A stretch of DNA of 64,000 bases, from the NCBI RefSeq assembly GCF_015645465.1, contig NZ_JADOEL010000004.1, positions 1-64,000 of the forward strand, in the 5' to 3' direction. Below, in pieces: positions 1 to 64,000 of this stretch. The notes beneath the pieces were generated by a model. The model saw only the letters and a list, made by a program, of their open reading frames with translations, was not told where the DNA came from and did not search any database. Position 1 is the first letter of the stretch. Each line of letters opens with the position of its first letter. The translations under genes were made by a program, and so were the position numbers. The DNA is from Herminiimonas contaminans. GTDB taxonomy: Bacteria; Pseudomonadota; Gammaproteobacteria; Burkholderiales; Burkholderiaceae_D.

Positions 1-57
1 TTCTGCTTGCTTAAGGATGGCAATAATCTGGCTTTCCGAAAAACGCGACTTCTTCAT
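1..57 (-). CDS. IS3-type transposase OrfA, N-terminal fragment (cut by window edge)
   Basis: Nineteen codons are visible from an ATG at 57 running off the left edge. The start reads MKKSRFSESQIIAILKQAE, which matches the well-known beginning of OrfA in the IS407-like branch of the IS3 family. There it begins the helix-turn-helix that binds the element ends. In IS3 elements OrfA is joined to the OrfB integrase by a -1 frameshift. Whether this copy is intact cannot be judged. The family call rests on recognising this N-terminal string; the short length is the main limit. Confidence 0.7.
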   Translation of the reverse strand, partial: MKKSRFSESQIIAILKQAE

Positions 58-105
58 GTAAAACTTCCTCAATTTCGATTGGAGAAAATTCTACTTTCAA
101 ATTCA
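1..105 (-). mobile_element. End of an IS3-family insertion sequence
   Basis: The left edge of the window carries the first codons of an IS3-type orfA on the minus strand with a good ribosome binding site (GAGGAA, complement of about 65-70). The outer tip is placed at about 105 because IS3-family ends begin TG and the minus strand reads TGAATTTGAAAGTAG from 105 inward. The tip is a guess: the other end and any target duplication lie outside the window. Confidence 0.55.
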
Positions 106-640
106 CTTCTTTTCCGGGGGGATTACCGTACTGCTTCTTTGCATGGGTATGCTTCGGAGCCCATTAATAGGCAATTGCGTGTGCCCTCGAGTTAAGCGAA
201 TGTTCGAAACAGAATCGCACCAAGGCCATAAAGCAAGGAATCTTGAGACGTCCATCTTTGCGTTTCCGAATGCGACTTAATTTCTATGCTGTGCCCTCCA
301 AGATGCACATCAAGCGGCGGCTGTAAATGTATCAGGAAAAGACCAATAGTCTTGCATTAAAACATTAAAATATTCGCAACATTAGCAAAGAATTGATGCA
401 TCTCTATACTTAATTACTGCTTCATCCTTTTCGCTAGCCAATCGTGGTTAGATTGGCTAGCGCACTTTCAAGGTAAGTATGTGGGCCTGCTTTGAAAACC
501 ATGCTGATATGAGAAACGCGTGTTTATAAGGAATAACAGCAATTCGCAATGGCGTTAAATATTCGTTAATTGTATTTTAACGAAATCTTCATATTTCCAT
601 TGACAGTGGGTATCCGCTGGCCTATTTTGAAGCTAAGTAG
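106..640. other. Gene-free stretch between the IS end and the riboswitch
   Basis: No open frame here looks like a protein gene; the 62-codon frame over 7-195 overlaps the IS end antisense and has no family character. The stretch is AT-richer than the flanking genes. Its one strong signal is a perfect 12-bp inverted repeat at 432-462. The promoter for the riboswitch transcript should lie in about 540-640. Confidence 0.6.
432..462. repeat. Perfect 12-bp hairpin
   Basis: CGCTAGCCAATC (432-443) is exactly complementary to GATTGGCTAGCG (451-462) around the 7-base loop GTGGTTA. Neither side is followed by a T run, so it is not a classical intrinsic terminator. It could be a transposon-associated end, a structured RNA or a protein site. 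No function is assigned. Confidence 0.8.
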
Positions 641-758
641 TCGCCCTTAAAGGGGAGTAGCTTTACTGCAGAAGCCGTCATTACGGGATTTCCCCGGCCT
701 GCAGGCAACGGCAACGTTGTAGCGAGACCTTTACCGATAGCAGGTAAAGGTTTTTTTT
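641..758 (+). promoter_or_regulatory. yybP-ykoY (manganese) riboswitch with expression platform
   Basis: The leader of the TerC gene carries the hallmark strings of this class: CTTAAAGGGGAGTAGC at 645-660, the CAACG elements around 706-716, and GTAGCGAGACCTTTACC ending at 735. In this family Mn2+ binds between two stacked helices and turns on Mn exporters and TerC-like proteins. The 3' strand of the aptamer (ACCTTTACC, 727-735) is also the 5' arm of an intrinsic terminator. Ligand binding would therefore block termination and switch the gene on. Boundaries are approximate. Class recognition is from motif memory, not a covariance search. Confidence 0.9.
727..758 (+). terminator. Riboswitch-controlled intrinsic terminator
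   Basis: ACCTTTACC (727-735) pairs perfectly with GGTAAAGGT (743-751) around GATAGCA and is followed directly by a T run to 758. The 5' arm is shared with the aptamer's closing helix, which makes the two folds mutually exclusive. It lies about 60 bases before the TerC start. Confidence 0.9.
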
Positions 759-819
759 CGCGCAAATCTTTTCTGCATGCCGGCGGGCGAAGGTGGTCGG
801 TCGCTTGCGAGGAGGAGAC

Positions 820-1530
820 ATGGACATGTTCTCGGCGGAATTCTTCTCGGCTTTGCTCGCGATCATCATCATCGATCTGGTACTGGCCGGTGATAACGCG
901 ATAGTGATAGCCCTGGTTGCGCGCAAGCTGCCGCACCATTTGCAACGCATCACCATCATCGGCGGTACGGTCGGCGCAGTTGCAGTGCGGATTGCCATGA
1001 CGGTCGCGATAGTCTGGCTGTTGAATGTGCCTGGTTTGCTGCTGATAGGTGGTTTGCTGCTGGTCTGGATCGCCTACAAATTACTGGCGCCGGCCCAGGC
1101 AGAAAAGAAACATGGTGAGTTGTCGGGTTCGCGTGTCGGCTTGTGGGCTGCGATCCGCACCATCATCGTGGCAGATGCAGTGATGGGCATGGATAACGTA
1201 TTGGGTGTAGCCGGTGCAGCACATGGTGATTTTCTGCTGGTGGTGCTAGGCCTGCTGATCAGTGTGCCGATTATGGTGTTGGGCAGCACGCTGATTTTGA
1301 AATGGGTCGAGCGCTATCCGGTCATCATTTATATAGGTGCAGGTGTGCTGGCGTGGACGGCGGCAACGATGATTTCGAATGAAGCGATGGTGCTGGAATA
1401 TTTGCTGGAGAACAGAGTAGTGGAATGGTTGCTGTATGGCCTGATTGTAGGCGGGGTCATACTAAGTGGTTTGCTGAGGAATGCGCCTATCAAATCGACA
1501 AGCGGGGAGGCAACACCAAAACATCCATAA
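820..1530 (+). CDS. TerC-family integral membrane protein (YkoY-like, probable Mn exporter)
   Basis: The 236-residue protein is almost entirely membrane segments (about seven). It shows the TerC signature acidic motifs inside the membrane: LAGDN near residues 22-26 and a second acidic motif VADAVMGMDN near 117-126. TerC/Alx/YkoY proteins are linked to Mn2+ homeostasis and to tellurite or pH response. The riboswitch upstream supports Mn2+ export here. The frame is open from a GTG at 793, but the ATG at 820 is preferred because GAGGAG (810-816) sits just before it; ATG 826 is also possible. A stress protein gene follows after 51 bases. Confidence 0.88.
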   Translation: MDMFSAEFFSALLAIIIIDLVLAGDNAIVIALVARKLPHHLQRITIIGGTVGAVAVRIAMTVAIVWLLNVPGLLLIGGLLLVWIAYKLLAPAQAEKKHGELSGSRVGLWAAIRTIIVADAVMGMDNVLGVAGAAHGDFLLVVLGLLISVPIMVLGSTLILKWVERYPVIIYIGAGVLAWTAATMISNEAMVLEYLLENRVVEWLLYGLIVGGVILSGLLRNAPIKSTSGEATPKHP

Positions 1531-1581
1531 GAACACAGTTCACATCAACCGTTAACGTTTATACATTGCGAGGAAAGTATC

Positions 1582-2085
1582 ATGCTAAACATTCTCATAC
1601 CCGTAGATGGTTCGCGGAATGCACTGCGTGCAGTGGAATACGTTATTCAATATCGTGCCATGCATGACGAATTGATCAACGTGAAACTGGCGAATGTCCA
1701 ACCGCGTCTGTCGAGATACATCACACGTTTTGTGCCTTCCGGTAACGTGCGTTTGCTGCAAGAAGAACGTGCCGAGCAAGCATTGCAAGGCGCTGTAGAT
1801 ATGCTGAGCAAAGCAGGAGTCGAGCACTCGGTTCATATACGCAAAGGTGATGCCGCTGAAGGCATAGTCGCTTGTGCACAAGAAACCGCGGCGCAGAAAA
1901 TCGTGATGGGCACCACACGCAAGAATGCCTTGTCGCGTTTCTTCGAAGGCTCGGTCGTCAACAAAGTGATGGCGATGACTGAACTGCCTGTCGAAGTAAT
2001 TGCGAAAGAAAACGGCAGCAAGCTGGAACGCTTCGGCATCCCGGTTGGTGTTGGCCTGGCATTCTTATGGTTAGCTATCGAATGA
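1582..2085 (+). CDS. Universal stress protein, UspA family
   Basis: A single Usp domain covers roughly residues 1-142. The start MLNILIPVDGSRNALRAVEY gives the first strand and Asp, and VMGTTRKN...FFEGSVVNKVM matches the ATP-binding G-x2-G-x9-G-S/N pattern with some divergence. Family members bind ATP or AMP and are induced by stress; the precise role is usually unknown. The odd part is a 20-residue hydrophobic tail (GIPVGVGLAFLWLAIE) not needed for the fold, which could touch the membrane. It lies 51 bases after the TerC gene and may share its Mn-responsive transcript. Confidence 0.85.
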   Translation: MLNILIPVDGSRNALRAVEYVIQYRAMHDELINVKLANVQPRLSRYITRFVPSGNVRLLQEERAEQALQGAVDMLSKAGVEHSVHIRKGDAAEGIVACAQETAAQKIVMGTTRKNALSRFFEGSVVNKVMAMTELPVEVIAKENGSKLERFGIPVGVGLAFLWLAIE

Positions 2086-2125
2086 GGGATGCGTTCCCGA
2101 ACTCACTCAATCTCAAGTTGTACCC

Positions 2126-2152
2126 AAGCCGGCGTTGATGCCGGCTTTTTTT
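2126..2152 (+). terminator. Intrinsic terminator after the usp gene
   Basis: AAGCCGGC (2126-2133) and GCCGGCTT (2140-2147) form a perfect stem around GTTGAT, followed by T to 2152. It ends the TerC-Usp transcription unit. Confidence 0.88.
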
Positions 2153-2663
2153 ATGCGCAAATTTATCTGCATTAGCTTATTCATTATCTAAATGCGCTTA
2201 CGTCGCCTGCATGCAGCGTGACAAGCGCGTATATATCACTCACGCCGCAAAGCAAGACGTAGCAACGATCTCGCGCCTCCCATCGAATCAGGTCGGGCAT
2301 ATCTCACGTCTCATATCTATACGCATTTACTGTTGCGCCAATTTCAGAAAGTGGAATTTAGATATGAGGGAAAGCGGATATAGAAGTGAAATTTTGTTGG
2401 TATTGAATCGGAAAACACGATGCTATTCTGGCCTCGCTGGGGATACGGCAGTGTCTGCTTTTATCAGAGCAGGCTGACGATCATGGAGTCCAAGCTTCAT
2501 GCCACAGCATACCAGCCCGGGTCATGAGCAGAGTTCACGGCGCTGGCGAGGTAGTGGATAACACGTGATGCGTGTCTATATCCCCAAATATTCATCGTAG
2601 AAATTTCGGTAATGAAGATAGCGCGCTGAACGAACAACTGTTCGCGGCGTATGGAGAAATAAA
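2153..2663. other. Gene-poor stretch before tonB
   Basis: I see no convincing gene. An 88-codon frame at 2211-2477 has mixed, non-family-like composition, no clear ribosome binding site and no partner, so it is left out. The last 100 bases should hold the tonB promoter; a short palindrome at 2631-2644 is the only clear site. No obvious Fur box (GATAATGATAATCATTATC-like) is visible. Confidence 0.5.
2631..2644. promoter_or_regulatory. Palindrome just upstream of tonB (possible operator)
   Basis: CGAACA-AC-TGTTCG is a perfect 6-bp inverted repeat with a 2-base centre, 19 bases before the tonB ATG. Its position would suit a repressor or a leader structure. Function is inferred from position only. 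Confidence 0.3.
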
Positions 2664-3284
2664 ATGGATTTCGCCTTAGACAGACAACAGCAGTACTCGA
2701 ACAAATCTATCGCCAGTATAGGCGTGACCGTCTTGCTGCATCTACTGATCGGTTATGCGCTGGTGACAGGCCTCGCACGTGATGTCATCAATGTCATCAG
2801 CAAGCCGATAGAGACCCGCATCATCGAAGAAGTGAAGTTGCCGCCACCGCCGCCGCAAGTCAAAACACCCCCGCCACCCAAATTCGTCAAACCACCTCCA
2901 GCATATGTTCCGCCACCTGAAGTGCAGGTGAATGTACAGCCTCAGCCTAATGTGATTGCAACTGTCAGCAGCGCGCCACCTGAACCATACGTTCCTCCTG
3001 CACCGACTCCTGCCGTCGCAAAAGTCGGTCTGGCTTGCCCGGACTCAACCCGCATCCGCCAATCGCTGGAATATCCACGTCAGGCATTGCAAAACAATAT
3101 CTCCGGCAATGTGTTGGTGCAGTTTGTAGTCGGCACCAATGGCCAATCGCGAGACTTCAGCCTGATTCGTTCTGCTCACCCAGTGCTTAATCGTGCTGCG
3201 CTGGATGCGGCACAACGTTTCAACTGCGTGGGTCAGGGGCGTGAAGTTGTGGTGCAAGTACCTTTCGAATTCAAAGTTGAGTAG
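2664..3284 (+). CDS. tonB: TonB energy-transducing protein
   Basis: TonB spans the periplasm and passes proton-motive energy from ExbB-ExbD to outer-membrane TonB-dependent receptors. The 206-residue protein has the full layout: short cytoplasmic tail, one membrane helix (about residues 19-40), a proline-rich spacer (about 55-115) and the C-terminal TonB domain (about 120-206) with YPRQAL and GNVLVQFVV strands. Two cysteines in the C-terminal domain (C125, C188) could form a disulfide, which is not a general TonB feature. GGAGAAA precedes the ATG. exbB and two exbD genes follow. The window also encodes two TonB-dependent receptors about 20 kb away, plausible clients. Confidence 0.93.
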   Translation: MDFALDRQQQYSNKSIASIGVTVLLHLLIGYALVTGLARDVINVISKPIETRIIEEVKLPPPPPQVKTPPPPKFVKPPPAYVPPPEVQVNVQPQPNVIATVSSAPPEPYVPPAPTPAVAKVGLACPDSTRIRQSLEYPRQALQNNISGNVLVQFVVGTNGQSRDFSLIRSAHPVLNRAALDAAQRFNCVGQGREVVVQVPFEFKVE

Positions 3285-3380
3285 CGGGCGATCACCGGTA
3301 GTTGAGTGCGCCATCCGTCTTCAACTGCCTACTACCTTTATCTTCAGCTTTGTGCTGTGCAATTTTTAATTGGAGAAATC

Positions 3381-4220
3381 ATGTTTAGCCGTAATCGTTT
3401 ATCCGCAGTTGCCGTCTTCCTGGCAATTTTCTTTAGTGCTCCTGCTTACTCCGCTGGCAATACAGCGGCACCTGCCGTCGCTGCGGCGCCAGCCATCGTC
3501 GCCGCACAGGCCGCATCTGGCAGCGCTGCAGCACAAGCAGGTGAACATGGCAAGGAAGCGAATCCTTACGGCATCTCCGCGTTGTGGAATGGCAGTGATT
3601 TCGTCGCCAAAGGTACCTTGCTGATCCTCCTGCTGTTCTCGATCGGCAGCTGGTACATCATCGTCGCCAAGCTGCTGGCACAACGCAAGTTGCACAAACA
3701 GGCACGTGATACCGAACGCACCTTCTGGGATGCCGGCACGGTACGTCAAGGCCTGGATACTTTGGAAAGCGGCACGCCTTTCCATTTCATCGGTACCCTG
3801 GCATTGAAAGCAACCGAACATCACAGTGGCTTGCTGGCGCATGTGGATTTCAATACCTGGGTAGTACAGTCCCTGCACAGCTCGGTCGATACCGTGAAGA
3901 ACCGCCTGCAGGATGGCCTGGCTTTCCTCGCGACGGTAGGCTCCACCGCGCCGTTCGTCGGTTTGTTCGGTACGGTCTGGGGTATTTATCACGCGTTGAC
4001 AGCAATCGGTCTGTCCGGCCAGGCATCGATCGATAAAGTAGCGGGCCCGGTAGGTGAGGCGTTGATCATGACCGCGATTGGTCTGGCAGTGGCGGTGCCG
4101 GCAGTGCTGGGCTACAACTTGCTGGTACGTCGTAACAAAGCCGCGCTGGAAAAAGTGCAAGACTTCAGCTCCACCCTGCACGCTGTACTGCTCAGCTCCG
4201 CGCCGTCCAAAGCGAGCTAA
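3381..4220 (+). CDS. exbB: ExbB proton channel subunit (MotA/TolQ/ExbB family)
   Basis: ExbB forms the pentameric inner-membrane scaffold of the TonB motor. The 279-residue protein begins with a cleavable-looking signal sequence (MFSRNRLSAVAVFLAIFFSA, then PAYSAG) and an Ala-rich periplasmic stretch. Three membrane helices follow, with the conserved GSTAPFVGLFGTVWGIYHAL and GPVGEALIMTAIGLAVAVPA segments. An N-terminal extension of this type is known in ExbB of several proteobacteria. The frame is open from 3306, but the ATG at 3381 has TTGGAGAAATC before it and begins the signal peptide. It is followed after 3 bases by exbD. Confidence 0.93.
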   Translation: MFSRNRLSAVAVFLAIFFSAPAYSAGNTAAPAVAAAPAIVAAQAASGSAAAQAGEHGKEANPYGISALWNGSDFVAKGTLLILLLFSIGSWYIIVAKLLAQRKLHKQARDTERTFWDAGTVRQGLDTLESGTPFHFIGTLALKATEHHSGLLAHVDFNTWVVQSLHSSVDTVKNRLQDGLAFLATVGSTAPFVGLFGTVWGIYHALTAIGLSGQASIDKVAGPVGEALIMTAIGLAVAVPAVLGYNLLVRRNKAALEKVQDFSSTLHAVLLSSAPSKAS

Positions 4221-4223
4221 ATC

Positions 4224-4652
4224 ATGGCGCTTACTTTTGGCAATGGCGGGGAAGAAGATAACGTGGTGTCAGAGATCAACACCACGCCGCTGGTCGACGT
4301 GATGCTGGTGCTGCTGATTATCTTCCTGATTACGATCCCGGTCGTCACCAATACGATAGCAGTGAATCTGCCACACGAAGAAAACCATGTGCGCGAAACC
4401 AAGCCGGAAAACATCAATCTGTCGGTTGATAAAAACGGCAAGATTTACTGGGATCAGGAATCGATAGCAGGTGCCGAAGCACTGACCAACCGTCTCAAAA
4501 CTGTCGCCGTGCAACAGCCGCAACCAGAGATCCAGATACGTGGCGATGGCGATGCGAAGTATGAAGCAATCGGCCGTGTGATCTTTGCCTGCCAGCGTGC
4601 CGGTATCGTCAAGATAGGTTTCATCACCGAGCCAGCGCCGCGCGGTGCATAA
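4224..4652 (+). CDS. exbD: ExbD biopolymer transport protein, first copy
   Basis: The 142-residue protein has the ExbD layout: a short cytoplasmic N-terminus, one membrane helix (about 23-42) and a periplasmic domain. The helix carries the essential proton-relay aspartate, D25, in NTTPLVDVMLV. The start lies 3 bases after the exbB stop, so the two are translationally coupled. A second exbD follows 20 bases later. Two ExbD paralogs after ExbB are known from Xanthomonas-type clusters, where the second is needed only for some substrates. Which of these two serves which receptor cannot be told. Confidence 0.93.
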   Translation: MALTFGNGGEEDNVVSEINTTPLVDVMLVLLIIFLITIPVVTNTIAVNLPHEENHVRETKPENINLSVDKNGKIYWDQESIAGAEALTNRLKTVAVQQPQPEIQIRGDGDAKYEAIGRVIFACQRAGIVKIGFITEPAPRGA

Positions 4653-4672
4653 ATTCAAGTAAAGGATAAATC

Positions 4673-5104
4673 ATGGGCATGAGCGTAGGCTCAGGCAGTG
4701 GCTCCGGCGAACCGGAAGTCATGTCGGAAATGAATACCACGCCGCTGATCGACGTGATGCTGGTTTTACTTATCATGCTGATCATCACGATACCGATCCA
4801 GCTGCATAATGTAGAGCTCAATCTGCCAGCCGGTAATCCACCACCGCAAACGGTAATTCCGGAAGTGGTTCAGGTCGATATCAATGCGGCAGGAGTGGTA
4901 AGCTGGAACGGCGAAACCATCGCAGATCGTGAAGTGCTGGACAGCAAGTTGTCCGGTGCGGCAGCGCAAGATGTGCAACCGGAACTGCACCTGCGTGCAG
5001 ATCGCAATGCGCCATACAAGGCGGTGGCAGCGGTATTGGCGTCGGCACAGCGATTGGGCGCGAACAAGCTGGGTCTGGTTGGCAACGAACAATTTGCCCA
5101 ATAG
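4673..5104 (+). CDS. exbD: ExbD biopolymer transport protein, second copy
   Basis: This 143-residue ExbD has a Ser/Gly-rich N-terminus, then NTTPLIDVMLV with the proton-relay aspartate D27 and one membrane helix. The periplasmic part diverges clearly from the first copy (QLHNVELNLPAGNPPP versus VNLPHEENHV). The key residue and the fold are kept, so it should be a working motor subunit with a different periplasmic face. ATG 4679 is an alternative start. It is the last gene of the tonB-exbB-exbD-exbD run. Confidence 0.92.
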   Translation: MGMSVGSGSGSGEPEVMSEMNTTPLIDVMLVLLIMLIITIPIQLHNVELNLPAGNPPPQTVIPEVVQVDINAAGVVSWNGETIADREVLDSKLSGAAAQDVQPELHLRADRNAPYKAVAAVLASAQRLGANKLGLVGNEQFAQ

Positions 5105-5140
5105 ACTCTGGAACTATCTTGGGAAGAAAGCACGATAACG

Positions 5141-5617
5141 ATGGCTGAAGTACTGAGTTTCAACAAACAGGGTGGCAAGGCAGATATCTATGCGGAGTTA
5201 TTACCGCAGATAGCAGCATTGCTGGCGGCGGAGTCTGACCTGATTGCTAACCAGGCCAATATCGCAGCCGTCCTGCATCAGGCCTTCGGCTTTCACTGGG
5301 TAGGCTTTTATCGTGTGCAAAAGGACGAGCTGGTGCTTGGACCTTTCCAGGGGCCACTTGCCTGCACCCGCATCGCCAAAGGCAAGGGCGTATGCGGCAG
5401 CGCCTGGCAGCAGTCGGCAACCATCGTGGTACCGGATGTAGATCAGTTCCCTGGCCACATCGCATGCAGTTCCTTGTCTCGTTCCGAAATCGTTGTTCCT
5501 TACTTCGACCGTAACGGCGAGGTCGCGGGCGTACTGGATGTAGATAGTGAATATCCGGATGCATTTTCCGCCCTCGACCAATTGTGGCTGGAGAAAATCG
5601 CCGCATTACTCATCTAG
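5141..5617 (+). CDS. msrC: Free methionine-(R)-sulfoxide reductase, GAF domain
   Basis: The enzyme reduces free Met-R-sulfoxide in the cytoplasm with thioredoxin. The 158-residue protein is one GAF domain and carries the three catalytic/resolving cysteines at C75, C85 and C109. Their spacing of 10 and 24 residues is identical to that I recall for E. coli fRMsr (C84, C94, C118). Surrounding motifs GPLACTRIAKGKGVCG and HIACSSLSRSEIVVP are typical. It starts 36 bases after the second exbD on the same strand and may be cotranscribed. It fits the sulfur theme of the neighbourhood but is a common housekeeping repair enzyme. Confidence 0.9.
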   Translation: MAEVLSFNKQGGKADIYAELLPQIAALLAAESDLIANQANIAAVLHQAFGFHWVGFYRVQKDELVLGPFQGPLACTRIAKGKGVCGSAWQQSATIVVPDVDQFPGHIACSSLSRSEIVVPYFDRNGEVAGVLDVDSEYPDAFSALDQLWLEKIAALLI

Positions 5618-5757
5618 ATTTTACCTATAAACAAGGCGTGTAGTTTTTCATACGCGCCCACACCAATCATCGCATCCCGCAGTGCCTACCGGAGCCCATA
5701 TATGCGCATCCGGCTACACCTTGCGCGCATGCTTTTACTTCAGAAAGATTTGTACTC

Positions 5758-6771
5758 ATGGGACTGAAAGATTATCGTAACTTCGGACGCACCGGCGTCA
5801 AGATCTCACCACTGACTTTGGGCTGCATGATGTTCGGCAACAAGACCGAGCTGGATGACACGATACGCATTATTGATCGTGCAATTGATGCAGGCATCAA
5901 CATCATCGATACCGCGAATGTCTATGCACGTGGTCGCAGTGAAGAGTTCACAGGTGAAGCACTGAAGCGCAATGGCAAGCGCAAGGATATCTTCCTTGCG
6001 TCCAAAGTCCATCTGCCCATGCATGATACCGATGGCAATCTGCGTGGGAGTTCGCGTCGTCATATCATCCAGCAGGTGGAAGACAGCCTGCGTCGCCTGC
6101 AAACAGATTATCTCGATCTGTATCAGATACACAGACCGGAACCGAGCACCGCGATAGATGAAACACTGCGTGCGCTGGATGACCTGGTGAAGTCGGGCAA
6201 GGTGCGCTACATAGGCTCGACGACATTCGCAGGCTGGCAGGTAGTCGAAGCGCTGTGGGCCAGCAAGGAGCTGGGCCTGAATCGCTTTGTGTCGGAACAG
6301 CCACCGTACAATCTGCTGGATAGACGCATAGAACGCGAGCTACTGCCTGTGGCGGAAACCTTTGGATTGGCAGTGATCCCGTGGAGCCCGATCGGTGGAG
6401 GTTTGTTGTCCGGCAAGTATCGCAAAGGCCAGCCTTTGCCACTGGACTCGCGTTACACCAATCCGAATCCTATGCAGGCGCGCCGCTTTGTCGATCGGGT
6501 GTTTGATGTGATTGAACCCTTGTCCGAGCTGGCAGCAGAAAAAGGTTTGCCATTGTCGCAACTGGCATTGGCCTGGGTTGCGCAGCAGCGTGGTGTTACC
6601 AGCGCCATCACCGGCCCTCGCACGCTGGAGCAACTGGAAGATGCATTGAAGGCGATAGAAGTGACGCTGACGCCTGAGGACTTGCAACGCATAGATGCCA
6701 TCATTCCGCCTGGCACACATGTCGGTCCGTTCTATGAAGCTAATTTCGGCGCGAGTGCTTATCGCTGGTAA
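5758..6771 (+). CDS. Aldo/keto reductase (oxidoreductase, first copy)
   Basis: This 337-residue TIM-barrel enzyme should reduce an aldehyde or ketone with NADPH. The catalytic tetrad is visible as D51, Y56 (DTANVY), K83 (ASKVH) and H125 (YQIHRP). The C-terminal AITGPRTLEQL segment is the expected NADPH-binding region. It is of the YghZ/Tas-like AKR type. The substrate is unknown. A paralog of the same length lies at 9940-10953, and the pair brackets the monooxygenase genes. That arrangement suggests, but does not prove, a role in processing aldehydes released by oxygenation. Confidence 0.88.
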   Translation: MGLKDYRNFGRTGVKISPLTLGCMMFGNKTELDDTIRIIDRAIDAGINIIDTANVYARGRSEEFTGEALKRNGKRKDIFLASKVHLPMHDTDGNLRGSSRRHIIQQVEDSLRRLQTDYLDLYQIHRPEPSTAIDETLRALDDLVKSGKVRYIGSTTFAGWQVVEALWASKELGLNRFVSEQPPYNLLDRRIERELLPVAETFGLAVIPWSPIGGGLLSGKYRKGQPLPLDSRYTNPNPMQARRFVDRVFDVIEPLSELAAEKGLPLSQLALAWVAQQRGVTSAITGPRTLEQLEDALKAIEVTLTPEDLQRIDAIIPPGTHVGPFYEANFGASAYRW

Positions 6772-7118
6772 CGCTCAGTCGGTGCGGTGCATGCAGCCAG
6801 CCTGTATGCACCGACTGATACTCCCTTGTCCTATCCACATATAAAGCTAAGCATTGCACCAGAGGAGTTTGAACTCCGAACCTAAGCGGAATATTGAAAT
6901 GAAATTTGCTTGGTTCTTTAGCGAGCAATGAATTGATATTGTTCTCCGGTCGGACTGCTTAAGCCTCGCTATCACCAGCGATCCCGCTGCGTGATCGACG
7001 ACAGAATAACCATCCCAGAAGTCTCTGCCGGTTTGCCGTATGTATCACGGTGCGCCGCTGCTATGGCTTTTTCACGCGCTAACAATTGTTGTACCCATCA
7101 GAGAATCCGGAATCAAGT
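6772..7118. other. Intergenic region with a terminator-like hairpin and small palindromes
   Basis: CAGTCGGTGC (6776-6785) pairs with GCACCGACTG (6808-6817), with a further inner stem (GCATGCAG/CTGTATGC). It starts 4 bases after the reductase stop, so it is probably a 3'-end hairpin although no T run follows. GGAGTT-TG-AACTCC lies at 6864-6877, and the perfect palindrome AACAATTGTT at 7081-7090 is 28 bases before the next start codon. The promoter of the monooxygenase operon should lie here. No gene is seen. Confidence 0.6.
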
Positions 7119-8501
7119 ATGAGCAAGAAGATACGCCTGAATGCTTTCAATATGAATTGTGTAGGCCATATACATCACGGCCTGTGGAAGCATCCGCGCG
7201 ATAACTCCAGCGACTACACCAAACCGGAGTACTGGACTGAGCTGGCCAAGCTGCTGGAGCGAGGTTTGTTCGATGGCGTCTTCCTGGCCGATATCGTCGG
7301 TGTCTACGATGTGCTGGGTGACGGCATAGAAGCGACCGCACGTGAAGCGGTGCAGCTGCCGGTGAACGATCCGCTGTATGTCGTGCCGCTAATGGCGCAA
7401 GCGACCAAGCACCTGGGCTTTGGTGTTACTTGCAATCTCACGTATGAGCAGCCGTATCTGTTCGCACGTCGTCTCGCCACGCTGGATCATTTGAGTAATG
7501 GCCGCGTTGGCTGGAACATCGTGACCGGTTACCTCGATAGTGCGGCCCGGGCGATGGGATTGAAACAACAGATAGACCATGATGATCGTTATGAACGCGG
7601 CGATGATTTCATGGAAGTGTTTTACAAGTTGCTGGAAGGCAGTTGGGAAGACGACGCCGTCGTGCGCGACAAAGTGCGTGGCGTGTATGCCGATCCGAAG
7701 AAGATACATCGTATCCATCATGACGGTCCTTACTACAAGGTCGATGGTGTTTATAACCTGACCGAACCTTCGCTGCAGCGTACGCCGGTGCTGTACCAGG
7801 CGGGTGCCTCGCAACGCGGCAATGAATTTGCTGCCAAGCATGCCGAATGCGTATTCACAGGTGCGCCGAATCGTGAACTGCTGGCTAAAGGCATTGCAAA
7901 TATACGTCGCCTGGCAGTGGGCGCCGGTCGGCAGCCGAATGACATCCTGGTCTTCTCCGGTCTCACCGTCGTGGTCGATAGCAATGAGAAGGCAGCACGT
8001 GAGAAGTATGAAGACTATAAGCAATACGCCAGTGCGGAAGGCTCGCTCGCGCATATGGCCAGCGGTCAGAGTATAGACCTCGAAAAACTCGAACTGGACG
8101 AAGAGATCACGCCGGAGAAACTGGAAGCGCTGTATCCGGGACGCCTGAAGCGGGTAGGTAGTGCGCGTGGCCGCAACTTCCTGGAAGGAACAACCCGCCG
8201 CAAGCTGTTGCAAAGCCGCGGCTTCGGCGCGCAGAACTCGGCGATAGTCGGCACACCCTCGCAAGTCGCAGATGAAATTGCCAAGTACGTAGAAGAAACA
8301 GATGTCGACGGCTTCAACCTGACACGTACCGTCGCACCGGAAACCTATCGCGACTTCATCGACCTGGTCATCCCTGAATTGCAAAGCCGTGGCCTGTACA
8401 AGGAAGCATATGAAGAAGGCAGCCTGCGGCAGAAGCTGTTTGGCCGTGGTGCCAAGCTGCCGGATAGCCATACCGCTGCGCAGTACCGGACCTGGAAATA
8501 A
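7119..8501 (+). CDS. LLM-class flavin monooxygenase, NtaA/SnaA/DszA family (first copy)
   Basis: The 460-residue protein belongs to the bacterial-luciferase-like FMNH2-dependent monooxygenases of the nitrilotriacetate/DszA branch. Supporting segments are FNMNCVGHIHHGLWKHP at the N-terminus, LFDGVFLADIVGVYD, LDHLSNGRVGWNIVTGYLDSAARA and QAGASQRGNEFAAKHAE. Members oxidise organosulfur or aminocarboxylate compounds and need a separate flavin reductase, which is not encoded in this window. The frame is open from 7086, but the ATG at 7119 starts the conserved region. The next gene, a DszC/SfnB-like enzyme, follows after 56 bases. The exact substrate cannot be assigned. Confidence 0.9.
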   Translation: MSKKIRLNAFNMNCVGHIHHGLWKHPRDNSSDYTKPEYWTELAKLLERGLFDGVFLADIVGVYDVLGDGIEATAREAVQLPVNDPLYVVPLMAQATKHLGFGVTCNLTYEQPYLFARRLATLDHLSNGRVGWNIVTGYLDSAARAMGLKQQIDHDDRYERGDDFMEVFYKLLEGSWEDDAVVRDKVRGVYADPKKIHRIHHDGPYYKVDGVYNLTEPSLQRTPVLYQAGASQRGNEFAAKHAECVFTGAPNRELLAKGIANIRRLAVGAGRQPNDILVFSGLTVVVDSNEKAAREKYEDYKQYASAEGSLAHMASGQSIDLEKLELDEEITPEKLEALYPGRLKRVGSARGRNFLEGTTRRKLLQSRGFGAQNSAIVGTPSQVADEIAKYVEETDVDGFNLTRTVAPETYRDFIDLVIPELQSRGLYKEAYEEGSLRQKLFGRGAKLPDSHTAAQYRTWK

Positions 8502-8557
8502 CAAGCAAACAAGCACGGGCGATTGAGCGCCATTCTTAGCACGACAAGGAGTATCGT

Positions 8558-9874
8558 ATGAGTACATCAAATACATTGCAGTACACCGACCACGGCGTAG
8601 TCCATCTGATCCGCAGTGATGAAGAAGCGCTGGCGACAGCGCAGGTACTCGCGGATGAATTTGCGCAGGAAGCATCGGTGCGAGATCGTGAACGACGCCT
8701 GCCGTTTGCCGAGCTGAAGCAAATCACGCAAAGCGGCTTGTGGGGTATCACCGTGCCGAAAGAATATGGCGGTGCTGGTGTGTCCTACGTCACGCTGGCG
8801 CAGATCTTCGCTATCTTTTCGAAGGCAGATGGCTCTATCGGGCAGATCCCGCAGAATCACTACTTCGTCATCGAGCTGATACGTGAGCACGGTAGCGACG
8901 AACAAAAGAAATTCTTCTTTGAGCGCATACTGGCCGGGGATCACTTCGGTAACGCGCTGGTAGAACTGAATGTGAAGAAGCCCGAAGACCGCAAGGTCAG
9001 CCTGTTTGCAGATGGCGACGAACACTATCGCGCGACCGTGCGTAAATACTATGCAACCGGTTCGCTGTATGCCGACTGGATACCGACCGCGTTGAATAGC
9101 GAAGACAAGGAAGAGCATCACCTCGCTTTCTTCTCGCGTCACGCAGAAGGCCTGACGATTATTGATGACTGGGCCGGGCTAGGACAACGTACTACCGCCA
9201 GCGGTAGCGTGATCCTGGACAACGCACGGATAGCGAAGAATCTGGTCGTGTCGCACCGTGAGAAGAAAGAACACGTCTCACCGGTCGGCCCTACCGGACA
9301 GATCATGCATGCAGCCATCGATACCGGCATTGCACGCGCAGCATTCGAAGCAACGATCGCATTTATCCGCGGGCGTAATCCGAAGAAAGCGGATGCAGCG
9401 CCGGATGCAGCATGGGAAGAAGATCAATTAACCATCCGTGAGATCGGTGACTTGTCGGTCGCCTTGCATGGCGCGGAAGCCTTGCTCGAACGCGCAGGCA
9501 GGATTATTGATCATGCGTATGTAACTGGTTTGCAGGCGGACTGGACCAAGGCATCTATTGCTGTGTCCGAAGTGCGTGCGGCCAGTACCCATGCAGCATT
9601 GCTGATTACGAATAAACTGTTTGAATTCTCTGGCACGCAAGCGACCGCCAGCAAGCACAATCTGGATCGCTACTGGCGCGACGCACGTACGCATACCTTG
9701 CACGATTCGGTGCGCTGGCGTTTGTACGATGTAGGCAACTATTATCTGAACGACAAAGTGCCGCTGCGCCGACGTTTTAACCAGATAGAGAAAAAGGCGG
9801 AAGAGCAAGCAGCAAATGCCGTCGCTGATGCGAATGTGATGGCAGCGAAGAATGAAGCACTGGCCAGCGTCTGA
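8558..9874 (+). CDS. SfnB/DszC-like flavin-dependent oxidoreductase, acyl-CoA dehydrogenase fold (first copy)
   Basis: The 438-residue protein has the acyl-CoA-dehydrogenase fold but resembles the sulfur-acquisition branch (SfnB, DszC), whose studied members act as FMNH2-dependent oxygenases. Diagnostic segments are GLWGITVPKEYGGAGVSY, the flavin-proximal KYYATGSLYADWI, DDWAGLGQRTTASGSV and the C-terminal FEFSGTQAT...LDRYWRDARTHTLHD. The last is also conserved in the second copy at 30461. AAGGAG precedes the ATG. It follows the DszA-like gene, a pairing that occurs twice in this window. The substrate is unknown; organosulfur is inferred from family and neighbours. Confidence 0.86.
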   Translation: MSTSNTLQYTDHGVVHLIRSDEEALATAQVLADEFAQEASVRDRERRLPFAELKQITQSGLWGITVPKEYGGAGVSYVTLAQIFAIFSKADGSIGQIPQNHYFVIELIREHGSDEQKKFFFERILAGDHFGNALVELNVKKPEDRKVSLFADGDEHYRATVRKYYATGSLYADWIPTALNSEDKEEHHLAFFSRHAEGLTIIDDWAGLGQRTTASGSVILDNARIAKNLVVSHREKKEHVSPVGPTGQIMHAAIDTGIARAAFEATIAFIRGRNPKKADAAPDAAWEEDQLTIREIGDLSVALHGAEALLERAGRIIDHAYVTGLQADWTKASIAVSEVRAASTHAALLITNKLFEFSGTQATASKHNLDRYWRDARTHTLHDSVRWRLYDVGNYYLNDKVPLRRRFNQIEKKAEEQAANAVADANVMAAKNEALASV

Positions 9875-9939
9875 TGGTTGAGAAAGACATCAGGTGCTGG
9901 TTCTTACCAACCTGATGGAAATAAATAAAGAGGTGTGAG

Positions 9940-10953
9940 ATGCAATACGAAAATTTAGGAAAAAGCGGTTTGAAAGTATCGCGTCTGTGTCTGGGCACCA
10001 TGATGTTTGGCGGTGCGAGTGACGAACAAACTTCGCATCAGATTATTCAACATGCGCATGAGCACGGTATCAATTTCATCGATACCGCAGATATCTACAC
10101 CGGTGGCGAATCGGAGCGTGTAGTCGGCAGGGGTATCGCCGCACAACGCGATAAGTGGGTGTTGGCAACCAAGGTCGGAAATGGTTCCGATAAATGGCCG
10201 AATGAAAAAGGCTTGTCGCGTCGCCGCATCATCCAGGCAGTAGAGCAAAGCCTGCAGCGCCTGGGTACTGACTATATCGATATCTACTACCTGCACCGAC
10301 CTGACCCGGCCACGCCTTTGCACGAAACTGTACGCGCACTCGGTGACCTGATTGCACAGGGCAAGATACGTTACTTCGGCTTATCCAACTTCAGTGCGTG
10401 GCAGCTGGCTGAAGTCGTACATCTGAGCAAGGAACTGGGCGTAGCGCCGCCTATCGTCTCGCAACCGTATTACAACGCTGCGAATCGCATGCCGGAAGTA
10501 GAGCATCTGCCTGCCTGCAATTTCCACGGCCTGGGCGTGGTGTCATATAGCCCGCTGGCACGCGGTGTACTGACCGGTAAATACCTGCCAGGCAATGAGC
10601 CGGATCAAAACAGTCGGGTCGGGCGTGGTGATAAACGTGCACTGCAAACCGAGTGGCGTCCGGAATCCATCGCACTGGCGCAAGCATTGCATGAGCATGC
10701 GCAAGCACATGGCACGACCAACGTTGCACTGGCATTGGCATGGGTACTCAATAATCGTCTGGTGACATCTGTCATCGGCGGCCCACGCACTTTTGAGCAG
10801 TGGCAAGCCTACCTGGATGCCTTGAACTATCGCTACACGGCGGAAGACGAAGCCTTGTTTGATCGCCTGGTGCCACCTGGCCACCCGAGCACACCCGGCT
10901 ACACCGACCCGGAGTATCCGGTCATCGGTCGCGTTCCGCGCAATGCGCTTTGA
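9940..10953 (+). CDS. Aldo/keto reductase (second copy)
   Basis: The 337-residue AKR has the tetrad D48, Y53 (DTADIY), K78 (ATKVG) and H119 (YLHRPD), and the NADPH-binding SVIGGPRTFEQW region near the C-terminus. It lies 65 bases after the SfnB-like gene with AGAGGTG before the ATG, so it probably belongs to the same transcript. It matches the copy at 5758 only in family motifs, so the two are old paralogs rather than a recent duplication. A role in clearing a carbonyl product of the monooxygenases is plausible but unproven. Confidence 0.88.
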   Translation: MQYENLGKSGLKVSRLCLGTMMFGGASDEQTSHQIIQHAHEHGINFIDTADIYTGGESERVVGRGIAAQRDKWVLATKVGNGSDKWPNEKGLSRRRIIQAVEQSLQRLGTDYIDIYYLHRPDPATPLHETVRALGDLIAQGKIRYFGLSNFSAWQLAEVVHLSKELGVAPPIVSQPYYNAANRMPEVEHLPACNFHGLGVVSYSPLARGVLTGKYLPGNEPDQNSRVGRGDKRALQTEWRPESIALAQALHEHAQAHGTTNVALALAWVLNNRLVTSVIGGPRTFEQWQAYLDALNYRYTAEDEALFDRLVPPGHPSTPGYTDPEYPVIGRVPRNAL

Positions 10954-11057
10954 TCTTTCCTGAAGCGGAAGTATCAGCAGAATTCGCGGCAGGCTTGCAT
11001 AGCAGTAGTACCAGGCAGTTAATTTTTTAGTCACACTATTTTGTGGATAGCCGTTCT

Positions 11058-13040
11058 ATGAGTATTTCCTCCGCTCCTTCTGCTGACGACAGTGACGCTC
11101 CATCTGTCGCCCAGCCAGCAAACACTGCAACAAACAAGGCAAAGAAGCCGCGACCTAAAGCCTTGCCGCATCACTCGGAAGAGATTGACGTGCAGGCCAT
11201 GCCGCAAGTACTGGGCCGCTTGACCAGGTTGGCGGTACGTTACCCATGGCATTGCACCTTCGCGATCCTGGCGGCGCTGGGTGCAGCCGTTTTCAACTTG
11301 CTGATGCCGCTGCTGCTTGGACATGCGGTGGATCAGGCCGGTCACTTGCTGGTAAATGCCCAGCTGGGTGCTGATGTGGTGCGCAAGGCCTTGCTGGTCA
11401 CTGGCAGCCTGATCGTACTGGTCTGTGCCGTGCGCGGCATACTGACCGGATTGCAGGGTTATCTGGGTGAGACGCTGGCGCAAAAAGTTGGTTACGACCT
11501 GCGCATGGCTTTCTATGAAAAGCTGCAACGACTCAGCTTCAGCTATCACGACAAGATACACACCGGCGATCTGATCGCACGTGGCATGCTGGATCTGGAA
11601 GGCGTGCGTGCCTTCCTGGAATTCGGTGTGTTGCGTGTGATTACCCTGAGCTTGCTGCTGGGTGTAGGCTCATGGCGCTTGCTGAGCATAGATGTCACGC
11701 TGGGTTTGCTGGCATTAAGCTTTGTGCCGTTCGTCGCGTGGAATGCGGCGCGTACCGGCCTGCGTTTGCGTGTGAGCTGGCAGCGCTTGCAAAAGATGAT
11801 GTCAGAGATGACGCTCAACATGGAAGAGAACCTGCAAGGTGTGCGTGTGGTACGTGCTTTCACTTCACGCTTGCATGAGATGGCCAAGTTCGACAAAATC
11901 TCCGACGTCGCACTGCGTCTATCGAATCAACGCATCACTGAGCGCATGGGCAATATGAGTGCGATGGTGCTGGCTTACTACACGTCTATGGCATTGGTGC
12001 TATGGGTAGGCGGCCAGCGTGTAGCCAGCGGCGCATTGACGGTCGGTTCGCTGACGGAGTTCCTGACCTTCATTACCATCCTGCAGCAACCGTTGCGCCA
12101 GATCGGCATGATCGTCAATGCCAGTGCCCGTGCGACAGGTTCCGGTGCACGCCTGTTCGAAGTACTGGATACCGACCCGGAAATCAAGGATGCATCGCAA
12201 GCGCATGAATTACAGCTCGATCAAGGTTTGTTGCGCTTTGACTCGGTCAGCTTTGCATACGGCCATGGACCGAATGACAGGACGATACTGCACGACGTCA
12301 GCTTCGAAGTGAAGAAAGGCGAAGTATTGGGCATAGTGGGCGCGCCGGGTAGCGGCAAGTCTACGCTGGCGCATTTGATCCCGCGTTTCTATGAAGTGAG
12401 CTCGGGCAGCATCACCATCGATGGTCAGGACTTGCGCTCACTCAAGCTTGCTTCACTGCGCAGTGCAGTCAGCCTGGTGCAACAGGAAAATTTCCTCTTC
12501 GATACTGCGGTACATAACAACGTTGCTTACTCCGAACCACAAGCCGGTGAAGAGCGCGTGATTGCTGCGGCATCGGTAGCGCAGATACATGAGCATGTAG
12601 AGCAACTGCCCAGGGGCTACACCACGCGTGTCGGTGAACGTGGTGTGGCCTTGTCCGGCGGGCAGCGTCAACGCATGACCATCGCGCGCGGCTTGCTGGA
12701 TCAGCCTGCCATCCTGGTACTGGATGATTCGACCGCAGCGATAGATCCGGCAACCGAGCAACGCGTACGCGCCGCCCTGCAATCGTCGTTGAAGAATACG
12801 GCCACCATCATCATTGCGCACAGATTGAGTTCACTCAAGCACGCCAACCAGATCATCGTGCTGGATGAAGGTCGCATCGTGGAGCGTGGCACGCATGCTG
12901 AGCTGGCTGTCGCAGGCGGACGTTATGCCGAATTGTGGAATCTGCAGAATCGCGGTGCACAGAACGACGCAGATGTATCTGCAAATACATCCGTGTCTGG
13001 CGAGATTAAAAACAATAGCAATGTGGAGTTTGCATCTTGA
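11058..13040 (+). CDS. ABC exporter half-transporter with degenerate ATP site (heterodimer partner 1)
   Basis: The 660-residue protein has a six-helix ABC_membrane domain (about 70-350) and an ATPase domain (about 385-640). Walker A GAPGSGKST begins at residue 428 and the signature LSGGQ at 532 is canonical. The residue after the Walker B aspartate is D557 in place of the catalytic glutamate (VLDDST). This is the mark of the non-catalytic site in heterodimeric exporters such as BmrCD or TM287/288. The next gene starts inside its stop codon and supplies the complementary half. The ATG at 11058 is chosen over the GTG at 11043. The exported substrate is unknown. Confidence 0.9.
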   Translation: MSISSAPSADDSDAPSVAQPANTATNKAKKPRPKALPHHSEEIDVQAMPQVLGRLTRLAVRYPWHCTFAILAALGAAVFNLLMPLLLGHAVDQAGHLLVNAQLGADVVRKALLVTGSLIVLVCAVRGILTGLQGYLGETLAQKVGYDLRMAFYEKLQRLSFSYHDKIHTGDLIARGMLDLEGVRAFLEFGVLRVITLSLLLGVGSWRLLSIDVTLGLLALSFVPFVAWNAARTGLRLRVSWQRLQKMMSEMTLNMEENLQGVRVVRAFTSRLHEMAKFDKISDVALRLSNQRITERMGNMSAMVLAYYTSMALVLWVGGQRVASGALTVGSLTEFLTFITILQQPLRQIGMIVNASARATGSGARLFEVLDTDPEIKDASQAHELQLDQGLLRFDSVSFAYGHGPNDRTILHDVSFEVKKGEVLGIVGAPGSGKSTLAHLIPRFYEVSSGSITIDGQDLRSLKLASLRSAVSLVQQENFLFDTAVHNNVAYSEPQAGEERVIAAASVAQIHEHVEQLPRGYTTRVGERGVALSGGQRQRMTIARGLLDQPAILVLDDSTAAIDPATEQRVRAALQSSLKNTATIIIAHRLSSLKHANQIIVLDEGRIVERGTHAELAVAGGRYAELWNLQNRGAQNDADVSANTSVSGEIKNNSNVEFAS

Positions 13041-14875
13041 GTACAACGCAGGCCAAGAAAGCCATAGATCTGAATGCAGAAGTACGTGGCGAAGATATCT
13101 TTGCACGCTACGACAGTCGCGTCGTCAGCAGGTTGTGGGCTTATATACGTCCGCATCGCTGGGCACTGGTGGCGGTAGTTGTTACCGTTGCCTTGTTCAC
13201 CATCGTGCAAGTATTGATCCCGGTGACGGTGCGTTACGCGGTGGATAGTGCGGTCGGGAATGCGCAATTTGCGTTCAACACTATCCTGGCGGTATTCGTT
13301 TCGCTGATTATCCTGAACGCGGTATCCAATTTTTTCCAGGAGTGGGTAGCAGCGCGTCTGGCGCAAAGAGTGATCTTTGACCTGCGACGCGCCATGTTCA
13401 ATCACTTGCAACATGTGTCCCTATCCATCCTTGATCAGACACAGGTAGGGCGCCTGATGGCGCGCCTGCAGGGTGACGTCAACTCCTTGCAGGAGTTTAT
13501 GGAGACATCGGTATCCGCAGTCGGTGATTTCTTCCTGCTGATAGGTATCGTCGCCGTCTTGTTGCTGATGGACGTCAAATTGGGTTTGCTGACTTTGTGC
13601 GTGCTGCCCATGATGTTCCTGGTGCGCAAGATATGGCTGCCATGGGCGCGCAAGGCATTTACGCGTGCACGTGAGGCGTCATCCAGTGTGAACGCTGCGT
13701 TGGCGGAAAACATCAACGGCATACGCACGGTGCAGGAGAACCGTCGCGAGATCGTCAACTTCGAGCGCTACGATGTACGTGCGATAGAAAATTTGCAGGC
13801 GCAAATCGGTTCGTCGCGGGCATCGCAAGTCATGATGCCGACGGTAGATACATTGACTGGACTGGCAATGGCTATCGTCGTAGTAGTCGGTGGTTCATCC
13901 GTCGTATCGGGACAACTCGATGTCGGCGTCATGGTTGCCTTCATCTTTTGTGTACAACGCTTCTTTGATCCTATCCGCACGCTGACGATGCAATACACGG
14001 TGATGCAGCGCGCGATGGCATCCGGCCACCGTATCTTTGAAGTGCTGGATGTTGAAGTCACATTGAGTGACAAGGAAGACGCGCAGCAGTTGGCCGATGT
14101 GCCGCCAGCGATCGAGTTCAATCATGTGACTTTCGGCTATCGCCCGAATCAGCCTGTACTGCATGATCTCAACCTGCATATCCAGCCCTACCAGACAGTG
14201 GCATTAGTCGGCCCTACAGGTTCCGGAAAGACCAGTATCGCGGCCCTGATACATCGTTTCTACGATGTGTGGGATGGTGAAGTCAAAGTTGGCGGGCAGG
14301 ATGTGCGTGACCTGACATTGGACTCGCTGGGGCAGTGCGTCGGCATGGTGTTGCAGGAGCCTTTCCTCTTCAGCGGAACCATCGCGGACAATATGCGCTA
14401 CGGTTTGCAGTGGGCGACGCGGGCGCAGGTGATAGAAGCTGCAAAAGCCGTACGTGCACATGATTTCATCATGCGCCTGCCGGATGGTTACGACACCATG
14501 CTGGGCCAGCGCGGCCGCAATCTCTCTATTGGGCAACGCCAGTTGCTCAGCTTCGCACGTGCCTTGTTGGCGAAACCGAAGATCCTGATCCTGGATGAAG
14601 CGACCGCGAACATAGACAGCTTCACCGAACTGGAAATTCAGCGTGCCTTAAATGTATTACGCAAGGGGCGTACCACCATCATCATTGCGCACCGTCTGGC
14701 GACGATACGTGATGCAGATGTGATTGTGGTGCTGCAGAAAGGTCGCATCGTCGAAAAAGGTTCACACGATGAATTGCTGCTGAACAAAGGCTTGTACGCG
14801 AAGCTACATGCCAGCAGCAATGAGTCGTTTGACGACTTTGTTGAGGCTGAAGGTGAGCGGGTACCGAATAGTTGA
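13037..14875 (+). CDS. ABC exporter half-transporter (heterodimer partner 2)
   Basis: The 612-residue protein repeats the exporter layout: membrane domain about 35-320, ATPase about 355-595. Walker A GPTGSGKTS begins at 392, and Walker B keeps the catalytic glutamate (D520-E521, ILDEAT). The signature is altered to LSIGQ (496-500). Partner 1 has the reverse pattern, so the composite dimer has one consensus and one degenerate ATP site. It starts at a TTG overlapping the previous stop (TTGA), a sign of translational coupling. The product presumably works only as the heterodimer. The substrate (drug, lipid or peptide) is unknown. Confidence 0.9.
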   Translation: MSTTQAKKAIDLNAEVRGEDIFARYDSRVVSRLWAYIRPHRWALVAVVVTVALFTIVQVLIPVTVRYAVDSAVGNAQFAFNTILAVFVSLIILNAVSNFFQEWVAARLAQRVIFDLRRAMFNHLQHVSLSILDQTQVGRLMARLQGDVNSLQEFMETSVSAVGDFFLLIGIVAVLLLMDVKLGLLTLCVLPMMFLVRKIWLPWARKAFTRAREASSSVNAALAENINGIRTVQENRREIVNFERYDVRAIENLQAQIGSSRASQVMMPTVDTLTGLAMAIVVVVGGSSVVSGQLDVGVMVAFIFCVQRFFDPIRTLTMQYTVMQRAMASGHRIFEVLDVEVTLSDKEDAQQLADVPPAIEFNHVTFGYRPNQPVLHDLNLHIQPYQTVALVGPTGSGKTSIAALIHRFYDVWDGEVKVGGQDVRDLTLDSLGQCVGMVLQEPFLFSGTIADNMRYGLQWATRAQVIEAAKAVRAHDFIMRLPDGYDTMLGQRGRNLSIGQRQLLSFARALLAKPKILILDEATANIDSFTELEIQRALNVLRKGRTTIIIAHRLATIRDADVIVVLQKGRIVEKGSHDELLLNKGLYAKLHASSNESFDDFVEAEGERVPNS

Positions 14876-14888
14876 AGTGTGACGAATA

Positions 14889-14919
14889 AAGATGCGCCGG
14901 TTTAGTTCCAGCGCATCTT
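14889..14919. terminator. Hairpin between convergent genes
   Basis: AAGATGCGC (14889-14897) pairs with GCGCATCTT (14911-14919). It overlaps the last codons of the minus-strand YeeE gene. The minus-strand side is followed by a short T-rich TATTCG, so it may be a weak terminator for that operon. Confidence 0.45.
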
Positions 14920-16065
14920 CACTCTTAATTGCCACCCTATCCATAGCCCGCCGAACAGGAAGAGCGCAAAAATCCAGCCCGATGCCGCACCAGCTATAAT
15001 GCCGGACAACAAGGTACCGACCGTGCAACCCAGCGCCACCATGGAGCCCCATCCCATCAGGATGCCACCGGCAAATGCGCGGCCGATTTCAGCCAGCTTG
15101 GGACGACGCGGTTTAAAGTCACCGGCAGAGATAGCGGCGGCCAGTGATCCGAGGATCAGGCTGATGACGAACACACCGTTTTGCGACCACAGGGTTTCCT
15201 TGATGACGGTTGCGCAGCCGGAGAAGGTATCGACACCTTCCAGGCGCGCGGGCAACCAGGACAAGCTATTCGCTGCCGTACGTGCGATGCTGCCCAGCTC
15301 CGCCGTCACACCCAGTGGCCCGATGCGGAAGTAGGAGAGCACGCCGACAAATCCGATCAGCAAGCCACCCACATACGCGGGCCAGCGTCGTTCCCATCGA
15401 TTGCCGCTCCTTGCCTCTTGCGTTTTGTGCGCACGCCAGAGCCAGATCGCGAGTGCAGTCAATATCGAAAGTTGTAATACGACAGATCCTGCATAACCGA
15501 AATGATGTGGTAGCCAGACCACAGGTGCTTCCTGTATGCCGGACAGATACAACTTGTTCCAGCTGAGGAAGCCCAGTACGAAACCAAACAGCGCGCCAAG
15601 TAGTGCAAATGGCGAAACGGTCGAGCCTTCGCCCAGGCGATATAAATGTGCGCTGATGCATGAGCCAGAGAGTGCCATGCCTATGCCAAAGCTGAGTGCG
15701 CCTGCGGCCAGTACCCAGCTCACCGGACCGATATGCGCTTGTGGTGGCAAGCGACCGAGGGTAGGGATGGGCATGAATGCGCCGAAGACGAGGTGGTAGC
15801 CGAGTATGCCGACGACCAGTGCCACGATGATGCCGAGCAGGCCGCGTGCATCGCGTCGTTCTATGAAATCACGACTGACGCAAAAGAAACAGAAGCGCGA
15901 ACGCTGTAAGAAAATGCCAAATGCAAGACCCAACAAGGCAGACAGTGCCAGTTCGCGTCCACCCCCGGCGATGCTGCCGAGGGTATGTGAGAAGCAGACT
16001 GCTGCCGTCAGGATAATGACAGAAGGCAAAAGCCGCCGTAGCGGCGGCAATGCCAGATCAGCCAA
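14902..16065 (-). CDS. yeeE: YeeE/YedE-family thiosulfate permease
   Basis: YeeE (TsuA-type) proteins carry thiosulfate across the inner membrane through a line of conserved cysteines. This 387-residue protein has about ten membrane segments. It shows the conserved Cys motifs SGSCISAHLYR, FSGCATVIKE and VALGCTVGTLLSGI, the last being the GCT...SGI stretch seen in characterised family members. It begins at a TTG set immediately after the TAA of the exported rhodanese gene, with no spacer, so the two must be translated together. No TusA-like small protein accompanies it, which is the more usual partner. The thiosulfate substrate is inferred from family. Confidence 0.88.
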   Translation of the reverse strand: MADLALPPLRRLLPSVIILTAAVCFSHTLGSIAGGGRELALSALLGLAFGIFLQRSRFCFFCVSRDFIERRDARGLLGIIVALVVGILGYHLVFGAFMPIPTLGRLPPQAHIGPVSWVLAAGALSFGIGMALSGSCISAHLYRLGEGSTVSPFALLGALFGFVLGFLSWNKLYLSGIQEAPVVWLPHHFGYAGSVVLQLSILTALAIWLWRAHKTQEARSGNRWERRWPAYVGGLLIGFVGVLSYFRIGPLGVTAELGSIARTAANSLSWLPARLEGVDTFSGCATVIKETLWSQNGVFVISLILGSLAAAISAGDFKPRRPKLAEIGRAFAGGILMGWGSMVALGCTVGTLLSGIIAGAASGWIFALFLFGGLWIGWQLRVKMRWN

Positions 16066-16980
16066 TTATTTTCCGCCCCATACTGTGCCTGCCAGATTGG
16101 TAACCGGTACGCCTACTGCGTTGCCGTATTCAGTCCACGAGCCATCGTAGTTACGGACGTCGTAGCCGAGCAGTTTTTTCAGCGCGAACCAGGTGTGGCT
16201 GGAGCGCTCACCGATACGGCAGTAGGTGATGACTGGTTTGCTGCCATCGATGCCAGCTGCAGCATAGATTTTTTTCAGTTCATCGACCGATTTGAAAGTG
16301 CCGTCAGCCGCAACTGCCTGACCCCATGGCACGTTGGCTGCGCCAGGGATATGACCAGCGCGGATAGCGAGTTCCTGTACACCGGCAGGTGCGAAGACCT
16401 TGCCGCTGTATTCATCCGCCGAACGGATATCGACTAGCGCGACATTGCTTTTCTTTTCAGCTGATGCAACCACGTCGCTCAGGCGTGCGCGCAGTGCAGG
16501 ATTCGCTGCGCTGATTTTGATATTGCCAGCAGCAGGTACTTTGGTCACGGAGGCCAATGGACGATTTTCTGTTTCCCATTTCTTGCGGCCGCCATCCAGC
16601 AGTTTGACGTCCTTGACGCCATAGATGTCGAATACCCATGCGCCCCATGCCGCGAACCAGTTGTTGGTGTCACCGTAGAGGACGATGGTGCTGTCACTAT
16701 TGACGCCTGCGTTACGCAGCAATTTTTCAAAGTTTTGCTGGCTGGCGATGTCGCGACGTACTGTATCAACCAGGTCGGTATGCCACGAAAAATTCACCGC
16801 GCCAGGAATGTGCGCACGCTCGAATACGCCCGGATTGACGCTGACTTCGATCAGGCGCAATTTAGGGTTGTTGATGTTCTTTTCCAGCCAGTCGGTGCTG
16901 ACCAGGAAGTCGCTCGGTGCGGCATGTGCGCTACCAAGCAACAGGCTGCCTGCGATCAGCAGGGACTTGATGATCTTCAT
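16066..16980 (-). CDS. Exported thiosulfate sulfurtransferase (rhodanese)
   Basis: The enzyme moves sulfane sulfur from thiosulfate or mercaptopyruvate to an acceptor through a cysteine persulfide. The 304-residue precursor has a clear signal peptide (MKIIKSLLIAGSLLLGSAHA, then APSDF) and two rhodanese domains. The second domain carries the active-site loop CRIGERS with C254. The six-residue loop beginning CR fits a thiosulfate sulfurtransferase. A periplasmic location next to a thiosulfate permease suggests it handles thiosulfate before uptake. It is the first gene of the two-gene unit. The 500-base upstream region contains a structured repeat. Confidence 0.9.
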   Translation of the reverse strand: MKIIKSLLIAGSLLLGSAHAAPSDFLVSTDWLEKNINNPKLRLIEVSVNPGVFERAHIPGAVNFSWHTDLVDTVRRDIASQQNFEKLLRNAGVNSDSTIVLYGDTNNWFAAWGAWVFDIYGVKDVKLLDGGRKKWETENRPLASVTKVPAAGNIKISAANPALRARLSDVVASAEKKSNVALVDIRSADEYSGKVFAPAGVQELAIRAGHIPGAANVPWGQAVAADGTFKSVDELKKIYAAAGIDGSKPVITYCRIGERSSHTWFALKKLLGYDVRNYDGSWTEYGNAVGVPVTNLAGTVWGGK

Positions 16981-17481
16981 TTTGATTCTCCTCGGTTTGT
17001 TAAGAAAGCGTTACGTGGTCACATTACCGAAGAGATTGCTGACGAACAACGAAGCTTTTTCAATATCGTTATTCAGAAAATGCATGTGGAGGAACGGGTG
17101 TTAAATACCTTGTTGCTTAGCTAGTTAAGATAGCTAATGCCATACGTATTACTCTTGCGCGTGCGGTGCGTCGTGATGGTGATTTTTCTTCGTGGAGAAG
17201 TGGGTTGCCGGGGGTGGCCCGGCGGCCACTCACTTTTCTTGCTTCGCCAAGAAAAGTAAGCAAAAGAAGGCGACCACGGCGCCGCTGCTCCTGCGGGGTC
17301 CCCGTTTGTGCAGGACAAAAAATGGGAAGTGGACGAAACTCGCTGCGCTAACGCTACGCTCAGACAACGTCCACTTCTTTTTCCATTTTCTGTCCCGCAC
17401 AAACGGCATCGTCACAGTGGATAAGGTCTACAGCCTCTTTGCTTTTTCCTCAACAAGAAGTGCATCAGCCGCACTATGTAC
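16981..17481. other. Gene-free region between rhodanese and CysB-type genes
   Basis: The first 200 bases should hold the promoter of the minus-strand sulfurtransferase-permease unit. The remainder (about 17185-17410) is a structured repeat described separately. Short open frames in both directions across the repeat translate strings such as SKQKKATTAPLLLRG. I recognise these as the kind of spurious peptide annotated from this repeat in many beta- and gammaproteobacteria. No real gene is supported. Confidence 0.65.
17185..17410. repeat. Structured intergenic repeat (nested inverted repeats)
   Basis: Two hairpin modules are visible. The first is ACTTTTCTTG (17232-17241) pairing with CAAGAAAAGT (17248-17257). 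The second is a long interrupted palindrome: GTTTGTGC (17304-17311) with GCACAAAC (17397-17404), and inside it GAAGTGGACG (17326-17335) with CGTCCACTTC (17368-17377), with A-rich and T-rich stretches also matching. The architecture resembles a REP/BIME-type non-autonomous element. That it is dispersed in the genome is expected from experience with related genomes but cannot be shown here. Confidence 0.7.
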
Positions 17482-18396
17482 TTAAGCGCTTTTCAGATCT
17501 TCCAGCCGAAGATTAGGCGCGAACGTTTCCAGGAAGCGATAGGCGAACGACGGCAGGAACGTTCCATTGCGTACCGCAACCAAGGTGGTGCAGGAACCAA
17601 ATAATGTGCCCTCTGTTTCCAGTACAGTCAGTCCGCTTTTCTCTATCCCATCCAGCGCCATCTCGGCCACGATGCCGACACCGAGGCCGCGTTCGACGTA
17701 GGTCTTGATGACATCGGCATCCATCGCCGTCAGACGGAAGTCCGGTACCAGCCCGGCCTGGCTGAATGCTGCATCCACGCACTTGCGTCCGGTGAATTGC
17801 GGGTTGTAGGTGATGAGCGGATATTCGGCGATGTCTGCCAGCGTCACGGGTGTCTTCTTCACCAGCGGGTGATCCTGCGGCACGATGACCTGGTGGTTCC
17901 ATGAGAAGCATGGATAAGCCAGGATGTCAGGTGATTGATCGAGTACTTCGCTGGCGATGCCTATGTCTGCTTCGCCATTGCTGATCATCGCAGCGACCTG
18001 ATTTGGTGTGCCTTGATGCAGTTCGAGTTTGACTTTGGGGAATTCGTTGTTGAATTGCTCGACCACGCGTGGCAGCGTGTAGCGGGCCTGGGTATGGGTG
18101 GCGGCGATGATGAGCTGGCCTGTATCTACGCCTGAGTACTGGCTGGCATAGCGCCGCAGGTTTTCTGTTTCCAGCAGGATGCGCTTGACGATTTCCACTG
18201 CGCCGTCGCCAGCACGGGTAACCGATGTGAGTCGCTTGCCGGAGCGTACGAAGAGGTCTATACCCAGTTCATCTTCCAGATCCTTGATCTGTTTGCTCAC
18301 GCCGGATTGCGATGTATAGAGGACGGCAGCAACTTCGGTGAGATTGAGATTGTTGCGTATCGCTTCGCGTACGAATCGTAATTGCTGAAAATTCAT
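17482..18396 (-). CDS. cysB: CysB-type LysR-family regulator of sulfur assimilation
   Basis: CysB/Cbl proteins activate sulfate-starvation genes when N-acetylserine or related signals are present. The 304-residue protein starts with the typical MNFQQLRFVREAIRNNLNLT and the helix-turn-helix containing LYTSQSGVSKQIKDLEDELG. A LysR substrate-binding domain follows from about residue 90. Its family and its position between thiosulfate genes and the organosulfur operon suggest it controls both flanks. It may be the main CysB or a Cbl-like paralog; sequence alone does not settle this. It is transcribed away from the organosulfur operon across a 669-base gap. Confidence 0.85.
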   Translation of the reverse strand: MNFQQLRFVREAIRNNLNLTEVAAVLYTSQSGVSKQIKDLEDELGIDLFVRSGKRLTSVTRAGDGAVEIVKRILLETENLRRYASQYSGVDTGQLIIAATHTQARYTLPRVVEQFNNEFPKVKLELHQGTPNQVAAMISNGEADIGIASEVLDQSPDILAYPCFSWNHQVIVPQDHPLVKKTPVTLADIAEYPLITYNPQFTGRKCVDAAFSQAGLVPDFRLTAMDADVIKTYVERGLGVGIVAEMALDGIEKSGLTVLETEGTLFGSCTTLVAVRNGTFLPSFAYRFLETFAPNLRLEDLKSA

Positions 18397-19065
18397 GGAC
18401 TCTTTCCCTGTTAATACTGATCGCTTCCCTGCTCTGAACGAGATGCAAGGATGTGCTTTTTATTTTTTGCTGCTGTGGTCGGTAATTTATTTGCGGCTGG
18501 CAAGTAACAGATGCCCGAATTTTTAGCATAACGAGCTGGGCCTGATATGCGAACCAATTAAAAATGATTTGAATATTTCTGGCTGCGTTAAAGATATTCA
18601 GTATTTGCATGTAGCCAGCAAATGCGCGCGAACCTTATTGCATCGTCTGAACAGCTATGGATCGTTACCAGCTTGTGCTAATCATAGAAATACCAGGCTG
18701 CGTGTGGCAACGAATTTGTCCGTATATGGATATCTGAAGTTTGTTATGCCTATCCCGCATTTATAAGTACGAAATGCTTCGTTGGGGCGCGCTGAATCGC
18801 CGCTTAAGATGCAGATGCATCCTCCTCCAATACCTCTCATGATTGGATTTAACCCGCACCGCAAGGTCTGCGGGTTTCTTTTTTTATGACGTCAGTAAAC
18901 GTGTTTGCAGATGTGTTCGGAGGATCAAACGATATATCCAAACTTCTGCTAAAGATCGAATTTTTTATTGTTTGTGACGCGGCAGTGAAGGCGGTAACTT
19001 CTCAAAAAAATTAATCGTCTGTGCAGTCCGCATATCGCCAGACAGAGTATCGATAAGGAATGGAA
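18397..19065. other. Divergent regulatory region upstream of the organosulfur operon
   Basis: No protein gene is supported; a 65-codon frame at 18569-18766 looks random. The region must hold the promoter of the CysB-type gene and of the plus-strand operon. It contains possible stem-forming pairs (GAATAT/ATATTC around 18575-18605, GATGCA-GA-TGCATC near 18808-18821) and a plus-strand intrinsic terminator at 18851-18885 with no gene before it. A small RNA or an attenuated leader is therefore likely. Confidence 0.6.
18851..18885 (+). terminator. Orphan intrinsic terminator (small RNA end or attenuator)
   Basis: AACCCGCA (18851-18858) pairs with TGCGGGTT (18869-18876) around CCGCAAGGTC and is followed by TCTTTTTTT. 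It points along the plus strand. The only upstream gene, the CysB-type regulator, is on the other strand, so the terminated transcript must begin within about 450 bases. The terminator lies 180 bases before the next start codon, a spacing common for leader attenuators. Confidence 0.85.
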
Positions 19066-20451
19066 ATGGCATCGCCACCGCGTCAAATGAGCATAGGTAT
19101 GAACATCCTCGGCCTGGGAGGGCACGGGGCCGCGTGGCGTTTGGCCGAAGTCCCGAGCAACTCTTTGCTCGGTGTCGAGTACTTCCAGAACATTGCACGT
19201 ATCTCTGAGCGCGGCACGCTGGACGCGATCTTCCTGGCCGATGGCCCGGCACTGAACGGTAACGTCGCGACCAATCCGGTCGGTGGTCTCGAGCCCACCG
19301 TATTGTTGACAGCAGTTGCACTCGCGACCAAGTACATAGGTGTGATTGCCACCGCCTCCACGACTTACAACGACCCCTACAATCTGGCGCGCCGTATCGC
19401 TTCGCTGGATCACATCAGCGGCGGTCGTGCTGCATGGAATGTGGTGACCACCGCCGGTGACATCGCTGCACAGAATTTTGGATTGACCGGCGCACCCTTG
19501 CACCAGGATCGTTATGGCCGTGCAGCGGAGTTTCTCGATATCGCCATCAAGCTGTGGGATAGCTGGGAAGACGACGCGGTCATCAACGATTGGAAGAACG
19601 GTGTATTCGCTGATGCGAAAAAGGTACATACGATAGATCACGCAGGCGAACACTTCTCGGTACGCGGCCCGTTGAATGTACGACGTACACCACAAGGACG
19701 TCCGGTACTGGTACAAGCGGGTTCGTCGGAAGGCGGCAAATCGGTCGGTTCACGCTATGCCGATGCGATCTTCACCACTCAAACCACATTGGAAGATGGG
19801 CAAGCTTTTTATGCAGAGATGCGCAATCGCGCACGCGCATGGGGCCGCGATCCTGATTCCCTGAAGATCATGCCTGGTTTGTCCACCGTGATCGGCAGCA
19901 CCGAAGCGGAAGCACATGCGCGTTGCGATGAGCTCGATAGCTATCAGGGTGAGCTGGGTCTGGCCGGGCAAATCGCCGCGCGTATCGGCATTGCTGTCTC
20001 TGATCTCGATCTAGATGCGCCGTTGCCGTGGGATCGCATCATCGATGTGCGCGCAGCACAACGGGATGCAAATACCCGTGCGCTGGGTGGCGGTTCACAC
20101 GGATTCTTTGAGGCGCAGATCAATCTGGCACGACGTGAAAACCTGACCGTACGCCAGTTATCCAAACGCATACGCAGCGGCCATCGTCTCGCAGTCGGCA
20201 CGCCTGAGCAAATCGCCGATACTCTGGAAGAGTGGTTTAAATCCGGCGCGGCAGACGGCTTCAACATCATGCCGGACATGTTCCCATCCGGCGCTGAAAT
20301 CTTTGTCGATGAAGTAGTACCTCTCTTGCGTCGACGCGGCATCTTCCGTACCGAATACACCGGTACCACCTTGCGCCATCACCTCGGTCTGTCCCGCCCA
20401 AAAAGCCAATACGAAGACGAAGAGGACTGTGAGCGCCTGCTCGCCGTCTGA
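19066..20451 (+). CDS. LLM-class flavin monooxygenase, NtaA/SnaA/DszA family (second copy)
   Basis: This 461-residue FMNH2-dependent monooxygenase is of the same branch as the copy at 7119. It shows MNILGLGGHGAAWRL, LDAIFLADGPALNGN, LDHISGGRAAWNVVTTAG and VLVQAGSSEGGKSVGSRYADA. It opens the operon that also encodes the ABC importer, two TonB-dependent receptors and the DszC-like enzyme. It should oxidise the imported compound in the cytoplasm using FMNH2 from an external reductase. ATG 19066 is preferred over ATG 19060 because AAGGA at 19055-19059 abuts the latter. Dialkyl sulfone, sulfonate or aminocarboxylate substrates are all possible. Confidence 0.9.
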   Translation: MASPPRQMSIGMNILGLGGHGAAWRLAEVPSNSLLGVEYFQNIARISERGTLDAIFLADGPALNGNVATNPVGGLEPTVLLTAVALATKYIGVIATASTTYNDPYNLARRIASLDHISGGRAAWNVVTTAGDIAAQNFGLTGAPLHQDRYGRAAEFLDIAIKLWDSWEDDAVINDWKNGVFADAKKVHTIDHAGEHFSVRGPLNVRRTPQGRPVLVQAGSSEGGKSVGSRYADAIFTTQTTLEDGQAFYAEMRNRARAWGRDPDSLKIMPGLSTVIGSTEAEAHARCDELDSYQGELGLAGQIAARIGIAVSDLDLDAPLPWDRIIDVRAAQRDANTRALGGGSHGFFEAQINLARRENLTVRQLSKRIRSGHRLAVGTPEQIADTLEEWFKSGAADGFNIMPDMFPSGAEIFVDEVVPLLRRRGIFRTEYTGTTLRHHLGLSRPKSQYEDEEDCERLLAV

Positions 20452-20532
20452 CATTTTTTGTCGCATGCAAGTGCATGCAGCCACTCCTAATCACTTACCG
20501 CTATTTAATTCAGCCATCGAGGTTTACTTGCA

Positions 20533-21444
20533 ATGAGTACTGGATCAACCGTTCAACTGGAAGCGCCTGACTTCGGCGCTACGCTGGCACCGTCGGCTGC
20601 GCCCACCGCGCGATTCCCGCTACGCCTGGCCGACTGGCGTCAGCTGCGTCCGGGTCTGGTACTGGCTGCATTGTTCGTGCTGTTTCTGATTGTGGCGGCG
20701 CTGCATCCTTCGTTGCTGACATTGAATGACCCGCTTGCAGCCTCTGCGCGCGAAGCTTTCCGCGCCCCCAGCGCTGCGCATTGGCTGGGTACAGATGAGA
20801 ACGGACGCGATGTCTGGACCCGCCTGATCTACGGCGTACAACCTTCATTGCTGATGGGTTTGGCTGCCACCGCCATTGGCCTGAGCATAGGTATCGCAGT
20901 TGGCCTGTTCGCCGGGCTGGGTCATCGCATTGTCGATAACTTCCTGATGCGCCTGATCGATGTGTTGCTGGCATTCCCTGATTTGTTGCTGGCGCTGGTG
21001 ATTATTACTTTCTGGGGCCAGGGCCTGGTCAATGCAGTTATCGCAGTAGGTGTGGCCAGCGTGCCACGCTACGCCCGCATGGTCCGTGCACAAACACATA
21101 TCGTCCGTAATGCGCAATATGTGGAGGCTGCAGTCACATTGGGTTTGCGTCGCTCGACTGTGATCTTCCGTCACGTTTTACCGAATGCGATCAAACCTAT
21201 TTTGATCCTCGCGACCATAGGCATAGGCGGCAAGATTGCAGCTGGTGCTGCGCTGAGCTTCCTCGGCTTCGGTGCGCCACCACCTTCACCGGAATGGGGC
21301 TCGATGTTGTCGGTTGGTCGCAACTTCCTGTCGAATGCATGGTGGCTGGTTGCGGCTCCCGGCGTTGCAGTTACCTTGACGGTGGTATCGATCACTGCGC
21401 TGGGACGTGAATTATTGCTGCGCAGCGAAGGCAAGCGCGCATGA
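20533..21444 (+). CDS. Dpp/Opp-type ABC importer permease (DppC-like)
   Basis: The 303-residue protein is an inner-membrane permease of the peptide/nickel uptake family. It has a hydrophobic N-terminal helix, the HWLGTDENGRDVWTRLIYG segment that is diagnostic for the DppC/OppC half, and five further helices. The coupling-helix EAA loop reads AAVTLGLRRSTVIFRHVLPN. Its DppB-type partner is not adjacent but lies 8 kb downstream at 29466. The ATPase gene overlaps its end by four bases. The imported compound is unknown; such importers also carry opines, glutathione and metal chelates. Confidence 0.9.
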   Translation: MSTGSTVQLEAPDFGATLAPSAAPTARFPLRLADWRQLRPGLVLAALFVLFLIVAALHPSLLTLNDPLAASAREAFRAPSAAHWLGTDENGRDVWTRLIYGVQPSLLMGLAATAIGLSIGIAVGLFAGLGHRIVDNFLMRLIDVLLAFPDLLLALVIITFWGQGLVNAVIAVGVASVPRYARMVRAQTHIVRNAQYVEAAVTLGLRRSTVIFRHVLPNAIKPILILATIGIGGKIAAGAALSFLGFGAPPPSPEWGSMLSVGRNFLSNAWWLVAAPGVAVTLTVVSITALGRELLLRSEGKRA

Positions 21445-23180
21445 CCAGCCAGCTGGAAAACGGACGTCGACCTTTGGTCGAAGTGGAGAATCTGCATGTC
21501 CAGTTTGGTCTTGGTGGTCCCGCTGTCATCAAAGGTATTTCATTTGCCTTGCATCGTGGCGAATGCCTGGCGCTGGTCGGTGAGTCCGGCTCCGGCAAGA
21601 GCGTGACTTCGCGCACACTGGTTGGTCTGACCGGCCATCGCAGTACCTTGCAGGCAGATCGCCTGAGCTTTGATGGCGATGATCTGCGCAAGTTTAATGA
21701 ACGCACCTGGCGCGATATACGCGGCCGTCGTATCGGCTTCGTGATGCAGGATGCACTTGGTTCTTTAGATCCGCTGCGCACAGTCGGTGCCGAAGTGGCT
21801 GAACCACTCAAGCTGCATGGCAAGTGGACCAGACAGGAGCGCGATGAAAAGGTAATCGCCTTGCTCCGCTCAGTCGGCATTCCTGAACCTGAATCCCGTT
21901 TGCTGCAATATCCGCATCAACTCTCTGGCGGCTTGCGCCAGCGCGCACTGATTGCTTCTGCAATTGCGTGCAATCCTGAACTCCTGATTGCCGACGAACC
22001 GACTACTGCACTGGATGCAGCGGTACAGGCACAGGTGCTGGATCTGCTGGAATCCTTGCGCACACCGGATAAAGCGATGCTGGTGGTGAGCCATGATTTT
22101 GCCGTGGTGTCACGACTGGCAGACCGCGTGGCGGTGATGTGGCATGGTGAAATCGTGGAGCAGGGGCCGCTCGATGCGATCCTGCATGATCCGCAACACC
22201 CGTATACAAAATCATTGTTGTCCGCCGTCTCATCGGTACAGCAACGCGGCCCGGCGCGACAGAAGATAGCGGTGGCCGATGACGGCCATCTGGCTACCTT
22301 GCCGACCGAACTGCCACCGGGCGTGATCAATACCAATCCGATCGCGGTAGAGGTGAATAACCTGACCAAGGTATTCTTCGCACCGGATGGCTCACGTCGC
22401 GTTGCGGTATCCGAGGTGTCGTTTGCCTTGCGCAAGGGTGAGACCGTCGGCATCGTCGGTGAATCCGGCTCCGGCAAGACCACACTGACGCGCATGGTAC
22501 TCGGGCTAGAAACGCCTAATGTCGGCAATGTCCGTCTGCGTGATCAGATCTGGAGTGAACTCAGCGACGCGCAACAACGCGCAGAACGCAAACGCATACA
22601 AGTGGTGTTCCAGGACCCGCTCAGCTCATTCGACCCACGCTACACGGTGGAGCGCGTGTTGTTTGAAGCGCTCGGTGTAGCTGGCTATACCAATGTGGCG
22701 GAGACACGTGCACGCGCGATAGAACTGCTGCAGCTGGTACGTCTCGATCCAAGCTTCCTGCAACGCCGTCCTATCGAACTATCCGGTGGTCAGCGTCAGC
22801 GCATAGCGATAGCCCGTGCGCTGGCACCTGAACCGGAAGTGCTGATTTGCGATGAGCCCGTCTCTGCACTCGATGTGTCGGTGCAGGCACAAATCCTTGA
22901 TTTGCTGATCGACCTGAAAGATCGCCTCGGCCTGTCCTGTCTCTTCATCTCACATGACCTCGGCGTCATCTACCGCGTCAGCGATCGCATCCTGGTGATG
23001 AAAGATGGTGTGGTGGTCGAATCTGGCGGCGTCCGTGAGGTATTTGAAAATCCGCAGCACGTTTATACGCAGACGTTGCTGAGTGCCATCCCGCAACTGG
23101 GACAAAGAAAACGCGTAGCTGAGTCAACTGATATCGGGAGTAGGGAAAGTGAAAAAGAAGGTGAGCTGGATGCAGCGTAA
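21441..23180 (+). CDS. Fused double ATPase of the Dpp/Opp-type importer (DppD-DppF-like)
   Basis: The 579-residue protein joins two ABC ATPase domains that are often separate genes. Domain 1 (about 8-255) has Walker A GESGSGKSV, signature LSGGLRQRAL and Walker B LLIADEPTTALD. Domain 2 (about 295-550) has GESGSGKTT, LSGGQRQRIA and VLICDEPVSALD. Both sites look competent. GsiA and YejF are known fusions of this kind. It overlaps the permease by ATGA. Its 3' end overlaps the receptor gene's GTG start by 32 bases, unusual for two unrelated gene products and a sign of tight coupling. Confidence 0.92.
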   Translation: MTSQLENGRRPLVEVENLHVQFGLGGPAVIKGISFALHRGECLALVGESGSGKSVTSRTLVGLTGHRSTLQADRLSFDGDDLRKFNERTWRDIRGRRIGFVMQDALGSLDPLRTVGAEVAEPLKLHGKWTRQERDEKVIALLRSVGIPEPESRLLQYPHQLSGGLRQRALIASAIACNPELLIADEPTTALDAAVQAQVLDLLESLRTPDKAMLVVSHDFAVVSRLADRVAVMWHGEIVEQGPLDAILHDPQHPYTKSLLSAVSSVQQRGPARQKIAVADDGHLATLPTELPPGVINTNPIAVEVNNLTKVFFAPDGSRRVAVSEVSFALRKGETVGIVGESGSGKTTLTRMVLGLETPNVGNVRLRDQIWSELSDAQQRAERKRIQVVFQDPLSSFDPRYTVERVLFEALGVAGYTNVAETRARAIELLQLVRLDPSFLQRRPIELSGGQRQRIAIARALAPEPEVLICDEPVSALDVSVQAQILDLLIDLKDRLGLSCLFISHDLGVIYRVSDRILVMKDGVVVESGGVREVFENPQHVYTQTLLSAIPQLGQRKRVAESTDIGSRESEKEGELDAA

Positions 23181-25308
23181 TGCCAGGCAAATAAATTCGA
23201 CCGCGATTACACGCGCCACCTTGTTGCGTACGCTCGGCGTCGGTGCTGCATTGTGCCTGTCCGGTGGCATCGCCGGCGCACAGGAAGCTGCACCGCAGGT
23301 AGAGGAAACCGTAGTCATCAAGGCGAAGGCACTAAAGGAAGCGGAAAGGGCGAAGGAACGGCTGAAGAATGTTGCCGGTACCGCCAGTGTCGTGAATAAC
23401 GCTGAAGTCGAACGTGGTCGTGCGCAGAATGCGGAAGATGTACTCGCGTATCAGCCAGGCGTGTTCGCGGCTGCAACCAGTGGTACAGGTGCCAACAAAA
23501 TCTCTATCCGCGGTTCCGGTCTCAATTCCTTTTATCAAGGCTATTCGCTTGGTATCAAATATTTGTTTGATGGCTTGCCTATCACCGGGCCGGGCGGGAC
23601 GCAGGAAGATTTCCTGACGCTGACCGGCGTTGATTACACCGAAATCCTGAATGGTGCGAATGCCTTCGCCTACTCGGCGCTCTCGCTCGGTGGTGCAATC
23701 AACTTTGTCACACATACAGGACGCAGCGCACCAGGGAATTCCATCAGCGTGGAAGCAGGCAGCTTTGGTTATCGCAAATACCAGGCCAGCACCGGTGGTG
23801 TGTCGTCTTCCGGCGATACTGATTACTACCTGCAGTACACGCACAACCAGCGTGACGGTTTCCAGCGTAATAGCCCAAACTCCGGCGAAGACTACATCTT
23901 CAATCTCGGCCATAAATTCAATGATCGTCTGGAAACAAGACTGGTCATCCGCCATCGCGGTGAAGAGCTGCGCAACGGCAGCACATTGACACTGGCGCAA
24001 CTCGAAGCGGATCCGCGCAACAGCACATCAACCGCATCGGCGCGTCGCAAGAAAGGCACGACACTGGTCACCAGCAGGACCACGCTTACGCTGGATGACA
24101 AGTCGAAGCTTGAACTGGGCTTCGCCTATAACGACTATCCGCTGGATAACGGCTGGATCTATTCCGATCAACCGGGCATCTGGCGTTCGAAAGACTTCAC
24201 TACCTCGCTGCGCTATTTGCGTACCGGCGATACCTTGTTTGGCAAGCTCAGCGATACCACGGTCAGCTTCAGCGATACGCGTTTGCTGGATGGTGACGTG
24301 ACCGGTTACAACCAGGTGAATGGCGTGCGCACCAGTGAGCGCCAGTACACCAAGTACAGCGGCTCACGCGACACGGTGCTGTCGGTCAGCAATGCGCTGC
24401 ATCTGAATGAGCAGACCACCTTAAGCAGCGGATTGTCCTTGATTGAAATCGGACGCAATGTACGTATCGAGCGTTCGACCTTGCCAGCCAGCGCTTTGCC
24501 TTTCCCTCGTGCGGTGGAGTATACGGACAGGTCGCTGGCGCCGCGGCTGGGCTTGTTGTATCAGGCGACTCCCACTTTGCAGGTATTCGGTAATGTGTCG
24601 CGCTCGGTGGATCCGCCGGTAACCTGGCAAATGGCGAGTACCGGCGTTTCATACGTCCGTCCTTTGCGACCACAAAAAGCGAATACAGCAGAAATCGGTT
24701 TGCGTGCCAGCAGCGAAAACCACGATGGCAGCGTGACCCTGTATCGCTCCTATGTCAGTGATGAATTGCTCACATCGATTGCCAGTCCGGCGGTCGGTGC
24801 GACCCCCGCATTGGTCGCGAATACCAATGCCAGCAAAACCATACACCAGGGTATAGAAGCAGCGCTGACTTCCAAGTTGTGGAAGAACAATAGCGGTGAT
24901 CGCCTCAGTTATCGCCAGGCGTATACCTTTAACGATTTCTACTATCGCAACGATCAGCGGTACGGCCAGAACGAATTGCCTAGCTTGCCGCGTCATGTGT
25001 ATCAGGGTGAGCTGTTGTTTCAGCAGGCGGGCGGGTTCTATTCAGGTGTGAATGTACGTGCCATGTCCGGTTACTACGTCGACTATGCAAACACCTGGAG
25101 AGCACCATCGGCAGTGATCTGGGGTGCCAAGTTCGGTTACGAAGAGCCGGGCAAGAAATGGAAGGCTTATCTCGATTTTCGCAATATCGGCGACAAGCAT
25201 TATGCCGCCGCAGCGAACACCACGGATAACGCGAGAGGACTGGATACACCCAACTTCTACCCGGGTGACGGCTTCTCCATCTATAGCGGCGTGACCTATC
25301 GCTTCTAA
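23149..25308 (+). CDS. TonB-dependent outer-membrane receptor (first of tandem pair)
   Basis: The 719-residue protein has a signal sequence ending IAGA-QEAA, then a likely TonB box EETVVIKAK, a plug domain (about 65-180, with ISIRGSG and GANAFAYSALSLGGAINF) and a 22-strand barrel ending in YRF. Such receptors import scarce large ligands using TonB energy. Its place inside an operon with monooxygenases and an importer points to uptake of the compound they process rather than iron. The start is uncertain: GTG 23149 overlaps the ATPase gene, while ATG 23170 would nearly remove the overlap and still leave a signal peptide. Confidence 0.9.
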   Translation: MKKKVSWMQRNARQINSTAITRATLLRTLGVGAALCLSGGIAGAQEAAPQVEETVVIKAKALKEAERAKERLKNVAGTASVVNNAEVERGRAQNAEDVLAYQPGVFAAATSGTGANKISIRGSGLNSFYQGYSLGIKYLFDGLPITGPGGTQEDFLTLTGVDYTEILNGANAFAYSALSLGGAINFVTHTGRSAPGNSISVEAGSFGYRKYQASTGGVSSSGDTDYYLQYTHNQRDGFQRNSPNSGEDYIFNLGHKFNDRLETRLVIRHRGEELRNGSTLTLAQLEADPRNSTSTASARRKKGTTLVTSRTTLTLDDKSKLELGFAYNDYPLDNGWIYSDQPGIWRSKDFTTSLRYLRTGDTLFGKLSDTTVSFSDTRLLDGDVTGYNQVNGVRTSERQYTKYSGSRDTVLSVSNALHLNEQTTLSSGLSLIEIGRNVRIERSTLPASALPFPRAVEYTDRSLAPRLGLLYQATPTLQVFGNVSRSVDPPVTWQMASTGVSYVRPLRPQKANTAEIGLRASSENHDGSVTLYRSYVSDELLTSIASPAVGATPALVANTNASKTIHQGIEAALTSKLWKNNSGDRLSYRQAYTFNDFYYRNDQRYGQNELPSLPRHVYQGELLFQQAGGFYSGVNVRAMSGYYVDYANTWRAPSAVIWGAKFGYEEPGKKWKAYLDFRNIGDKHYAAAANTTDNARGLDTPNFYPGDGFSIYSGVTYRF

Positions 25309-25523
25309 GTTTTTACCAAAAAAATATAAGAGGAATTCGAGGAGCGCAACGGCGACTACCGGTGCGGATGCGGGCTATTTGTCGCCGCATCACGCTGTGG
25401 TTGCAAATCATGCTCAGGCATACAGGTAGCAGACAGTTAGTTCATTCCATAAAAATATGCGCCGGCATGGATAGTGCCGGCACTCGGTACTGACCTTGGT
25501 CAGGCTTTACTTAAGGGGTTATT
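25309..25523. other. Spacer between the two receptor genes with a hairpin
   Basis: The 215-base gap contains GCCGGCA (25461-25467) pairing with TGCCGGC (25475-25481) and no T run. It may stabilise the upstream message end or modulate read-through to the second receptor. TAAGGGG before the TTG at 25524 is the ribosome binding site of the next gene. Confidence 0.5.
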
Positions 25524-27674
25524 TTGAAACACGCACTTCCTCCATCCCGGATTACTTCGCGCCTGGTGGCTTCGGTCTTCCCACGCGGGCAACGTTCCAA
25601 ACTATTGCATGCCACCGTCCTGTTCTGGCTCGCCAGCGGCCTGGTGTATGCGCAAGAAGCAACGACGCAGGTTGAAGATACCGTCGTCATCAAAGGCAAG
25701 GCGCTGTCCACCACAGAGAAAGCCAAAGTGAAGCTGGAGAATGTGACCGGCAACGTCAGCGTGGTGAAAAACGCAGATGTGGAAAAAGGCCGCTCCTCTA
25801 CGCTGGAAGACGTGCTGGCTTTCGAGCCGGGCGTGTTCGCGCAAGCTACCGGCGGTAATGATGCGATCAAGATTTCGATACGCGGCTCCGGTATTGCGAC
25901 TGCTGCCGGTGTGTTCCGCGAAGGTACTTCATTCCTGTTTGACGGCCTGGCGCTGACCGGCTCCGGTGGTACACCTTATGAATTGCTGGAAATGTCGGGC
26001 ATCGATTACACCGAAGTGTTGCGCGGTGCGAATGCTTTCCAGTATGGCGCCTTGGCTTTGGGTGGTGCGCTGAATCTGGCGACGCATACCGGACGTACTT
26101 CGCCGGGCGTGTACGGACGATTTGAAGCAGGTAGTTTCGGCTGGCGCAAACAGCAGTTGAGCGTAGGCGGTGTAACGGAATCAGGAGATACCGATTACTA
26201 CGTCAGCGTGACCAATTCCGAACGCCGTGGCTATCAGAAATGGACCAACGTGGAATCCAAGGGCATCGTCGGTAACTTCGGTTTCCGCCTGACGCCGCAA
26301 TTGGAAACACGTCTCTACCTGCGTTACCGCGAGGAGTATCACCAAAATCCTGCACTGCTCACACTGGCCCAGCTAAAGGCAGATAGCAGCCAGACCACGG
26401 CAGCGACCGTGACTGGCCGCAATGACGGCACCAAGCCTGGTTCGACTTACGTCGGTAGCAAAACCACTTATACGATAGATGATGTATCAAAAATTGAATT
26501 CGGTCTCGCGTATCACGACTATCCGCAAATCCTGAATATCAATAGTGCGGCGACACCTAACTTCTGGACCTGGCGCGACATCAATGCTTCGTTGCGCTAT
26601 CTGCGTAGTGAGCAATTGTTTGGTTTGCAAAGCGATACCACCGTCAGTTTCACCCGTACGCAAGCGATCAACTCCAGCGTAAAAACATACAACGGCACTA
26701 CGCGCGCGCTGAAGAAGTACGCGACGTATGACGGCTCGTCCGATACGGTGCTGGCAGTCGGCAACGAGTTGCAACTGAATCCACGTACCTGGTTGTCCTC
26801 CGGTTTGTCGCTGGTGAATGTACGGCGTGATGTGCGTACGCTATACGGTGATATCCCGGTCAATAACGCAGCGACGACCTACAACCATCAGGACCTGGCG
26901 CCGCGCCTCGGCTTGCGCTATGAGCTGGCACCGAAAGTGGTGGCCTTTGCCAACGTCAGCCGCTCCATCGATCCGCCTGTGACCTGGGGCTTTACCGGTT
27001 CCGGCACCACTGCCACACAGATCGGAGTGAAGAATCTGACCGAGCAAAAAGCGAATACTGTTGAAATCGGTTTGCGCGGCAGCAATGACACCTTCAGCGG
27101 TAGCGTTGCGCTGTATCGCTCCGAAGTCCGCAATGAACTCCTGACCGCACAAATCCCGGGTGGCGGCCCGACCGATACCGAGAAGCGTAACGCTACGCCG
27201 ACCGTACACCAGGGTCTGGAAGCAGGTCTGGATGCGCGTCTGTGGAAAGGCAAGGGCGGTGACAACGTCGTCTTGCGCCAGGCCTATACCTATAACGACT
27301 TCCACTACAAGAAAGATCCGGTCTACGGTGCCAACGAATTGCCTGGCCTGCCTAAGCATGTCTACACGGCGGAACTGCAATATCAGCATCCGAGCGGTTT
27401 CTACGTCGGTGTGAATGCACGTTACTCGGCGAAAACCTGGCTGGACTATGCCAACTCGCTGGCAGCACCGAGCTACACCATCTTTGGTGCCAAGGTCGGC
27501 TATGAACAGCCGGGTGGCAAGTGGAGCCTGTTCCTCGATCTGCGCAACCTGACCGACAAGGCGTATGCCTCGGCGATCAGTCCGCAGTACAACTTGCGCG
27601 GTCTGGATAACACCGGTGCCGTGTATGTCGGTGATGGCTTCGGTGCATTTGCCGGTGCGTCTTACCGTTTTTAA
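25524..27674 (+). CDS. TonB-dependent outer-membrane receptor (second of tandem pair)
   Basis: The 716-residue receptor starts at TTG 25524 behind TAAGGGG. It has a signal sequence ending LVYA-QEATT, a TonB box EDTVVIKGK, a plug with KISIRGSG and GANAFQYGALALGGALNL, and a barrel ending in YRF. It is a clear paralog of the preceding receptor: FANVSRSIDPPVTW matches FGNVSRSVDPPVTW and VHQGLEAGLDARLWKG matches IHQGIEAALTSKLWKN at the same relative places. Divergence is spread through the extracellular loop regions, so the two may prefer different but related ligands. It sits 37 bases before the binding-protein gene. Confidence 0.92.
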   Translation: MKHALPPSRITSRLVASVFPRGQRSKLLHATVLFWLASGLVYAQEATTQVEDTVVIKGKALSTTEKAKVKLENVTGNVSVVKNADVEKGRSSTLEDVLAFEPGVFAQATGGNDAIKISIRGSGIATAAGVFREGTSFLFDGLALTGSGGTPYELLEMSGIDYTEVLRGANAFQYGALALGGALNLATHTGRTSPGVYGRFEAGSFGWRKQQLSVGGVTESGDTDYYVSVTNSERRGYQKWTNVESKGIVGNFGFRLTPQLETRLYLRYREEYHQNPALLTLAQLKADSSQTTAATVTGRNDGTKPGSTYVGSKTTYTIDDVSKIEFGLAYHDYPQILNINSAATPNFWTWRDINASLRYLRSEQLFGLQSDTTVSFTRTQAINSSVKTYNGTTRALKKYATYDGSSDTVLAVGNELQLNPRTWLSSGLSLVNVRRDVRTLYGDIPVNNAATTYNHQDLAPRLGLRYELAPKVVAFANVSRSIDPPVTWGFTGSGTTATQIGVKNLTEQKANTVEIGLRGSNDTFSGSVALYRSEVRNELLTAQIPGGGPTDTEKRNATPTVHQGLEAGLDARLWKGKGGDNVVLRQAYTYNDFHYKKDPVYGANELPGLPKHVYTAELQYQHPSGFYVGVNARYSAKTWLDYANSLAAPSYTIFGAKVGYEQPGGKWSLFLDLRNLTDKAYASAISPQYNLRGLDNTGAVYVGDGFGAFAGASYRF

Positions 27675-27711
27675 TTGATCTTTACATGTAATAAATGAAG
27701 GGCTGGTGAAT

Positions 27712-29469
27712 ATGATACGGATAGACAAAGGCGTTGAACTACGATCTTTGCTGAACACGCTTTTACGTATCAGCTTGTTGGCAGGCGCTTGCATCCTGGG
27801 CGCCTGCTCTTCAGGTGATAGTGAGAAAACTGCAAGTCAGGGCGCAGGAGATGTGACCGGCAGTGCGATCCTGCGTGACGGGCAACTGAGTTATGCAGCG
27901 ACTGACTATTACCAGCAGAGTGCAGGGAAACCGGGCGGCACCTTGCGTGCGACGGTGGCCCTCGACACCTCAACCTTCGACGTCCACGCCATCTCGCACG
28001 GCAACGTGCAGTGGCTGGGACGCATACTGTATGACGGGCTGGTGTATCAGGATGAACAAGGGAACATCTCACCATGGCTGGCCAAGTCATGGGACATTTC
28101 ACCGGATGGAAAAACCTATACCTTCCATTTGCGCGATGACGTGACCTTCAGCGATGGCGTGCGTTTCAATGCGGAAGCGGTACTGGTGAATCTCGAACAT
28201 ATGCGGGATCCGAAAACCAAGTCACCGCTGGCAGCAGCGTATATCCGTCCGTATCAGCGTGGTCGCATCGTTGATGAATACACGTTTGAAGCCACACTGA
28301 GTGAGCCATACTCGCCTTTCCTCGATGTGCTGGCACAATCCTGGCTGGGCATGATTTCGCCGAAGCAGATTAAGGAAAACCCAAAGTCGATCGCAGAACA
28401 TCCGATCGGCTCAGGCCCTTTCGTACTGGAAAGCTATGTCCGGGCGCAAGGTGCAAACTTCGTCAAGCGCGCGGACTACAACTGGGCGCCGCCGGTAGTC
28501 AGGCATCAGGGGCCGGCTTATCTGGATCGCATAGAGCTGAGCTTTGTGCCGGAAGCGATGATCCGTTACTCGTCGCTACAAAGCGGCCAATCCGATTTCA
28601 CACTGGATGCACCTGCGCAAAATGCCAAGGCAATACGTGCCGATCCGAATCTGCGCTTTCATAGTCGGGTACGCAAAGGCAATCCTTTCCGCAGCCTGAC
28701 ACTGAATGTAGAAAAAGCACCATTCAACGATGTGCAGGTGCGCAAGGCATTGGCACTGGCCATAGACCGCGAAGGCGTAGCCTGGATCACCGGCTTCGGT
28801 GAATACGCGCCCAAGGGTGATTTCCTCGCGGCGAATTCGCGTTACTACGATCCGTCGTTCAAGGATGCCCTCGCTTACAACGTGGCCGAATCGAATCGCT
28901 TGTTCGATCAGGCTGGCTGGACAGCGCGGGATGACAAAGGTTATCGCGTCAAGGATGGTCAACGCCTGTCAGCTACTTTGCTGATCACCGAGAATCCGGC
29001 TTTCCCGAATAGCGTGGCAGTGGCGATCCAGTCCGATGCCCGCAAGGTCGGGTTTGAATTGAATATCGATGTGGTGCCGACCGCGGTAGCGACCGACAAG
29101 CGCTATGCCGGTGATTACCAGGCACTGGGTGGCGGCTACTGGCATACGAATACACCGGATGGTTTGTACATCCTGTATCACAGCAACTCGATCGCCAGCG
29201 AAAAGCTGATCGGACAAAACAGCTCGCGCCTGCGTGATCCTGAATTGGACGATGCGCTGGACCGTGCGCGCAGATCCAGCGATCCGGTTGAGCTGAAAGC
29301 ACTGTACAGCCAGGCACAACGGCGCCTGACCGAGCTGGTGCCAGCGGTGCCGTCGTACGAAAGCATCCATATGATTGCCTATCGCAGCAATGTGAAAGGC
29401 GTGATTTTCGATACTTCGCATAACACGCCGCTCTTCATCGGCGTCTGGCTCGACAAGGAGGGATCATGA
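27712..29469 (+). CDS. ABC importer substrate-binding lipoprotein, family 5 (DppA/OppA-like)
   Basis: The roughly 585-residue protein captures the substrate for the Dpp/Opp-type importer of this operon. It has a lipoprotein signal with lipobox LGAC (C32 from this start), then the SBP_bac_5 fold: GGTLRATVALDTSTFDVH, LAKSWDISPDGKTYTFHLRDDV and KALALAIDREGV. Anchoring to the inner membrane is expected. ATG 27712 is preferred over GTG 27706 because GAAGGG at 27697-27702 is better spaced. The stop overlaps the next permease start (ATGA). Its ligand decides the pathway and cannot be read from sequence. Confidence 0.9.
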   Translation: MIRIDKGVELRSLLNTLLRISLLAGACILGACSSGDSEKTASQGAGDVTGSAILRDGQLSYAATDYYQQSAGKPGGTLRATVALDTSTFDVHAISHGNVQWLGRILYDGLVYQDEQGNISPWLAKSWDISPDGKTYTFHLRDDVTFSDGVRFNAEAVLVNLEHMRDPKTKSPLAAAYIRPYQRGRIVDEYTFEATLSEPYSPFLDVLAQSWLGMISPKQIKENPKSIAEHPIGSGPFVLESYVRAQGANFVKRADYNWAPPVVRHQGPAYLDRIELSFVPEAMIRYSSLQSGQSDFTLDAPAQNAKAIRADPNLRFHSRVRKGNPFRSLTLNVEKAPFNDVQVRKALALAIDREGVAWITGFGEYAPKGDFLAANSRYYDPSFKDALAYNVAESNRLFDQAGWTARDDKGYRVKDGQRLSATLLITENPAFPNSVAVAIQSDARKVGFELNIDVVPTAVATDKRYAGDYQALGGGYWHTNTPDGLYILYHSNSIASEKLIGQNSSRLRDPELDDALDRARRSSDPVELKALYSQAQRRLTELVPAVPSYESIHMIAYRSNVKGVIFDTSHNTPLFIGVWLDKEGS

Positions 29470-30398
29470 TTTCTCTCAAGCGCATCCTGTGGCGTTTGCT
29501 GGCTGGCCTCGGCGTACTGTGGGGCGCAGCGACACTCACCTTTATTGCGATCAATATCACCGCGGGTGATACCGCGCTGGCGATCGTCGGCGGGCCGGAT
29601 GCGATGCCGACTGCTGAAGTGCTGGCGCAAGTGCGACGTGAGTACGGACTCGATGATCCTTTGCTGACGCAGTACGGCAACTACATCGCCCGACTTGCCA
29701 AAGGTGATCTCGGTGAATCCTATCGTCTGCGCATACCGGTACTGAAGGCGGTGACCCAGCAACTGGGCGCGACTGTGCAACTGGCCTTGAGTGCCGGGGT
29801 CTTGTCCATCGTCTTGTCAGTACTGATCGCATTGCTGACGGCACGGCGTGCACCGTGGATACGGTCGCTGGTCTCCGGCGTGGAATTGACGGTTACGTCC
29901 GCACCATCGTTTGTGATCGGCATCCTCTTATTGCTGCTGTTTTCGTTTTACTTCCACTGGTTCCCGCCATCCGGTTCGCAAGGCTGGCGTGCGCTGGTAT
30001 TGCCAACGATTGCTTTGGCATTGCCTGTAGTTGGCGTGTTGACGCAAGTCTTGCGGCAAGAACTGGAGGACGTGTTGGAGCAGCCTTTCATCCTGACTGC
30101 GCGGGCTCGTGGCATGTCGGATGCAGGTGTGCGCCTGCGCCATGCCTTGCGTCACGCACTGGTTCCGCTGGTGACCTTGTCCGGCTTTGTTTTTGCCAGC
30201 CTGCTCGGCGGCGCCGTCGTGGTTGAGTTGCTGTTCGCACGACAAGGCGTAGGGCGTCTGATGCTGGACGCTGCCAGCAGCAAGGACGTACCCATCGTGC
30301 TTGGTATCACCTTGTTGGCGGCTTTCATCTACGTGATCGTCAACATCGTGGTCGACATCCTGTACAGCCTGATCGATCCACGCGTACGCGCTACATAA
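29466..30398 (+). CDS. Dpp/Opp-type ABC importer permease (DppB-like)
   Basis: The 310-residue protein is the DppB/OppB half of the importer. It starts with the usual MISLKRILWRLLAGLGVLWG helix, contains REYGLDDPLLTQYGNY typical of this half, and has the EAA loop ILTARARGMSDAGVRLRHAL. Its partner permease and fused ATPase lie at 20533-23180, on the far side of the two receptor genes. The insertion of receptors in the middle of an importer operon is unusual. It overlaps the binding-protein gene by four bases, and the next gene begins 62 bases on. Confidence 0.9.
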   Translation: MISLKRILWRLLAGLGVLWGAATLTFIAINITAGDTALAIVGGPDAMPTAEVLAQVRREYGLDDPLLTQYGNYIARLAKGDLGESYRLRIPVLKAVTQQLGATVQLALSAGVLSIVLSVLIALLTARRAPWIRSLVSGVELTVTSAPSFVIGILLLLLFSFYFHWFPPSGSQGWRALVLPTIALALPVVGVLTQVLRQELEDVLEQPFILTARARGMSDAGVRLRHALRHALVPLVTLSGFVFASLLGGAVVVELLFARQGVGRLMLDAASSKDVPIVLGITLLAAFIYVIVNIVVDILYSLIDPRVRAT

Positions 30399-30460
30399 AT
30401 AAATTGATTTGATTGCCGTGTGCGAGCACCGGCCCACCATTTTTAAAAGAAGCAAACATC

Positions 30461-31750
30461 ATGACTAATACCGCTACCGCCACTATCCATCATCTGGAAA
30501 CCAAAGCTGCTGCCAGTCCGACTTACGAAGAGCTCGCTGCTCGCTTCCGTCCTATCTTTGCACGTATCGCGGAAGATGCAGTACGCCGCGAACAGGAGCG
30601 TGAGCTGCCGTATGAGGCAGTGCGCTGGTTGCGTGACGCAGGCTTTGGACGCGTTCGCATTCCGCTCAAATACGGCGGCTTCGGCGCGACGATCTCGCAA
30701 TTCTTTCGTTTGCTGGTGGAGCTGGCAGAAGCGGATTCCAATGTGTCGCATTTATTGCGTGGACACTTCGCCTTCCTCGAAAGCCGCATCAACCACACCG
30801 ACGAATCGGTACGTGAATTCTGGTTCCCGAAAATCGTTGAAGGTGCACTCATCGGTTACGCAATGGCGGAGCTGACCGAAGTAACTGGCACCAGTGCCAC
30901 CATCAAGCAGGAAGATGGCAAGTGGTTCCTGAACGGTAAGAAGTATTACAGCACCGGCACCATCTATGCGGACTGGATAGTTGCATCGGTGGTGGATGGC
31001 GAAGAACGCGTAAGCGTGTCGCTGCCAGCGACAGCGCCAGGTGTGACACGCATCGATGACTGGGATGGTTTCGGTCAGCGCATGACGGGTAGCGGCACGA
31101 CTATTTTTGAACAGGTCGAAATTCTGCCTGAACATATCAATCGCCGTTTAACCGGCAAGGATAGCTATGCGCAGTCTTATCAAAAGGCTTTCCTGCAATT
31201 AATTTTGCTGGCATCGATCGCCGGTGTAGGTCGTGCGGTCAAGCGTGATGCCATCGCTTTCGTACAACGCAAGACACGTGCATTCGGTGTGCTGGGTGCG
31301 TCCAGCCCGCGTGAAGATCCTTTGGTGCAACGGGTGGTGGGTCGTCTCGCGAGCTTGTCGTTTGCGGCCGATACGATAGTTGAAGGGATCGCACGTACGC
31401 TGGATGAAGTGCATCTGGCGCGGCTGGCGGATACTGCCGATGAAGCATTGTATGTCGATACCGAGATCAAGGCCTTCCAGGCGCAGCAAGTTGTCATCGA
31501 CCTGGTGCTGCAAGCCAGTACTTTGCTGTTTGAAGTTGGTGGTGCATCGGCTACTAGTGAAACACGTCGTCTCGACCGTCACTGGCGTAATGCGCGTACC
31601 GCGGCTTCGCATAATCCGGCGATCTTCCGCGAACGTGCGATCGGTGACTACTACCTGAATGGTACGGTGCCGGATGCGGCCTGGATAGCAGCGGAAAAGG
31701 AACAGCAAGAGGCGCGGGAGAAAGCGGAAGCCGCCAAGGTGGAGCAGTGA
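30461..31750 (+). CDS. SfnB/DszC-like flavin-dependent oxidoreductase, acyl-CoA dehydrogenase fold (second copy)
   Basis: The 429-residue enzyme matches the first copy in the flavin region (KYYSTGTIYADWI versus KYYATGSLYADWI), in DDWDGFGQRMTGSGTT, and in the C-terminal LDRHWRNARTAASHN. It is therefore assigned to the sulfur-acquisition SfnB/DszC branch. It would oxidise the imported compound or a product of the LLM enzyme at 19066 using reduced flavin. The frame is open from 30413, but the ATG at 30461 is taken because the conserved family pattern begins after it; AAAAGAAG lies upstream. The next gene begins within its stop codon. Confidence 0.87.
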   Translation: MTNTATATIHHLETKAAASPTYEELAARFRPIFARIAEDAVRREQERELPYEAVRWLRDAGFGRVRIPLKYGGFGATISQFFRLLVELAEADSNVSHLLRGHFAFLESRINHTDESVREFWFPKIVEGALIGYAMAELTEVTGTSATIKQEDGKWFLNGKKYYSTGTIYADWIVASVVDGEERVSVSLPATAPGVTRIDDWDGFGQRMTGSGTTIFEQVEILPEHINRRLTGKDSYAQSYQKAFLQLILLASIAGVGRAVKRDAIAFVQRKTRAFGVLGASSPREDPLVQRVVGRLASLSFAADTIVEGIARTLDEVHLARLADTADEALYVDTEIKAFQAQQVVIDLVLQASTLLFEVGGASATSETRRLDRHWRNARTAASHNPAIFRERAIGDYYLNGTVPDAAWIAAEKEQQEAREKAEAAKVEQ

Positions 31751-32250
31751 TACGCAAGGCGACGGTAGCAGACGCGGAAGCGATAGCGACCATCCATGTA
31801 CGCACATGGCAAACCGCGTATGCCGAAATTTTCCCCGCCGAGTTTCTCGCCAATCTATCGGTGGAGCGACGGGTCGCTGCATGGCGCGAACAGCTGGCCA
31901 ATAATCCCGGCCTTACCTTCTTCGCCGAAGAAAGTGGATTGGTAACCGGCTGGGTCTCGGGTGGACTGAGCATAGATGCCGATGCTGTCGGTGCATCCGA
32001 GGTACAGGCGATCTATGTCTTGCCCGAGTATTGGGATAAGGGTGTGGGCGGGGAGCTGATGCAGGCGATAGAGCAGGCCTTGCCACCGTCACCCAGCACG
32101 ATCTTGTGGGTGCTGCGCGATAACCAGCGCGCGCTGCGTTTTTATGAAAAGCTCGGCTATAAAGCGGATGGTGCGGAAGAAGAACTGGAACGCGGTGGCG
32201 TCAAACGCTGGAAGATACGTTTGCGTAAAAAGCTGGCGCTTGCGGCTTAA
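31747..32250 (+). CDS. GNAT-family N-acetyltransferase
   Basis: The 167-residue protein is a single GNAT domain that would transfer an acetyl group from acetyl-CoA to an amine. The acetyl-CoA loop is VLPEYWDKGVGGELM (the Q/RxxGxG/A position reads KGVGGE), and the conserved C-terminal NQRALRFYEKLGYK is present. The N-terminal HVRTWQTAYAEIFP is typical of a common bacterial subgroup. It starts at GTG overlapping the stop of the SfnB-like gene (GTGA), so it is the last gene of the organosulfur operon. It might acetylate an amino-bearing substrate or product. The acceptor is unknown. Confidence 0.88.
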   Translation: MIRKATVADAEAIATIHVRTWQTAYAEIFPAEFLANLSVERRVAAWREQLANNPGLTFFAEESGLVTGWVSGGLSIDADAVGASEVQAIYVLPEYWDKGVGGELMQAIEQALPPSPSTILWVLRDNQRALRFYEKLGYKADGAEEELERGGVKRWKIRLRKKLALAA

Positions 32251-32253
32251 GAA

Positions 32254-33756
32254 CTAGTCTTTACTTTCCCATGCCTGCGCACGTTCGACTGCTCTATGCC
32301 AGGTGTGCAGCCTGTGTTCACGTTCGTCAGCGGACATGCCGGGTTCGAAGCGCTTATCCATTTTCCATTGTGCAGTGATTTCTTGCTGTGAACTCCAGTA
32401 TCCGACTGCCAGCCCGGCGAGGTAGGCCGCACCCAGTGCGGTAGTCTCCGTCACGACAGGGCGCACGACCGGCACATTCAAAATGTCGGCTTGGAATTGC
32501 ATCAGCAAATCATTACGCGATGCACCGCCATCGACACGCAATTCCTGTAGCGCCAGTTGCGCATCTTTTTGCATCGCATCCAGCAAGTCCACGTTTTGGT
32601 AGGCGATGCTTTCCAGCGCCGCGCGCGCGATGTGTGCCTTGTTGCTGCCGCGTGTCATGCCGAGTATGGTGCCGCGTGCATAGGAATCCCAGTAGGGTGC
32701 ACCAAGTCCGCTGAAGGCCGGAACGAATACCACGCCGCCGTTATCCGGCACGCTGGTCGCTAACGCTTCGACATCAGCCGAGCGATGGATGATGCCGAGT
32801 TCATCACGCAACCACTGCACGATGGCGCCACCCATGAAGACACTGCCTTCCAGCATATAGCTGGTGTGGCGTGCGCCTTCTGCTTCCAGTGCCCAGCCTA
32901 TGGTGGTGAGCAAATTGTTTTGTGAACGTATCGCTTGCGCACCGGTATTGAGCAACATGAAGCAACCGGTACCGTAAGTGTTCTTCGCCATGCCGGGTTG
33001 GTGGCAGGCCTGGCCGAAGGTTGCCGCGTGCTGATCTCCGGCGATACCAGCGATGGCAATCGGTGCGCCGAATAACTCAGCATGGGTATGGCCGACCACA
33101 CCGCTGCTGGTGACAACTTCCGGCAGCAGGGACGGAGGGATGCCGAGGATGGTCAGCAACTCTTCATCCCATGCTTGCGTGTGGATGTTGAACATTAACG
33201 TGCGCGAAGCATTGCTGCTATCGGTCAGATGCGCGCCGGATAATTTGTAGATCAGCCAGCTGTCTATCGTGCCGAAAGCCAGTTCACCGCGTTCTGCTTT
33301 TGCGCGTGCACCGGGGATGTTATCCAGCAGCCATTTCACTTTGGTGCCAGAGAAGTAAGAGTCCAGTATCAGCCCGGTCTTGTGCTGGAACAGCTCCGTT
33401 TTGCCATCGGCGCGTAGCTGGTCGCAATACGCTGCGGTACGCCGGTCCTGCCAGACGATGGCATTTGCAATCGGTATGCCGGTTTTACGATCCCAGATGA
33501 CGGTAGTCTCACGCTGATTGGTAATGCCGAGCGCGGCAATGTCGGCTGCCTTGAGGTCGTGCTCTTTTAATACCTGCTGTGCCACTGCCAGCTGGCTGTT
33601 CCAGATCGCCGTCGCATCATGTTCCACCCAGCCCGGCTCCGGGAAAATCTGCGGATATTCCTGCTGCGCCAGGCCGTGTATATGACCTTCGTGATTGAAC
33701 AGGATGGCACGCGAACTGGTAGTGCCTTGATCGATAGCGAGTATGAATTTGCTCAT
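32254..33756 (-). CDS. glpK: Glycerol kinase
   Basis: GlpK phosphorylates glycerol to sn-glycerol 3-phosphate with ATP. The 500-residue FGGY kinase has the usual full length and strong GlpK identity: [14 protein letters not shown] at the N-terminus, [41 protein letters not shown] and [19 protein letters not shown]. It ends 4 bases from the convergent GNAT gene. The SMP-30-like lactonase gene lies 18 bases upstream on the same strand. Neither glpF nor glpD is nearby, so this is not a standard glp operon. Confidence 0.95.
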
Positions 33757-33774
33757 CGTAAGCGTTATGCAGGT

Positions 33775-34665
33775 TTAGGCGAGATAGACATGTTCGGGCA
33801 GGCCGGCGACGTCGACGCGCACGCTGAGCAGGCTGCCGGATAAAGGATATTGCTCCAGCTCTGCCGCCGGGCGGTTCTTGCTGACGGTGGTGATGTAGAG
33901 CGTGCGCAAGTCGTCACCGCCGAATGCCATCATGGTCGGGCAGCGTACCGGCAGCGTGATTTCGGACAGGATATTGCCTTGCGGTGACAGGCGCAGCAGG
34001 CGTCCGCCTTCATACATGGCGCACCAGTAGTTACCCTCACTATCCACCGCCGCACCGTCAGGACGACCGCCATAGTTATTCAGTTTGTCGGTAGAGAACT
34101 GGTGCAGCACGCGACTGCCACCCAGTGCCGCTGTGCGCACATCGTAGTCATAGGCAAAGATGCGGTGGGTGGTGGTATCGGCGTGATACAGGGTTTTGTT
34201 ATCCGGGCTGAAGGCGACGCCGTTGGAGACGGTGGCACGCTTGCCGCTGTCGCTGATCTCGTCACGCTCTATGCAATACAGTGCGGCATGTGCATGATCG
34301 CGCGGTTCATATATCGAGCCTACCCACAGGCGACCGGCGGCATCACAACGGCCATCGTTGAAGCGGGTGGTGCTTGGGTCATACGGCGCATCGGCAACTG
34401 GCGTCAGTTCACCGCTACGGGTGTTGAGCGCGGCCAGGCCGGAACGCAAGGCGACCAGCAAGCCACCTGCGGCTCGAATCGCGATACAGCCCGGTTCGGA
34501 CGGCATGTCCCACTGCTGGTGCGCGCCGCTCGCCGGAATATAGCGATGCACGGCGCGACCATCGATGTCTATCCAGTACAGGGCAGCCTCTGCTGCGTGC
34601 CATAAAGGGCATTCACCCAATTGCATACGGATGGGCAGGACGGGCTGGATATTGTGGGTCGACAT
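33775..34665 (-). CDS. SMP-30/gluconolactonase-family lactonase
   Basis: The 296-residue six-bladed propeller enzyme should hydrolyse a sugar lactone with a bound divalent metal. Likely metal ligands are the Glu of LGECPLWH, the Asn of RFNDGRCDAAGRLWVGS, the Asn of SNGVAFSPDNKTLYHADT and the Asp of PDGAAVDSEGNYWCAM. It is the first gene of a pair with glpK. In other bacteria such lactonases accompany sugar-acid pathways, so it may feed aldonate metabolism. The sugar is unknown. It is divergent, across 68 bases, from the 3-hydroxyisobutyrate-dehydrogenase-like gene. Confidence 0.88.
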   Translation of the reverse strand: MSTHNIQPVLPIRMQLGECPLWHAAEAALYWIDIDGRAVHRYIPASGAHQQWDMPSEPGCIAIRAAGGLLVALRSGLAALNTRSGELTPVADAPYDPSTTRFNDGRCDAAGRLWVGSIYEPRDHAHAALYCIERDEISDSGKRATVSNGVAFSPDNKTLYHADTTTHRIFAYDYDVRTAALGGSRVLHQFSTDKLNNYGGRPDGAAVDSEGNYWCAMYEGGRLLRLSPQGNILSEITLPVRCPTMMAFGGDDLRTLYITTVSKNRPAAELEQYPLSGSLLSVRVDVAGLPEHVYLA

Positions 34666-34733
34666 GGCAGTTGCTTTTTAGGTGGTGTATGCGCCATTAT
34701 GCAGTGAAAATCTTGTGCATAAAGGAGTTTGAA

Positions 34734-35648
34734 TTGAAGCAATCTGCATCGAAACCGGTCATCGCTTTCCTCGGCATAGGCCTGATGGGCAAACCGATGG
34801 CGACCCGCCTGCTGCAGGCAGGTTACCAACTGACCGCATGGAACCGTACCCGCAGCAAGGCCGATGAGCTGGCGCCGCTGGGTGCCAAGGTGGCGGAACA
34901 GGTGGCGGATGCAGTGATGGGTGCGGACATCGTCATCACCATGCTGGAAGCCGGACCTATCGTGGCGCAAGTGGTGGATGCGGCCATCCCGGGCCTGAAG
35001 CGTGGTGCACTGGTGGTGGATATGAGCTCGACCCGTCAGTCCGAAGCGCAGGAAGTGCATGCCAAACTGGCAGCGCAAGGCGTGCGCTTTATCGATGCGC
35101 CGGTCTCGGGTGGTGTGGTCGGTGCCGAAGCCGGTACCCTCGCCATCATGGCAGGTGGTAGCGCAGACGACTTCGCCGACGCGCAAACGGTGCTGACCGT
35201 GATGGGTCGTCCTACCCTGGTCGGGCCTGCCGGTTGTGGTCAGATCGCCAAGCTGTGCAATCAGCTGATTGTTGGCGGTACGCTGAATATCGTGGCGGAA
35301 GCCTTGTTGCTGGCGCAAGCTGGTGGTGCGGACCCGACCGCGGTACGCGCAGCGATCCGTGGCGGTTTCGCCGAAAGCCGCATCCTCGAGGTGCATGGTC
35401 AGCGCATGCTGGATCGTAACTTCATGCCGGGTGGCCAGGTGAAGAGTCAGTTCAAGGATCTGGAAAACGTGTTGATCGCAGCGAACAATGCCGGACTGCG
35501 TTTGCCGGTGACGGAACTGGTGACACAGAATTATCAGCAGGTATTGAAGGAAGCACCGCAAGCGGATCAGTCTGCCGTGTTGCTGGCGCTGGAACAGGAA
35601 AATCCGGGCTTGCGCCTGGGGCAGCAGGCAGACCAGTTGCCGGGCTAA
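34734..35648 (+). CDS. 3-hydroxyisobutyrate dehydrogenase-family NAD(P)-dependent oxidoreductase
   Basis: The 304-residue beta-hydroxyacid dehydrogenase begins with the dinucleotide fold FLGIGLMGKPMATRLL followed by WNRTRSKADEL. It contains the substrate-binding DAPVSGGVVGAEAGTLAIM and the helix GQIAKLCNQLIVGG with the catalytic lysine. It may act on tartronate semialdehyde (GarR/GlxR), 3-hydroxyisobutyrate or a related acid; I cannot separate these. The frame is open from 34671, but the TTG at 34734 is chosen because AAAGGAG at 34721-34727 is ideally spaced. Divergence from a sugar lactonase gene favours a sugar-acid role. Confidence 0.87.
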   Translation: MKQSASKPVIAFLGIGLMGKPMATRLLQAGYQLTAWNRTRSKADELAPLGAKVAEQVADAVMGADIVITMLEAGPIVAQVVDAAIPGLKRGALVVDMSSTRQSEAQEVHAKLAAQGVRFIDAPVSGGVVGAEAGTLAIMAGGSADDFADAQTVLTVMGRPTLVGPAGCGQIAKLCNQLIVGGTLNIVAEALLLAQAGGADPTAVRAAIRGGFAESRILEVHGQRMLDRNFMPGGQVKSQFKDLENVLIAANNAGLRLPVTELVTQNYQQVLKEAPQADQSAVLLALEQENPGLRLGQQADQLPG

Positions 35649-35695
35649 ACCAGAAGCGGCATTCCTGTACAAGTATTTTTGAACATATGTGCTCA

Positions 35696-35720
35696 GGCCC
35701 GGTCTATGGATAACCGGGCC
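35696..35720. terminator. GC-rich hairpin after the dehydrogenase gene
   Basis: GGCCCGGT (35696-35703) pairs perfectly with ACCGGGCC (35713-35720) around a 9-base loop. No T run follows, so termination is only inferred from its place between two plus-strand genes. Confidence 0.4.
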
Positions 35721-35783
35721 GACATATCCAAGTTGATGTTGTCAGTCCCATCGCTTTTAGCAATGCATTAATACTGCTCACTC

Positions 35784-37547
35784 ATGCCTAAACAACGTAT
35801 AGACTGGCGCGCCGTCTGGCAACTCATCAAGCCATACTGGGTCTCGGAAGAAAAATGGAAGGCGCGCGGCTTACTGTTCGTCATCGTGGCGCTGGCATTG
35901 GCGGCGGTCTACCTCGAAGTCTTGTTCAATACCTGGAACCGCGAGTTCTATAACGCGCTGGAAACCAAGAATTACAAAGTCTTTACCGAGCAGTTGTGGC
36001 GCTTCAGCTATCTCGCCTTTACCTTCATCGCAGTCGCTATTTATCGTATTTACCTGACGCAGTCATTGCAGATGCGCTGGCGCATGTGGTTGACGCGACA
36101 GTATATGGATCGCTGGTTACAGCATCAGGCCTATTACCGGATCGAGCAGACCGGTACCGCTGATAACCCGGATCAGCGTATCGCCGAAGATTTGAATTTG
36201 TTGACGTCTGCAACACTGTCGCTGACCCTGGGTTTGCTCTCCAGTGTGGTGACGCTGATTTCTTTCATCGGCATCCTGTGGTCGGTCAGTGGGCCGATTT
36301 CTTTCATGCTCGCATCACAGGAAATCACGATACCTGGTTACATGGTGTGGTTTGCGATTGCGTATGCCGGTGTTGGTTCGCTGGTAGTGGGCTGGGTCGG
36401 CTGGCCGCTGGTTTCGAAAAACTATTTCCGTCAGCGCTTTGAAGCGGATTTCCGTTTCGGCCTGATACGGGTGCGTGAAAATGCCGAGGCTGTCGCCTTG
36501 TATCGTGGCGAGACCGAAGAGGCTGCGCAACTGGGCGGGCGCTTCCAGCGCATACGTGACAACTGGTGGGGCATCATGCGCACCACCAAAAGCCTGAACC
36601 TGGTCTCTACTTTCTACTCGCAGTTCGCGAATATCTTCCCTTTCCTGATGGCGGCACCGCGTTATTTTTCCGGTGCGATTACGCTGGGTGGCCTGATGCA
36701 AATCAGCTCCGCTTTCGGTCAGGTGCAGGGGGCGCTGTCATGGTTTATCTCGGCTTTCAGCGATCTTGCCGAATGGAAGGCCAGCGTCAATCGTCTGGCT
36801 GGCTTCCATGCCGCCGTGGATGCAGCGCATGAAGAACGCGAAGGCGTGCTGGTCACCGCGAATAATGTGGGCGCTATCCTGATAGATCGCTTGATACTGA
36901 ATGTGCCGAGTGGCCCGGCGCTGACGAAAGAACAGACCGCCGATATCCAGGCCGGGCAGCGCATCCTGGTGGCAGGCCCTTCCGGTTGCGGCAAGTCGAC
37001 GCTGATACGCGCGATCGCCGGTGTCTGGCCATATGGTGCAGGCAGCATAGAAGTGCCGCAGCAGTGGAAGCTGTTGTTCCTGCCGCAGAAGAGTTATTTG
37101 CCGATAGGGACGCTGCGTGCCGCGGTTGCTTATCCTGCGAGTGAAAATACCTATACCGATCTGGCAATCAAGCACTATTTCGACTTGTGCAAATTGTCAC
37201 ACATGAAGAAATTCCTTGATCACAGTGACAACTGGAGTCAGCGCCTGTCGCCGGGTGAGCAACAACGTCTCGCCTTTGTACGCGCCTTGCTGACACGGCC
37301 GGATGCCTTGTTCCTGGATGAAGCCAGCAGTGCGCTGGATACGGAAACAGAAGAACTTGTTTATCAATTGATATTGCAAGAATTGCCAGACGCCGTAATA
37401 GTCAGCGTCGCGCATCGCGAAAGTGTCGCGAAATATCATAAAATGCGCTGGCAGTTTGTCGCGGATGGCACAGCGACGGTTGATGCTGACGATGATAGTG
37501 AGCGCAGCATTTATACGATACAACACATGAAGCCCGGCAAAGCTTAA
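35784..37547 (+). CDS. SbmA/YddA-type ABC transporter (fused membrane and ATPase domains)
   Basis: The 587-residue protein has an SbmA/BacA-like membrane domain (about 15-330) and a C-terminal ABC ATPase (about 370-580). YLEVLFNTWNREFYNALETK and YRIEQTGTADNPDQRIAEDL are hallmarks of the YddA/ABCD branch. Walker A is GPSGCGKST, the signature is shifted to LSPGEQQRLAF, Walker B is LFLDEASSALD and the H-loop is VSVAHRES. Relatives carry peptides, acyl-CoA or cofactor precursors. The substrate here is unknown. A lipoprotein gene follows on the same strand after about 70 bases. Confidence 0.88.
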   Translation: MPKQRIDWRAVWQLIKPYWVSEEKWKARGLLFVIVALALAAVYLEVLFNTWNREFYNALETKNYKVFTEQLWRFSYLAFTFIAVAIYRIYLTQSLQMRWRMWLTRQYMDRWLQHQAYYRIEQTGTADNPDQRIAEDLNLLTSATLSLTLGLLSSVVTLISFIGILWSVSGPISFMLASQEITIPGYMVWFAIAYAGVGSLVVGWVGWPLVSKNYFRQRFEADFRFGLIRVRENAEAVALYRGETEEAAQLGGRFQRIRDNWWGIMRTTKSLNLVSTFYSQFANIFPFLMAAPRYFSGAITLGGLMQISSAFGQVQGALSWFISAFSDLAEWKASVNRLAGFHAAVDAAHEEREGVLVTANNVGAILIDRLILNVPSGPALTKEQTADIQAGQRILVAGPSGCGKSTLIRAIAGVWPYGAGSIEVPQQWKLLFLPQKSYLPIGTLRAAVAYPASENTYTDLAIKHYFDLCKLSHMKKFLDHSDNWSQRLSPGEQQRLAFVRALLTRPDALFLDEASSALDTETEELVYQLILQELPDAVIVSVAHRESVAKYHKMRWQFVADGTATVDADDDSERSIYTIQHMKPGKA

Positions 37548-37616
37548 GCGGTCGGGATTTCCCAGAGCAGGCGACAAGTATTTGCCATGCATCGCAAGGT
37601 GCATGGTCATGACCAT

Positions 37617-38399
37617 ATGCATATGAAATTACTTTCCACACTTATTTTGCTGTCCCTGCTCACTGCATGTGCACAACTGCCGAAGAGCGGCGATACCGCT
37701 GCCTATACTCCAGAGGGGAAGATACTGCCATTCTCGGTGAATGCAGGAAGCGGCTTGCCTGAGCGCTGGGAGCCGATGATTATCAATCGCACCAAGAAGC
37801 TCACCGAATACAATCTGGTCGAGGATGAGGGCCAGACCGTATTGCATGCACGCGCAGTCGCAGCCGCATCCGGCCTGATGCAGAAAGTGGATATTGATCC
37901 CTTGCTGGAATCGCATTTGAGCTGGCGCTGGCGCATCAGCGGCCTGGTAGAAAAGGCAAATAATTTTGATCGTGGCCTGGAAGATTCACCGGCGCGCATC
38001 ATCCTCGGTTTCGATGGCGATAAGGACAGCTTGCCCTTCGCTGACCAGATCATGTTTGAAACCGCGCGCTTGGTCACCGGACGTGACGTGCCGTATGCCA
38101 CCCTGATGTATATCTGGGGACGCAAGGCGCCGGTCGATACCATCATTACCAATACCCGCAGCAATCGCGTGAAGATGGTGGTCGCGGAAACCGGTGCCTC
38201 CGGCGTTGGTGAATGGCATAGCTTCACGCGCAACATTGTTGCCGATTATGAAAAAGCATTTGGTGAGAAGCCAGGCAAGCTGATTGCTATCGGTGTTCTG
38301 ACCGATACCGACAACACCGGCGAGACTGTTGAAGCGTGGTATGGCGACATCAAACTTTCGGCCGATGAAAAACATGACGAGAATTTTGCGTTAAAATAG
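37617..38399 (+). CDS. DUF3047-family lipoprotein
   Basis: The protein (about 260 residues) has a lipoprotein signal with lipobox LTAC (C18 from this start) and a domain I recognise as DUF3047. Supporting segments are the early LPERWEPMIINR, LSWRWRISGLV, the middle LPFADQIMFETARLVTG and TLMYIWGR, and the late AIGVLTDTDNTGETVEAWYGDI. The last stretch hints at a carbohydrate-binding-like fold, but no function is established for the family. The frame is open from 37587; ATG 37617 or 37623 gives a proper lipoprotein signal. No strong ribosome binding site decides between them. Confidence 0.75.
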   Translation: MHMKLLSTLILLSLLTACAQLPKSGDTAAYTPEGKILPFSVNAGSGLPERWEPMIINRTKKLTEYNLVEDEGQTVLHARAVAAASGLMQKVDIDPLLESHLSWRWRISGLVEKANNFDRGLEDSPARIILGFDGDKDSLPFADQIMFETARLVTGRDVPYATLMYIWGRKAPVDTIITNTRSNRVKMVVAETGASGVGEWHSFTRNIVADYEKAFGEKPGKLIAIGVLTDTDNTGETVEAWYGDIKLSADEKHDENFALK

Positions 38400-38541
38400 G
38401 CGCGGGTCTGACAGGAGGCCCGCTCTCGCAAAAGCCGATGCACCTGTAGTTTGTCATTTTCCAGTTCGGATAAATCACAAGTTAGCACTAGCGTTTAAAC
38501 CTTGATGTCGTAGCGAGAAACGACAATATGAAAGGAACGTT

Positions 38542-39003
38542 ATGTGGTCTACATCTCTTGCTGTCGGCGTGACTGATACCGATGGCTACAACAACAATCT
38601 CAGTAACAGTGATTTCCTGCGCAGGTATGCGCGTCGCTTGTTGCGTCAGGCGCGAGCGGACGAGCCGCTTAAAACCCTGCCGGTACTGCGCCGCATTATT
38701 GCGACGCAAGTCATGCCCGAATTGCGCGTGACCGATCTGTATGCGGTGCGCGCATCCATCCAGCTGAAACACGTGTTGCACATGCTGGCACGGGAACTGG
38801 AGTTCCCGGCATGGGAAGTCTGCAAGCACAGCATAGACAGCATGTCTGCGGCAGTGCTGGATCGTTATCGGCTGGAGCTGGGTATGTTTGGCGACTACGA
38901 GAAGAACTGGTTTCCCGATATGCCAACTGCGCGTGCCTGGCAACAGCAGCACGGTGGTTATCTGGTGAGCTATGGCCAGCAGGTCGTGGCCTTGCTGTCT
39001 TAG
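38542..39003 (+). CDS. Hypothetical protein, function not recognised
   Basis: A 153-residue soluble protein with no signal peptide or membrane segment. It has a basic stretch RRYARRLLRQARAD (about 27-41) and a conserved-looking middle RVTDLYAVRASIQLKHVLHM. The C-terminus ends WQQQHGGYLVSYGQQVVALL. AAGGAACG precedes the ATG, and codon use matches the neighbours, so I believe the gene is real. It stands between the DUF3047 gene and a convergent peptidase and ends at a strong hairpin. I do not recognise the family and assign no function. Confidence 0.7.
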   Translation: MWSTSLAVGVTDTDGYNNNLSNSDFLRRYARRLLRQARADEPLKTLPVLRRIIATQVMPELRVTDLYAVRASIQLKHVLHMLARELEFPAWEVCKHSIDSMSAAVLDRYRLELGMFGDYEKNWFPDMPTARAWQQQHGGYLVSYGQQVVALLS

Positions 39004-39009
39004 CTTATG

Positions 39010-39040
39010 CCGGTCGCGCAGTGTGATGCTGCGCGACCGG
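39010..39040. terminator. Perfect 12-bp hairpin between convergent genes
   Basis: CCGGTCGCGCAG (39010-39021) pairs with CTGCGCGACCGG (39029-39040) around TGTGATG. It lies 6 bases after one stop codon and 9 bases from the other, so it can act for both strands. No long T run is present. Confidence 0.6.
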
Positions 39041-39049
39041 TGTGCTGCC

Positions 39050-40240
39050 TTAGTTCTTGAGGAAGCTTTCTGCCAGGCGTACCCAGTAGGTCGCGCCTAT
39101 CGGCAGTAAATCATCATTGAAGTCATAGCTGGGGTTGTGCAGATTGCATGGCCCCAGTCCGTGTCCGGCTGAGCGGTGATCACCTTCGCCGTTACCGATG
39201 AATACGTAGCAGCCGGGTTTGCCCTGTAACATGAACGCAAAGTCTTCGGCGCCCATGGTTGGTTCTACCTGCGCATCCACATGCTCGGCACCGACTATGC
39301 CTTGCAACACCTCCACCGCAAATGCAGTTTCCTTCGCATGATTAATCAACGGCGGATAATTGCGCTTGAAGTTGAAGCTGACCTTGGCATCGAATGCTGC
39401 TGCCGTATGCTCAGCGATGGCGCGCATGCGGTTCTCTATCAAATCCAGTACTTTCAGATCAAAGGTGCGCACCGTACCAACCAGCGTCGCATCATCCGGA
39501 ATCACGTTGGTGGTGCTGCCGGCATGGATTTGCGTGATCGACAATGCTGCCGCATCGATAGGACTCTTGTTGCGCGTGATGATGGTTTGCCAGCTTTGTG
39601 CGATCTGCACCGCCACCATGATGGGATCTATGCCTTTGTGCGGCTGCGCGGCATGCGCGCCTTTGCCGCTGACCACGACTTCGAATTCATTGCTGGACGC
39701 CATCATCGGGCCAGGTGTCACACCGAAGTGACCGACCGGAATGCCGGGCCAGTTATGCATGCCGAATACGGCTTCCATCGGGAATTTTTCGAACAGGCCT
39801 TCATCCATCATGCGCTTGGCACCGCCACCGCCTTCTTCTGCCGGCTGGAAGATCAGGTAAATCGTGCCGTCGAAATTCTTGTTCTGCGACAAATAATGCG
39901 CGGCACCCAGCAGCATAGCGGTATGACCGTCGTGACCGCAGGCGTGCATCTTGCCCTTGTTTTTTGATGCGTGCGCGAAAGTGTTGAGTTCCAGTATCGG
40001 CAGTGCATCCATATCGGCACGCAAACCGATTGCGCGCTGGCTGTTGCCGTTTTTCAGGATGCCGACCACGCCGGTGACGCCGAGGCCACGGACGACGGGT
40101 ATGCCCCATTCGGTCAGCTTTTTGGCGACCAGTTCGGCGGTATCGTGTTCTTCAAAGCAAAGCTCGGGATGAGCATGGATTTCACGACGTATCGCTTGGA
40201 TTTCGTTGTGAAACTGAATGATGGGGTCGATCAACTTCAT
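39050..40240 (-). CDS. M20-family amidohydrolase (hippurate hydrolase/N-acyl amino acid hydrolase type)
   Basis: The 396-residue zinc enzyme hydrolyses an amide bond of an N-acylated amino acid or similar compound. It shows the M20D motifs: HAHPELCFEEHDTAELV, the metal-binding HACGHDGHTAML, the catalytic Glu in FQPAEEGGGGAKRM, GMHNWPGIPVG in the dimerisation-domain border, and a final metal ligand region GHGLGPCNLHNPSYDFND. Length is typical. No signal peptide is seen, so it is cytoplasmic. It stands alone on the minus strand. The exact acyl or amino acid preference is unknown. Confidence 0.9.
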   Translation of the reverse strand: MKLIDPIIQFHNEIQAIRREIHAHPELCFEEHDTAELVAKKLTEWGIPVVRGLGVTGVVGILKNGNSQRAIGLRADMDALPILELNTFAHASKNKGKMHACGHDGHTAMLLGAAHYLSQNKNFDGTIYLIFQPAEEGGGGAKRMMDEGLFEKFPMEAVFGMHNWPGIPVGHFGVTPGPMMASSNEFEVVVSGKGAHAAQPHKGIDPIMVAVQIAQSWQTIITRNKSPIDAAALSITQIHAGSTTNVIPDDATLVGTVRTFDLKVLDLIENRMRAIAEHTAAAFDAKVSFNFKRNYPPLINHAKETAFAVEVLQGIVGAEHVDAQVEPTMGAEDFAFMLQGKPGCYVFIGNGEGDHRSAGHGLGPCNLHNPSYDFNDDLLPIGATYWVRLAESFLKN

Positions 40241-40440
40241 GGCGTCTCCACTTTCCTGCGCGCTAGTGCTGCAGTGGTTTTGTCTTGCAACAAGGATGGA
40301 TATTCTTGCAGCAAGAGTGCCCTATCTTACGCCAACTAGGCTGCCTGCGTAATGGGGCAGCAGGCGTAATAGAATAGATGCAGCAAAAAAATCCGGCGCA
40401 GCTGGCTGCATATGCGATTTTGTAAGAACGAATAGGAAAA

Positions 40441-41556
40441 ATGAATATATCCCGCACATCGCTTGCTGCTCCCTGGTCACGCTGGCGCGCGGGCCTGCTG
40501 CTGGGTGCCTTGCTGCTACTGGGCGGATGTGCGCAGCTGAGCTACTACGCGCAGGCGACACACGGCCAATCATCTTTGATGGCAGCGGCGCAGCCGATAG
40601 ATGATTTATTGCTGGATCCTGAGCTGGCACCGAAGCTGCGGCAACGTCTGATGCTGGCGAATCAAATCCGCCAGTTCGCAGTCGATGAGCTGGCCTTGCC
40701 GGATAACGGGACCTATCAAAAGTATGCCGACCTGAAGCGGCCTTATGCTTTGTGGAATGTGGTGGCGACGCCTGAGTTATCGATGCAGCCTTTGCAATGG
40801 TGTTTTCCTATTGCTGGTTGCGTCAGCTATCGCGGTTACTACAGCGAGGCCGATGCGCAGGCCTTTGCCTCTGAATTACGTGCTTCCGGTCATGACGTGC
40901 AGGTGATGGGTGTGCCTGCCTATTCAACGCTGGGTTGGTACAAGGACCCGGTGCTGTCTAGCTTTATCAACTATCCGGATGCCGAGGTAGCGCGCCTGAT
41001 GATCCATGAACTGGCACACCAGGTGGTGTATGTGCAGGGCGATACGCAATTCAATGAATCGTTTGCGACGGCGGTAGAGGAGGCGGGGGTGGATCGCTGG
41101 CTTGCACGTCATGGTGATGAAAAGGCGCGGCAGGCCTATCTGACGACACAGGTGCGCAAGCAGCAATTCCTCGCGCTCCTGATTCAATACCGGAAAAAGC
41201 TGGTCGAGAACTACGCGTCGGATCGCACTGATGTAGCCAAGCGCAAGGCCAAGCAGGAGATATTTGCTGCGTTGCAGGACGATTATCAACAATTGAAAGC
41301 AAGCTGGAACGGTTATGCCGCCTATGATCGCTGGTTTGCGCAAGGCCTGACGAATGCCCATCTGGTATCGGTCGCGACCTATAACGGCCAGGTACCGGCG
41401 TTCCGTGCCTTGCTCCGGGAGCAGCAGAATTTCACCGGCTTTTACCGTGCCGTCATTGCCCTGGCGCAGCAGGACAAGATGCAGCGTGACCAGCGGCTGG
41501 CCAGCCTGGCCGCGGCTTTGCCGCAGGTATCGCATACAGAGGCAGGCGGACGCTGA
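40441..41556 (+). CDS. Putative zinc aminopeptidase lipoprotein (PF10023-like)
   Basis: The 371-residue protein has a lipoprotein signal with lipobox LGGC (C30) and a gluzincin-like zinc site: H189-E190-x-x-H193 in MIHELAHQVVYVQG followed by N205-E206 in FNESFATAVEE. This matches the family annotated as predicted aminopeptidase (Aminopep, PF10023), which has little experimental work. It should act in the periplasm attached to a membrane. The C-terminal third is helical with KRKAKQEIFAALQDDYQQL. It is divergent from the M20 hydrolase across 200 bases. Confidence 0.85.
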   Translation: MNISRTSLAAPWSRWRAGLLLGALLLLGGCAQLSYYAQATHGQSSLMAAAQPIDDLLLDPELAPKLRQRLMLANQIRQFAVDELALPDNGTYQKYADLKRPYALWNVVATPELSMQPLQWCFPIAGCVSYRGYYSEADAQAFASELRASGHDVQVMGVPAYSTLGWYKDPVLSSFINYPDAEVARLMIHELAHQVVYVQGDTQFNESFATAVEEAGVDRWLARHGDEKARQAYLTTQVRKQQFLALLIQYRKKLVENYASDRTDVAKRKAKQEIFAALQDDYQQLKASWNGYAAYDRWFAQGLTNAHLVSVATYNGQVPAFRALLREQQNFTGFYRAVIALAQQDKMQRDQRLASLAAALPQVSHTEAGGR

Positions 41557-41727
41557 GGCAGGCGTCATCAAAGTGCTTGCACATCCTCGCTCTGCCCGAT
41601 AGCATCAGGCTATCTGGGCAGCATAGTGAGCAGTGGCCTTAAATGGGTCCATGTGCAATAGCTAAAGCAGCATGCAAGCAAAATCAGCGGGCAATCACTC
41701 TAACCACAAAAAAGAATAGAGGTGGAG

Positions 41728-43410
41728 ATGGACAAGTTTTGGCTCAAGTCATATCCAGCAGGCATACCGGCAGAAATCGATCCTGCACGTTACGGTTCCT
41801 TGGTTGAATTACTGGATGAATCCTTCCAGAAATATGCAGATCGCAACGCGTGCGTATGCATGGATAAAGCCCTTACCTATCGTGAGGTGGATCATCTTTC
41901 CGCCGAAGTCGGCGCGTGGTTGCAAAGCCTGGGTTTGCAAAAAGGTGCGCGTATCGCACTGATGATGCCCAACGTTTTGCAATATCCGATCGCCATCGCC
42001 GCCGTCCTGCGTGCCGGTTACGTGATCGTCAATGTGAACCCGCTGTACAAGCCGCGTGAACTCGAGCACCAACTGACCGATTCCGGCGCGGAAGCCATCA
42101 TCATCCTGGAAAACTTTGCTGCCACACTGGAGAAGGTGATCGCCAGCACACAGGTCAAGCATGTGATCGTCGCGACCATGGGCGATTTGTTTGGCGGGCT
42201 GAAAGGTGGCATCGTCAATTTCGTAGTGCGCCATGTGAAGAAAATGGTGCCTGCTTATTCCCTGCCACAAGCGGTGCAGTTCAAGGATGTATTGCGCCAG
42301 GCTGCAGGCATGACCTTGCAACGCCCGACGCTGACACATCAGGATCTCGCTTTCCTGCAGTACACAGGTGGTACGACCGGCACTGCCAAAGGCGCGATGC
42401 TGACCCATCGCAATATCATCGCCAATGTATTGCAGAACGAAGCGTGGATTTCGCCAGTGCTCAATACACTGCCTAAAGATAAACAGCTGATCTTTGTCTG
42501 CGCCTTGCCGCTGTATCACATCTTCGCGCTGACCACTTGCGGCATGCTGGGTACCCATCTGGGTGTGATGAATCTGCTGATCCCGAATCCGCGCGACATC
42601 CCTGGCTTCATCAAGGAATTGATGAAGTACAAGGTGCACTTTCTGCCTGCGGTGAATACCTTGTACAACGGCTTGCTGAACAATCCGGATTTCGCCAAGG
42701 TCGATTTCTCGGAACTGAAGCTATGTAACGGCGGCGGCATGGCGGTGCAGCAGGTGGTCAACGATAAATGGAAAAAATTGACTGGCTGCGCGATTTGCGA
42801 AGGCTATGGTTTGTCGGAAACTTCACCAACGGCTACGGCGAATCCACCGACCACCAATGAATTCACAGGGACTATCGGCTTGCCGGTCTCGTCGACTGAA
42901 CTGAAGATCATAGACAGTAACGAAAACGAAGTGCCGCATGGCAGTGCAGGCGAGATTGCGATCCGCGGGCCGCAAGTGATGGCGGGTTACTGGAACAACC
43001 CGAATGAGACTGCGCAGGCTATGACGGCGGATGGCTTCTTTAAGACGGGCGATATCGGCATCATGGATGAGCGCGGTTTTACCAAAATCGTCGATCGCAA
43101 GAAAGACATGATCCTGGTCTCCGGCTTCAATGTGTATCCGAGCGAGATCGAAGGCGTGGTCGCAGCACATCCAGGCGTGCTGGAGTGTGCCTGCATAGGT
43201 GTACCGGATGAGCACACCGGCGAGGCTGTCAAACTCTTCGTCGTGCGGCGTGATCCGGCACTGACCGAGGCTGAGCTGATGGCGTATTGCAAGGAGCAGT
43301 TCACCGGTTACAAGAAACCGAAGTCCATCGAGTTCCGCACCGAATTGCCGAAGTCTAATGTCGGCAAAATCCTGCGCCGTGAATTGCGCGACGAGATAAA
43401 AACGAGCTGA
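41728..43410 (+). CDS. fadD: Long-chain fatty acid-CoA ligase
   Basis: The 560-residue adenylate-forming enzyme activates long-chain fatty acids to acyl-CoA with ATP. It shows the AMP-binding P-loop LQYTGGTTGTAKGAMLTHRN, the GYGLSETSP motif, the FKTGDIGIMDERGFTKIVDRKKD hinge region and the C-terminal GKILRRELRDE with the catalytic lysine. Length and order agree with FadD. ATG 41728 has AGAGG five bases before it; GTG 41722 also fits the frame. Bidirectional terminator-like hairpin and a thioesterase gene follow convergently. Confidence 0.92.
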   Translation: MDKFWLKSYPAGIPAEIDPARYGSLVELLDESFQKYADRNACVCMDKALTYREVDHLSAEVGAWLQSLGLQKGARIALMMPNVLQYPIAIAAVLRAGYVIVNVNPLYKPRELEHQLTDSGAEAIIILENFAATLEKVIASTQVKHVIVATMGDLFGGLKGGIVNFVVRHVKKMVPAYSLPQAVQFKDVLRQAAGMTLQRPTLTHQDLAFLQYTGGTTGTAKGAMLTHRNIIANVLQNEAWISPVLNTLPKDKQLIFVCALPLYHIFALTTCGMLGTHLGVMNLLIPNPRDIPGFIKELMKYKVHFLPAVNTLYNGLLNNPDFAKVDFSELKLCNGGGMAVQQVVNDKWKKLTGCAICEGYGLSETSPTATANPPTTNEFTGTIGLPVSSTELKIIDSNENEVPHGSAGEIAIRGPQVMAGYWNNPNETAQAMTADGFFKTGDIGIMDERGFTKIVDRKKDMILVSGFNVYPSEIEGVVAAHPGVLECACIGVPDEHTGEAVKLFVVRRDPALTEAELMAYCKEQFTGYKKPKSIEFRTELPKSNVGKILRRELRDEIKTS

Positions 43411-43412
43411 CT

Positions 43413-43461
43413 AAAAAACATGCGCCATAACCCCAGTGACGGGAATGGCGCATGATGTTTT
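43413..43461. terminator. Bidirectional terminator between fadD and the thioesterase gene
   Basis: CATGCGCCAT (43419-43428) pairs with ATGGCGCATG (43445-43454). The stem is flanked by AAAAAA on the left and a TGTTTTG stretch on the right, so it can serve both converging transcripts. Confidence 0.7.
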
Positions 43462-43508
43462 GTAACTACTGCACTACTTGTTTATGGTCGTGCCAGCTTG
43501 TATTAATT

Positions 43509-43925
43509 TTATTTATGCGGCGGGATCGCTGGTGGCAAATGGCGTGGTTTGCGATCAGCATTGGTTGCGACATAAGTCAGCGTCGCTTCCGTTACTTTCA
43601 CGATTTCCACTTCCAGACGATTGCGTTCTGCATAACATTCGACATTCACGGTAATCGAGGTATTGCCGACCTTGACGATCTCGGCATAGATAGATAGCAG
43701 GTCGCCGACGAATACCGGATGTTTGAATAAGAATGAGTTCACCGCAATGGTGACGACGCGGCCATTGGCGCGGCGTGTGGCACAGACTGCTCCTGCCAGA
43801 TCGACCTGCGACATGATCCAGCCGCCGAAAACGTCGCCGTGCATATTGGCGTCGTTCGGCATGGGGACTACCCGCATCTGTGGAATTTTGCCTGCGGGCA
43901 GGTCTGTGTGGTGTTCGCTTGCCAT
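43509..43925 (-). CDS. Acyl-CoA thioesterase, hot-dog fold (YciA-like)
   Basis: The 138-residue protein is a single hot-dog domain that hydrolyses acyl-CoA to free acid and CoA. The segment MPNDANMHGDVFGGWIMSQVD carries the HGDVFGGW turn and the catalytic Asp of this type, and VNSFLFKHPVFVGDLLSIYA gives the core helix-strand region. The size is that of YciA. The C-terminal basic tail ends in HLPPAIPPHK. It stands opposite fadD, so the two may work on the same acyl-CoA pool. Chain-length preference is not readable. Confidence 0.9.
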   Translation of the reverse strand: MASEHHTDLPAGKIPQMRVVPMPNDANMHGDVFGGWIMSQVDLAGAVCATRRANGRVVTIAVNSFLFKHPVFVGDLLSIYAEIVKVGNTSITVNVECYAERNRLEVEIVKVTEATLTYVATNADRKPRHLPPAIPPHK

Positions 43926-44060
43926 GTTGTCTCCTGAGGATGATTTCTGTCGATAAAGTTCCGTAGTGACGTTCTGTGTTTATTTTTCGTTCTGTGTCTA
44001 TTTTTATTAACGGCTACAATCCGGAACCCGAAGCATAAACTATCTGAGCAAACCTTACCT

Positions 44061-45953
44061 ATGCGCCGCCATTCCGTCCCATCCGAGCCTGTTTCATCTG
44101 TCAGCAATCGCAGTGACTGGAGCACGCTCAAGACCCTGATTCCGTATTTGTGGACCTACAAATGGCGGGTCGGACTGGCACTCGCATTCCTGATCGGTGC
44201 GAAGATGGCCAACGTCGGTGTACCGCTGGTATTGAAGCGCCTGATCGATAGCCTGACGATAGCGCCCGGCAGTACGCAGGCGATGCTGGTATTGCCGGTC
44301 GGGATATTGCTCGCTTATGGTGCGTTACGCCTGTCGACGACTTTATTTACCGAGCTGCGTGAATATACATTTGCCAAGGTCACGCAGCGCGCAGTGCGTA
44401 CCATCGCGCTGAAAGTATTCCGCCATCTGCATGCACTGTCACTGCGCTTCCACCTGAATCGCCAGACCGGCGGCATGACGCGTGATATCGAGCGTGGTAC
44501 CAAAGGCATCTCTTCGCTCATCTCATACACGCTGTTCAGCATCTTGCCGACGCTGATCGAAATCCTGCTGGTACTCGGCTACCTGGTGCTGCATTACGAT
44601 ATCTGGTTCACCGTTATAACCGGCGTGGCACTGGTCAGCTATATCGCCTTCACAGTCATCGTTACCGAATGGCGTACCCACTTCCGGCGCACCATGAATG
44701 ACCTGGATTCCAAGGCGAATACCAAGGCCATCGATTCATTGATCAATTACGAGACGGTTAAGTATTTCGGTAACGAAGATTACGAAGCACAACGCTACGA
44801 TGAAGGCTTGAAGCGCTACGAAACTGCGGCAGTCAAATCGCAGACTTCGCTATCGCTGCTGAATACAGGACAATCCAGCATCATCGCCATTGCAGTGACG
44901 CTCATCCTGTGGCGTGCGACCCAAGGTGTGATCGCAGGCACCATGACGCTGGGTGATCTGGTGCTGGTGAATGCCTTCATGATCCAGCTGTATATACCGC
45001 TGAATTTCCTCGGTGTGATTTATCGCGAGATCAAGCAAAGCCTGGCCGATATGGAGCGCCTGTTTTCGCTGCTGGATCAGAATAAGGAAATCGCGGATAA
45101 GCCGGATACCCAGGCACTGGTGACGCAGGGCGCGGAAGTATGTTTCTCGCATGTCGATTTCAGCTATGAAGAGAAGCGCCAGATCCTGTTCGACGTCGAC
45201 TTCACCATCGCCGCGGGCACTACTACAGCGGTGGTCGGGCATAGCGGTTCCGGCAAGTCGACGCTATCGCGTTTGCTGTTCCGCTTCTATGATGTGAACC
45301 AGGGAGCGATCCTGATAGACGGGCAGGACGTGCGTGATGTGACGCAGGCCTCATTGCGCCAGGCAATAGGCATAGTGCCGCAGGATACGGTGCTGTTTAA
45401 CGACACGATTGCCTACAATATTGCCTATGGCAAACCGGGTGCGAGCCATGACGATATCGTGGCTGCTGCGCGTTCCGCTTACATCCATGAATTCATTGAA
45501 TCCTTGCCGGACGGTTACAACACCATGGTCGGCGAACGTGGCTTGAAATTATCCGGCGGTGAAAAGCAGCGTGTGGCGATCGCCCGTACCTTGCTCAAGC
45601 ATCCGGCTATCCTGATTTTTGATGAAGCGACCTCCGCGCTGGATTCCAAGTCCGAACAGGCGATCCAGGCGCAGCTCAAGGAAATCGCACAAAACCGTAC
45701 CACCCTGATCATCGCGCATCGCCTGTCAACGATTGCTGACGCCGCGCAGATATTGGTGCTGGATCGCGGTCGCATTATCGAGCGCGGTACGCATATGCAA
45801 TTGCTGGCGGCGGATGGCGCGTATGCGCAAATGTGGATGCGCCAGCAAGCCCGGCCGGACGACGCACTGGCATCGTCGCCAGACGGCATTGACGGCGAGG
45901 CGGGCGAGGGTGACGATAAGGCAGCCGCCAAATTGCCGTTCGACCTGTATTGA
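44061..45953 (+). CDS. Atm1/HMT1-type ABC exporter
   Basis: The 630-residue half-transporter has a six-helix membrane domain (about 35-330) and an ATPase domain (about 365-600). The sites look fully competent: Walker A GHSGSGKST from residue 393, signature LSGGEKQRV, Walker B LIFDEATSALD and H-loop IIAHRLSTIADAA. The stretch INYETVKYFGNEDYEAQRYD is characteristic of the Atm1/ABCB7 branch, which exports glutathione-linked persulfides or metals and works as a homodimer. An acidic, flexible C-terminal tail follows the ATPase. It is a single gene with no clear operon partner. Confidence 0.9.
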   Translation: MRRHSVPSEPVSSVSNRSDWSTLKTLIPYLWTYKWRVGLALAFLIGAKMANVGVPLVLKRLIDSLTIAPGSTQAMLVLPVGILLAYGALRLSTTLFTELREYTFAKVTQRAVRTIALKVFRHLHALSLRFHLNRQTGGMTRDIERGTKGISSLISYTLFSILPTLIEILLVLGYLVLHYDIWFTVITGVALVSYIAFTVIVTEWRTHFRRTMNDLDSKANTKAIDSLINYETVKYFGNEDYEAQRYDEGLKRYETAAVKSQTSLSLLNTGQSSIIAIAVTLILWRATQGVIAGTMTLGDLVLVNAFMIQLYIPLNFLGVIYREIKQSLADMERLFSLLDQNKEIADKPDTQALVTQGAEVCFSHVDFSYEEKRQILFDVDFTIAAGTTTAVVGHSGSGKSTLSRLLFRFYDVNQGAILIDGQDVRDVTQASLRQAIGIVPQDTVLFNDTIAYNIAYGKPGASHDDIVAAARSAYIHEFIESLPDGYNTMVGERGLKLSGGEKQRVAIARTLLKHPAILIFDEATSALDSKSEQAIQAQLKEIAQNRTTLIIAHRLSTIADAAQILVLDRGRIIERGTHMQLLAADGAYAQMWMRQQARPDDALASSPDGIDGEAGEGDDKAAAKLPFDLY

Positions 45954-46187
45954 GATTCTGCCGCCTGGATGGAACTCCATAGGAGCGGCGCGCTCTATAA
46001 GAAAGATTCAGTTCAGATCATTACTCATGCGGGCGATAAGAGATTAGAATAAATTGCCTGCATAATCCTGTAACTTGCTTGTAGCCTGCCTGCATTAGCC
46101 TTGTATGCATCGCAGGTTTCGCTGTCCTGTTTCTGATGCTTGTCGCCATGACGTATGGCACTGCTTGGTAAATATAGGAGCGCCCGC

Positions 46188-47474
46188 ATGTCCAGTCCGC
46201 ACGCAGTACCGTCTTACCTGACACCGCCCGACATCGGGGCATGGGGTGTTTATCTGGAGCAAATCGACCGCGTTACGCCTTACCTCGGCTCGCTGGCGCG
46301 CTGGGTCGAAACCATGAAGCGACCCAAGCGCATCCTTATCGTCGATGTCCCTATCGAACGTGACGACGGCACGGTTGCGCACTTTGAAGGTTACCGGGTC
46401 CAGCACAATACCTCGCGCGGCCCGGGCAAGGGCGGTGTGCGTTTCCATCAGGATGTGAGCCTGTCTGAAGTGATGGCACTGTCAGCCTGGATGACGATCA
46501 AAAATGCAGCGGTGAATGTGCCGTATGGCGGTGCGAAAGGCGGCATACGCGTCAATCCGAAGACGCTCTCCAAAGCCGAGCTGGAACGCATGACGCGCCG
46601 CTATACCAGCGAAATCAATATCATCATCGGCCCCACCAAAGATATACCCGCGCCCGACGTCAACACCAATGAACAAATCATGGCGTGGATGATGGATACC
46701 TATTCGATGAACCAGGGCAGTACCGCATCCGGCGTCGTGACCGGCAAGCCGGTTTCACTGGGCGGCAGCCTGGGACGGCATGAAGCGACGGGTCGTGGCG
46801 TGTTTGTGGTCGGCTGCGAAGCGGCGGTCAAACGCGGGCTGGAAATCAAGGGTGCGCGGGTTGCGGTGCAAGGCTTTGGTAACGTTGGTGGTGTCGCAGC
46901 GCGCCTGTTTGCCGAGGCTGGTGCCAAGGTGGTGGCGGTGCAGGATCATGCGGCAACCGTGGTGCGCAGCAGCGGCCTGAATATCCCCGCCTTGCAGGCT
47001 TATGTGACACAAAATGGCAGCGTGGCCGGTTTTCCCGAGGCCGAGCAACTGGAGGATGCGTCCCGTTTCTGGGGCCTGGAGTGCGACATTCTGGTGCCTG
47101 CTGCACTGGAACAGCAAATCGACCGCGACAATGCCGCGCAAATCCGCGCCAGCATCGTACTCGAAGGTGCGAATGGTCCGACCACGCCGGAAGCGGATGA
47201 TATCCTGCATGACAAGGGTATATTGCTGGTACCGGACGTGATTGCAAATGCAGGCGGCGTGACGGTCAGCTATTTTGAATGGGTGCAGGATTTCTCCAGC
47301 TTCTTCTGGACTGAAGATGAGATCAATTCGCGCCTGACCCGCATCATGCGGGAAGCCTTTGCCGCGATATGGGCGCTGGCGGAAGAGAAGAAAGTTTCTT
47401 TGCGTACGGCGGCCTTTATCGTGGCATGTACGCGTGTATTACAGGCGCGCGAAATGCGTGGCTTGTATCCTTAA
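46188..47474 (+). CDS. gdhA: Glutamate dehydrogenase
   Basis: The enzyme interconverts glutamate and 2-oxoglutarate plus ammonia. The 428-residue protein has the Glu/Leu/Phe/Val dehydrogenase pattern: [20 protein letters not shown], the lysine-containing [28 protein letters not shown] with the catalytic Asp, and the nucleotide fold [21 protein letters not shown]. The frame is open from 46155, but ATG 46188 has ATAGGAG at a good distance. The glutamate/aspartate importer follows after 120 bases, which suggests use of imported glutamate as carbon and nitrogen source. NAD versus NADP use is not decided. Confidence 0.94.
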
Positions 47475-47594
47475 AGCCGTAGCTGCATAGTCTGGAAATC
47501 TGCCGTATGAATTAGCAGGCGTTGATGACGAAATGAGCTGGCCTGAAATTTGCCAGATACTTTAAAAACTGATGATATGCCTCAAGGAGACATC

Positions 47595-48497
47595 ATGAAT
47601 CTGAAAAAATTACTTGTAGTGACTGCTGGAGCGGGGCTGATGGCCAGCTCGTTTGTGACAGTGCAGGCGCAGGACCTCGGCGGCACGCTGAAGAAGATCA
47701 AGGATACGAATACCATCACCATCGGTTATCGCGAATCATCGATTCCGTTTTCGTTTCTTGATGACAAGCAACAACCGATAGGTTATGCGATCGACCTTTG
47801 CATGAAGATCGTCGATACCGTCAAGGCCGACCTCAAGCTGCCTAACCTGAAGGTGGCGATGCAACCGGTGACTTCCAGCAATCGCATTCCTTTGTTGCGT
47901 AACGGCACTATCGATCTGGAGTGCGGCTCCACTACCAATTCCAAAGTTCGTCAGGAACAGGTTTCCTTCGGCCCTAGTTACTTCGTGATCAACGTAACTG
48001 CAGCTGTCAAAAAATCGTCGAATATCAACACGCTGGCCGACCTCAACGGCAAGACGATCTCCACCACTTCCGGCACGACTTCGGTACCGCTGCTGAAGGG
48101 CTACAAGAAAACTGAAAACATCCAGGTCAAGGAAATCTACGGCAAGGATCACGCCGAAGCCTTCCTGCTGATGGCCGATGACAGGGCCGTTGCCTTCGTG
48201 ATGGATAACATCTTGCTGGCCGGGCAGATCGCCAACTCCAAGCGTCCGTCGGATTACAAGATCCTGCCGGAATCGCTGAGCCAGGAGCCATACAGCATGA
48301 TGCTGCGCAAAGACGATCCGCAGTTCAAGGCGCTGGTGGATAAATCGATAGGTACAGTCATGAAATCTGGCGAGATCAATAAAATCTACGCCAAATGGTT
48401 CACCACTCCGATTCCACCTAAAGGCTTGAACATCAACTTCCCGATGACGCCGCCTATCGAGGAAGCATTCAAGAATCCGAACGACAAGGGCGTATAA
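47595..48497 (+). CDS. gltI: Glutamate/aspartate ABC importer, periplasmic binding protein
   Basis: The 300-residue precursor has a signal peptide ending VTVQA-QDLG and a family 3 binding-protein fold: TITIGYRESSIPFSFLDD at the start of the mature protein, PIGYAIDLCMKIVD, and the GltI-type IDLECGSTTNSKVRQEQVSF. It binds L-glutamate or L-aspartate in the periplasm and hands it to GltJK. ATG 47595 follows AAGGAGACATC, an ideal ribosome binding site; the longer frame from 47550 is not needed. It is the first of four transporter genes. Confidence 0.93.
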   Translation: MNLKKLLVVTAGAGLMASSFVTVQAQDLGGTLKKIKDTNTITIGYRESSIPFSFLDDKQQPIGYAIDLCMKIVDTVKADLKLPNLKVAMQPVTSSNRIPLLRNGTIDLECGSTTNSKVRQEQVSFGPSYFVINVTAAVKKSSNINTLADLNGKTISTTSGTTSVPLLKGYKKTENIQVKEIYGKDHAEAFLLMADDRAVAFVMDNILLAGQIANSKRPSDYKILPESLSQEPYSMMLRKDDPQFKALVDKSIGTVMKSGEINKIYAKWFTTPIPPKGLNINFPMTPPIEEAFKNPNDKGV

Positions 48498-48557
48498 CGC
48501 AGTACATGCGAGCATAGCTAATAAGCTAGATAAGCAATCAGCTAAGGGAGCGGCAGC

Positions 48558-49289
48558 ATGGATCTTGGAATCTTTCTGGAGCAGGTGCCTGATGGCGACG
48601 GCACGTGGATAGAAAGCTTGCTGTCAGGGTTGGGCTGGACCCTGGCAGTGGCTTTCTTTGCATGGATATTCGCCTTCGTGGTCGGTTCGATAGTGGGCGT
48701 CGCGCGTACCAGCGAGAAGCGCTGGCTGGTACGTCTGGGCGGTGCTTACGTCGAACTGTTCCGCAACATCCCTTTGCTGGTGCAATTCTTCGTCTGGTAC
48801 TTCGTGATACCGGGCATCGTACCGGCGGTGAAGGCGTGGGTCATTACGCTGGATCCGACCGAGCATCAATTCGTGACAGCAGTCGTGTGTCTCGGTTTCT
48901 TCACTTCATCACGTATCGCCGAGCAAGTGCGCTCCGGTATCCAGGCCTTGCCGCGTGGCCAGCGTAATGCTGGTTATGCGCTGGGTTTGACCACGTCGCA
49001 GACATATCGCTATGTGCTGCTGCCCATGGCTTATCGGATCATCATTCCGCCGCTGACTTCCGAGCTGATGAACCTGATCAAGAATACTGCGGTCGCGTAT
49101 TCGATCGGTCTGGTTGAACTCTTCTTCCGTACGCGGGAGATGGGTGAGATGACCTTCCGTTACTTTGAAGCGTTCGGCGCGGCTACCGTGATTTACGTGG
49201 TCATCGCGATGACGGCGAATCGTCTGATGGCCCTGGTTGAACGTCGCCTTGCTGTCCCTGGCTATATCGCGGGAGGCAAACATGGGTGA
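48558..49289 (+). CDS. gltJ: Glutamate/aspartate ABC importer permease
   Basis: The 243-residue inner-membrane protein has five or six helices and the polar amino acid permease pattern: VELFRNIPLLVQFFVWYFV and the EAA loop RGQRNAGYALGLTTSQTYRYVLLP. It forms the channel together with GltK. The start follows AGGGAGCGGCAGC. Its end overlaps the gltK start by eight bases, which implies coupled translation. The order gltI-gltJ-gltK-gltL is that of E. coli. Confidence 0.93.
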   Translation: MDLGIFLEQVPDGDGTWIESLLSGLGWTLAVAFFAWIFAFVVGSIVGVARTSEKRWLVRLGGAYVELFRNIPLLVQFFVWYFVIPGIVPAVKAWVITLDPTEHQFVTAVVCLGFFTSSRIAEQVRSGIQALPRGQRNAGYALGLTTSQTYRYVLLPMAYRIIIPPLTSELMNLIKNTAVAYSIGLVELFFRTREMGEMTFRYFEAFGAATVIYVVIAMTANRLMALVERRLAVPGYIAGGKHG

Positions 49290-49968
49290 TCTTGATTTCG
49301 AAATCATCACGCGCACCTGGCCGTATTTGCTGTCGGGCTTGCAGTACACGCTGCAGTTGACAGTCGTTGCGGCATTGGGTGGCGTCGCCTTCGGCACCTT
49401 GCTGGCGATGGCGCGCCTGTCCAGCAACAAGACCTTGTCCCTGATCGCTGCCGCTTATGTGAATCTGATGCGCTCAATTCCATTGCTGCTGGTGATCTTC
49501 TGGTTCTACTTCCTGATGCCTATCGTCCTGCAGAAGATCACGGGAGCCGAACGGCCGGTGCAGCTGGGGGCGGATCGCTCGGCCTACATCACCTTCATCA
49601 TGTTTGAGGCGGCTTACTTTTGCGAAATCATGCGCGCCGGGATACAGAGTATTTCCAAAGGGCAGGTGAATGCAGGATATGCGCTGGGACTGACCTATAA
49701 GCAATCGATGCAACTGGTGATCCTGCCACAAGCTTTCCGCAACATGCTGCCGATCTTGCTGACGCAAACCATCGTGCTGTTCCAGGACGTGTCGCTGGTA
49801 TCACTGCTGAACGTGACTGACTTTGTCGGTGCTGCGGTCAAGGTTGCGCAGCGTGACAGTCGCGTAGTTGAGATGTACCTGTTTGTCGCCGTCGTGTATT
49901 TCGTGCTCAGTTTTGCACTCTCGACGTTGGTCAAGCAGCTGCAAAAACGGTTTGCCATCATTCGATAA
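49282..49968 (+). CDS. gltK: Glutamate/aspartate ABC importer permease
   Basis: The 228-residue second permease half shows VNLMRSIPLLLVIFWFYFLMP and the EAA loop KGQVNAGYALGLTYKQSMQLVILP. ATG 49282 follows GGGAGGC inside the end of gltJ; the longer frame from 49237 would overlap gltJ heavily and is rejected. It ends ten bases before gltL. Confidence 0.93.
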   Translation: MGDLDFEIITRTWPYLLSGLQYTLQLTVVAALGGVAFGTLLAMARLSSNKTLSLIAAAYVNLMRSIPLLLVIFWFYFLMPIVLQKITGAERPVQLGADRSAYITFIMFEAAYFCEIMRAGIQSISKGQVNAGYALGLTYKQSMQLVILPQAFRNMLPILLTQTIVLFQDVSLVSLLNVTDFVGAAVKVAQRDSRVVEMYLFVAVVYFVLSFALSTLVKQLQKRFAIIR

Positions 49969-49978
49969 GGACAACAAC

Positions 49979-50704
49979 ATGATAGCTATGGACAACGTGA
50001 GCAAGTGGTACGGAAATTTCCAGGTGTTGACCGATTGCACGACCCAGGTCGCCAAAGGCGATGTGGTGGTGGTGTGCGGTCCGTCTGGTTCCGGCAAGTC
50101 CACACTGATCAAAACCGTCAACGGCCTGGAACCGTTCCAGCAGGGCAGCATTACGGTGGATGGCATTTCGGTAGGTGATCCAAAAACCAATCTGTCCGGC
50201 CTGCGTTCGCGCATAGGCATGGTGTTTCAAAACTTTGAATTATTCCCGCACCTGTCCATCAGCGAAAACCTGACGCTGGCACAGGTCAAGGTCTTGAAGC
50301 GCAGCTTGCCGGATGCAACCGAGCGCGGCCTGAAGTACCTCGATCGGGTTGGCCTGATTGCGCATAAGGATAAATTCCCGGGCCAGCTCTCCGGTGGTCA
50401 GCAGCAACGGGTCGCGATTGCACGTGCGCTGTCGATGGACCCGATAGCCATGTTGTTCGATGAGCCGACCTCGGCGCTGGATCCGGAAATGATTAATGAA
50501 GTGCTGGACGTGATGGTGGGTCTGGCGCAAGAAGGCATGACCATGATGGTGGTGACGCATGAAATGGTTTTCGCCAAGAAGGTGGCGAACCGCGTGATCT
50601 TCATGGACAAAGGCCTGATAGTTGAAGATTGCACAAAAGATGAATTTTTTGGCACGACCCGCTCGGACCGGGCGCGCGACTTCCTGGCCAAAATTATTCA
50701 CTGA
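49979..50704 (+). CDS. gltL: Glutamate/aspartate ABC importer ATPase
   Basis: The 241-residue ATPase powers GltIJK. Walker A is GPSGSGKST, the Q-loop lies in MVFQNFELFPHLS, the signature is LSGGQQQRVAIARAL, Walker B is AMLFDEPTSALD and the H-loop is VVTHEM. Length equals the family norm. ATG 49979 has ATAAGGAC before it; the 37-codon extension to 49868 lies inside gltK and is rejected. A strong GC-rich terminator follows. Confidence 0.94.
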   Translation: MIAMDNVSKWYGNFQVLTDCTTQVAKGDVVVVCGPSGSGKSTLIKTVNGLEPFQQGSITVDGISVGDPKTNLSGLRSRIGMVFQNFELFPHLSISENLTLAQVKVLKRSLPDATERGLKYLDRVGLIAHKDKFPGQLSGGQQQRVAIARALSMDPIAMLFDEPTSALDPEMINEVLDVMVGLAQEGMTMMVVTHEMVFAKKVANRVIFMDKGLIVEDCTKDEFFGTTRSDRARDFLAKIIH

Positions 50705-50724
50705 TACGGACTTTTTGCCCCGTA

Positions 50725-50758
50725 GCCGTCCCGCCGTAAGGCCGGGGCGGCTTTTTTT
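50725..50758 (+). terminator. Intrinsic terminator after gltIJKL
   Basis: A GC-rich, slightly imperfect stem (GCCGTCCCGCC at 50725-50735 with GGCCGGGGCGGC at 50740-50751) is followed by a run of seven T. It closes the gdhA-glt region 46 bases before pyrC. Confidence 0.85.
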
Positions 50759-50803
50759 CGGGACGAACGGGTAAAATAGCGGCAGTCCCAAGAAAGAGCC
50801 GCC

Positions 50804-51862
50804 ATGACCACTACTTCCGCTACAAATCGTCCTTCCAGCATCACCATTACCCGTCCAGACGACTGGCATCTGCATTTGCGCGATGGCGCAACGATAGCTT
50901 CGGTCCTGCCCGATACTGCGCGCCAGTTTGCCCGCGCCATCGTCATGCCTAACCTGAAGCCGCCGGTCACCACGACCGCACAGGCCGTCGCCTATCGTGA
51001 CCGTATCCTGGCGGCATTGCCAGCCGGCATGCAATTCGAGCCGCTGATGGTGCTGTACCTTACCGACAATACGCCGCCGGAAGAAATCCAGCGCGCGAAG
51101 GAAAGCGGTGTGGTACACGCAGTGAAACTGTACCCGGCGGGTGCCACCACCAATTCGGATGCCGGTGTCAGCGACCTGGCCAAATGCTATAAAACCCTGG
51201 AAATGATGCAGAAAGTCGGCATGCCTTTCCTGGTACACGGTGAAGTGACTGATCCGGCCATCGATATCTTCGATCGTGAAGCCGTGTTCATCGACCGCGT
51301 GATGAAGCCTTTGCGTCGCGATATGCCGGAACTGAAAGTAGTGTTTGAACACATTACCACCAAGGATGCTGCGCAGTATGTGGCCGAGGCAGATCAGTAT
51401 GTCGGCGCAACGATTACCGCGCACCACTTGCTATACAACCGCAATGAATTGTTCAAGGGCGGTATCCGTCCGCATTACTACTGCCTGCCGGTATTGAAAC
51501 GTGAATTGCATCGCCAGGCTTTGGTTGCGGCAGCGATTTCCGGCAGCAAGAAGTTCTTCCTCGGTACCGACTCAGCACCGCATGCGAAAGGCTTGAAAGA
51601 ACACGCTTGTGGCTGCGCTGGTTGTTATACCGCCTTGCATGCGATGGAACTGTACACACAGGCGTTTGACCAGGCGGATGCGTTGGATAAACTGGAGCAG
51701 TTCGCCAGCTTCAACGGCCCTGATTTCTACAACTTGCCACGCAATACCGGCACCATCACTTTGCAACGCGAAGAATGGCAAGTTCCGGCAGAAGTACCTA
51801 TGGGTAACGCTACGCTGGTGCCTTTGAATGGCGGCGAAACCATAGGCTGGAAATTTGTCTGA
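50804..51862 (+). CDS. pyrC: Dihydroorotase
   Basis: PyrC makes dihydroorotate from carbamoyl aspartate in pyrimidine synthesis. The 352-residue class II enzyme carries the zinc site residues: the HLHLRDG pair, the carbamylated lysine in [29 protein letters not shown], and the catalytic Asp in [29 protein letters not shown] precedes the ATG. A DUF3025 gene starts 46 bases after its stop, so the two are probably cotranscribed. Confidence 0.95.
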
Positions 51863-51908
51863 ACATTGTTCTGACTGCATTTGCCCTTGATGCCTGGTTG
51901 ATGCAACC

Positions 51909-52703
51909 ATGAACGCTTCCTTCCTGTCTGTCATAGACTGGTCGCGCCCGTGGTTGTCCTGTGTACGTGCCGTCGGTGTAGAACTGGCACGCGCAGACAA
52001 CTGGCAACGGGAACTGAATCGGCGCGCAACGGAACTGGATTTGCGCAATCACCGCGACCTGCCGATACGTTTTGTACCGCAAGCCGAACTACCCGCCGAC
52101 AGAGCATACGAAGCACACATCAGCCAGACCGGGCATGTCCCGACGCGGGATAACCTGCATGATTTTTTCAATGCACTGGTCTGGCTGACTTTTCCGCAGA
52201 TCAAAGTCCAGCTGAATTTATTGCAGGCGCGCGAGATTGAGCGCAATGCATCAGCTAATGCAGTCGCACCGCGTGGCAAAGTGCGTGATGCAGCCACTAT
52301 CTTTGATGAAAATGCCGTGTTGCTGGTGAGTGCCAATAATGACCTGATGCATGCCTTGCGTGAACATGCGTGGGAAGAAGTATTCGTGACCCGTCGCGCT
52401 GAATTCGAACGCGATAGCCGCGTCTATTTATTCGGTCATGCCTTGATGGAAAAATTGGTACAGCCCTACAAGGCGATTACCGGTCATACCTGGATAGTCG
52501 CGTATGCCTGTCCACCTGCTGACCTGCCCCTGGCTGAACAATGCGCGTGGGTGGATCAGATCGTTGCGCAGCAATTGGCACAGGGTTTGACGACTGCAAA
52601 TTTTTCGCCTTTGCAGATGCTGGGCGTGCCGGGTTGGTGGCCGGATCAGGACCGGGATTTTTATTGTGATACGACGGTGTTCCGACCCAAGCGCAAAAAT
52701 TAA
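51909..52703 (+). CDS. DUF3025-family protein
   Basis: The 264-residue soluble protein shows the family core NLHDFFNALVWLTFPQIKVQLN followed by RDAATIFDENAVLLVS and FVTRRAEFERDSRVYLFGHALMEKL. The function of DUF3025 is not known to me. No signal peptide or catalytic motif is evident. Its position just after pyrC suggests cotranscription but is not enough to imply a pyrimidine role. It ends at a perfect bidirectional terminator shared with the efflux operon. Confidence 0.82.
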   Translation: MNASFLSVIDWSRPWLSCVRAVGVELARADNWQRELNRRATELDLRNHRDLPIRFVPQAELPADRAYEAHISQTGHVPTRDNLHDFFNALVWLTFPQIKVQLNLLQAREIERNASANAVAPRGKVRDAATIFDENAVLLVSANNDLMHALREHAWEEVFVTRRAEFERDSRVYLFGHALMEKLVQPYKAITGHTWIVAYACPPADLPLAEQCAWVDQIVAQQLAQGLTTANFSPLQMLGVPGWWPDQDRDFYCDTTVFRPKRKN

Positions 52704-52740
52704 AAAAGGCAGTACAGCATCACGCTGTACTGCCTTTTTT
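52702..52740. terminator. Bidirectional intrinsic terminator
   Basis: The 17-bp arms at 52702-52718 (AAAAAAGGCAGTACAGC) and 52724-52740 are perfectly complementary around ATCAC. The A run on one side and the T run on the other make it work for both the DUF3025 gene and the minus-strand efflux operon. Confidence 0.95.
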
Positions 52741-52757
52741 GCGACTACATCGAACGA

Positions 52758-54353
52758 TTAGTCAGCGGTTTTATTTGCCAGCGCTGGTTCCAGTGCTGCA
52801 GTCTTTTCTTTATCAACTCTATGCCACCAGCCGCCACCAAGTGCCTGGAACAAGGCCGCAGTGTCACCCAGGCGCATGGCACGTGCTTGCGCGACGTTCA
52901 ATGATGCCTGGCGATATCCTTGTTCCGCATTGATCAGAACGACTCTATCGATGTAACCACGGGCATGCTGCTTCTGGGTGAGGGTCAATGTGGTTTTGGC
53001 AGTCTCCGCCAATGCCGCACTTGCCTTTAGCGCTTCTGCATCTGCATGGATCGCATGCAGGGTGTCAGCCACGTTCTGGAAGGCGGTGATGACGGTTTCC
53101 TTGTACTGCGCTGCCGCCTGCTTGTACGACTCTTCTGCTGCGCGTTGACGATGACGCAGCACGCCACCATCGAGCAAAGGCATGGAGATATTGGCAGCTA
53201 ACTCAAAGAAACGACCTGAGTTCCAGAACATCTGGCTGAACTTGCTGGCTGCGCCACCCCAGGTGCCATCTATCGAAAACTGCGGCAAGCGATTCGCCAG
53301 TGCGACACCAATTTGCGCGCTGGCTGCATGCAGCTGTTCTTCTGCTGCGCGTACGTCCGGACGCTGATCGATGACTTGCGACGGCAAACTCAAAGGCAAG
53401 TCTTCCGGCAACTGTAGTGAAGCGAGATCGAAGGATTCCGGCAAGTCACTGTCTTGCATGCCACCCGCCAGTGCGCGTAATAGATTACGGGTTTGTTCGA
53501 ACTGCTTTTGCAAAGGTGGCAATTGTTCTTTCGCTTGCAGCAGGGTGGTTTGTTGAATGCTCAGATCAAGACGTGATGCATAACCGGCCTTGAATTGACG
53601 CTCGACGATTTCCACCGATTTTTCATTCGAAGCGATGATGGTTTGCAGGATGCCGATTTGCTCGCGCAGCAGCGCTTCCTGTATCGCCGCTGCCGTGATG
53701 TTCGAAGCGAGCGTGATGTAGGCCGCTTCGAGTTGCAGCTTTTGATACTTGGCTTGTGCTTCCAGTGTTTCCACTTGTCGACGATTGGCACCGAATACAT
53801 CCGGCGTAAAGCCGACCGTCAGTTGTGTGGTGTGGAAGTTATAAATCACCGGTGCATTGAACGGTGCTGTACCGCCTTGTGCCGCCGATGGATTGGCGAC
53901 GGTACTGATATCCCTGCCATTGCCCTGTACGCCCGGCGAATTGCCACCGAGGTTACCAGCAATCTTGGTACGGGAAGGCGAGTATCCGGCACTCAGGCTA
54001 GGGAAGAAGAAACCTTGCTGTGCGTAGACGTTTTCCTGCGCCACGCGCAGCGCAGCTTGCGCCGACTCTATGCTCGGATTGGCGGCAAATGCTTTTTCGA
54101 TCAGCGCATTCAATTGCGGTGAACGGAACAGCTTCCACCAGTCAGCCTGGATATCTTGCGCGACGACAAAGCGCTGCGCATTGCCGCCACTGACTGGCGC
54201 AGTGCTCGTGCTCTCCGGCAATGGCTTGGGCGAAAACGCTTGCGATGGCGTCAGCTCCGGCCGTTTGTAGTCGGGGCCGACAGCGCAGCCGGTCAACAGC
54301 AGCAATGCGCCTGCTGCTGTCGCGGAGTAGAAAGTCTTATTCATTTTTTTCAT
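52758..54353 (-). CDS. RND efflux outer-membrane factor (NodT/OprM-like lipoprotein)
   Basis: The 531-residue protein is the outer-membrane channel of a tripartite efflux system. It has a lipoprotein signal with lipobox LTGC (C23) followed by AVGPDYKRPE, the universal start of this family, and two outer-membrane-factor repeats rich in long helices (for example QADWWKLFRSPQLNALIEKA and RPDVRAAEEQLHAASAQIGV). It is the last gene of the operon, 8 bases after the pump gene. The lipid-anchored type more often accompanies HAE-type drug pumps, so its use with a metal-type pump is notable but known. Confidence 0.9.
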   Translation of the reverse strand: MKKMNKTFYSATAAGALLLLTGCAVGPDYKRPELTPSQAFSPKPLPESTSTAPVSGGNAQRFVVAQDIQADWWKLFRSPQLNALIEKAFAANPSIESAQAALRVAQENVYAQQGFFFPSLSAGYSPSRTKIAGNLGGNSPGVQGNGRDISTVANPSAAQGGTAPFNAPVIYNFHTTQLTVGFTPDVFGANRRQVETLEAQAKYQKLQLEAAYITLASNITAAAIQEALLREQIGILQTIIASNEKSVEIVERQFKAGYASRLDLSIQQTTLLQAKEQLPPLQKQFEQTRNLLRALAGGMQDSDLPESFDLASLQLPEDLPLSLPSQVIDQRPDVRAAEEQLHAASAQIGVALANRLPQFSIDGTWGGAASKFSQMFWNSGRFFELAANISMPLLDGGVLRHRQRAAEESYKQAAAQYKETVITAFQNVADTLHAIHADAEALKASAALAETAKTTLTLTQKQHARGYIDRVVLINAEQGYRQASLNVAQARAMRLGDTAALFQALGGGWWHRVDKEKTAALEPALANKTAD

Positions 54354-54361
54354 GATTACTC

Positions 54362-57300
54362 CTAGCTCGCAGTGGCAGTTGGGCCAGCGGGCAATTCGTC
54401 TTTGCTGTCTTCGTTTTCAGTGAAGTTGGCAAAGCGACGGATGGCGACAGGCAGGATCAACAAGGTGAAGATGGTGCCTGTGATCACGCCGCCGACGATG
54501 ACGCATGCAAACGGACGTTGAGTTTCACTACCAATACCGCGCGACAGCGCTGCTGGCAACAAGCCGAGGCCCGCCATCAAGGCCGTCATCAGGATAGGGC
54601 GCAGACGTACGACCGCACCTTGCACGATGGCTTCGGTCACTGCTGCACCTTCACGTACGCGCAGCAAGACTTCTTCCACCATGATCACGCCGTTTTGCAC
54701 CGAGATCCCGGCAACGGCGATGAAGCCGACCGCGGCGGATACCGACAAGTGCAAACCGGACAGACCGAGTGCTGCTAGGCCGCCTATCAGTGTGAAGGGC
54801 ACCATGCCGATCACCAGGCTGGCCAGGCGTACCGAGCGGAAGGCCCAGAACAGCAGCGAGAAGATCAGGAAGATAGTCAATGGAATGATGACCATCAGGC
54901 GTTTCGCCGCGCGTTGCGAGTTTTCGAACTGGCCGCCCCAGCTCAGGTCGTAACCTGGCGGCAGGGAAACTTGTTCTGCCACTGCGCGTTGGGCTTCTTC
55001 AACGAAGCTACCCTGATCGCGACCCAGCAGGTTCATCTTCACAATCACGCTGCGTGAGCCGGATTCGCGCAAGATACGCGATGCACCCTGACGCACTTCT
55101 ATGGTTGCTACATCGCTGAGTGAGATGGTGCCAGGGCCGTTACCGACTTGGGTGCCGGGTACCGCGAGTTGCAGATTACCGATCGCATCGATGCTGTTGC
55201 GATTCTTTTCCCCGATACGGACGACGACATCAAAACGTTTGTCTTCTTTGTACAGGCTGGTGACTGCTGTGCCTGACATCGCTTGCGTTACCAGATTGTT
55301 TACGTCGTTGATAGAGATGCCGTAACGTGCCAGCTTGGTACGATCCGGTGTCACCACCACTTCCGCCTGGCCACCGATGCGGGTGGCCTCAACGTCAGTC
55401 GCGCCGCGTATGCCTTCCACGACGCTAACGACTTGTGACGCCTTGTCTTCCAGGATGTCGAGGTTGTTGCCACTGATTTTGGCTACGATTTCACCGCGGA
55501 AACCGGACAGCGATTCTTCCACGTTGTCCTGGATGACTTGCGAGAAGTTGGTGGTAATGCCGGGTATCGCCGCGAGGTTTTCCGACATATGGGCAACCAG
55601 CTCCTCCTTGCTGCCGTAACGCCATTCCTTGCGTGGTTTCAGGTCGACCAGGCTTTCCAGGTTATTAGGGCCTTTTGGATCGGAGCCGTCATCCGGACGA
55701 CCTGCCTGCGTGATGATGCGTGCCACCTCAGGATAGGTCAGCAGTTTGGCGCGTACTATGCGCTCGATATCCTTGGTCGTTTCCAGTGAGGCAGAGGTCG
55801 GCAGTGTGATGGTCAGCCAGATATTTCCTTCGTCCAGCTTGGGCATGAATTCACTGCCTAATCGCGGCGCGAGCAGGAAGGCGATGACGACCGGGATCGC
55901 GGAAAGCCACAAGGACTTGCGCGCATTCTTCATCGTGAAGTCGAGCACACGCTGATAGCGTACTTGCAGCCATTCGAGCCAGGGTTTGTGCTTCTCGGCC
56001 AGCGTCCGTTTTTGCAGGACGTAAGACAGCAGCGTAGGCAAGAGCGTGAAGGTCAGCAGGACCGCACCTATCAGTGCAAAGGTCAGCGTCAGTGCCACCG
56101 GCGTAAAGATTTTTCCTTCTACGCGCTGGAAGGTAAAGATAGGTACGAAAGCAAGGATGATGATCGCTTTGGCGAATAGCACCGGATGCGACATGTCCTT
56201 CATGGTTTTGTACAAAACCTGCAGGCGATGCGAACGTGCATCATGCGGATTGGCATCGTGTACGGTTTTGACTGCCAGGCGCACCATCAATGCTTCGACG
56301 ATGACGACCGCACTATCGATAATGATACCGAAGTCGACTGCGCCCAATGAGATCAGGTTGGCCGATACGCCGCGTGCATTCATCAGGATAAATGCGAACA
56401 GCAGTGAGAGTGGAATCACGGTGGCCACGATCAGCGCCGCCACCCAGCTCGACAGGAAGACCACCAGCACGGCGATAACCAGCAGCGCGCCTATGATCAG
56501 GTTTTCTGCGACAGTGCTGACGGTATGACGTACCAGTTCGGTACGGTCATAGATAGGGATGATCTTGGCACCTGCAGGCAAGCGTGGTTGCAGTTGCGCA
56601 ATCCGTTCTTTCAACTCGGCATTGATTTTCGAAGGATTGCCACCCTTGGTCATCGAGACGATGCCTTCGACGATGCTGTCCTTTTCACCGGTTGCAACAA
56701 TGCCGAAACGAGGACGTTCGCCGGAGCGTACGGTAGCGACATCACCGACCGTAATGGCACGGCCCTGACGGGCGGTGATGACGACTTTGCGGATGTCTTC
56801 GCTGTTGGCAAAAAGACCGGCCGAGCGCACCACCAGCGAAGCGTCACCTTGTCGCAACAAGCCACCACCAGCGCTGCCATTGCCGTTGTTGACGGCCTGG
56901 CTAAGCTGATCCAGCGTGATTTGATATTTGCGCAAGGCCAGTGGATCGACTTCGATCTGGTATTCCTTGATCGCGCCGCCAAAGCTGACGACATCGGCGA
57001 CGCCGGGTGTCATGCGCAGCACCGGACGTATGGTCCAGTCCTGCAGCGTACGGATTTCAGTATCGGTCAGGCCTGGTGCTTCGATGGTGTAGCGATAGAC
57101 TTCACCGACTGCAGTCGAGAGCGGTGCAAGTTGCGGTTGTACGCCGCTCGGCAAGTCGACGGTTGAAAGCTTTTCGGTTACCTGCTGGCGTGCAAAGTAG
57201 TTATCGGTATCCTCGGCAAAGGTGAGGGTAACGATGGACAGGCCGGTCATGGTGACCGAGCGCACATTGGTCAGGCGCGGTATGCCCGCCATTTCACGTT

Positions 57301-57508
57301 CGATAGGCAGGGTGACCGAGCGCTCCATATCTTCCGGCGCCTGGCCAGGCAATTGTGAGATGACTCGTACTTGTACGTCCTGTACATCAGGGAAGGCTTC
57401 AATCGGCAGATTGGATAATGCGTAGCCGCCGAAACCGATTAATGCACCTATCAGGACAAATACAAAAATCCGCTGCGTCATCGCGAAGACGATGAGACGA
57501 TCAATCAT
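54362..57508 (-). CDS. RND efflux pump, heavy-metal-efflux (CzcA/CusA) family
   Basis: The 1048-residue inner-membrane pump has twelve membrane helices and two large periplasmic loops. The HME branch is shown by VFVLIGALIGFGGYALSNLP, IEAFPDVQDVQVRVISQLPG and DFGGAIKEYQIEVDP-like stretches. The proton-relay helix 4 motif reads DFGIIIDSAVVIVEA, with D392 and D398. In CzcA/CnrA-type divalent-cation pumps I recall DGA..VEN here, so the DSA and VEA are departures. The metal is therefore uncertain and other substrates are possible. It overlaps the adaptor gene by 8 bases. Confidence 0.9.
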   Translation of the reverse strand: MIDRLIVFAMTQRIFVFVLIGALIGFGGYALSNLPIEAFPDVQDVQVRVISQLPGQAPEDMERSVTLPIEREMAGIPRLTNVRSVTMTGLSIVTLTFAEDTDNYFARQQVTEKLSTVDLPSGVQPQLAPLSTAVGEVYRYTIEAPGLTDTEIRTLQDWTIRPVLRMTPGVADVVSFGGAIKEYQIEVDPLALRKYQITLDQLSQAVNNGNGSAGGGLLRQGDASLVVRSAGLFANSEDIRKVVITARQGRAITVGDVATVRSGERPRFGIVATGEKDSIVEGIVSMTKGGNPSKINAELKERIAQLQPRLPAGAKIIPIYDRTELVRHTVSTVAENLIIGALLVIAVLVVFLSSWVAALIVATVIPLSLLFAFILMNARGVSANLISLGAVDFGIIIDSAVVIVEALMVRLAVKTVHDANPHDARSHRLQVLYKTMKDMSHPVLFAKAIIILAFVPIFTFQRVEGKIFTPVALTLTFALIGAVLLTFTLLPTLLSYVLQKRTLAEKHKPWLEWLQVRYQRVLDFTMKNARKSLWLSAIPVVIAFLLAPRLGSEFMPKLDEGNIWLTITLPTSASLETTKDIERIVRAKLLTYPEVARIITQAGRPDDGSDPKGPNNLESLVDLKPRKEWRYGSKEELVAHMSENLAAIPGITTNFSQVIQDNVEESLSGFRGEIVAKISGNNLDILEDKASQVVSVVEGIRGATDVEATRIGGQAEVVVTPDRTKLARYGISINDVNNLVTQAMSGTAVTSLYKEDKRFDVVVRIGEKNRNSIDAIGNLQLAVPGTQVGNGPGTISLSDVATIEVRQGASRILRESGSRSVIVKMNLLGRDQGSFVEEAQRAVAEQVSLPPGYDLSWGGQFENSQRAAKRLMVIIPLTIFLIFSLLFWAFRSVRLASLVIGMVPFTLIGGLAALGLSGLHLSVSAAVGFIAVAGISVQNGVIMVEEVLLRVREGAAVTEAIVQGAVVRLRPILMTALMAGLGLLPAALSRGIGSETQRPFACVIVGGVITGTIFTLLILPVAIRRFANFTENEDSKDELPAGPTATAS

Positions 57509-58667
57509 GGTTATCGCTCACATTCAATTCAGCGTCGAGTAAGAGGGCGCCTTTGATAACGATGCTTTCCGAACCTTTCAGACCTTCACCGACGTAGCTG
57601 ATATCGCTGCCGCGCGTGATGAGCTTGACCTTGCGTTGCTGGAATTCACCTGGCGCGTTTTGTACGTAGACGTAGCTGTAAATGCCGCGCGTGATGATGG
57701 CGCTATTCGGTACGGCAACACCGGTGCCGGTGTCCTGTTGTACGGAGGCGCGGACATACATTTCCGGCAGCAGTTTCGCATCTGGATTGTTCACGCGTGC
57801 CCTGACGGTCACACGCCGTGAATTTGGATCGACGGCCTGACCGAGTTGCACGATTTTCGCTGCGAACTGTTCGTTCGGATAAGCATCGCTGGCGATGGAT
57901 ACCGTGCTACCGAGTTTGATTTGCGACAGCAGTTTTTCAGGCACATCGATCATCAGCCACAGACGTTTGGGATCGGTGACGACGAACAGTGGGGAGGACA
58001 TGCCAGGGCTGACTTCCAGCGATGGCGTTGCGGTACGTTCGGTAACCACGCCATTCATCGGACTGATCACGCTGATGCGCTGGCCGCGTATGACCAAGCC
58101 GTTCGGATTCAGGTTTTTCAGGCGCAGTTCGGCGCGTGCAGTTTCTGCCTGGGCCTGCGTGTAGTCGGCCAATGCGTTTTCAACATCCTTGGCAGCGATG
58201 GCTTCGCCTTCACCGAGGTCCTTCGCACGTTCGTAGACGCGACGTTTGTGTTCGAGGTCTGCCTTGGCCTTGTTGATATCGGCATAGGCGGTACCGACAT
58301 CAGGCGAATCGATTTCTGCCAGTACCTGGCCCGCTTTCACAGCGGTGCCGGGTTCGGCCTTGAGGGCGACGATGCGACCGGAGATGCTGACGCCTATGCG
58401 CGCAGTGACGTCTTCGTCATAGACCAGATGTGCGCTCAATTGATCGCCCAGCGGTACCGGGGAAGCAGGGATGACTTGCGCTTCTATCATCGTCAATTGT
58501 GGTGCGCCATGCGGATAGCGCAGCGAATCGGTGGAATTCTTGACCGCGGATACGGCGGCGCGTGCTTCCTGTACTTCCTGCGACGATGCTCCCTTATCGC
58601 CACAGCCAGCCACCAGCAGGCTTGTCCCCATTGCTGCAGCTATCGTTATTTTTTTAATTCCTTGCAT
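57501..58667 (-). CDS. RND efflux periplasmic adaptor (CzcB/CusB-like)
   Basis: The 388-residue membrane-fusion protein links the pump to the outer-membrane channel. It has a lipoprotein signal with VAGC (C22), a beta-barrel/lipoyl core (SGRIVALKAEPGTAVKAGQVLAEIDSPD), a long hairpin of helices (about 130-190) and the C-terminal barrel. There is no His-rich metal-binding N-terminus or Met-rich site. It is first of the three-gene operon; 182 bases with a small inverted repeat separate it from the histidine kinase gene upstream. Confidence 0.9.
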   Translation of the reverse strand: MQGIKKITIAAAMGTSLLVAGCGDKGASSQEVQEARAAVSAVKNSTDSLRYPHGAPQLTMIEAQVIPASPVPLGDQLSAHLVYDEDVTARIGVSISGRIVALKAEPGTAVKAGQVLAEIDSPDVGTAYADINKAKADLEHKRRVYERAKDLGEGEAIAAKDVENALADYTQAQAETARAELRLKNLNPNGLVIRGQRISVISPMNGVVTERTATPSLEVSPGMSSPLFVVTDPKRLWLMIDVPEKLLSQIKLGSTVSIASDAYPNEQFAAKIVQLGQAVDPNSRRVTVRARVNNPDAKLLPEMYVRASVQQDTGTGVAVPNSAIITRGIYSYVYVQNAPGEFQQRKVKLITRGSDISYVGEGLKGSESIVIKGALLLDAELNVSDNHD

Positions 58668-58849
58668 GTTCCTTCATCCTTTGAGTCGCGAGTACATGGC
58701 ATTTTGTTATTTCTGCAGCGGACAGAAAGACGCAGCCTATGCGATACCAATCTTACGAGGACTAGGGGTGAAAGCCGAGGATGTAGGCATTACCATTCGG
58801 TAACGTGTTGGCGGGTGGATACATAGCGCCCCGCTGCGGCAACCGCTTT
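58668..58849 (-). promoter_or_regulatory. Promoter region of the efflux operon
   Basis: The 182-base gap between the kinase and adaptor genes should hold the efflux promoter. It contains TTACC-ATTC-GGTAA (58790-58803), a symmetric site of a size that could bind an OmpR-type regulator. Its role is inferred from position only. Confidence 0.35.
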
Positions 58850-60214
58850 TTACACCGGGTTGGGGGCCAGGGTCATGCGGACGATCAGCCCGGGGTGGGC
58901 GTCCGAGAATTCGAGGTTGCCGCCGTGCAGGCGGGCTATTGCCATCACGCTGGCCAGACCCAGGCCATAACCGGGGCGGCTGCGGTCCAGGCGATAGAAG
59001 TGGGTGCCTATGCGCGACAACTCGGTGGCGGGGATGCCTGCACCATTATCGCGCACGATGATGGCTGCGCCATGTGCATCTTGCGTGGTGCGGACTTCAA
59101 CTGCGGCATTTTCTCCGGCATATTTCAGCGCATTGTCGACCAGATTGGCTATCGCGCTGGCCAGTAGTTCGCGGTCGCCATTGGTGACGGGGTCGGCATC
59201 GAACACCGAGGTCAGGCGTACGGACTTCTCTTCCGCCACCGGCTCATACAGTTCCAGTACGTCAGCGACGACGTCATTGAGCGAAATCGAGCTGAAGCTC
59301 TGGCGGCGGGTACCGGACTCGACTTCGGCCAGATTCAGCAGCTTGTTGAACATGACGCTGAGTTCTTCCATTTCCTGCAGCGCGAACTGGAGTGCTTCGT
59401 CGCGCGCCTGGGCACCTTCCCGTTCGCTTTTGCGCAAACGCAGCAAGATACGCGTCATCGGTGTGCGCAGATTGTGCGCGATGGTGTTGGAGATATGACG
59501 CACGCCATCCATCAGCCGCTGTTGCTGGTCCAGCATGCTGTTGATGTCGCGGCTGAGGCGGGCGAACTCGTCTTCCTGCGGCTGCAGCGGGATACGCTGG
59601 CTGAGGTCTCCGGCTTCGATATGGGTCACGATTTGCTGGATACCGCTCAGACGCAGCCTGAGCTCGCGGCGGAACAGCAAGGCTCCGCCTATCGACATGA
59701 AGAGGCCGATCAGCCCTGCGATCAGGCTGGCGCGATCGAACAGCCTCTCGATTTCGAGCTGATGGTTGATGTCGCTGCCGACTACCAGCTTGCTGCCATC
59801 CGGTAATTGCTGGATATACATGCGTCCTATCGCTTCGCGGCCACTGCGCATGACGCGGGTTTCGACCATGCCTTCCTTGTTCTTGGCCTTGTGCGGGATG
59901 GATGGGATATTGCCTATGACTTTTTCACCATAAGGATTCACCAGTAAATAGATTTCGGTATCCGAATAGACGCCATCACGCAGGATGTCCTTGATTTGCT
60001 GGGCGACCGAACCTTCTCCGTTTTCGATGAAGTCGTTCAGCAGGCGTTGCGAGTTGGAGGCGATATGGCGGTCGATCTGGCTTTTCAGCACATTGACCGT
60101 CTGCGTATAGAACACTGCCAGCAAGACCAGCATGGATAGCACTAGCAGGGCGCTGTAATTGAACGCCATGCGAAAGGCGACGGAATTCCATAGTTTGAAA
60201 CCGGGTAGTTTCAT
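58850..60214 (-). CDS. Sensor histidine kinase
   Basis: The 454-residue kinase has two membrane helices (about 15-35 and 160-182) around a periplasmic sensor of about 125 residues, a HAMP linker, then a HisKA domain with phospho-acceptor H247 in AHNLRTPMTR. The ATPase follows with IANLVDNALKYA (N box), DNGAGIP and GYGLGLASVMAIARLHGG. The H-box reads AHNLRTPMTR, with N in place of the usual E after H, a variant known in part of the family. It overlaps its regulator gene by four bases. The signal is unknown; metal or envelope stress is likely from its neighbours. Confidence 0.92.
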   Translation of the reverse strand: MKLPGFKLWNSVAFRMAFNYSALLVLSMLVLLAVFYTQTVNVLKSQIDRHIASNSQRLLNDFIENGEGSVAQQIKDILRDGVYSDTEIYLLVNPYGEKVIGNIPSIPHKAKNKEGMVETRVMRSGREAIGRMYIQQLPDGSKLVVGSDINHQLEIERLFDRASLIAGLIGLFMSIGGALLFRRELRLRLSGIQQIVTHIEAGDLSQRIPLQPQEDEFARLSRDINSMLDQQQRLMDGVRHISNTIAHNLRTPMTRILLRLRKSEREGAQARDEALQFALQEMEELSVMFNKLLNLAEVESGTRRQSFSSISLNDVVADVLELYEPVAEEKSVRLTSVFDADPVTNGDRELLASAIANLVDNALKYAGENAAVEVRTTQDAHGAAIIVRDNGAGIPATELSRIGTHFYRLDRSRPGYGLGLASVMAIARLHGGNLEFSDAHPGLIVRMTLAPNPV

Positions 60215-60951
60215 GGCGCTGGTTTAGCCGTGTTTTTAGCGTGTTCGTGATCGTCAGGCGTGTCTGCCTGCGGATTGGGGGTCAGGACGTAACCCAGGTT
60301 GCGCCGGGTGTGTATCAGCGGCACGGCGTAACCCTTGTCTACCTTGTTGCGCAAACGGCTGATATGGGCGTCGATGACATTGGTTTGCGGATCGAATTGA
60401 TAATTCCACACCGATTCCAGCAACATGGTGCGGGTCAGTACCTGGCCCTTGTGCGTCATCATGTACACCAGCAGGCGAAATTCGCGCGGTTGCAGGCTGA
60501 GCGGACGGCCGCCGCGTTCGACGCTGCGGGTGAGTAAATTGACTTTTAAATCTTCTACGCAGAGTTCGCGTATGACTTCATTGGGCTGCGTCCAGCGCAG
60601 CAGGGCCTCGACGCGCGCCGCCAGTTCCGGGAAGGCGAATGGTTTGGTCAGATAGTCATTACAACCGGCTTGCAGGCCACGTACGCGTTCATCGATCGCG
60701 GACAGGGCGCTGAGTATCAGCACCGGAGTGCGCTTACCCATTTCGCGGATCGCGGCCAGGATGGACAAGCCGTCTACACCTTGCGGCAACATGCGATCCA
60801 GGATGATGACATCCCATTCACCGCTCACGGCCAGCTCCATGCCATCGATACCATCCGCGCAGACGGTCGCATCGTAGCCTATCTCTTTCAGCCCTTTGGC
60901 TATATAGAGCGCATTGTGCGTATCGTCTTCTATGATCAGGCAGCGGTGCAT
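60211..60951 (-). CDS. OmpR/PhoB-family response regulator
   Basis: The 246-residue regulator has a receiver domain (about 1-115) with phosphorylated D52 in ILDRMLPQGVDG and a C-terminal winged helix (about 130-225) containing LTRSVERGGRPLSLQPREFR and VIDAHISRLRNKVDKG. It is the first gene of the regulator-kinase pair and likely activates the efflux operon downstream on the same strand. It resembles CzcR/CopR-type metal regulators only at the family level. Confidence 0.92.
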   Translation of the reverse strand: MHRCLIIEDDTHNALYIAKGLKEIGYDATVCADGIDGMELAVSGEWDVIILDRMLPQGVDGLSILAAIREMGKRTPVLILSALSAIDERVRGLQAGCNDYLTKPFAFPELAARVEALLRWTQPNEVIRELCVEDLKVNLLTRSVERGGRPLSLQPREFRLLVYMMTHKGQVLTRTMLLESVWNYQFDPQTNVIDAHISRLRNKVDKGYAVPLIHTRRNLGYVLTPNPQADTPDDHEHAKNTAKPAP

Positions 60952-61083
60952 CTGGACTCCGGGTTTGCTACGGGATGTGCTGAGTATATACGGACTGGAT
61001 TCTACGATGGATAGCTTGAGATATTGTGGATATTGAAGGGGCTGGGGTATTGGCTTGCTGGTATTGCGGGACCGGCAGGTAAT

Positions 61084-61111
61084 AAAAAAGGCACCCGAAG
61101 GTGCCTTTTTT
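61084..61111. terminator. Bidirectional terminator after the first porin
   Basis: AAAAAAGGCACC (61084-61095) and GGTGCCTTTTTT (61100-61111) are perfectly complementary around CGAA, a stable tetraloop. The minus-strand porin ends 36 bases away. Only the minus strand has a gene entering it. Confidence 0.92.
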
Positions 61112-61147
61112 TGAAGTTCAAACCAAGCGAGCTAGGCTCGCCGGGAA

Positions 61148-62245
61148 TTAGAACTTGTGACGGATACCGACGGTGAATGTCGAAGCGCTTTCGCCAACTG
61201 GTGCGGCAGTGACCAAGCCAATACGCGAACCGTCATCATTCGATGTGTACGAGTAACCAGTGTACAGGTTAGTACGTTTCGACAGATCGTAAGTGTACAT
61301 GACGGATGCTTTTTGAGCATCTGCGTCATTCGTTGTACGGTTTTCGTTGACAGCGTACGAAGCAAACAGGTTGCCTGCTGCGCCCAGTGGTACGCTTACA
61401 CCAACCAAGTAGTTACGGTATTTAACTTCTGTGGCTGCGGTAGTGTTTTCCAGTTTGGTGTCAGCATATGCACCGTGCAATTTAACTACGCCGAAGTTGT
61501 AAGTTGCGCCCAAGAACATCAACTTGTTTTCGTTAGTTTGAACCAGAGCAGCAGTGGAACGGTCTTGATTGTGATACCCGAACTGTACACTTAATGGGCC
61601 GTTTGCATAGCCCAAGCCGAGGCCATAGTTGCTGCTAGCGCCAGTATCGCCAGTGGCCTCACCAAAGCCGTATGCTGCGGAAGCTTTGAAGCCGCCGAAC
61701 GATGGTGTCGAGTATTTAACCGAGTTGGAGATACGACCATAATCGCCAGCTAAAGCGCCATTGAAGAAAATAGTGCTGATAGGAGCAATATTGCCGCCGT
61801 CACCGTATGGATCGACGATGTCATACGCGTCTTTGATTACAGAAGTTTGACGACCCAGATTAACAGTACCGAAAGCTTTGCTCTGCAGACCAACGGTAGC
61901 GAAACGGTTGAAACCGCCAAAGCCGGCAGCTACACCATTATTTGGGCCGCTAGTCGGAGTTGTGGTTGTTGGAGCTCCAAATGCTGCACCGGTGTCACTT
62001 TGCAGCGTAGCTTCCAATTGGAAAATCGCATTCAAACCGCCGCCCAGATCTTCAGTACCTTTGAATCCGATGCGGCTAGTGTTTTGGCCGCCTCCTCTGA
62101 TGCCGTTTATGCTACCGGCTGGAGCGCCGCTGTCGGTGTTATCAAATCCCAAGTCAACGATACCGTAGACGGTAACCGACGATTGTGCCGATGCTGCACC
62201 AGCGAATGCGCCTAAAACGGCAAGAGCCAAAAGCGATTTTTTCAT
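61148..62245 (-). CDS. General porin (Porin_4/OmpC-like betaproteobacterial type)
   Basis: The 365-residue precursor has the signal peptide MKKSLLALAVLGAFAGAASA-QSS, then the standard first strand SVTVYGIVDLGF, 16 barrel strands with loop L3 (YDIVDPYGDGGN area), and the C-terminal VGIRHKF ending in Phe for outer-membrane insertion. Such trimeric porins let small solutes through. It has GAGGAAC before the ATG and its own terminator, so it is transcribed alone. It is probably highly expressed, in view of the strong signals. Confidence 0.94.
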   Translation of the reverse strand: MKKSLLALAVLGAFAGAASAQSSVTVYGIVDLGFDNTDSGAPAGSINGIRGGGQNTSRIGFKGTEDLGGGLNAIFQLEATLQSDTGAAFGAPTTTTPTSGPNNGVAAGFGGFNRFATVGLQSKAFGTVNLGRQTSVIKDAYDIVDPYGDGGNIAPISTIFFNGALAGDYGRISNSVKYSTPSFGGFKASAAYGFGEATGDTGASSNYGLGLGYANGPLSVQFGYHNQDRSTAALVQTNENKLMFLGATYNFGVVKLHGAYADTKLENTTAATEVKYRNYLVGVSVPLGAAGNLFASYAVNENRTTNDADAQKASVMYTYDLSKRTNLYTGYSYTSNDDGSRIGLVTAAPVGESASTFTVGIRHKF

Positions 62246-62617
62246 TTAGATGTTCCTCAAATGTTGTTTAGAAATACACCATTGCTAAGAAGGGCGTACA
62301 TATTCTGCGAAGCTGCCTGTCTTGCTTAACCTCATTGCAAGACGACAGATTGATTGAAACAAAATACGCCAAGGCTGACAATCAAAATATCAAAAGGGCA
62401 TGGATGAATTGCCGGGAGTGACGTTTTTTTGCAACAGGATAGTGCGTTCAAATTCCAAAATGAGGCGGAGATGTTTGGTATTGATGCATTGCAATGGATT
62501 AATAAGATGCGATTTTGATATTTCTCTGGCGTTGTCAAGCAGCCTTCATTTCCTTTGATCGGATTGACGGTCGCCAAGCCTCTTGAAGCCAGTTTGTGTT
62601 GCGCCATGTTTTGGATA
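62246..62617. other. Intergenic region between two porins
   Basis: The 372 bases carry the first porin's leader and promoter on the minus strand and the 3' end of the second porin. A 91-codon minus frame (62332-62607) has no family signal or ribosome binding site and is considered chance. No clear hairpin terminator for the second porin is seen. Confidence 0.5.
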
Positions 62618-63820
62618 TCAAAACATATGATTGATGCCGATCGATGTTCCGGTCTGCCGTGTTTGTTCGCCAGCCTTTAGCGCGACGATTCCATGCAAGA
62701 TGGCTTGGTCGATATCTGCATACAGGCTGGTTCGCGATGACAGAGCGTAAGTTGCGCCGACAATGAAGAAATTGCGTCTGGCGATTTCGCCGCGGTCTGA
62801 TGTCTCTAGTGTGGTGCGGTAATAGCCCGTCGTTACACTGACTATAGACGTGACGTCATAGCGTGCGCCTAGCCAGATATTTTTGGCCTGGTTGGTGACA
62901 GCGGTTTCGGTGGTCGTATTTATATAGCCACCGGCAATACGGATCGCGTCTATTTTATATGCGCCACCGAATGTGATTTGGTCCTGATCCCGGTAGTCAG
63001 GGGTTCCGGTAGCGGCAACATTTGGTTTTTGCCTAGTGTAGGCGCCACCGATTGTAAATGTGCCGTCTGTATAGCCGAGTCCGACGGCTTTGGCACTTGC
63101 ATCAGTGCTGCTGCCCGCGACTTCGCCCATCACATATTCAGCGCTGACGGTAAATCCGCCAAATTTCCCCAAATACTGGGCGCCGTTGCTGAAACGGGGA
63201 CCGTCCACCGTTCCAAACGGTCTGCTGACCTTGCTGTCGATATTGCCGGCGACTGCACCAGCCAAGGGGATGATCTGGACGTAGCGATACTGAAAGGGCT
63301 CGTAAGCATAAACAGCTTTGCATGCCACCGATGGTTGCCGGCCAAAGTCAATGGAGCCGAAAGGACCGGCGAAGCCCACCGATGAAATCCGGTTAAAGAA
63401 GCGGCCGTCCGTATTATCGAGCGCGCCGGTGCCGGTATTGAAGCCGGTTTCGAGATGGAAGTGGGCATTCATGCCGCCGCCCAGATCTTCTGTCCCTTTG
63501 AAGCCGAGGCGATTGTTGTAATACTCGCCGTTCGAACCTATCTTCGTGCGGCTACCGGCTGCCGTCGCATTTGTTAAGTGGCGTATGCCGCCGTCTATCG
63601 TGCCGTAAATACTGATCGATGATTGCGGGACTAGAACGGTTTGGCGAAACTGGCTGCCTTCTGGTTCGGCGGATGGCGAACGGGGATCGCGCTCAAAGGT
63701 TCCATAGATAGTCATGGAAGGCGCTTGTGCGTATGCCGAGCTAATGAGAGTGCTTGCGATAACGAATGCAATGCGCAGAGGTTTCATCGAAGGGGAAGTG
63801 GGGCGTACGGTTCTTTTCAT
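62618..63820 (-). CDS. Porin with duplicated first strand (Porin_4 type)
   Basis: The 400-residue protein has a signal peptide (MKPLRIAFVIASTLISSAYA-QAP after an 11-residue extension), the porin barrel and a C-terminal GINHMF. The oddity is at the N-terminus: APSMTIYGTFERD is followed by a charged Pro-rich segment and then by a second first-strand motif SISIYGTIDGGIRHL. Normal porins have this motif once, right after the signal peptide. The extra segment of about 40 residues may be a displaced plug-like end or a relic. The start at 63820 is not certain; ATG 63787 begins the signal sequence. Confidence 0.88.
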   Translation of the reverse strand: MKRTVRPTSPSMKPLRIAFVIASTLISSAYAQAPSMTIYGTFERDPRSPSAEPEGSQFRQTVLVPQSSISIYGTIDGGIRHLTNATAAGSRTKIGSNGEYYNNRLGFKGTEDLGGGMNAHFHLETGFNTGTGALDNTDGRFFNRISSVGFAGPFGSIDFGRQPSVACKAVYAYEPFQYRYVQIIPLAGAVAGNIDSKVSRPFGTVDGPRFSNGAQYLGKFGGFTVSAEYVMGEVAGSSTDASAKAVGLGYTDGTFTIGGAYTRQKPNVAATGTPDYRDQDQITFGGAYKIDAIRIAGGYINTTTETAVTNQAKNIWLGARYDVTSIVSVTTGYYRTTLETSDRGEIARRNFFIVGATYALSSRTSLYADIDQAILHGIVALKAGEQTRQTGTSIGINHMF

Positions 63821-64000
63821 TCTTGTATAACGTCCAGTAAATCAATTTCTGTATGGCAAGCGCAGACTAAACGCAATTCATATAATCTTCTTTTGATGTC
63901 GGTTAGCATTTGCCAAATCAGAGCATGTGACGTGATAGTCTGTCGCTCGGATGCAACAATCTTTTAGTTTTGACATGGTTTGAAATTTCATGACACTTTT
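63821..64000. other. Upstream region of the second porin (window end)
   Basis: The last 180 bases hold the minus-strand promoter region of the porin. The area is AT-rich. No gene, repeat or well-defined operator can be named. Confidence 0.4.

Follow-up and report, generated by a model that had tools for sequence, protein, structure and literature searches.

A probable RF02278-like small RNA encoded divergently from a CysB-type regulator gene in Herminiimonas contaminans

The LysR-type regulator GcvA controls the divergently placed small RNA (sRNA) GcvB. Another group of bacterial sRNAs, family RF02278, is said to owe its name, Betaproteobacteria toxic sRNA, to Kimelman et al. in 2012. In Burkholderia cenocepacia four RF02278 RNAs are expressed and overexpression of one of them attenuated growth, and a common upstream motif of the family is mentioned in the same source (PMC5688073). 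Growth inhibition upon overexpression has been reported for family members in two papers (PMC5688073, PMC4603805). For S17, an RNA related to RF02278, Hfq dependence, repression of a target by pairing and complementarity to ribosome sites were shown, and no growth inhibition was seen in exponential phase (PMC11722255). Some sRNAs, of whatever family, are reported at higher levels when cysB is mutated in Burkholderia pyrrocinia (PMC10179380). In the open-licence PMC literature, we found no paper that connects RF02278 RNAs with CysB or with control by sulfur, and none that reports an sRNA of this kind from Herminiimonas.

Here, we analyzed a 64,000-nt stretch of Herminiimonas contaminans DNA (NZ_JADOEL010000004.1; hereafter the window), in which a 663-nt intergenic region (18397-19059) lies between a minus-strand CysB-family LysR gene and a plus-strand operon beginning with an LLM monooxygenase gene. 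The features of this region are shown in Table 1; the anatomy, homology, synteny and conservation of the RNA described below were determined computationally. An earlier note on the same DNA had pointed to a strong plus-strand intrinsic terminator in this region, preceded by several kilobases devoid of plus-strand genes, and both statements were confirmed. The terminator reads AACCCGCA-CCGCAAGGTC-TGCGGGTT at 18851-18876, after which TCTTTTTTT extends to about 18887. When strict criteria were applied to the intergenic region (perfect stem, 7 bp or longer, with at least 4 G/C, loop of 3-12 nt and 7 T in 9), the site was found, and any equally strict site appeared in only 1 of 500 dinucleotide shuffles. 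A looser consensus scan also lists it, and with 21 sites per 14 kb against 12.1 expected that scan is by itself little proof. The nearest plus-strand gene on the 5' side, encoding an ABC exporter, ends at 14875, and the three genes recognised in 14902-18396 are all on the minus strand; on the 3' side, about 175 nt separate the terminator from the LLM start (19060). A terminator also occupies the corresponding position in four orthologous loci (G011, G002, G001 and Oxalicibacterium flavum). Elsewhere in the window, a strong stem at 61086-61109 with T-runs on both strands forms a bidirectional terminator. We consider it likely that the intergenic terminator ends an independent, trans-acting sRNA of about 70 nt, which has diverged from RF02278 and is encoded divergently from the CysB-type LysR gene.

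Table 1. Features of the regulator-sRNA-LLM region, with positions in the window
Feature	Position	Strand	Basis
CysB-family LysR-type regulator	17482-18396	-	NF009327 406.6 bits (cut-off 402); PF00126, PF03466
Predicted regulator promoter TTGCCA-N18-TATGAT	18681-18710	-	Both hexamers invariant in 4 genomes
Operator-like block between divergent promoters, candidate LysR/CysB-type binding site	18711-18739	.	27/29 invariant
Conserved block, imperfect dyad ACGAA-N4-TTCGT ending in the -35	18759-18785	+	23/27 invariant; possible activator site
Predicted -35 TTGGGG (TTGG invariant) of small RNA	18782-18787	+	17 nt 5' of the -10; weak consensus match
Predicted -10 TAAGAT (TAGGAT in G001) of small RNA	18805-18810	+	5/6 invariant; weak consensus match
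Predicted RF02278-like small RNA, ~70 nt	18816-18887	+	5' end inferred from the -10; RF02278 match 18819-18883
CU-rich 5' stretch AUCCUCCUCCAA, putative seed 1, complementary to ribosome-binding sites	18819-18830	+	Alignment A2; unpaired in predicted fold to 18825
Hairpin 1 (UCCAAU/AUUGGA), CU-rich loop ACCUCUCAUG = putative seed 2	18826-18847	+	Alignment, predicted fold
Intrinsic terminator, RNA hairpin 2	18851-18887	+	8-bp perfect stem, 10-nt loop, T-run
Conserved LLM-operon element AACGATAT ... GATCGAATTTTTTATTGTTTGTGAC	18928-18978	+	3' of terminator; alignment of window, G011, G002, O. flavum
NtaA/DmoA-family FMN monooxygenase (LLM), first operon gene, outside the RNA unit	19060-20451	+	TIGR03860 505.1 bits (cut-off 279.7)

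The relation to RF02278 emerged from a low-threshold Rfam covariance search of 18390-19070, an analysis that had been proposed earlier. Its best match was a sub-threshold but significant one to RF02278 over the full length of the model (41.7 bits, E 5.9e-7), followed by anti-hemB (E 0.41). The curated RF02278 cut-off of 50 bits was reached neither at the window locus nor in its orthologues (G011 34, G002 34 and G001 31 bits; O. flavum 21.1 bits, E 0.077, where several other Rfam families score equally or better). Judged from these scores, the window element is a diverged relative of RF02278 that lies below membership by the cut-off. No RNA class had been recognised previously because nothing in the window reaches curated Rfam cut-offs (0 families in a scan of its whole length). 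Three other RF02278 copies in the same genome are above the cut-off (70.4, 67.4 and 58.7 bits). Two of these three stand in tandem about 220 bp apart (G000:C7:99781-99843 and 99998-100062, L073), and pairs some 200-220 bp apart are also present in several genus genomes. At E<=0.001, matches to RF02278 were identified in 161 of 196 relatives, 134 of them above the cut-off and with 1 to 21 matches each, and in none of 14 control genomes; at a lax E<=1, 11 of the 14 controls also give matches, none above the cut-off. At the DNA level, a search with 18630-18890 matched 15 of 100 genomes (own included), three congeneric ones over 204-230 nt and the remaining ones over the RNA core only. Homology of this core reaches other genera, with a best match of 87% over 62 nt (E 3.2e-12). 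The unpaired CUCCUC(C) 5' stretch and the CU-rich first loop are present in the window, G011 and G002. In G001 (L004, G001:C1:2141114-2141317) the CUCCUCC stretch is lost or replaced, with hairpins and upstream blocks kept, a change that represents either decay or retargeting.

The fold obtained for the predicted 72-nt RNA (-18.5 kcal/mol, z -2.64; none of 200 shuffles equally good) shows the structure characteristic of RF02278, two hairpins of which the terminal one is an intrinsic terminator. The corresponding z values are -1.78 in G011, -2.11 in G002, -2.80 in G001 and -2.55 in O. flavum, the predicted 5' fold of the last differing from that of the window; two canonical RF02278 copies give -5.92 and -3.84. 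An alignment for covarying stems, also suggested by the earlier note, was built from 38 sequences comprising the window, orthologues and paralogues (A2). Outside it were L015, which has no seed; L001 and L022, which are the window itself; L023-L026, which are chance-level matches (E 0.36-0.81); and extra copies of included types (L031, L034, L036, L038, L039, L040, L042, L044, L049, L052 and L053). In the A2 helices 95.9% of 493 cells are paired, 67 cells are changed on both sides as against 24.7 in shuffles, and the covariation score is 0.352 as against 0.124 for shuffled and at most 0.076 for slid versions. On the other hand, two of the five measures fail to beat the shuffles: pairs with double changes (6 vs 5.1, with 116 of 500 shuffles reaching 6) and further pair types (13 vs 15.0). 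It should be noted that the structure tested on A2 was derived from A2 and that the sequences are related; the alignment supports the family fold rather than proving the fold of the window copy.

Upstream conservation was counted as positions invariant across the window, G011, G002 and G001. Apart from the blocks in Table 1, such positions amount to 9/19 in 18740-18758, 2/19 in 18786-18804, 5/11 in 18811-18821, 20/27 in seed plus hairpin 1 and 22/26 in the terminator stem-loop. By its pattern, the unconserved stretch of 17-19 nt between the kept TTGG and TARGAT looks like a promoter spacer, which would place the start near 18816 and hence give a transcript of some 70 nt, similar in size to the family RNAs already known. 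It is possible that 18759-18785, with TATAAG at 18762-18767, is an alternative promoter that would produce an RNA of about 115 nt. This longer RNA folds at shuffle level (113 nt, z -1.00; 116 nt, z -1.10) and conservation is lowest in its 5' part, so the start near 18816 is preferred. For the divergent regulator promoter, the -10 region 18676-18691 is invariant at 16/16 positions and the -35 at 18705-18710 at 6/6; its O. flavum counterpart is TTGTCA-N18-TATGAT, and the operator-like block is recognisable in that genome as well. In a promoter scan of 14 kb the regulator promoter is 1 site listed against 9.0 in shuffles, so that the scan alone is no evidence, and no plus-strand promoter is listed, the small-RNA hexamers included.

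The distribution of the element among genomes was compared with that of its neighbours. Of 13 genus genomes, 5 contain a regulator orthologue of at least 85% identity, and the remaining 8 have only paralogues of 48-52% and no DNA match to the RNA region; at that level, the regulator occurs in 8 of 294 genomes of the family at large. All five genus genomes with the regulator have the RNA element divergent from it, weak in the fifth, O. flavum. Searches with model R1 gave 69.9, 68.5, 68.5, 54.4 and 24.7 bits for these elements; four of these copies belonged to the training set of R1, which makes their scores circular, and the independent copy is that of O. flavum (24.7 bits, E 0.0042, 905 kb searched). 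On the regulator side, the LysR gene is followed on its 3' side by genes for a rhodanese and a YeeE/TsuA-type sulfur transporter, likewise on the minus strand. G001 keeps these two and the regulator, the gene after the RNA there is a convergent glpK (glycerol kinase), and the LLM operon was not found in 19 kb around the element. Since G001 keeps RNA and regulator in this way, the element, as far as gene order tells, follows the regulator and not the LLM operon. A back-to-back LysR gene and predicted sRNA gene, with a conserved block between their predicted promoters, were thus found together at this locus. Two more CysB-family regulators are encoded in the same genome (G000:C1:46555-47457, 52% identity; G000:C5:142620-143507, 48%). 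In Noviherbaspirillum pedocola, a weak R1 match (L078:8569-8647, 21.8 bits, E 0.023) lies about 2.7 kb from a CysB-type gene.

We propose that the sRNA would be transcribed from TTGGNN-N17-TARGAT and that two CU-rich segments, UCCUCCUCC at the 5' end and the loop of hairpin 1 (CCUCUC), would stay free for pairing. By analogy with S17 of Bordetella pertussis, it might block, together with Hfq, the Shine-Dalgarno regions of target mRNAs; an hfq gene is present in the genome (PF17209, 103.1 bits). The divergent CysB-type regulator would control the sRNA through the conserved operator-like block between the two promoters. Because the divergent genes share this block, such control may well exist, and from the arrangement and the conserved blocks we would regard it as about equally probable as its absence. 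A sulfur signal for the sRNA is suggested by the type of regulator. With regard to possible targets, the reverse complement of the seed region occurs with up to 2 mismatches at 31 places in the genome (itself included) compared with 6 for a backward control. No gene start was verified at the three one-mismatch places inspected, and a duplex scan of the 46 ORF starts in the window, run without a control, gave no clear target. Overall, the genome-wide and window searches yielded no usable target.

The most serious competitor is that the sRNA is constitutive or under other control and that its adjacency to the CysB-type gene reflects shared ancestry rather than regulation, to which we assign a probability only somewhat short of one half. 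The pairing is confined to one lineage, with the element adjoining the regulator in at least 2 of the 80 named CysB-type loci listed (L075, L076), and the three regulator orthologues outside the genus gave no R1 match within the stretch examined. In addition, visual inspection shows the operator-like block ahead of the orthologous regulator gene in Pseudoduganella lurida, where the RNA is absent, so it may serve the regulator alone. However, the dyad block directly 5' of the predicted -35 is kept equally strongly, and in 5/5 genus genomes the RNA goes with the regulator rather than with the LLM genes, both of which are more in line with regulation.

It is unlikely that the element is a degenerate remnant, a family copy in decay with a terminator that does no more than shield the LLM operon from upstream or antisense transcription. 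The RF02278 scores below the cut-off, the loss of the seed in G001 and the weak fold z values in G011 and G002 agree with such decay, whereas in the four genomes conservation of the RNA core and the upstream blocks far exceeds that of the -35/-10 spacer.

The earlier note had left two readings of the terminator side by side, the end of a small RNA or an attenuated operon leader, and had thought of a leader sensing a sulfur metabolite. The small RNA is the reading that gained support, given the relation to RF02278, the three further copies in the genome, the covarying hairpins and the conserved hexamers. The terminator probably does not attenuate the LLM operon, and a riboswitch or attenuator in a 5' leader, with a sulfur metabolite choosing between termination and readthrough, appears improbable, slightly more so than a remnant. 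The layout does suit it: the organosulfur gene 3' of the terminator is co-directional, the spacing is 177 nt in both G011 and G002, an LLM gene follows in O. flavum too, and the sequence is compatible with readthrough. Against this, neither the curated cut-offs nor the low-threshold matches yielded a riboswitch class, the best leader-type match being Trp_leader at chance level (15.1 bits, E 3.9), and the family that was matched is trans-acting. Were transcription to begin 5' of it, the stretch 18786-18804, with its 2/19 invariant positions in four genomes, would be a poorly kept leader. A co-directional gene does not follow every conserved element either: LLM does so in the window, G011, G002 and O. 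flavum, and attenuation fails in G001, where the search of 19 kb revealed no LLM gene and the element is followed by a convergent gene. Furthermore, the LLM operon has a conserved element of its own 3' of the terminator. On sequence grounds, 18928-18978 is likely to be the operon's own promoter or activator region, and it is possible that the CysB-type regulator binds there; a similar stretch was seen by eye before a TonB receptor gene of P. lurida, where the RNA is absent. The idea of a sulfur-metabolite-sensing leader is accordingly not supported, with no riboswitch class in the matches and the element retained in G001, and the link to sulfur would now run only through the neighbouring CysB-type regulator. 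The operon annotation is corrected to the effect that terminator 18851-18887 is probably not an LLM control element. Genes for a permease, an ATP-binding protein and TonB-dependent receptors come after the LLM monooxygenase gene. The receptor-like genes stand in tandem behind the organosulfur transporter genes at 23149-25308 and 25524-27674 of the window, and in G011 at least three such genes follow one another.

Least probable is a translated leader, in which a short peptide (MQMHPPPIPL...) over the RNA would link ribosome movement to termination: its frame is open for 26 codons from 18809 in the window and open in G011 and G002, and a possible small ORF is mentioned for S17 too (PMC11722255), yet the frame lacks a Shine-Dalgarno sequence and clustered Cys or Met codons, its ATG overlaps the predicted -10, and both frame and start are gone in G001.

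Returning to the independent sRNA, a broader scenario can be put forward tentatively, with somewhat less than even confidence: the Herminiimonas/Oxalicibacterium lineage would have placed an RF02278 copy under a CysB-type regulator, creating a sulfur-starvation unit resembling GcvA-GcvB. The regulator would turn on organosulfur genes directly and, via the sRNA, turn down other transporters or enzymes, and the seed exchange in G001 would be a natural retargeting. RF02278-type RNAs are present in most of the relatives searched, often in many copies, and the distinction between copies is poorly known. A copy tied to one regulator of known type offers a definite, testable signal, namely sulfur supply, and the locus could help to show how different copies of a single anti-Shine-Dalgarno RNA gain separate inputs and targets.

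Compared with GcvA-GcvB, the likeness is a LysR-type gene and an sRNA gene lying back to back; the regulator is of another type here, the RNA is unrelated, and regulation of the sRNA is a proposal. S17 of B. pertussis, compared here by its published description, is likewise related to RF02278, has a short form of about 67 nt, and is itself Hfq-dependent and blocks ribosome-binding sites, whereas it is released by RNase E from a precursor of 190 nt, depends on BvgA and is located between a glycosyltransferase gene and coq7 (PMC11722255). The locus also resembles the double-hairpin RNAs of RF02278 (ncS03, ncS05, ncS27 and ncS62 of B. cenocepacia), which likewise consist of two hairpins, the second an intrinsic terminator, and have CU-rich anti-Shine-Dalgarno sequence both at the 5' end and within the first loop. 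In size, the approximately 70 nt predicted here can be set against about 57-92 nt for the B. cenocepacia RNAs (PMC5688073). A -10-like sequence (TANNNT) lies 11-20 nt 5' of the seed in 36 of 45 RF02278 loci, counted without a shuffle control, and 17 nt 5' of it here. Many RF02278 copies (L019-L055) have, by eye, a palindrome-like box ATAWCNGWTAT together with AAANNGAAATTGG about 40-60 nt 5' of the -10. The ATAWCNGWTAT box of the above-cut-off copies is absent at the corresponding place of the window locus. Finally, the locus differs from the RF02278 RNAs in having GCAUCCUCCUCC where the family has UGUCUCCUCC, and in its upstream region, which is a different conserved block held in common with the divergent CysB-type gene.
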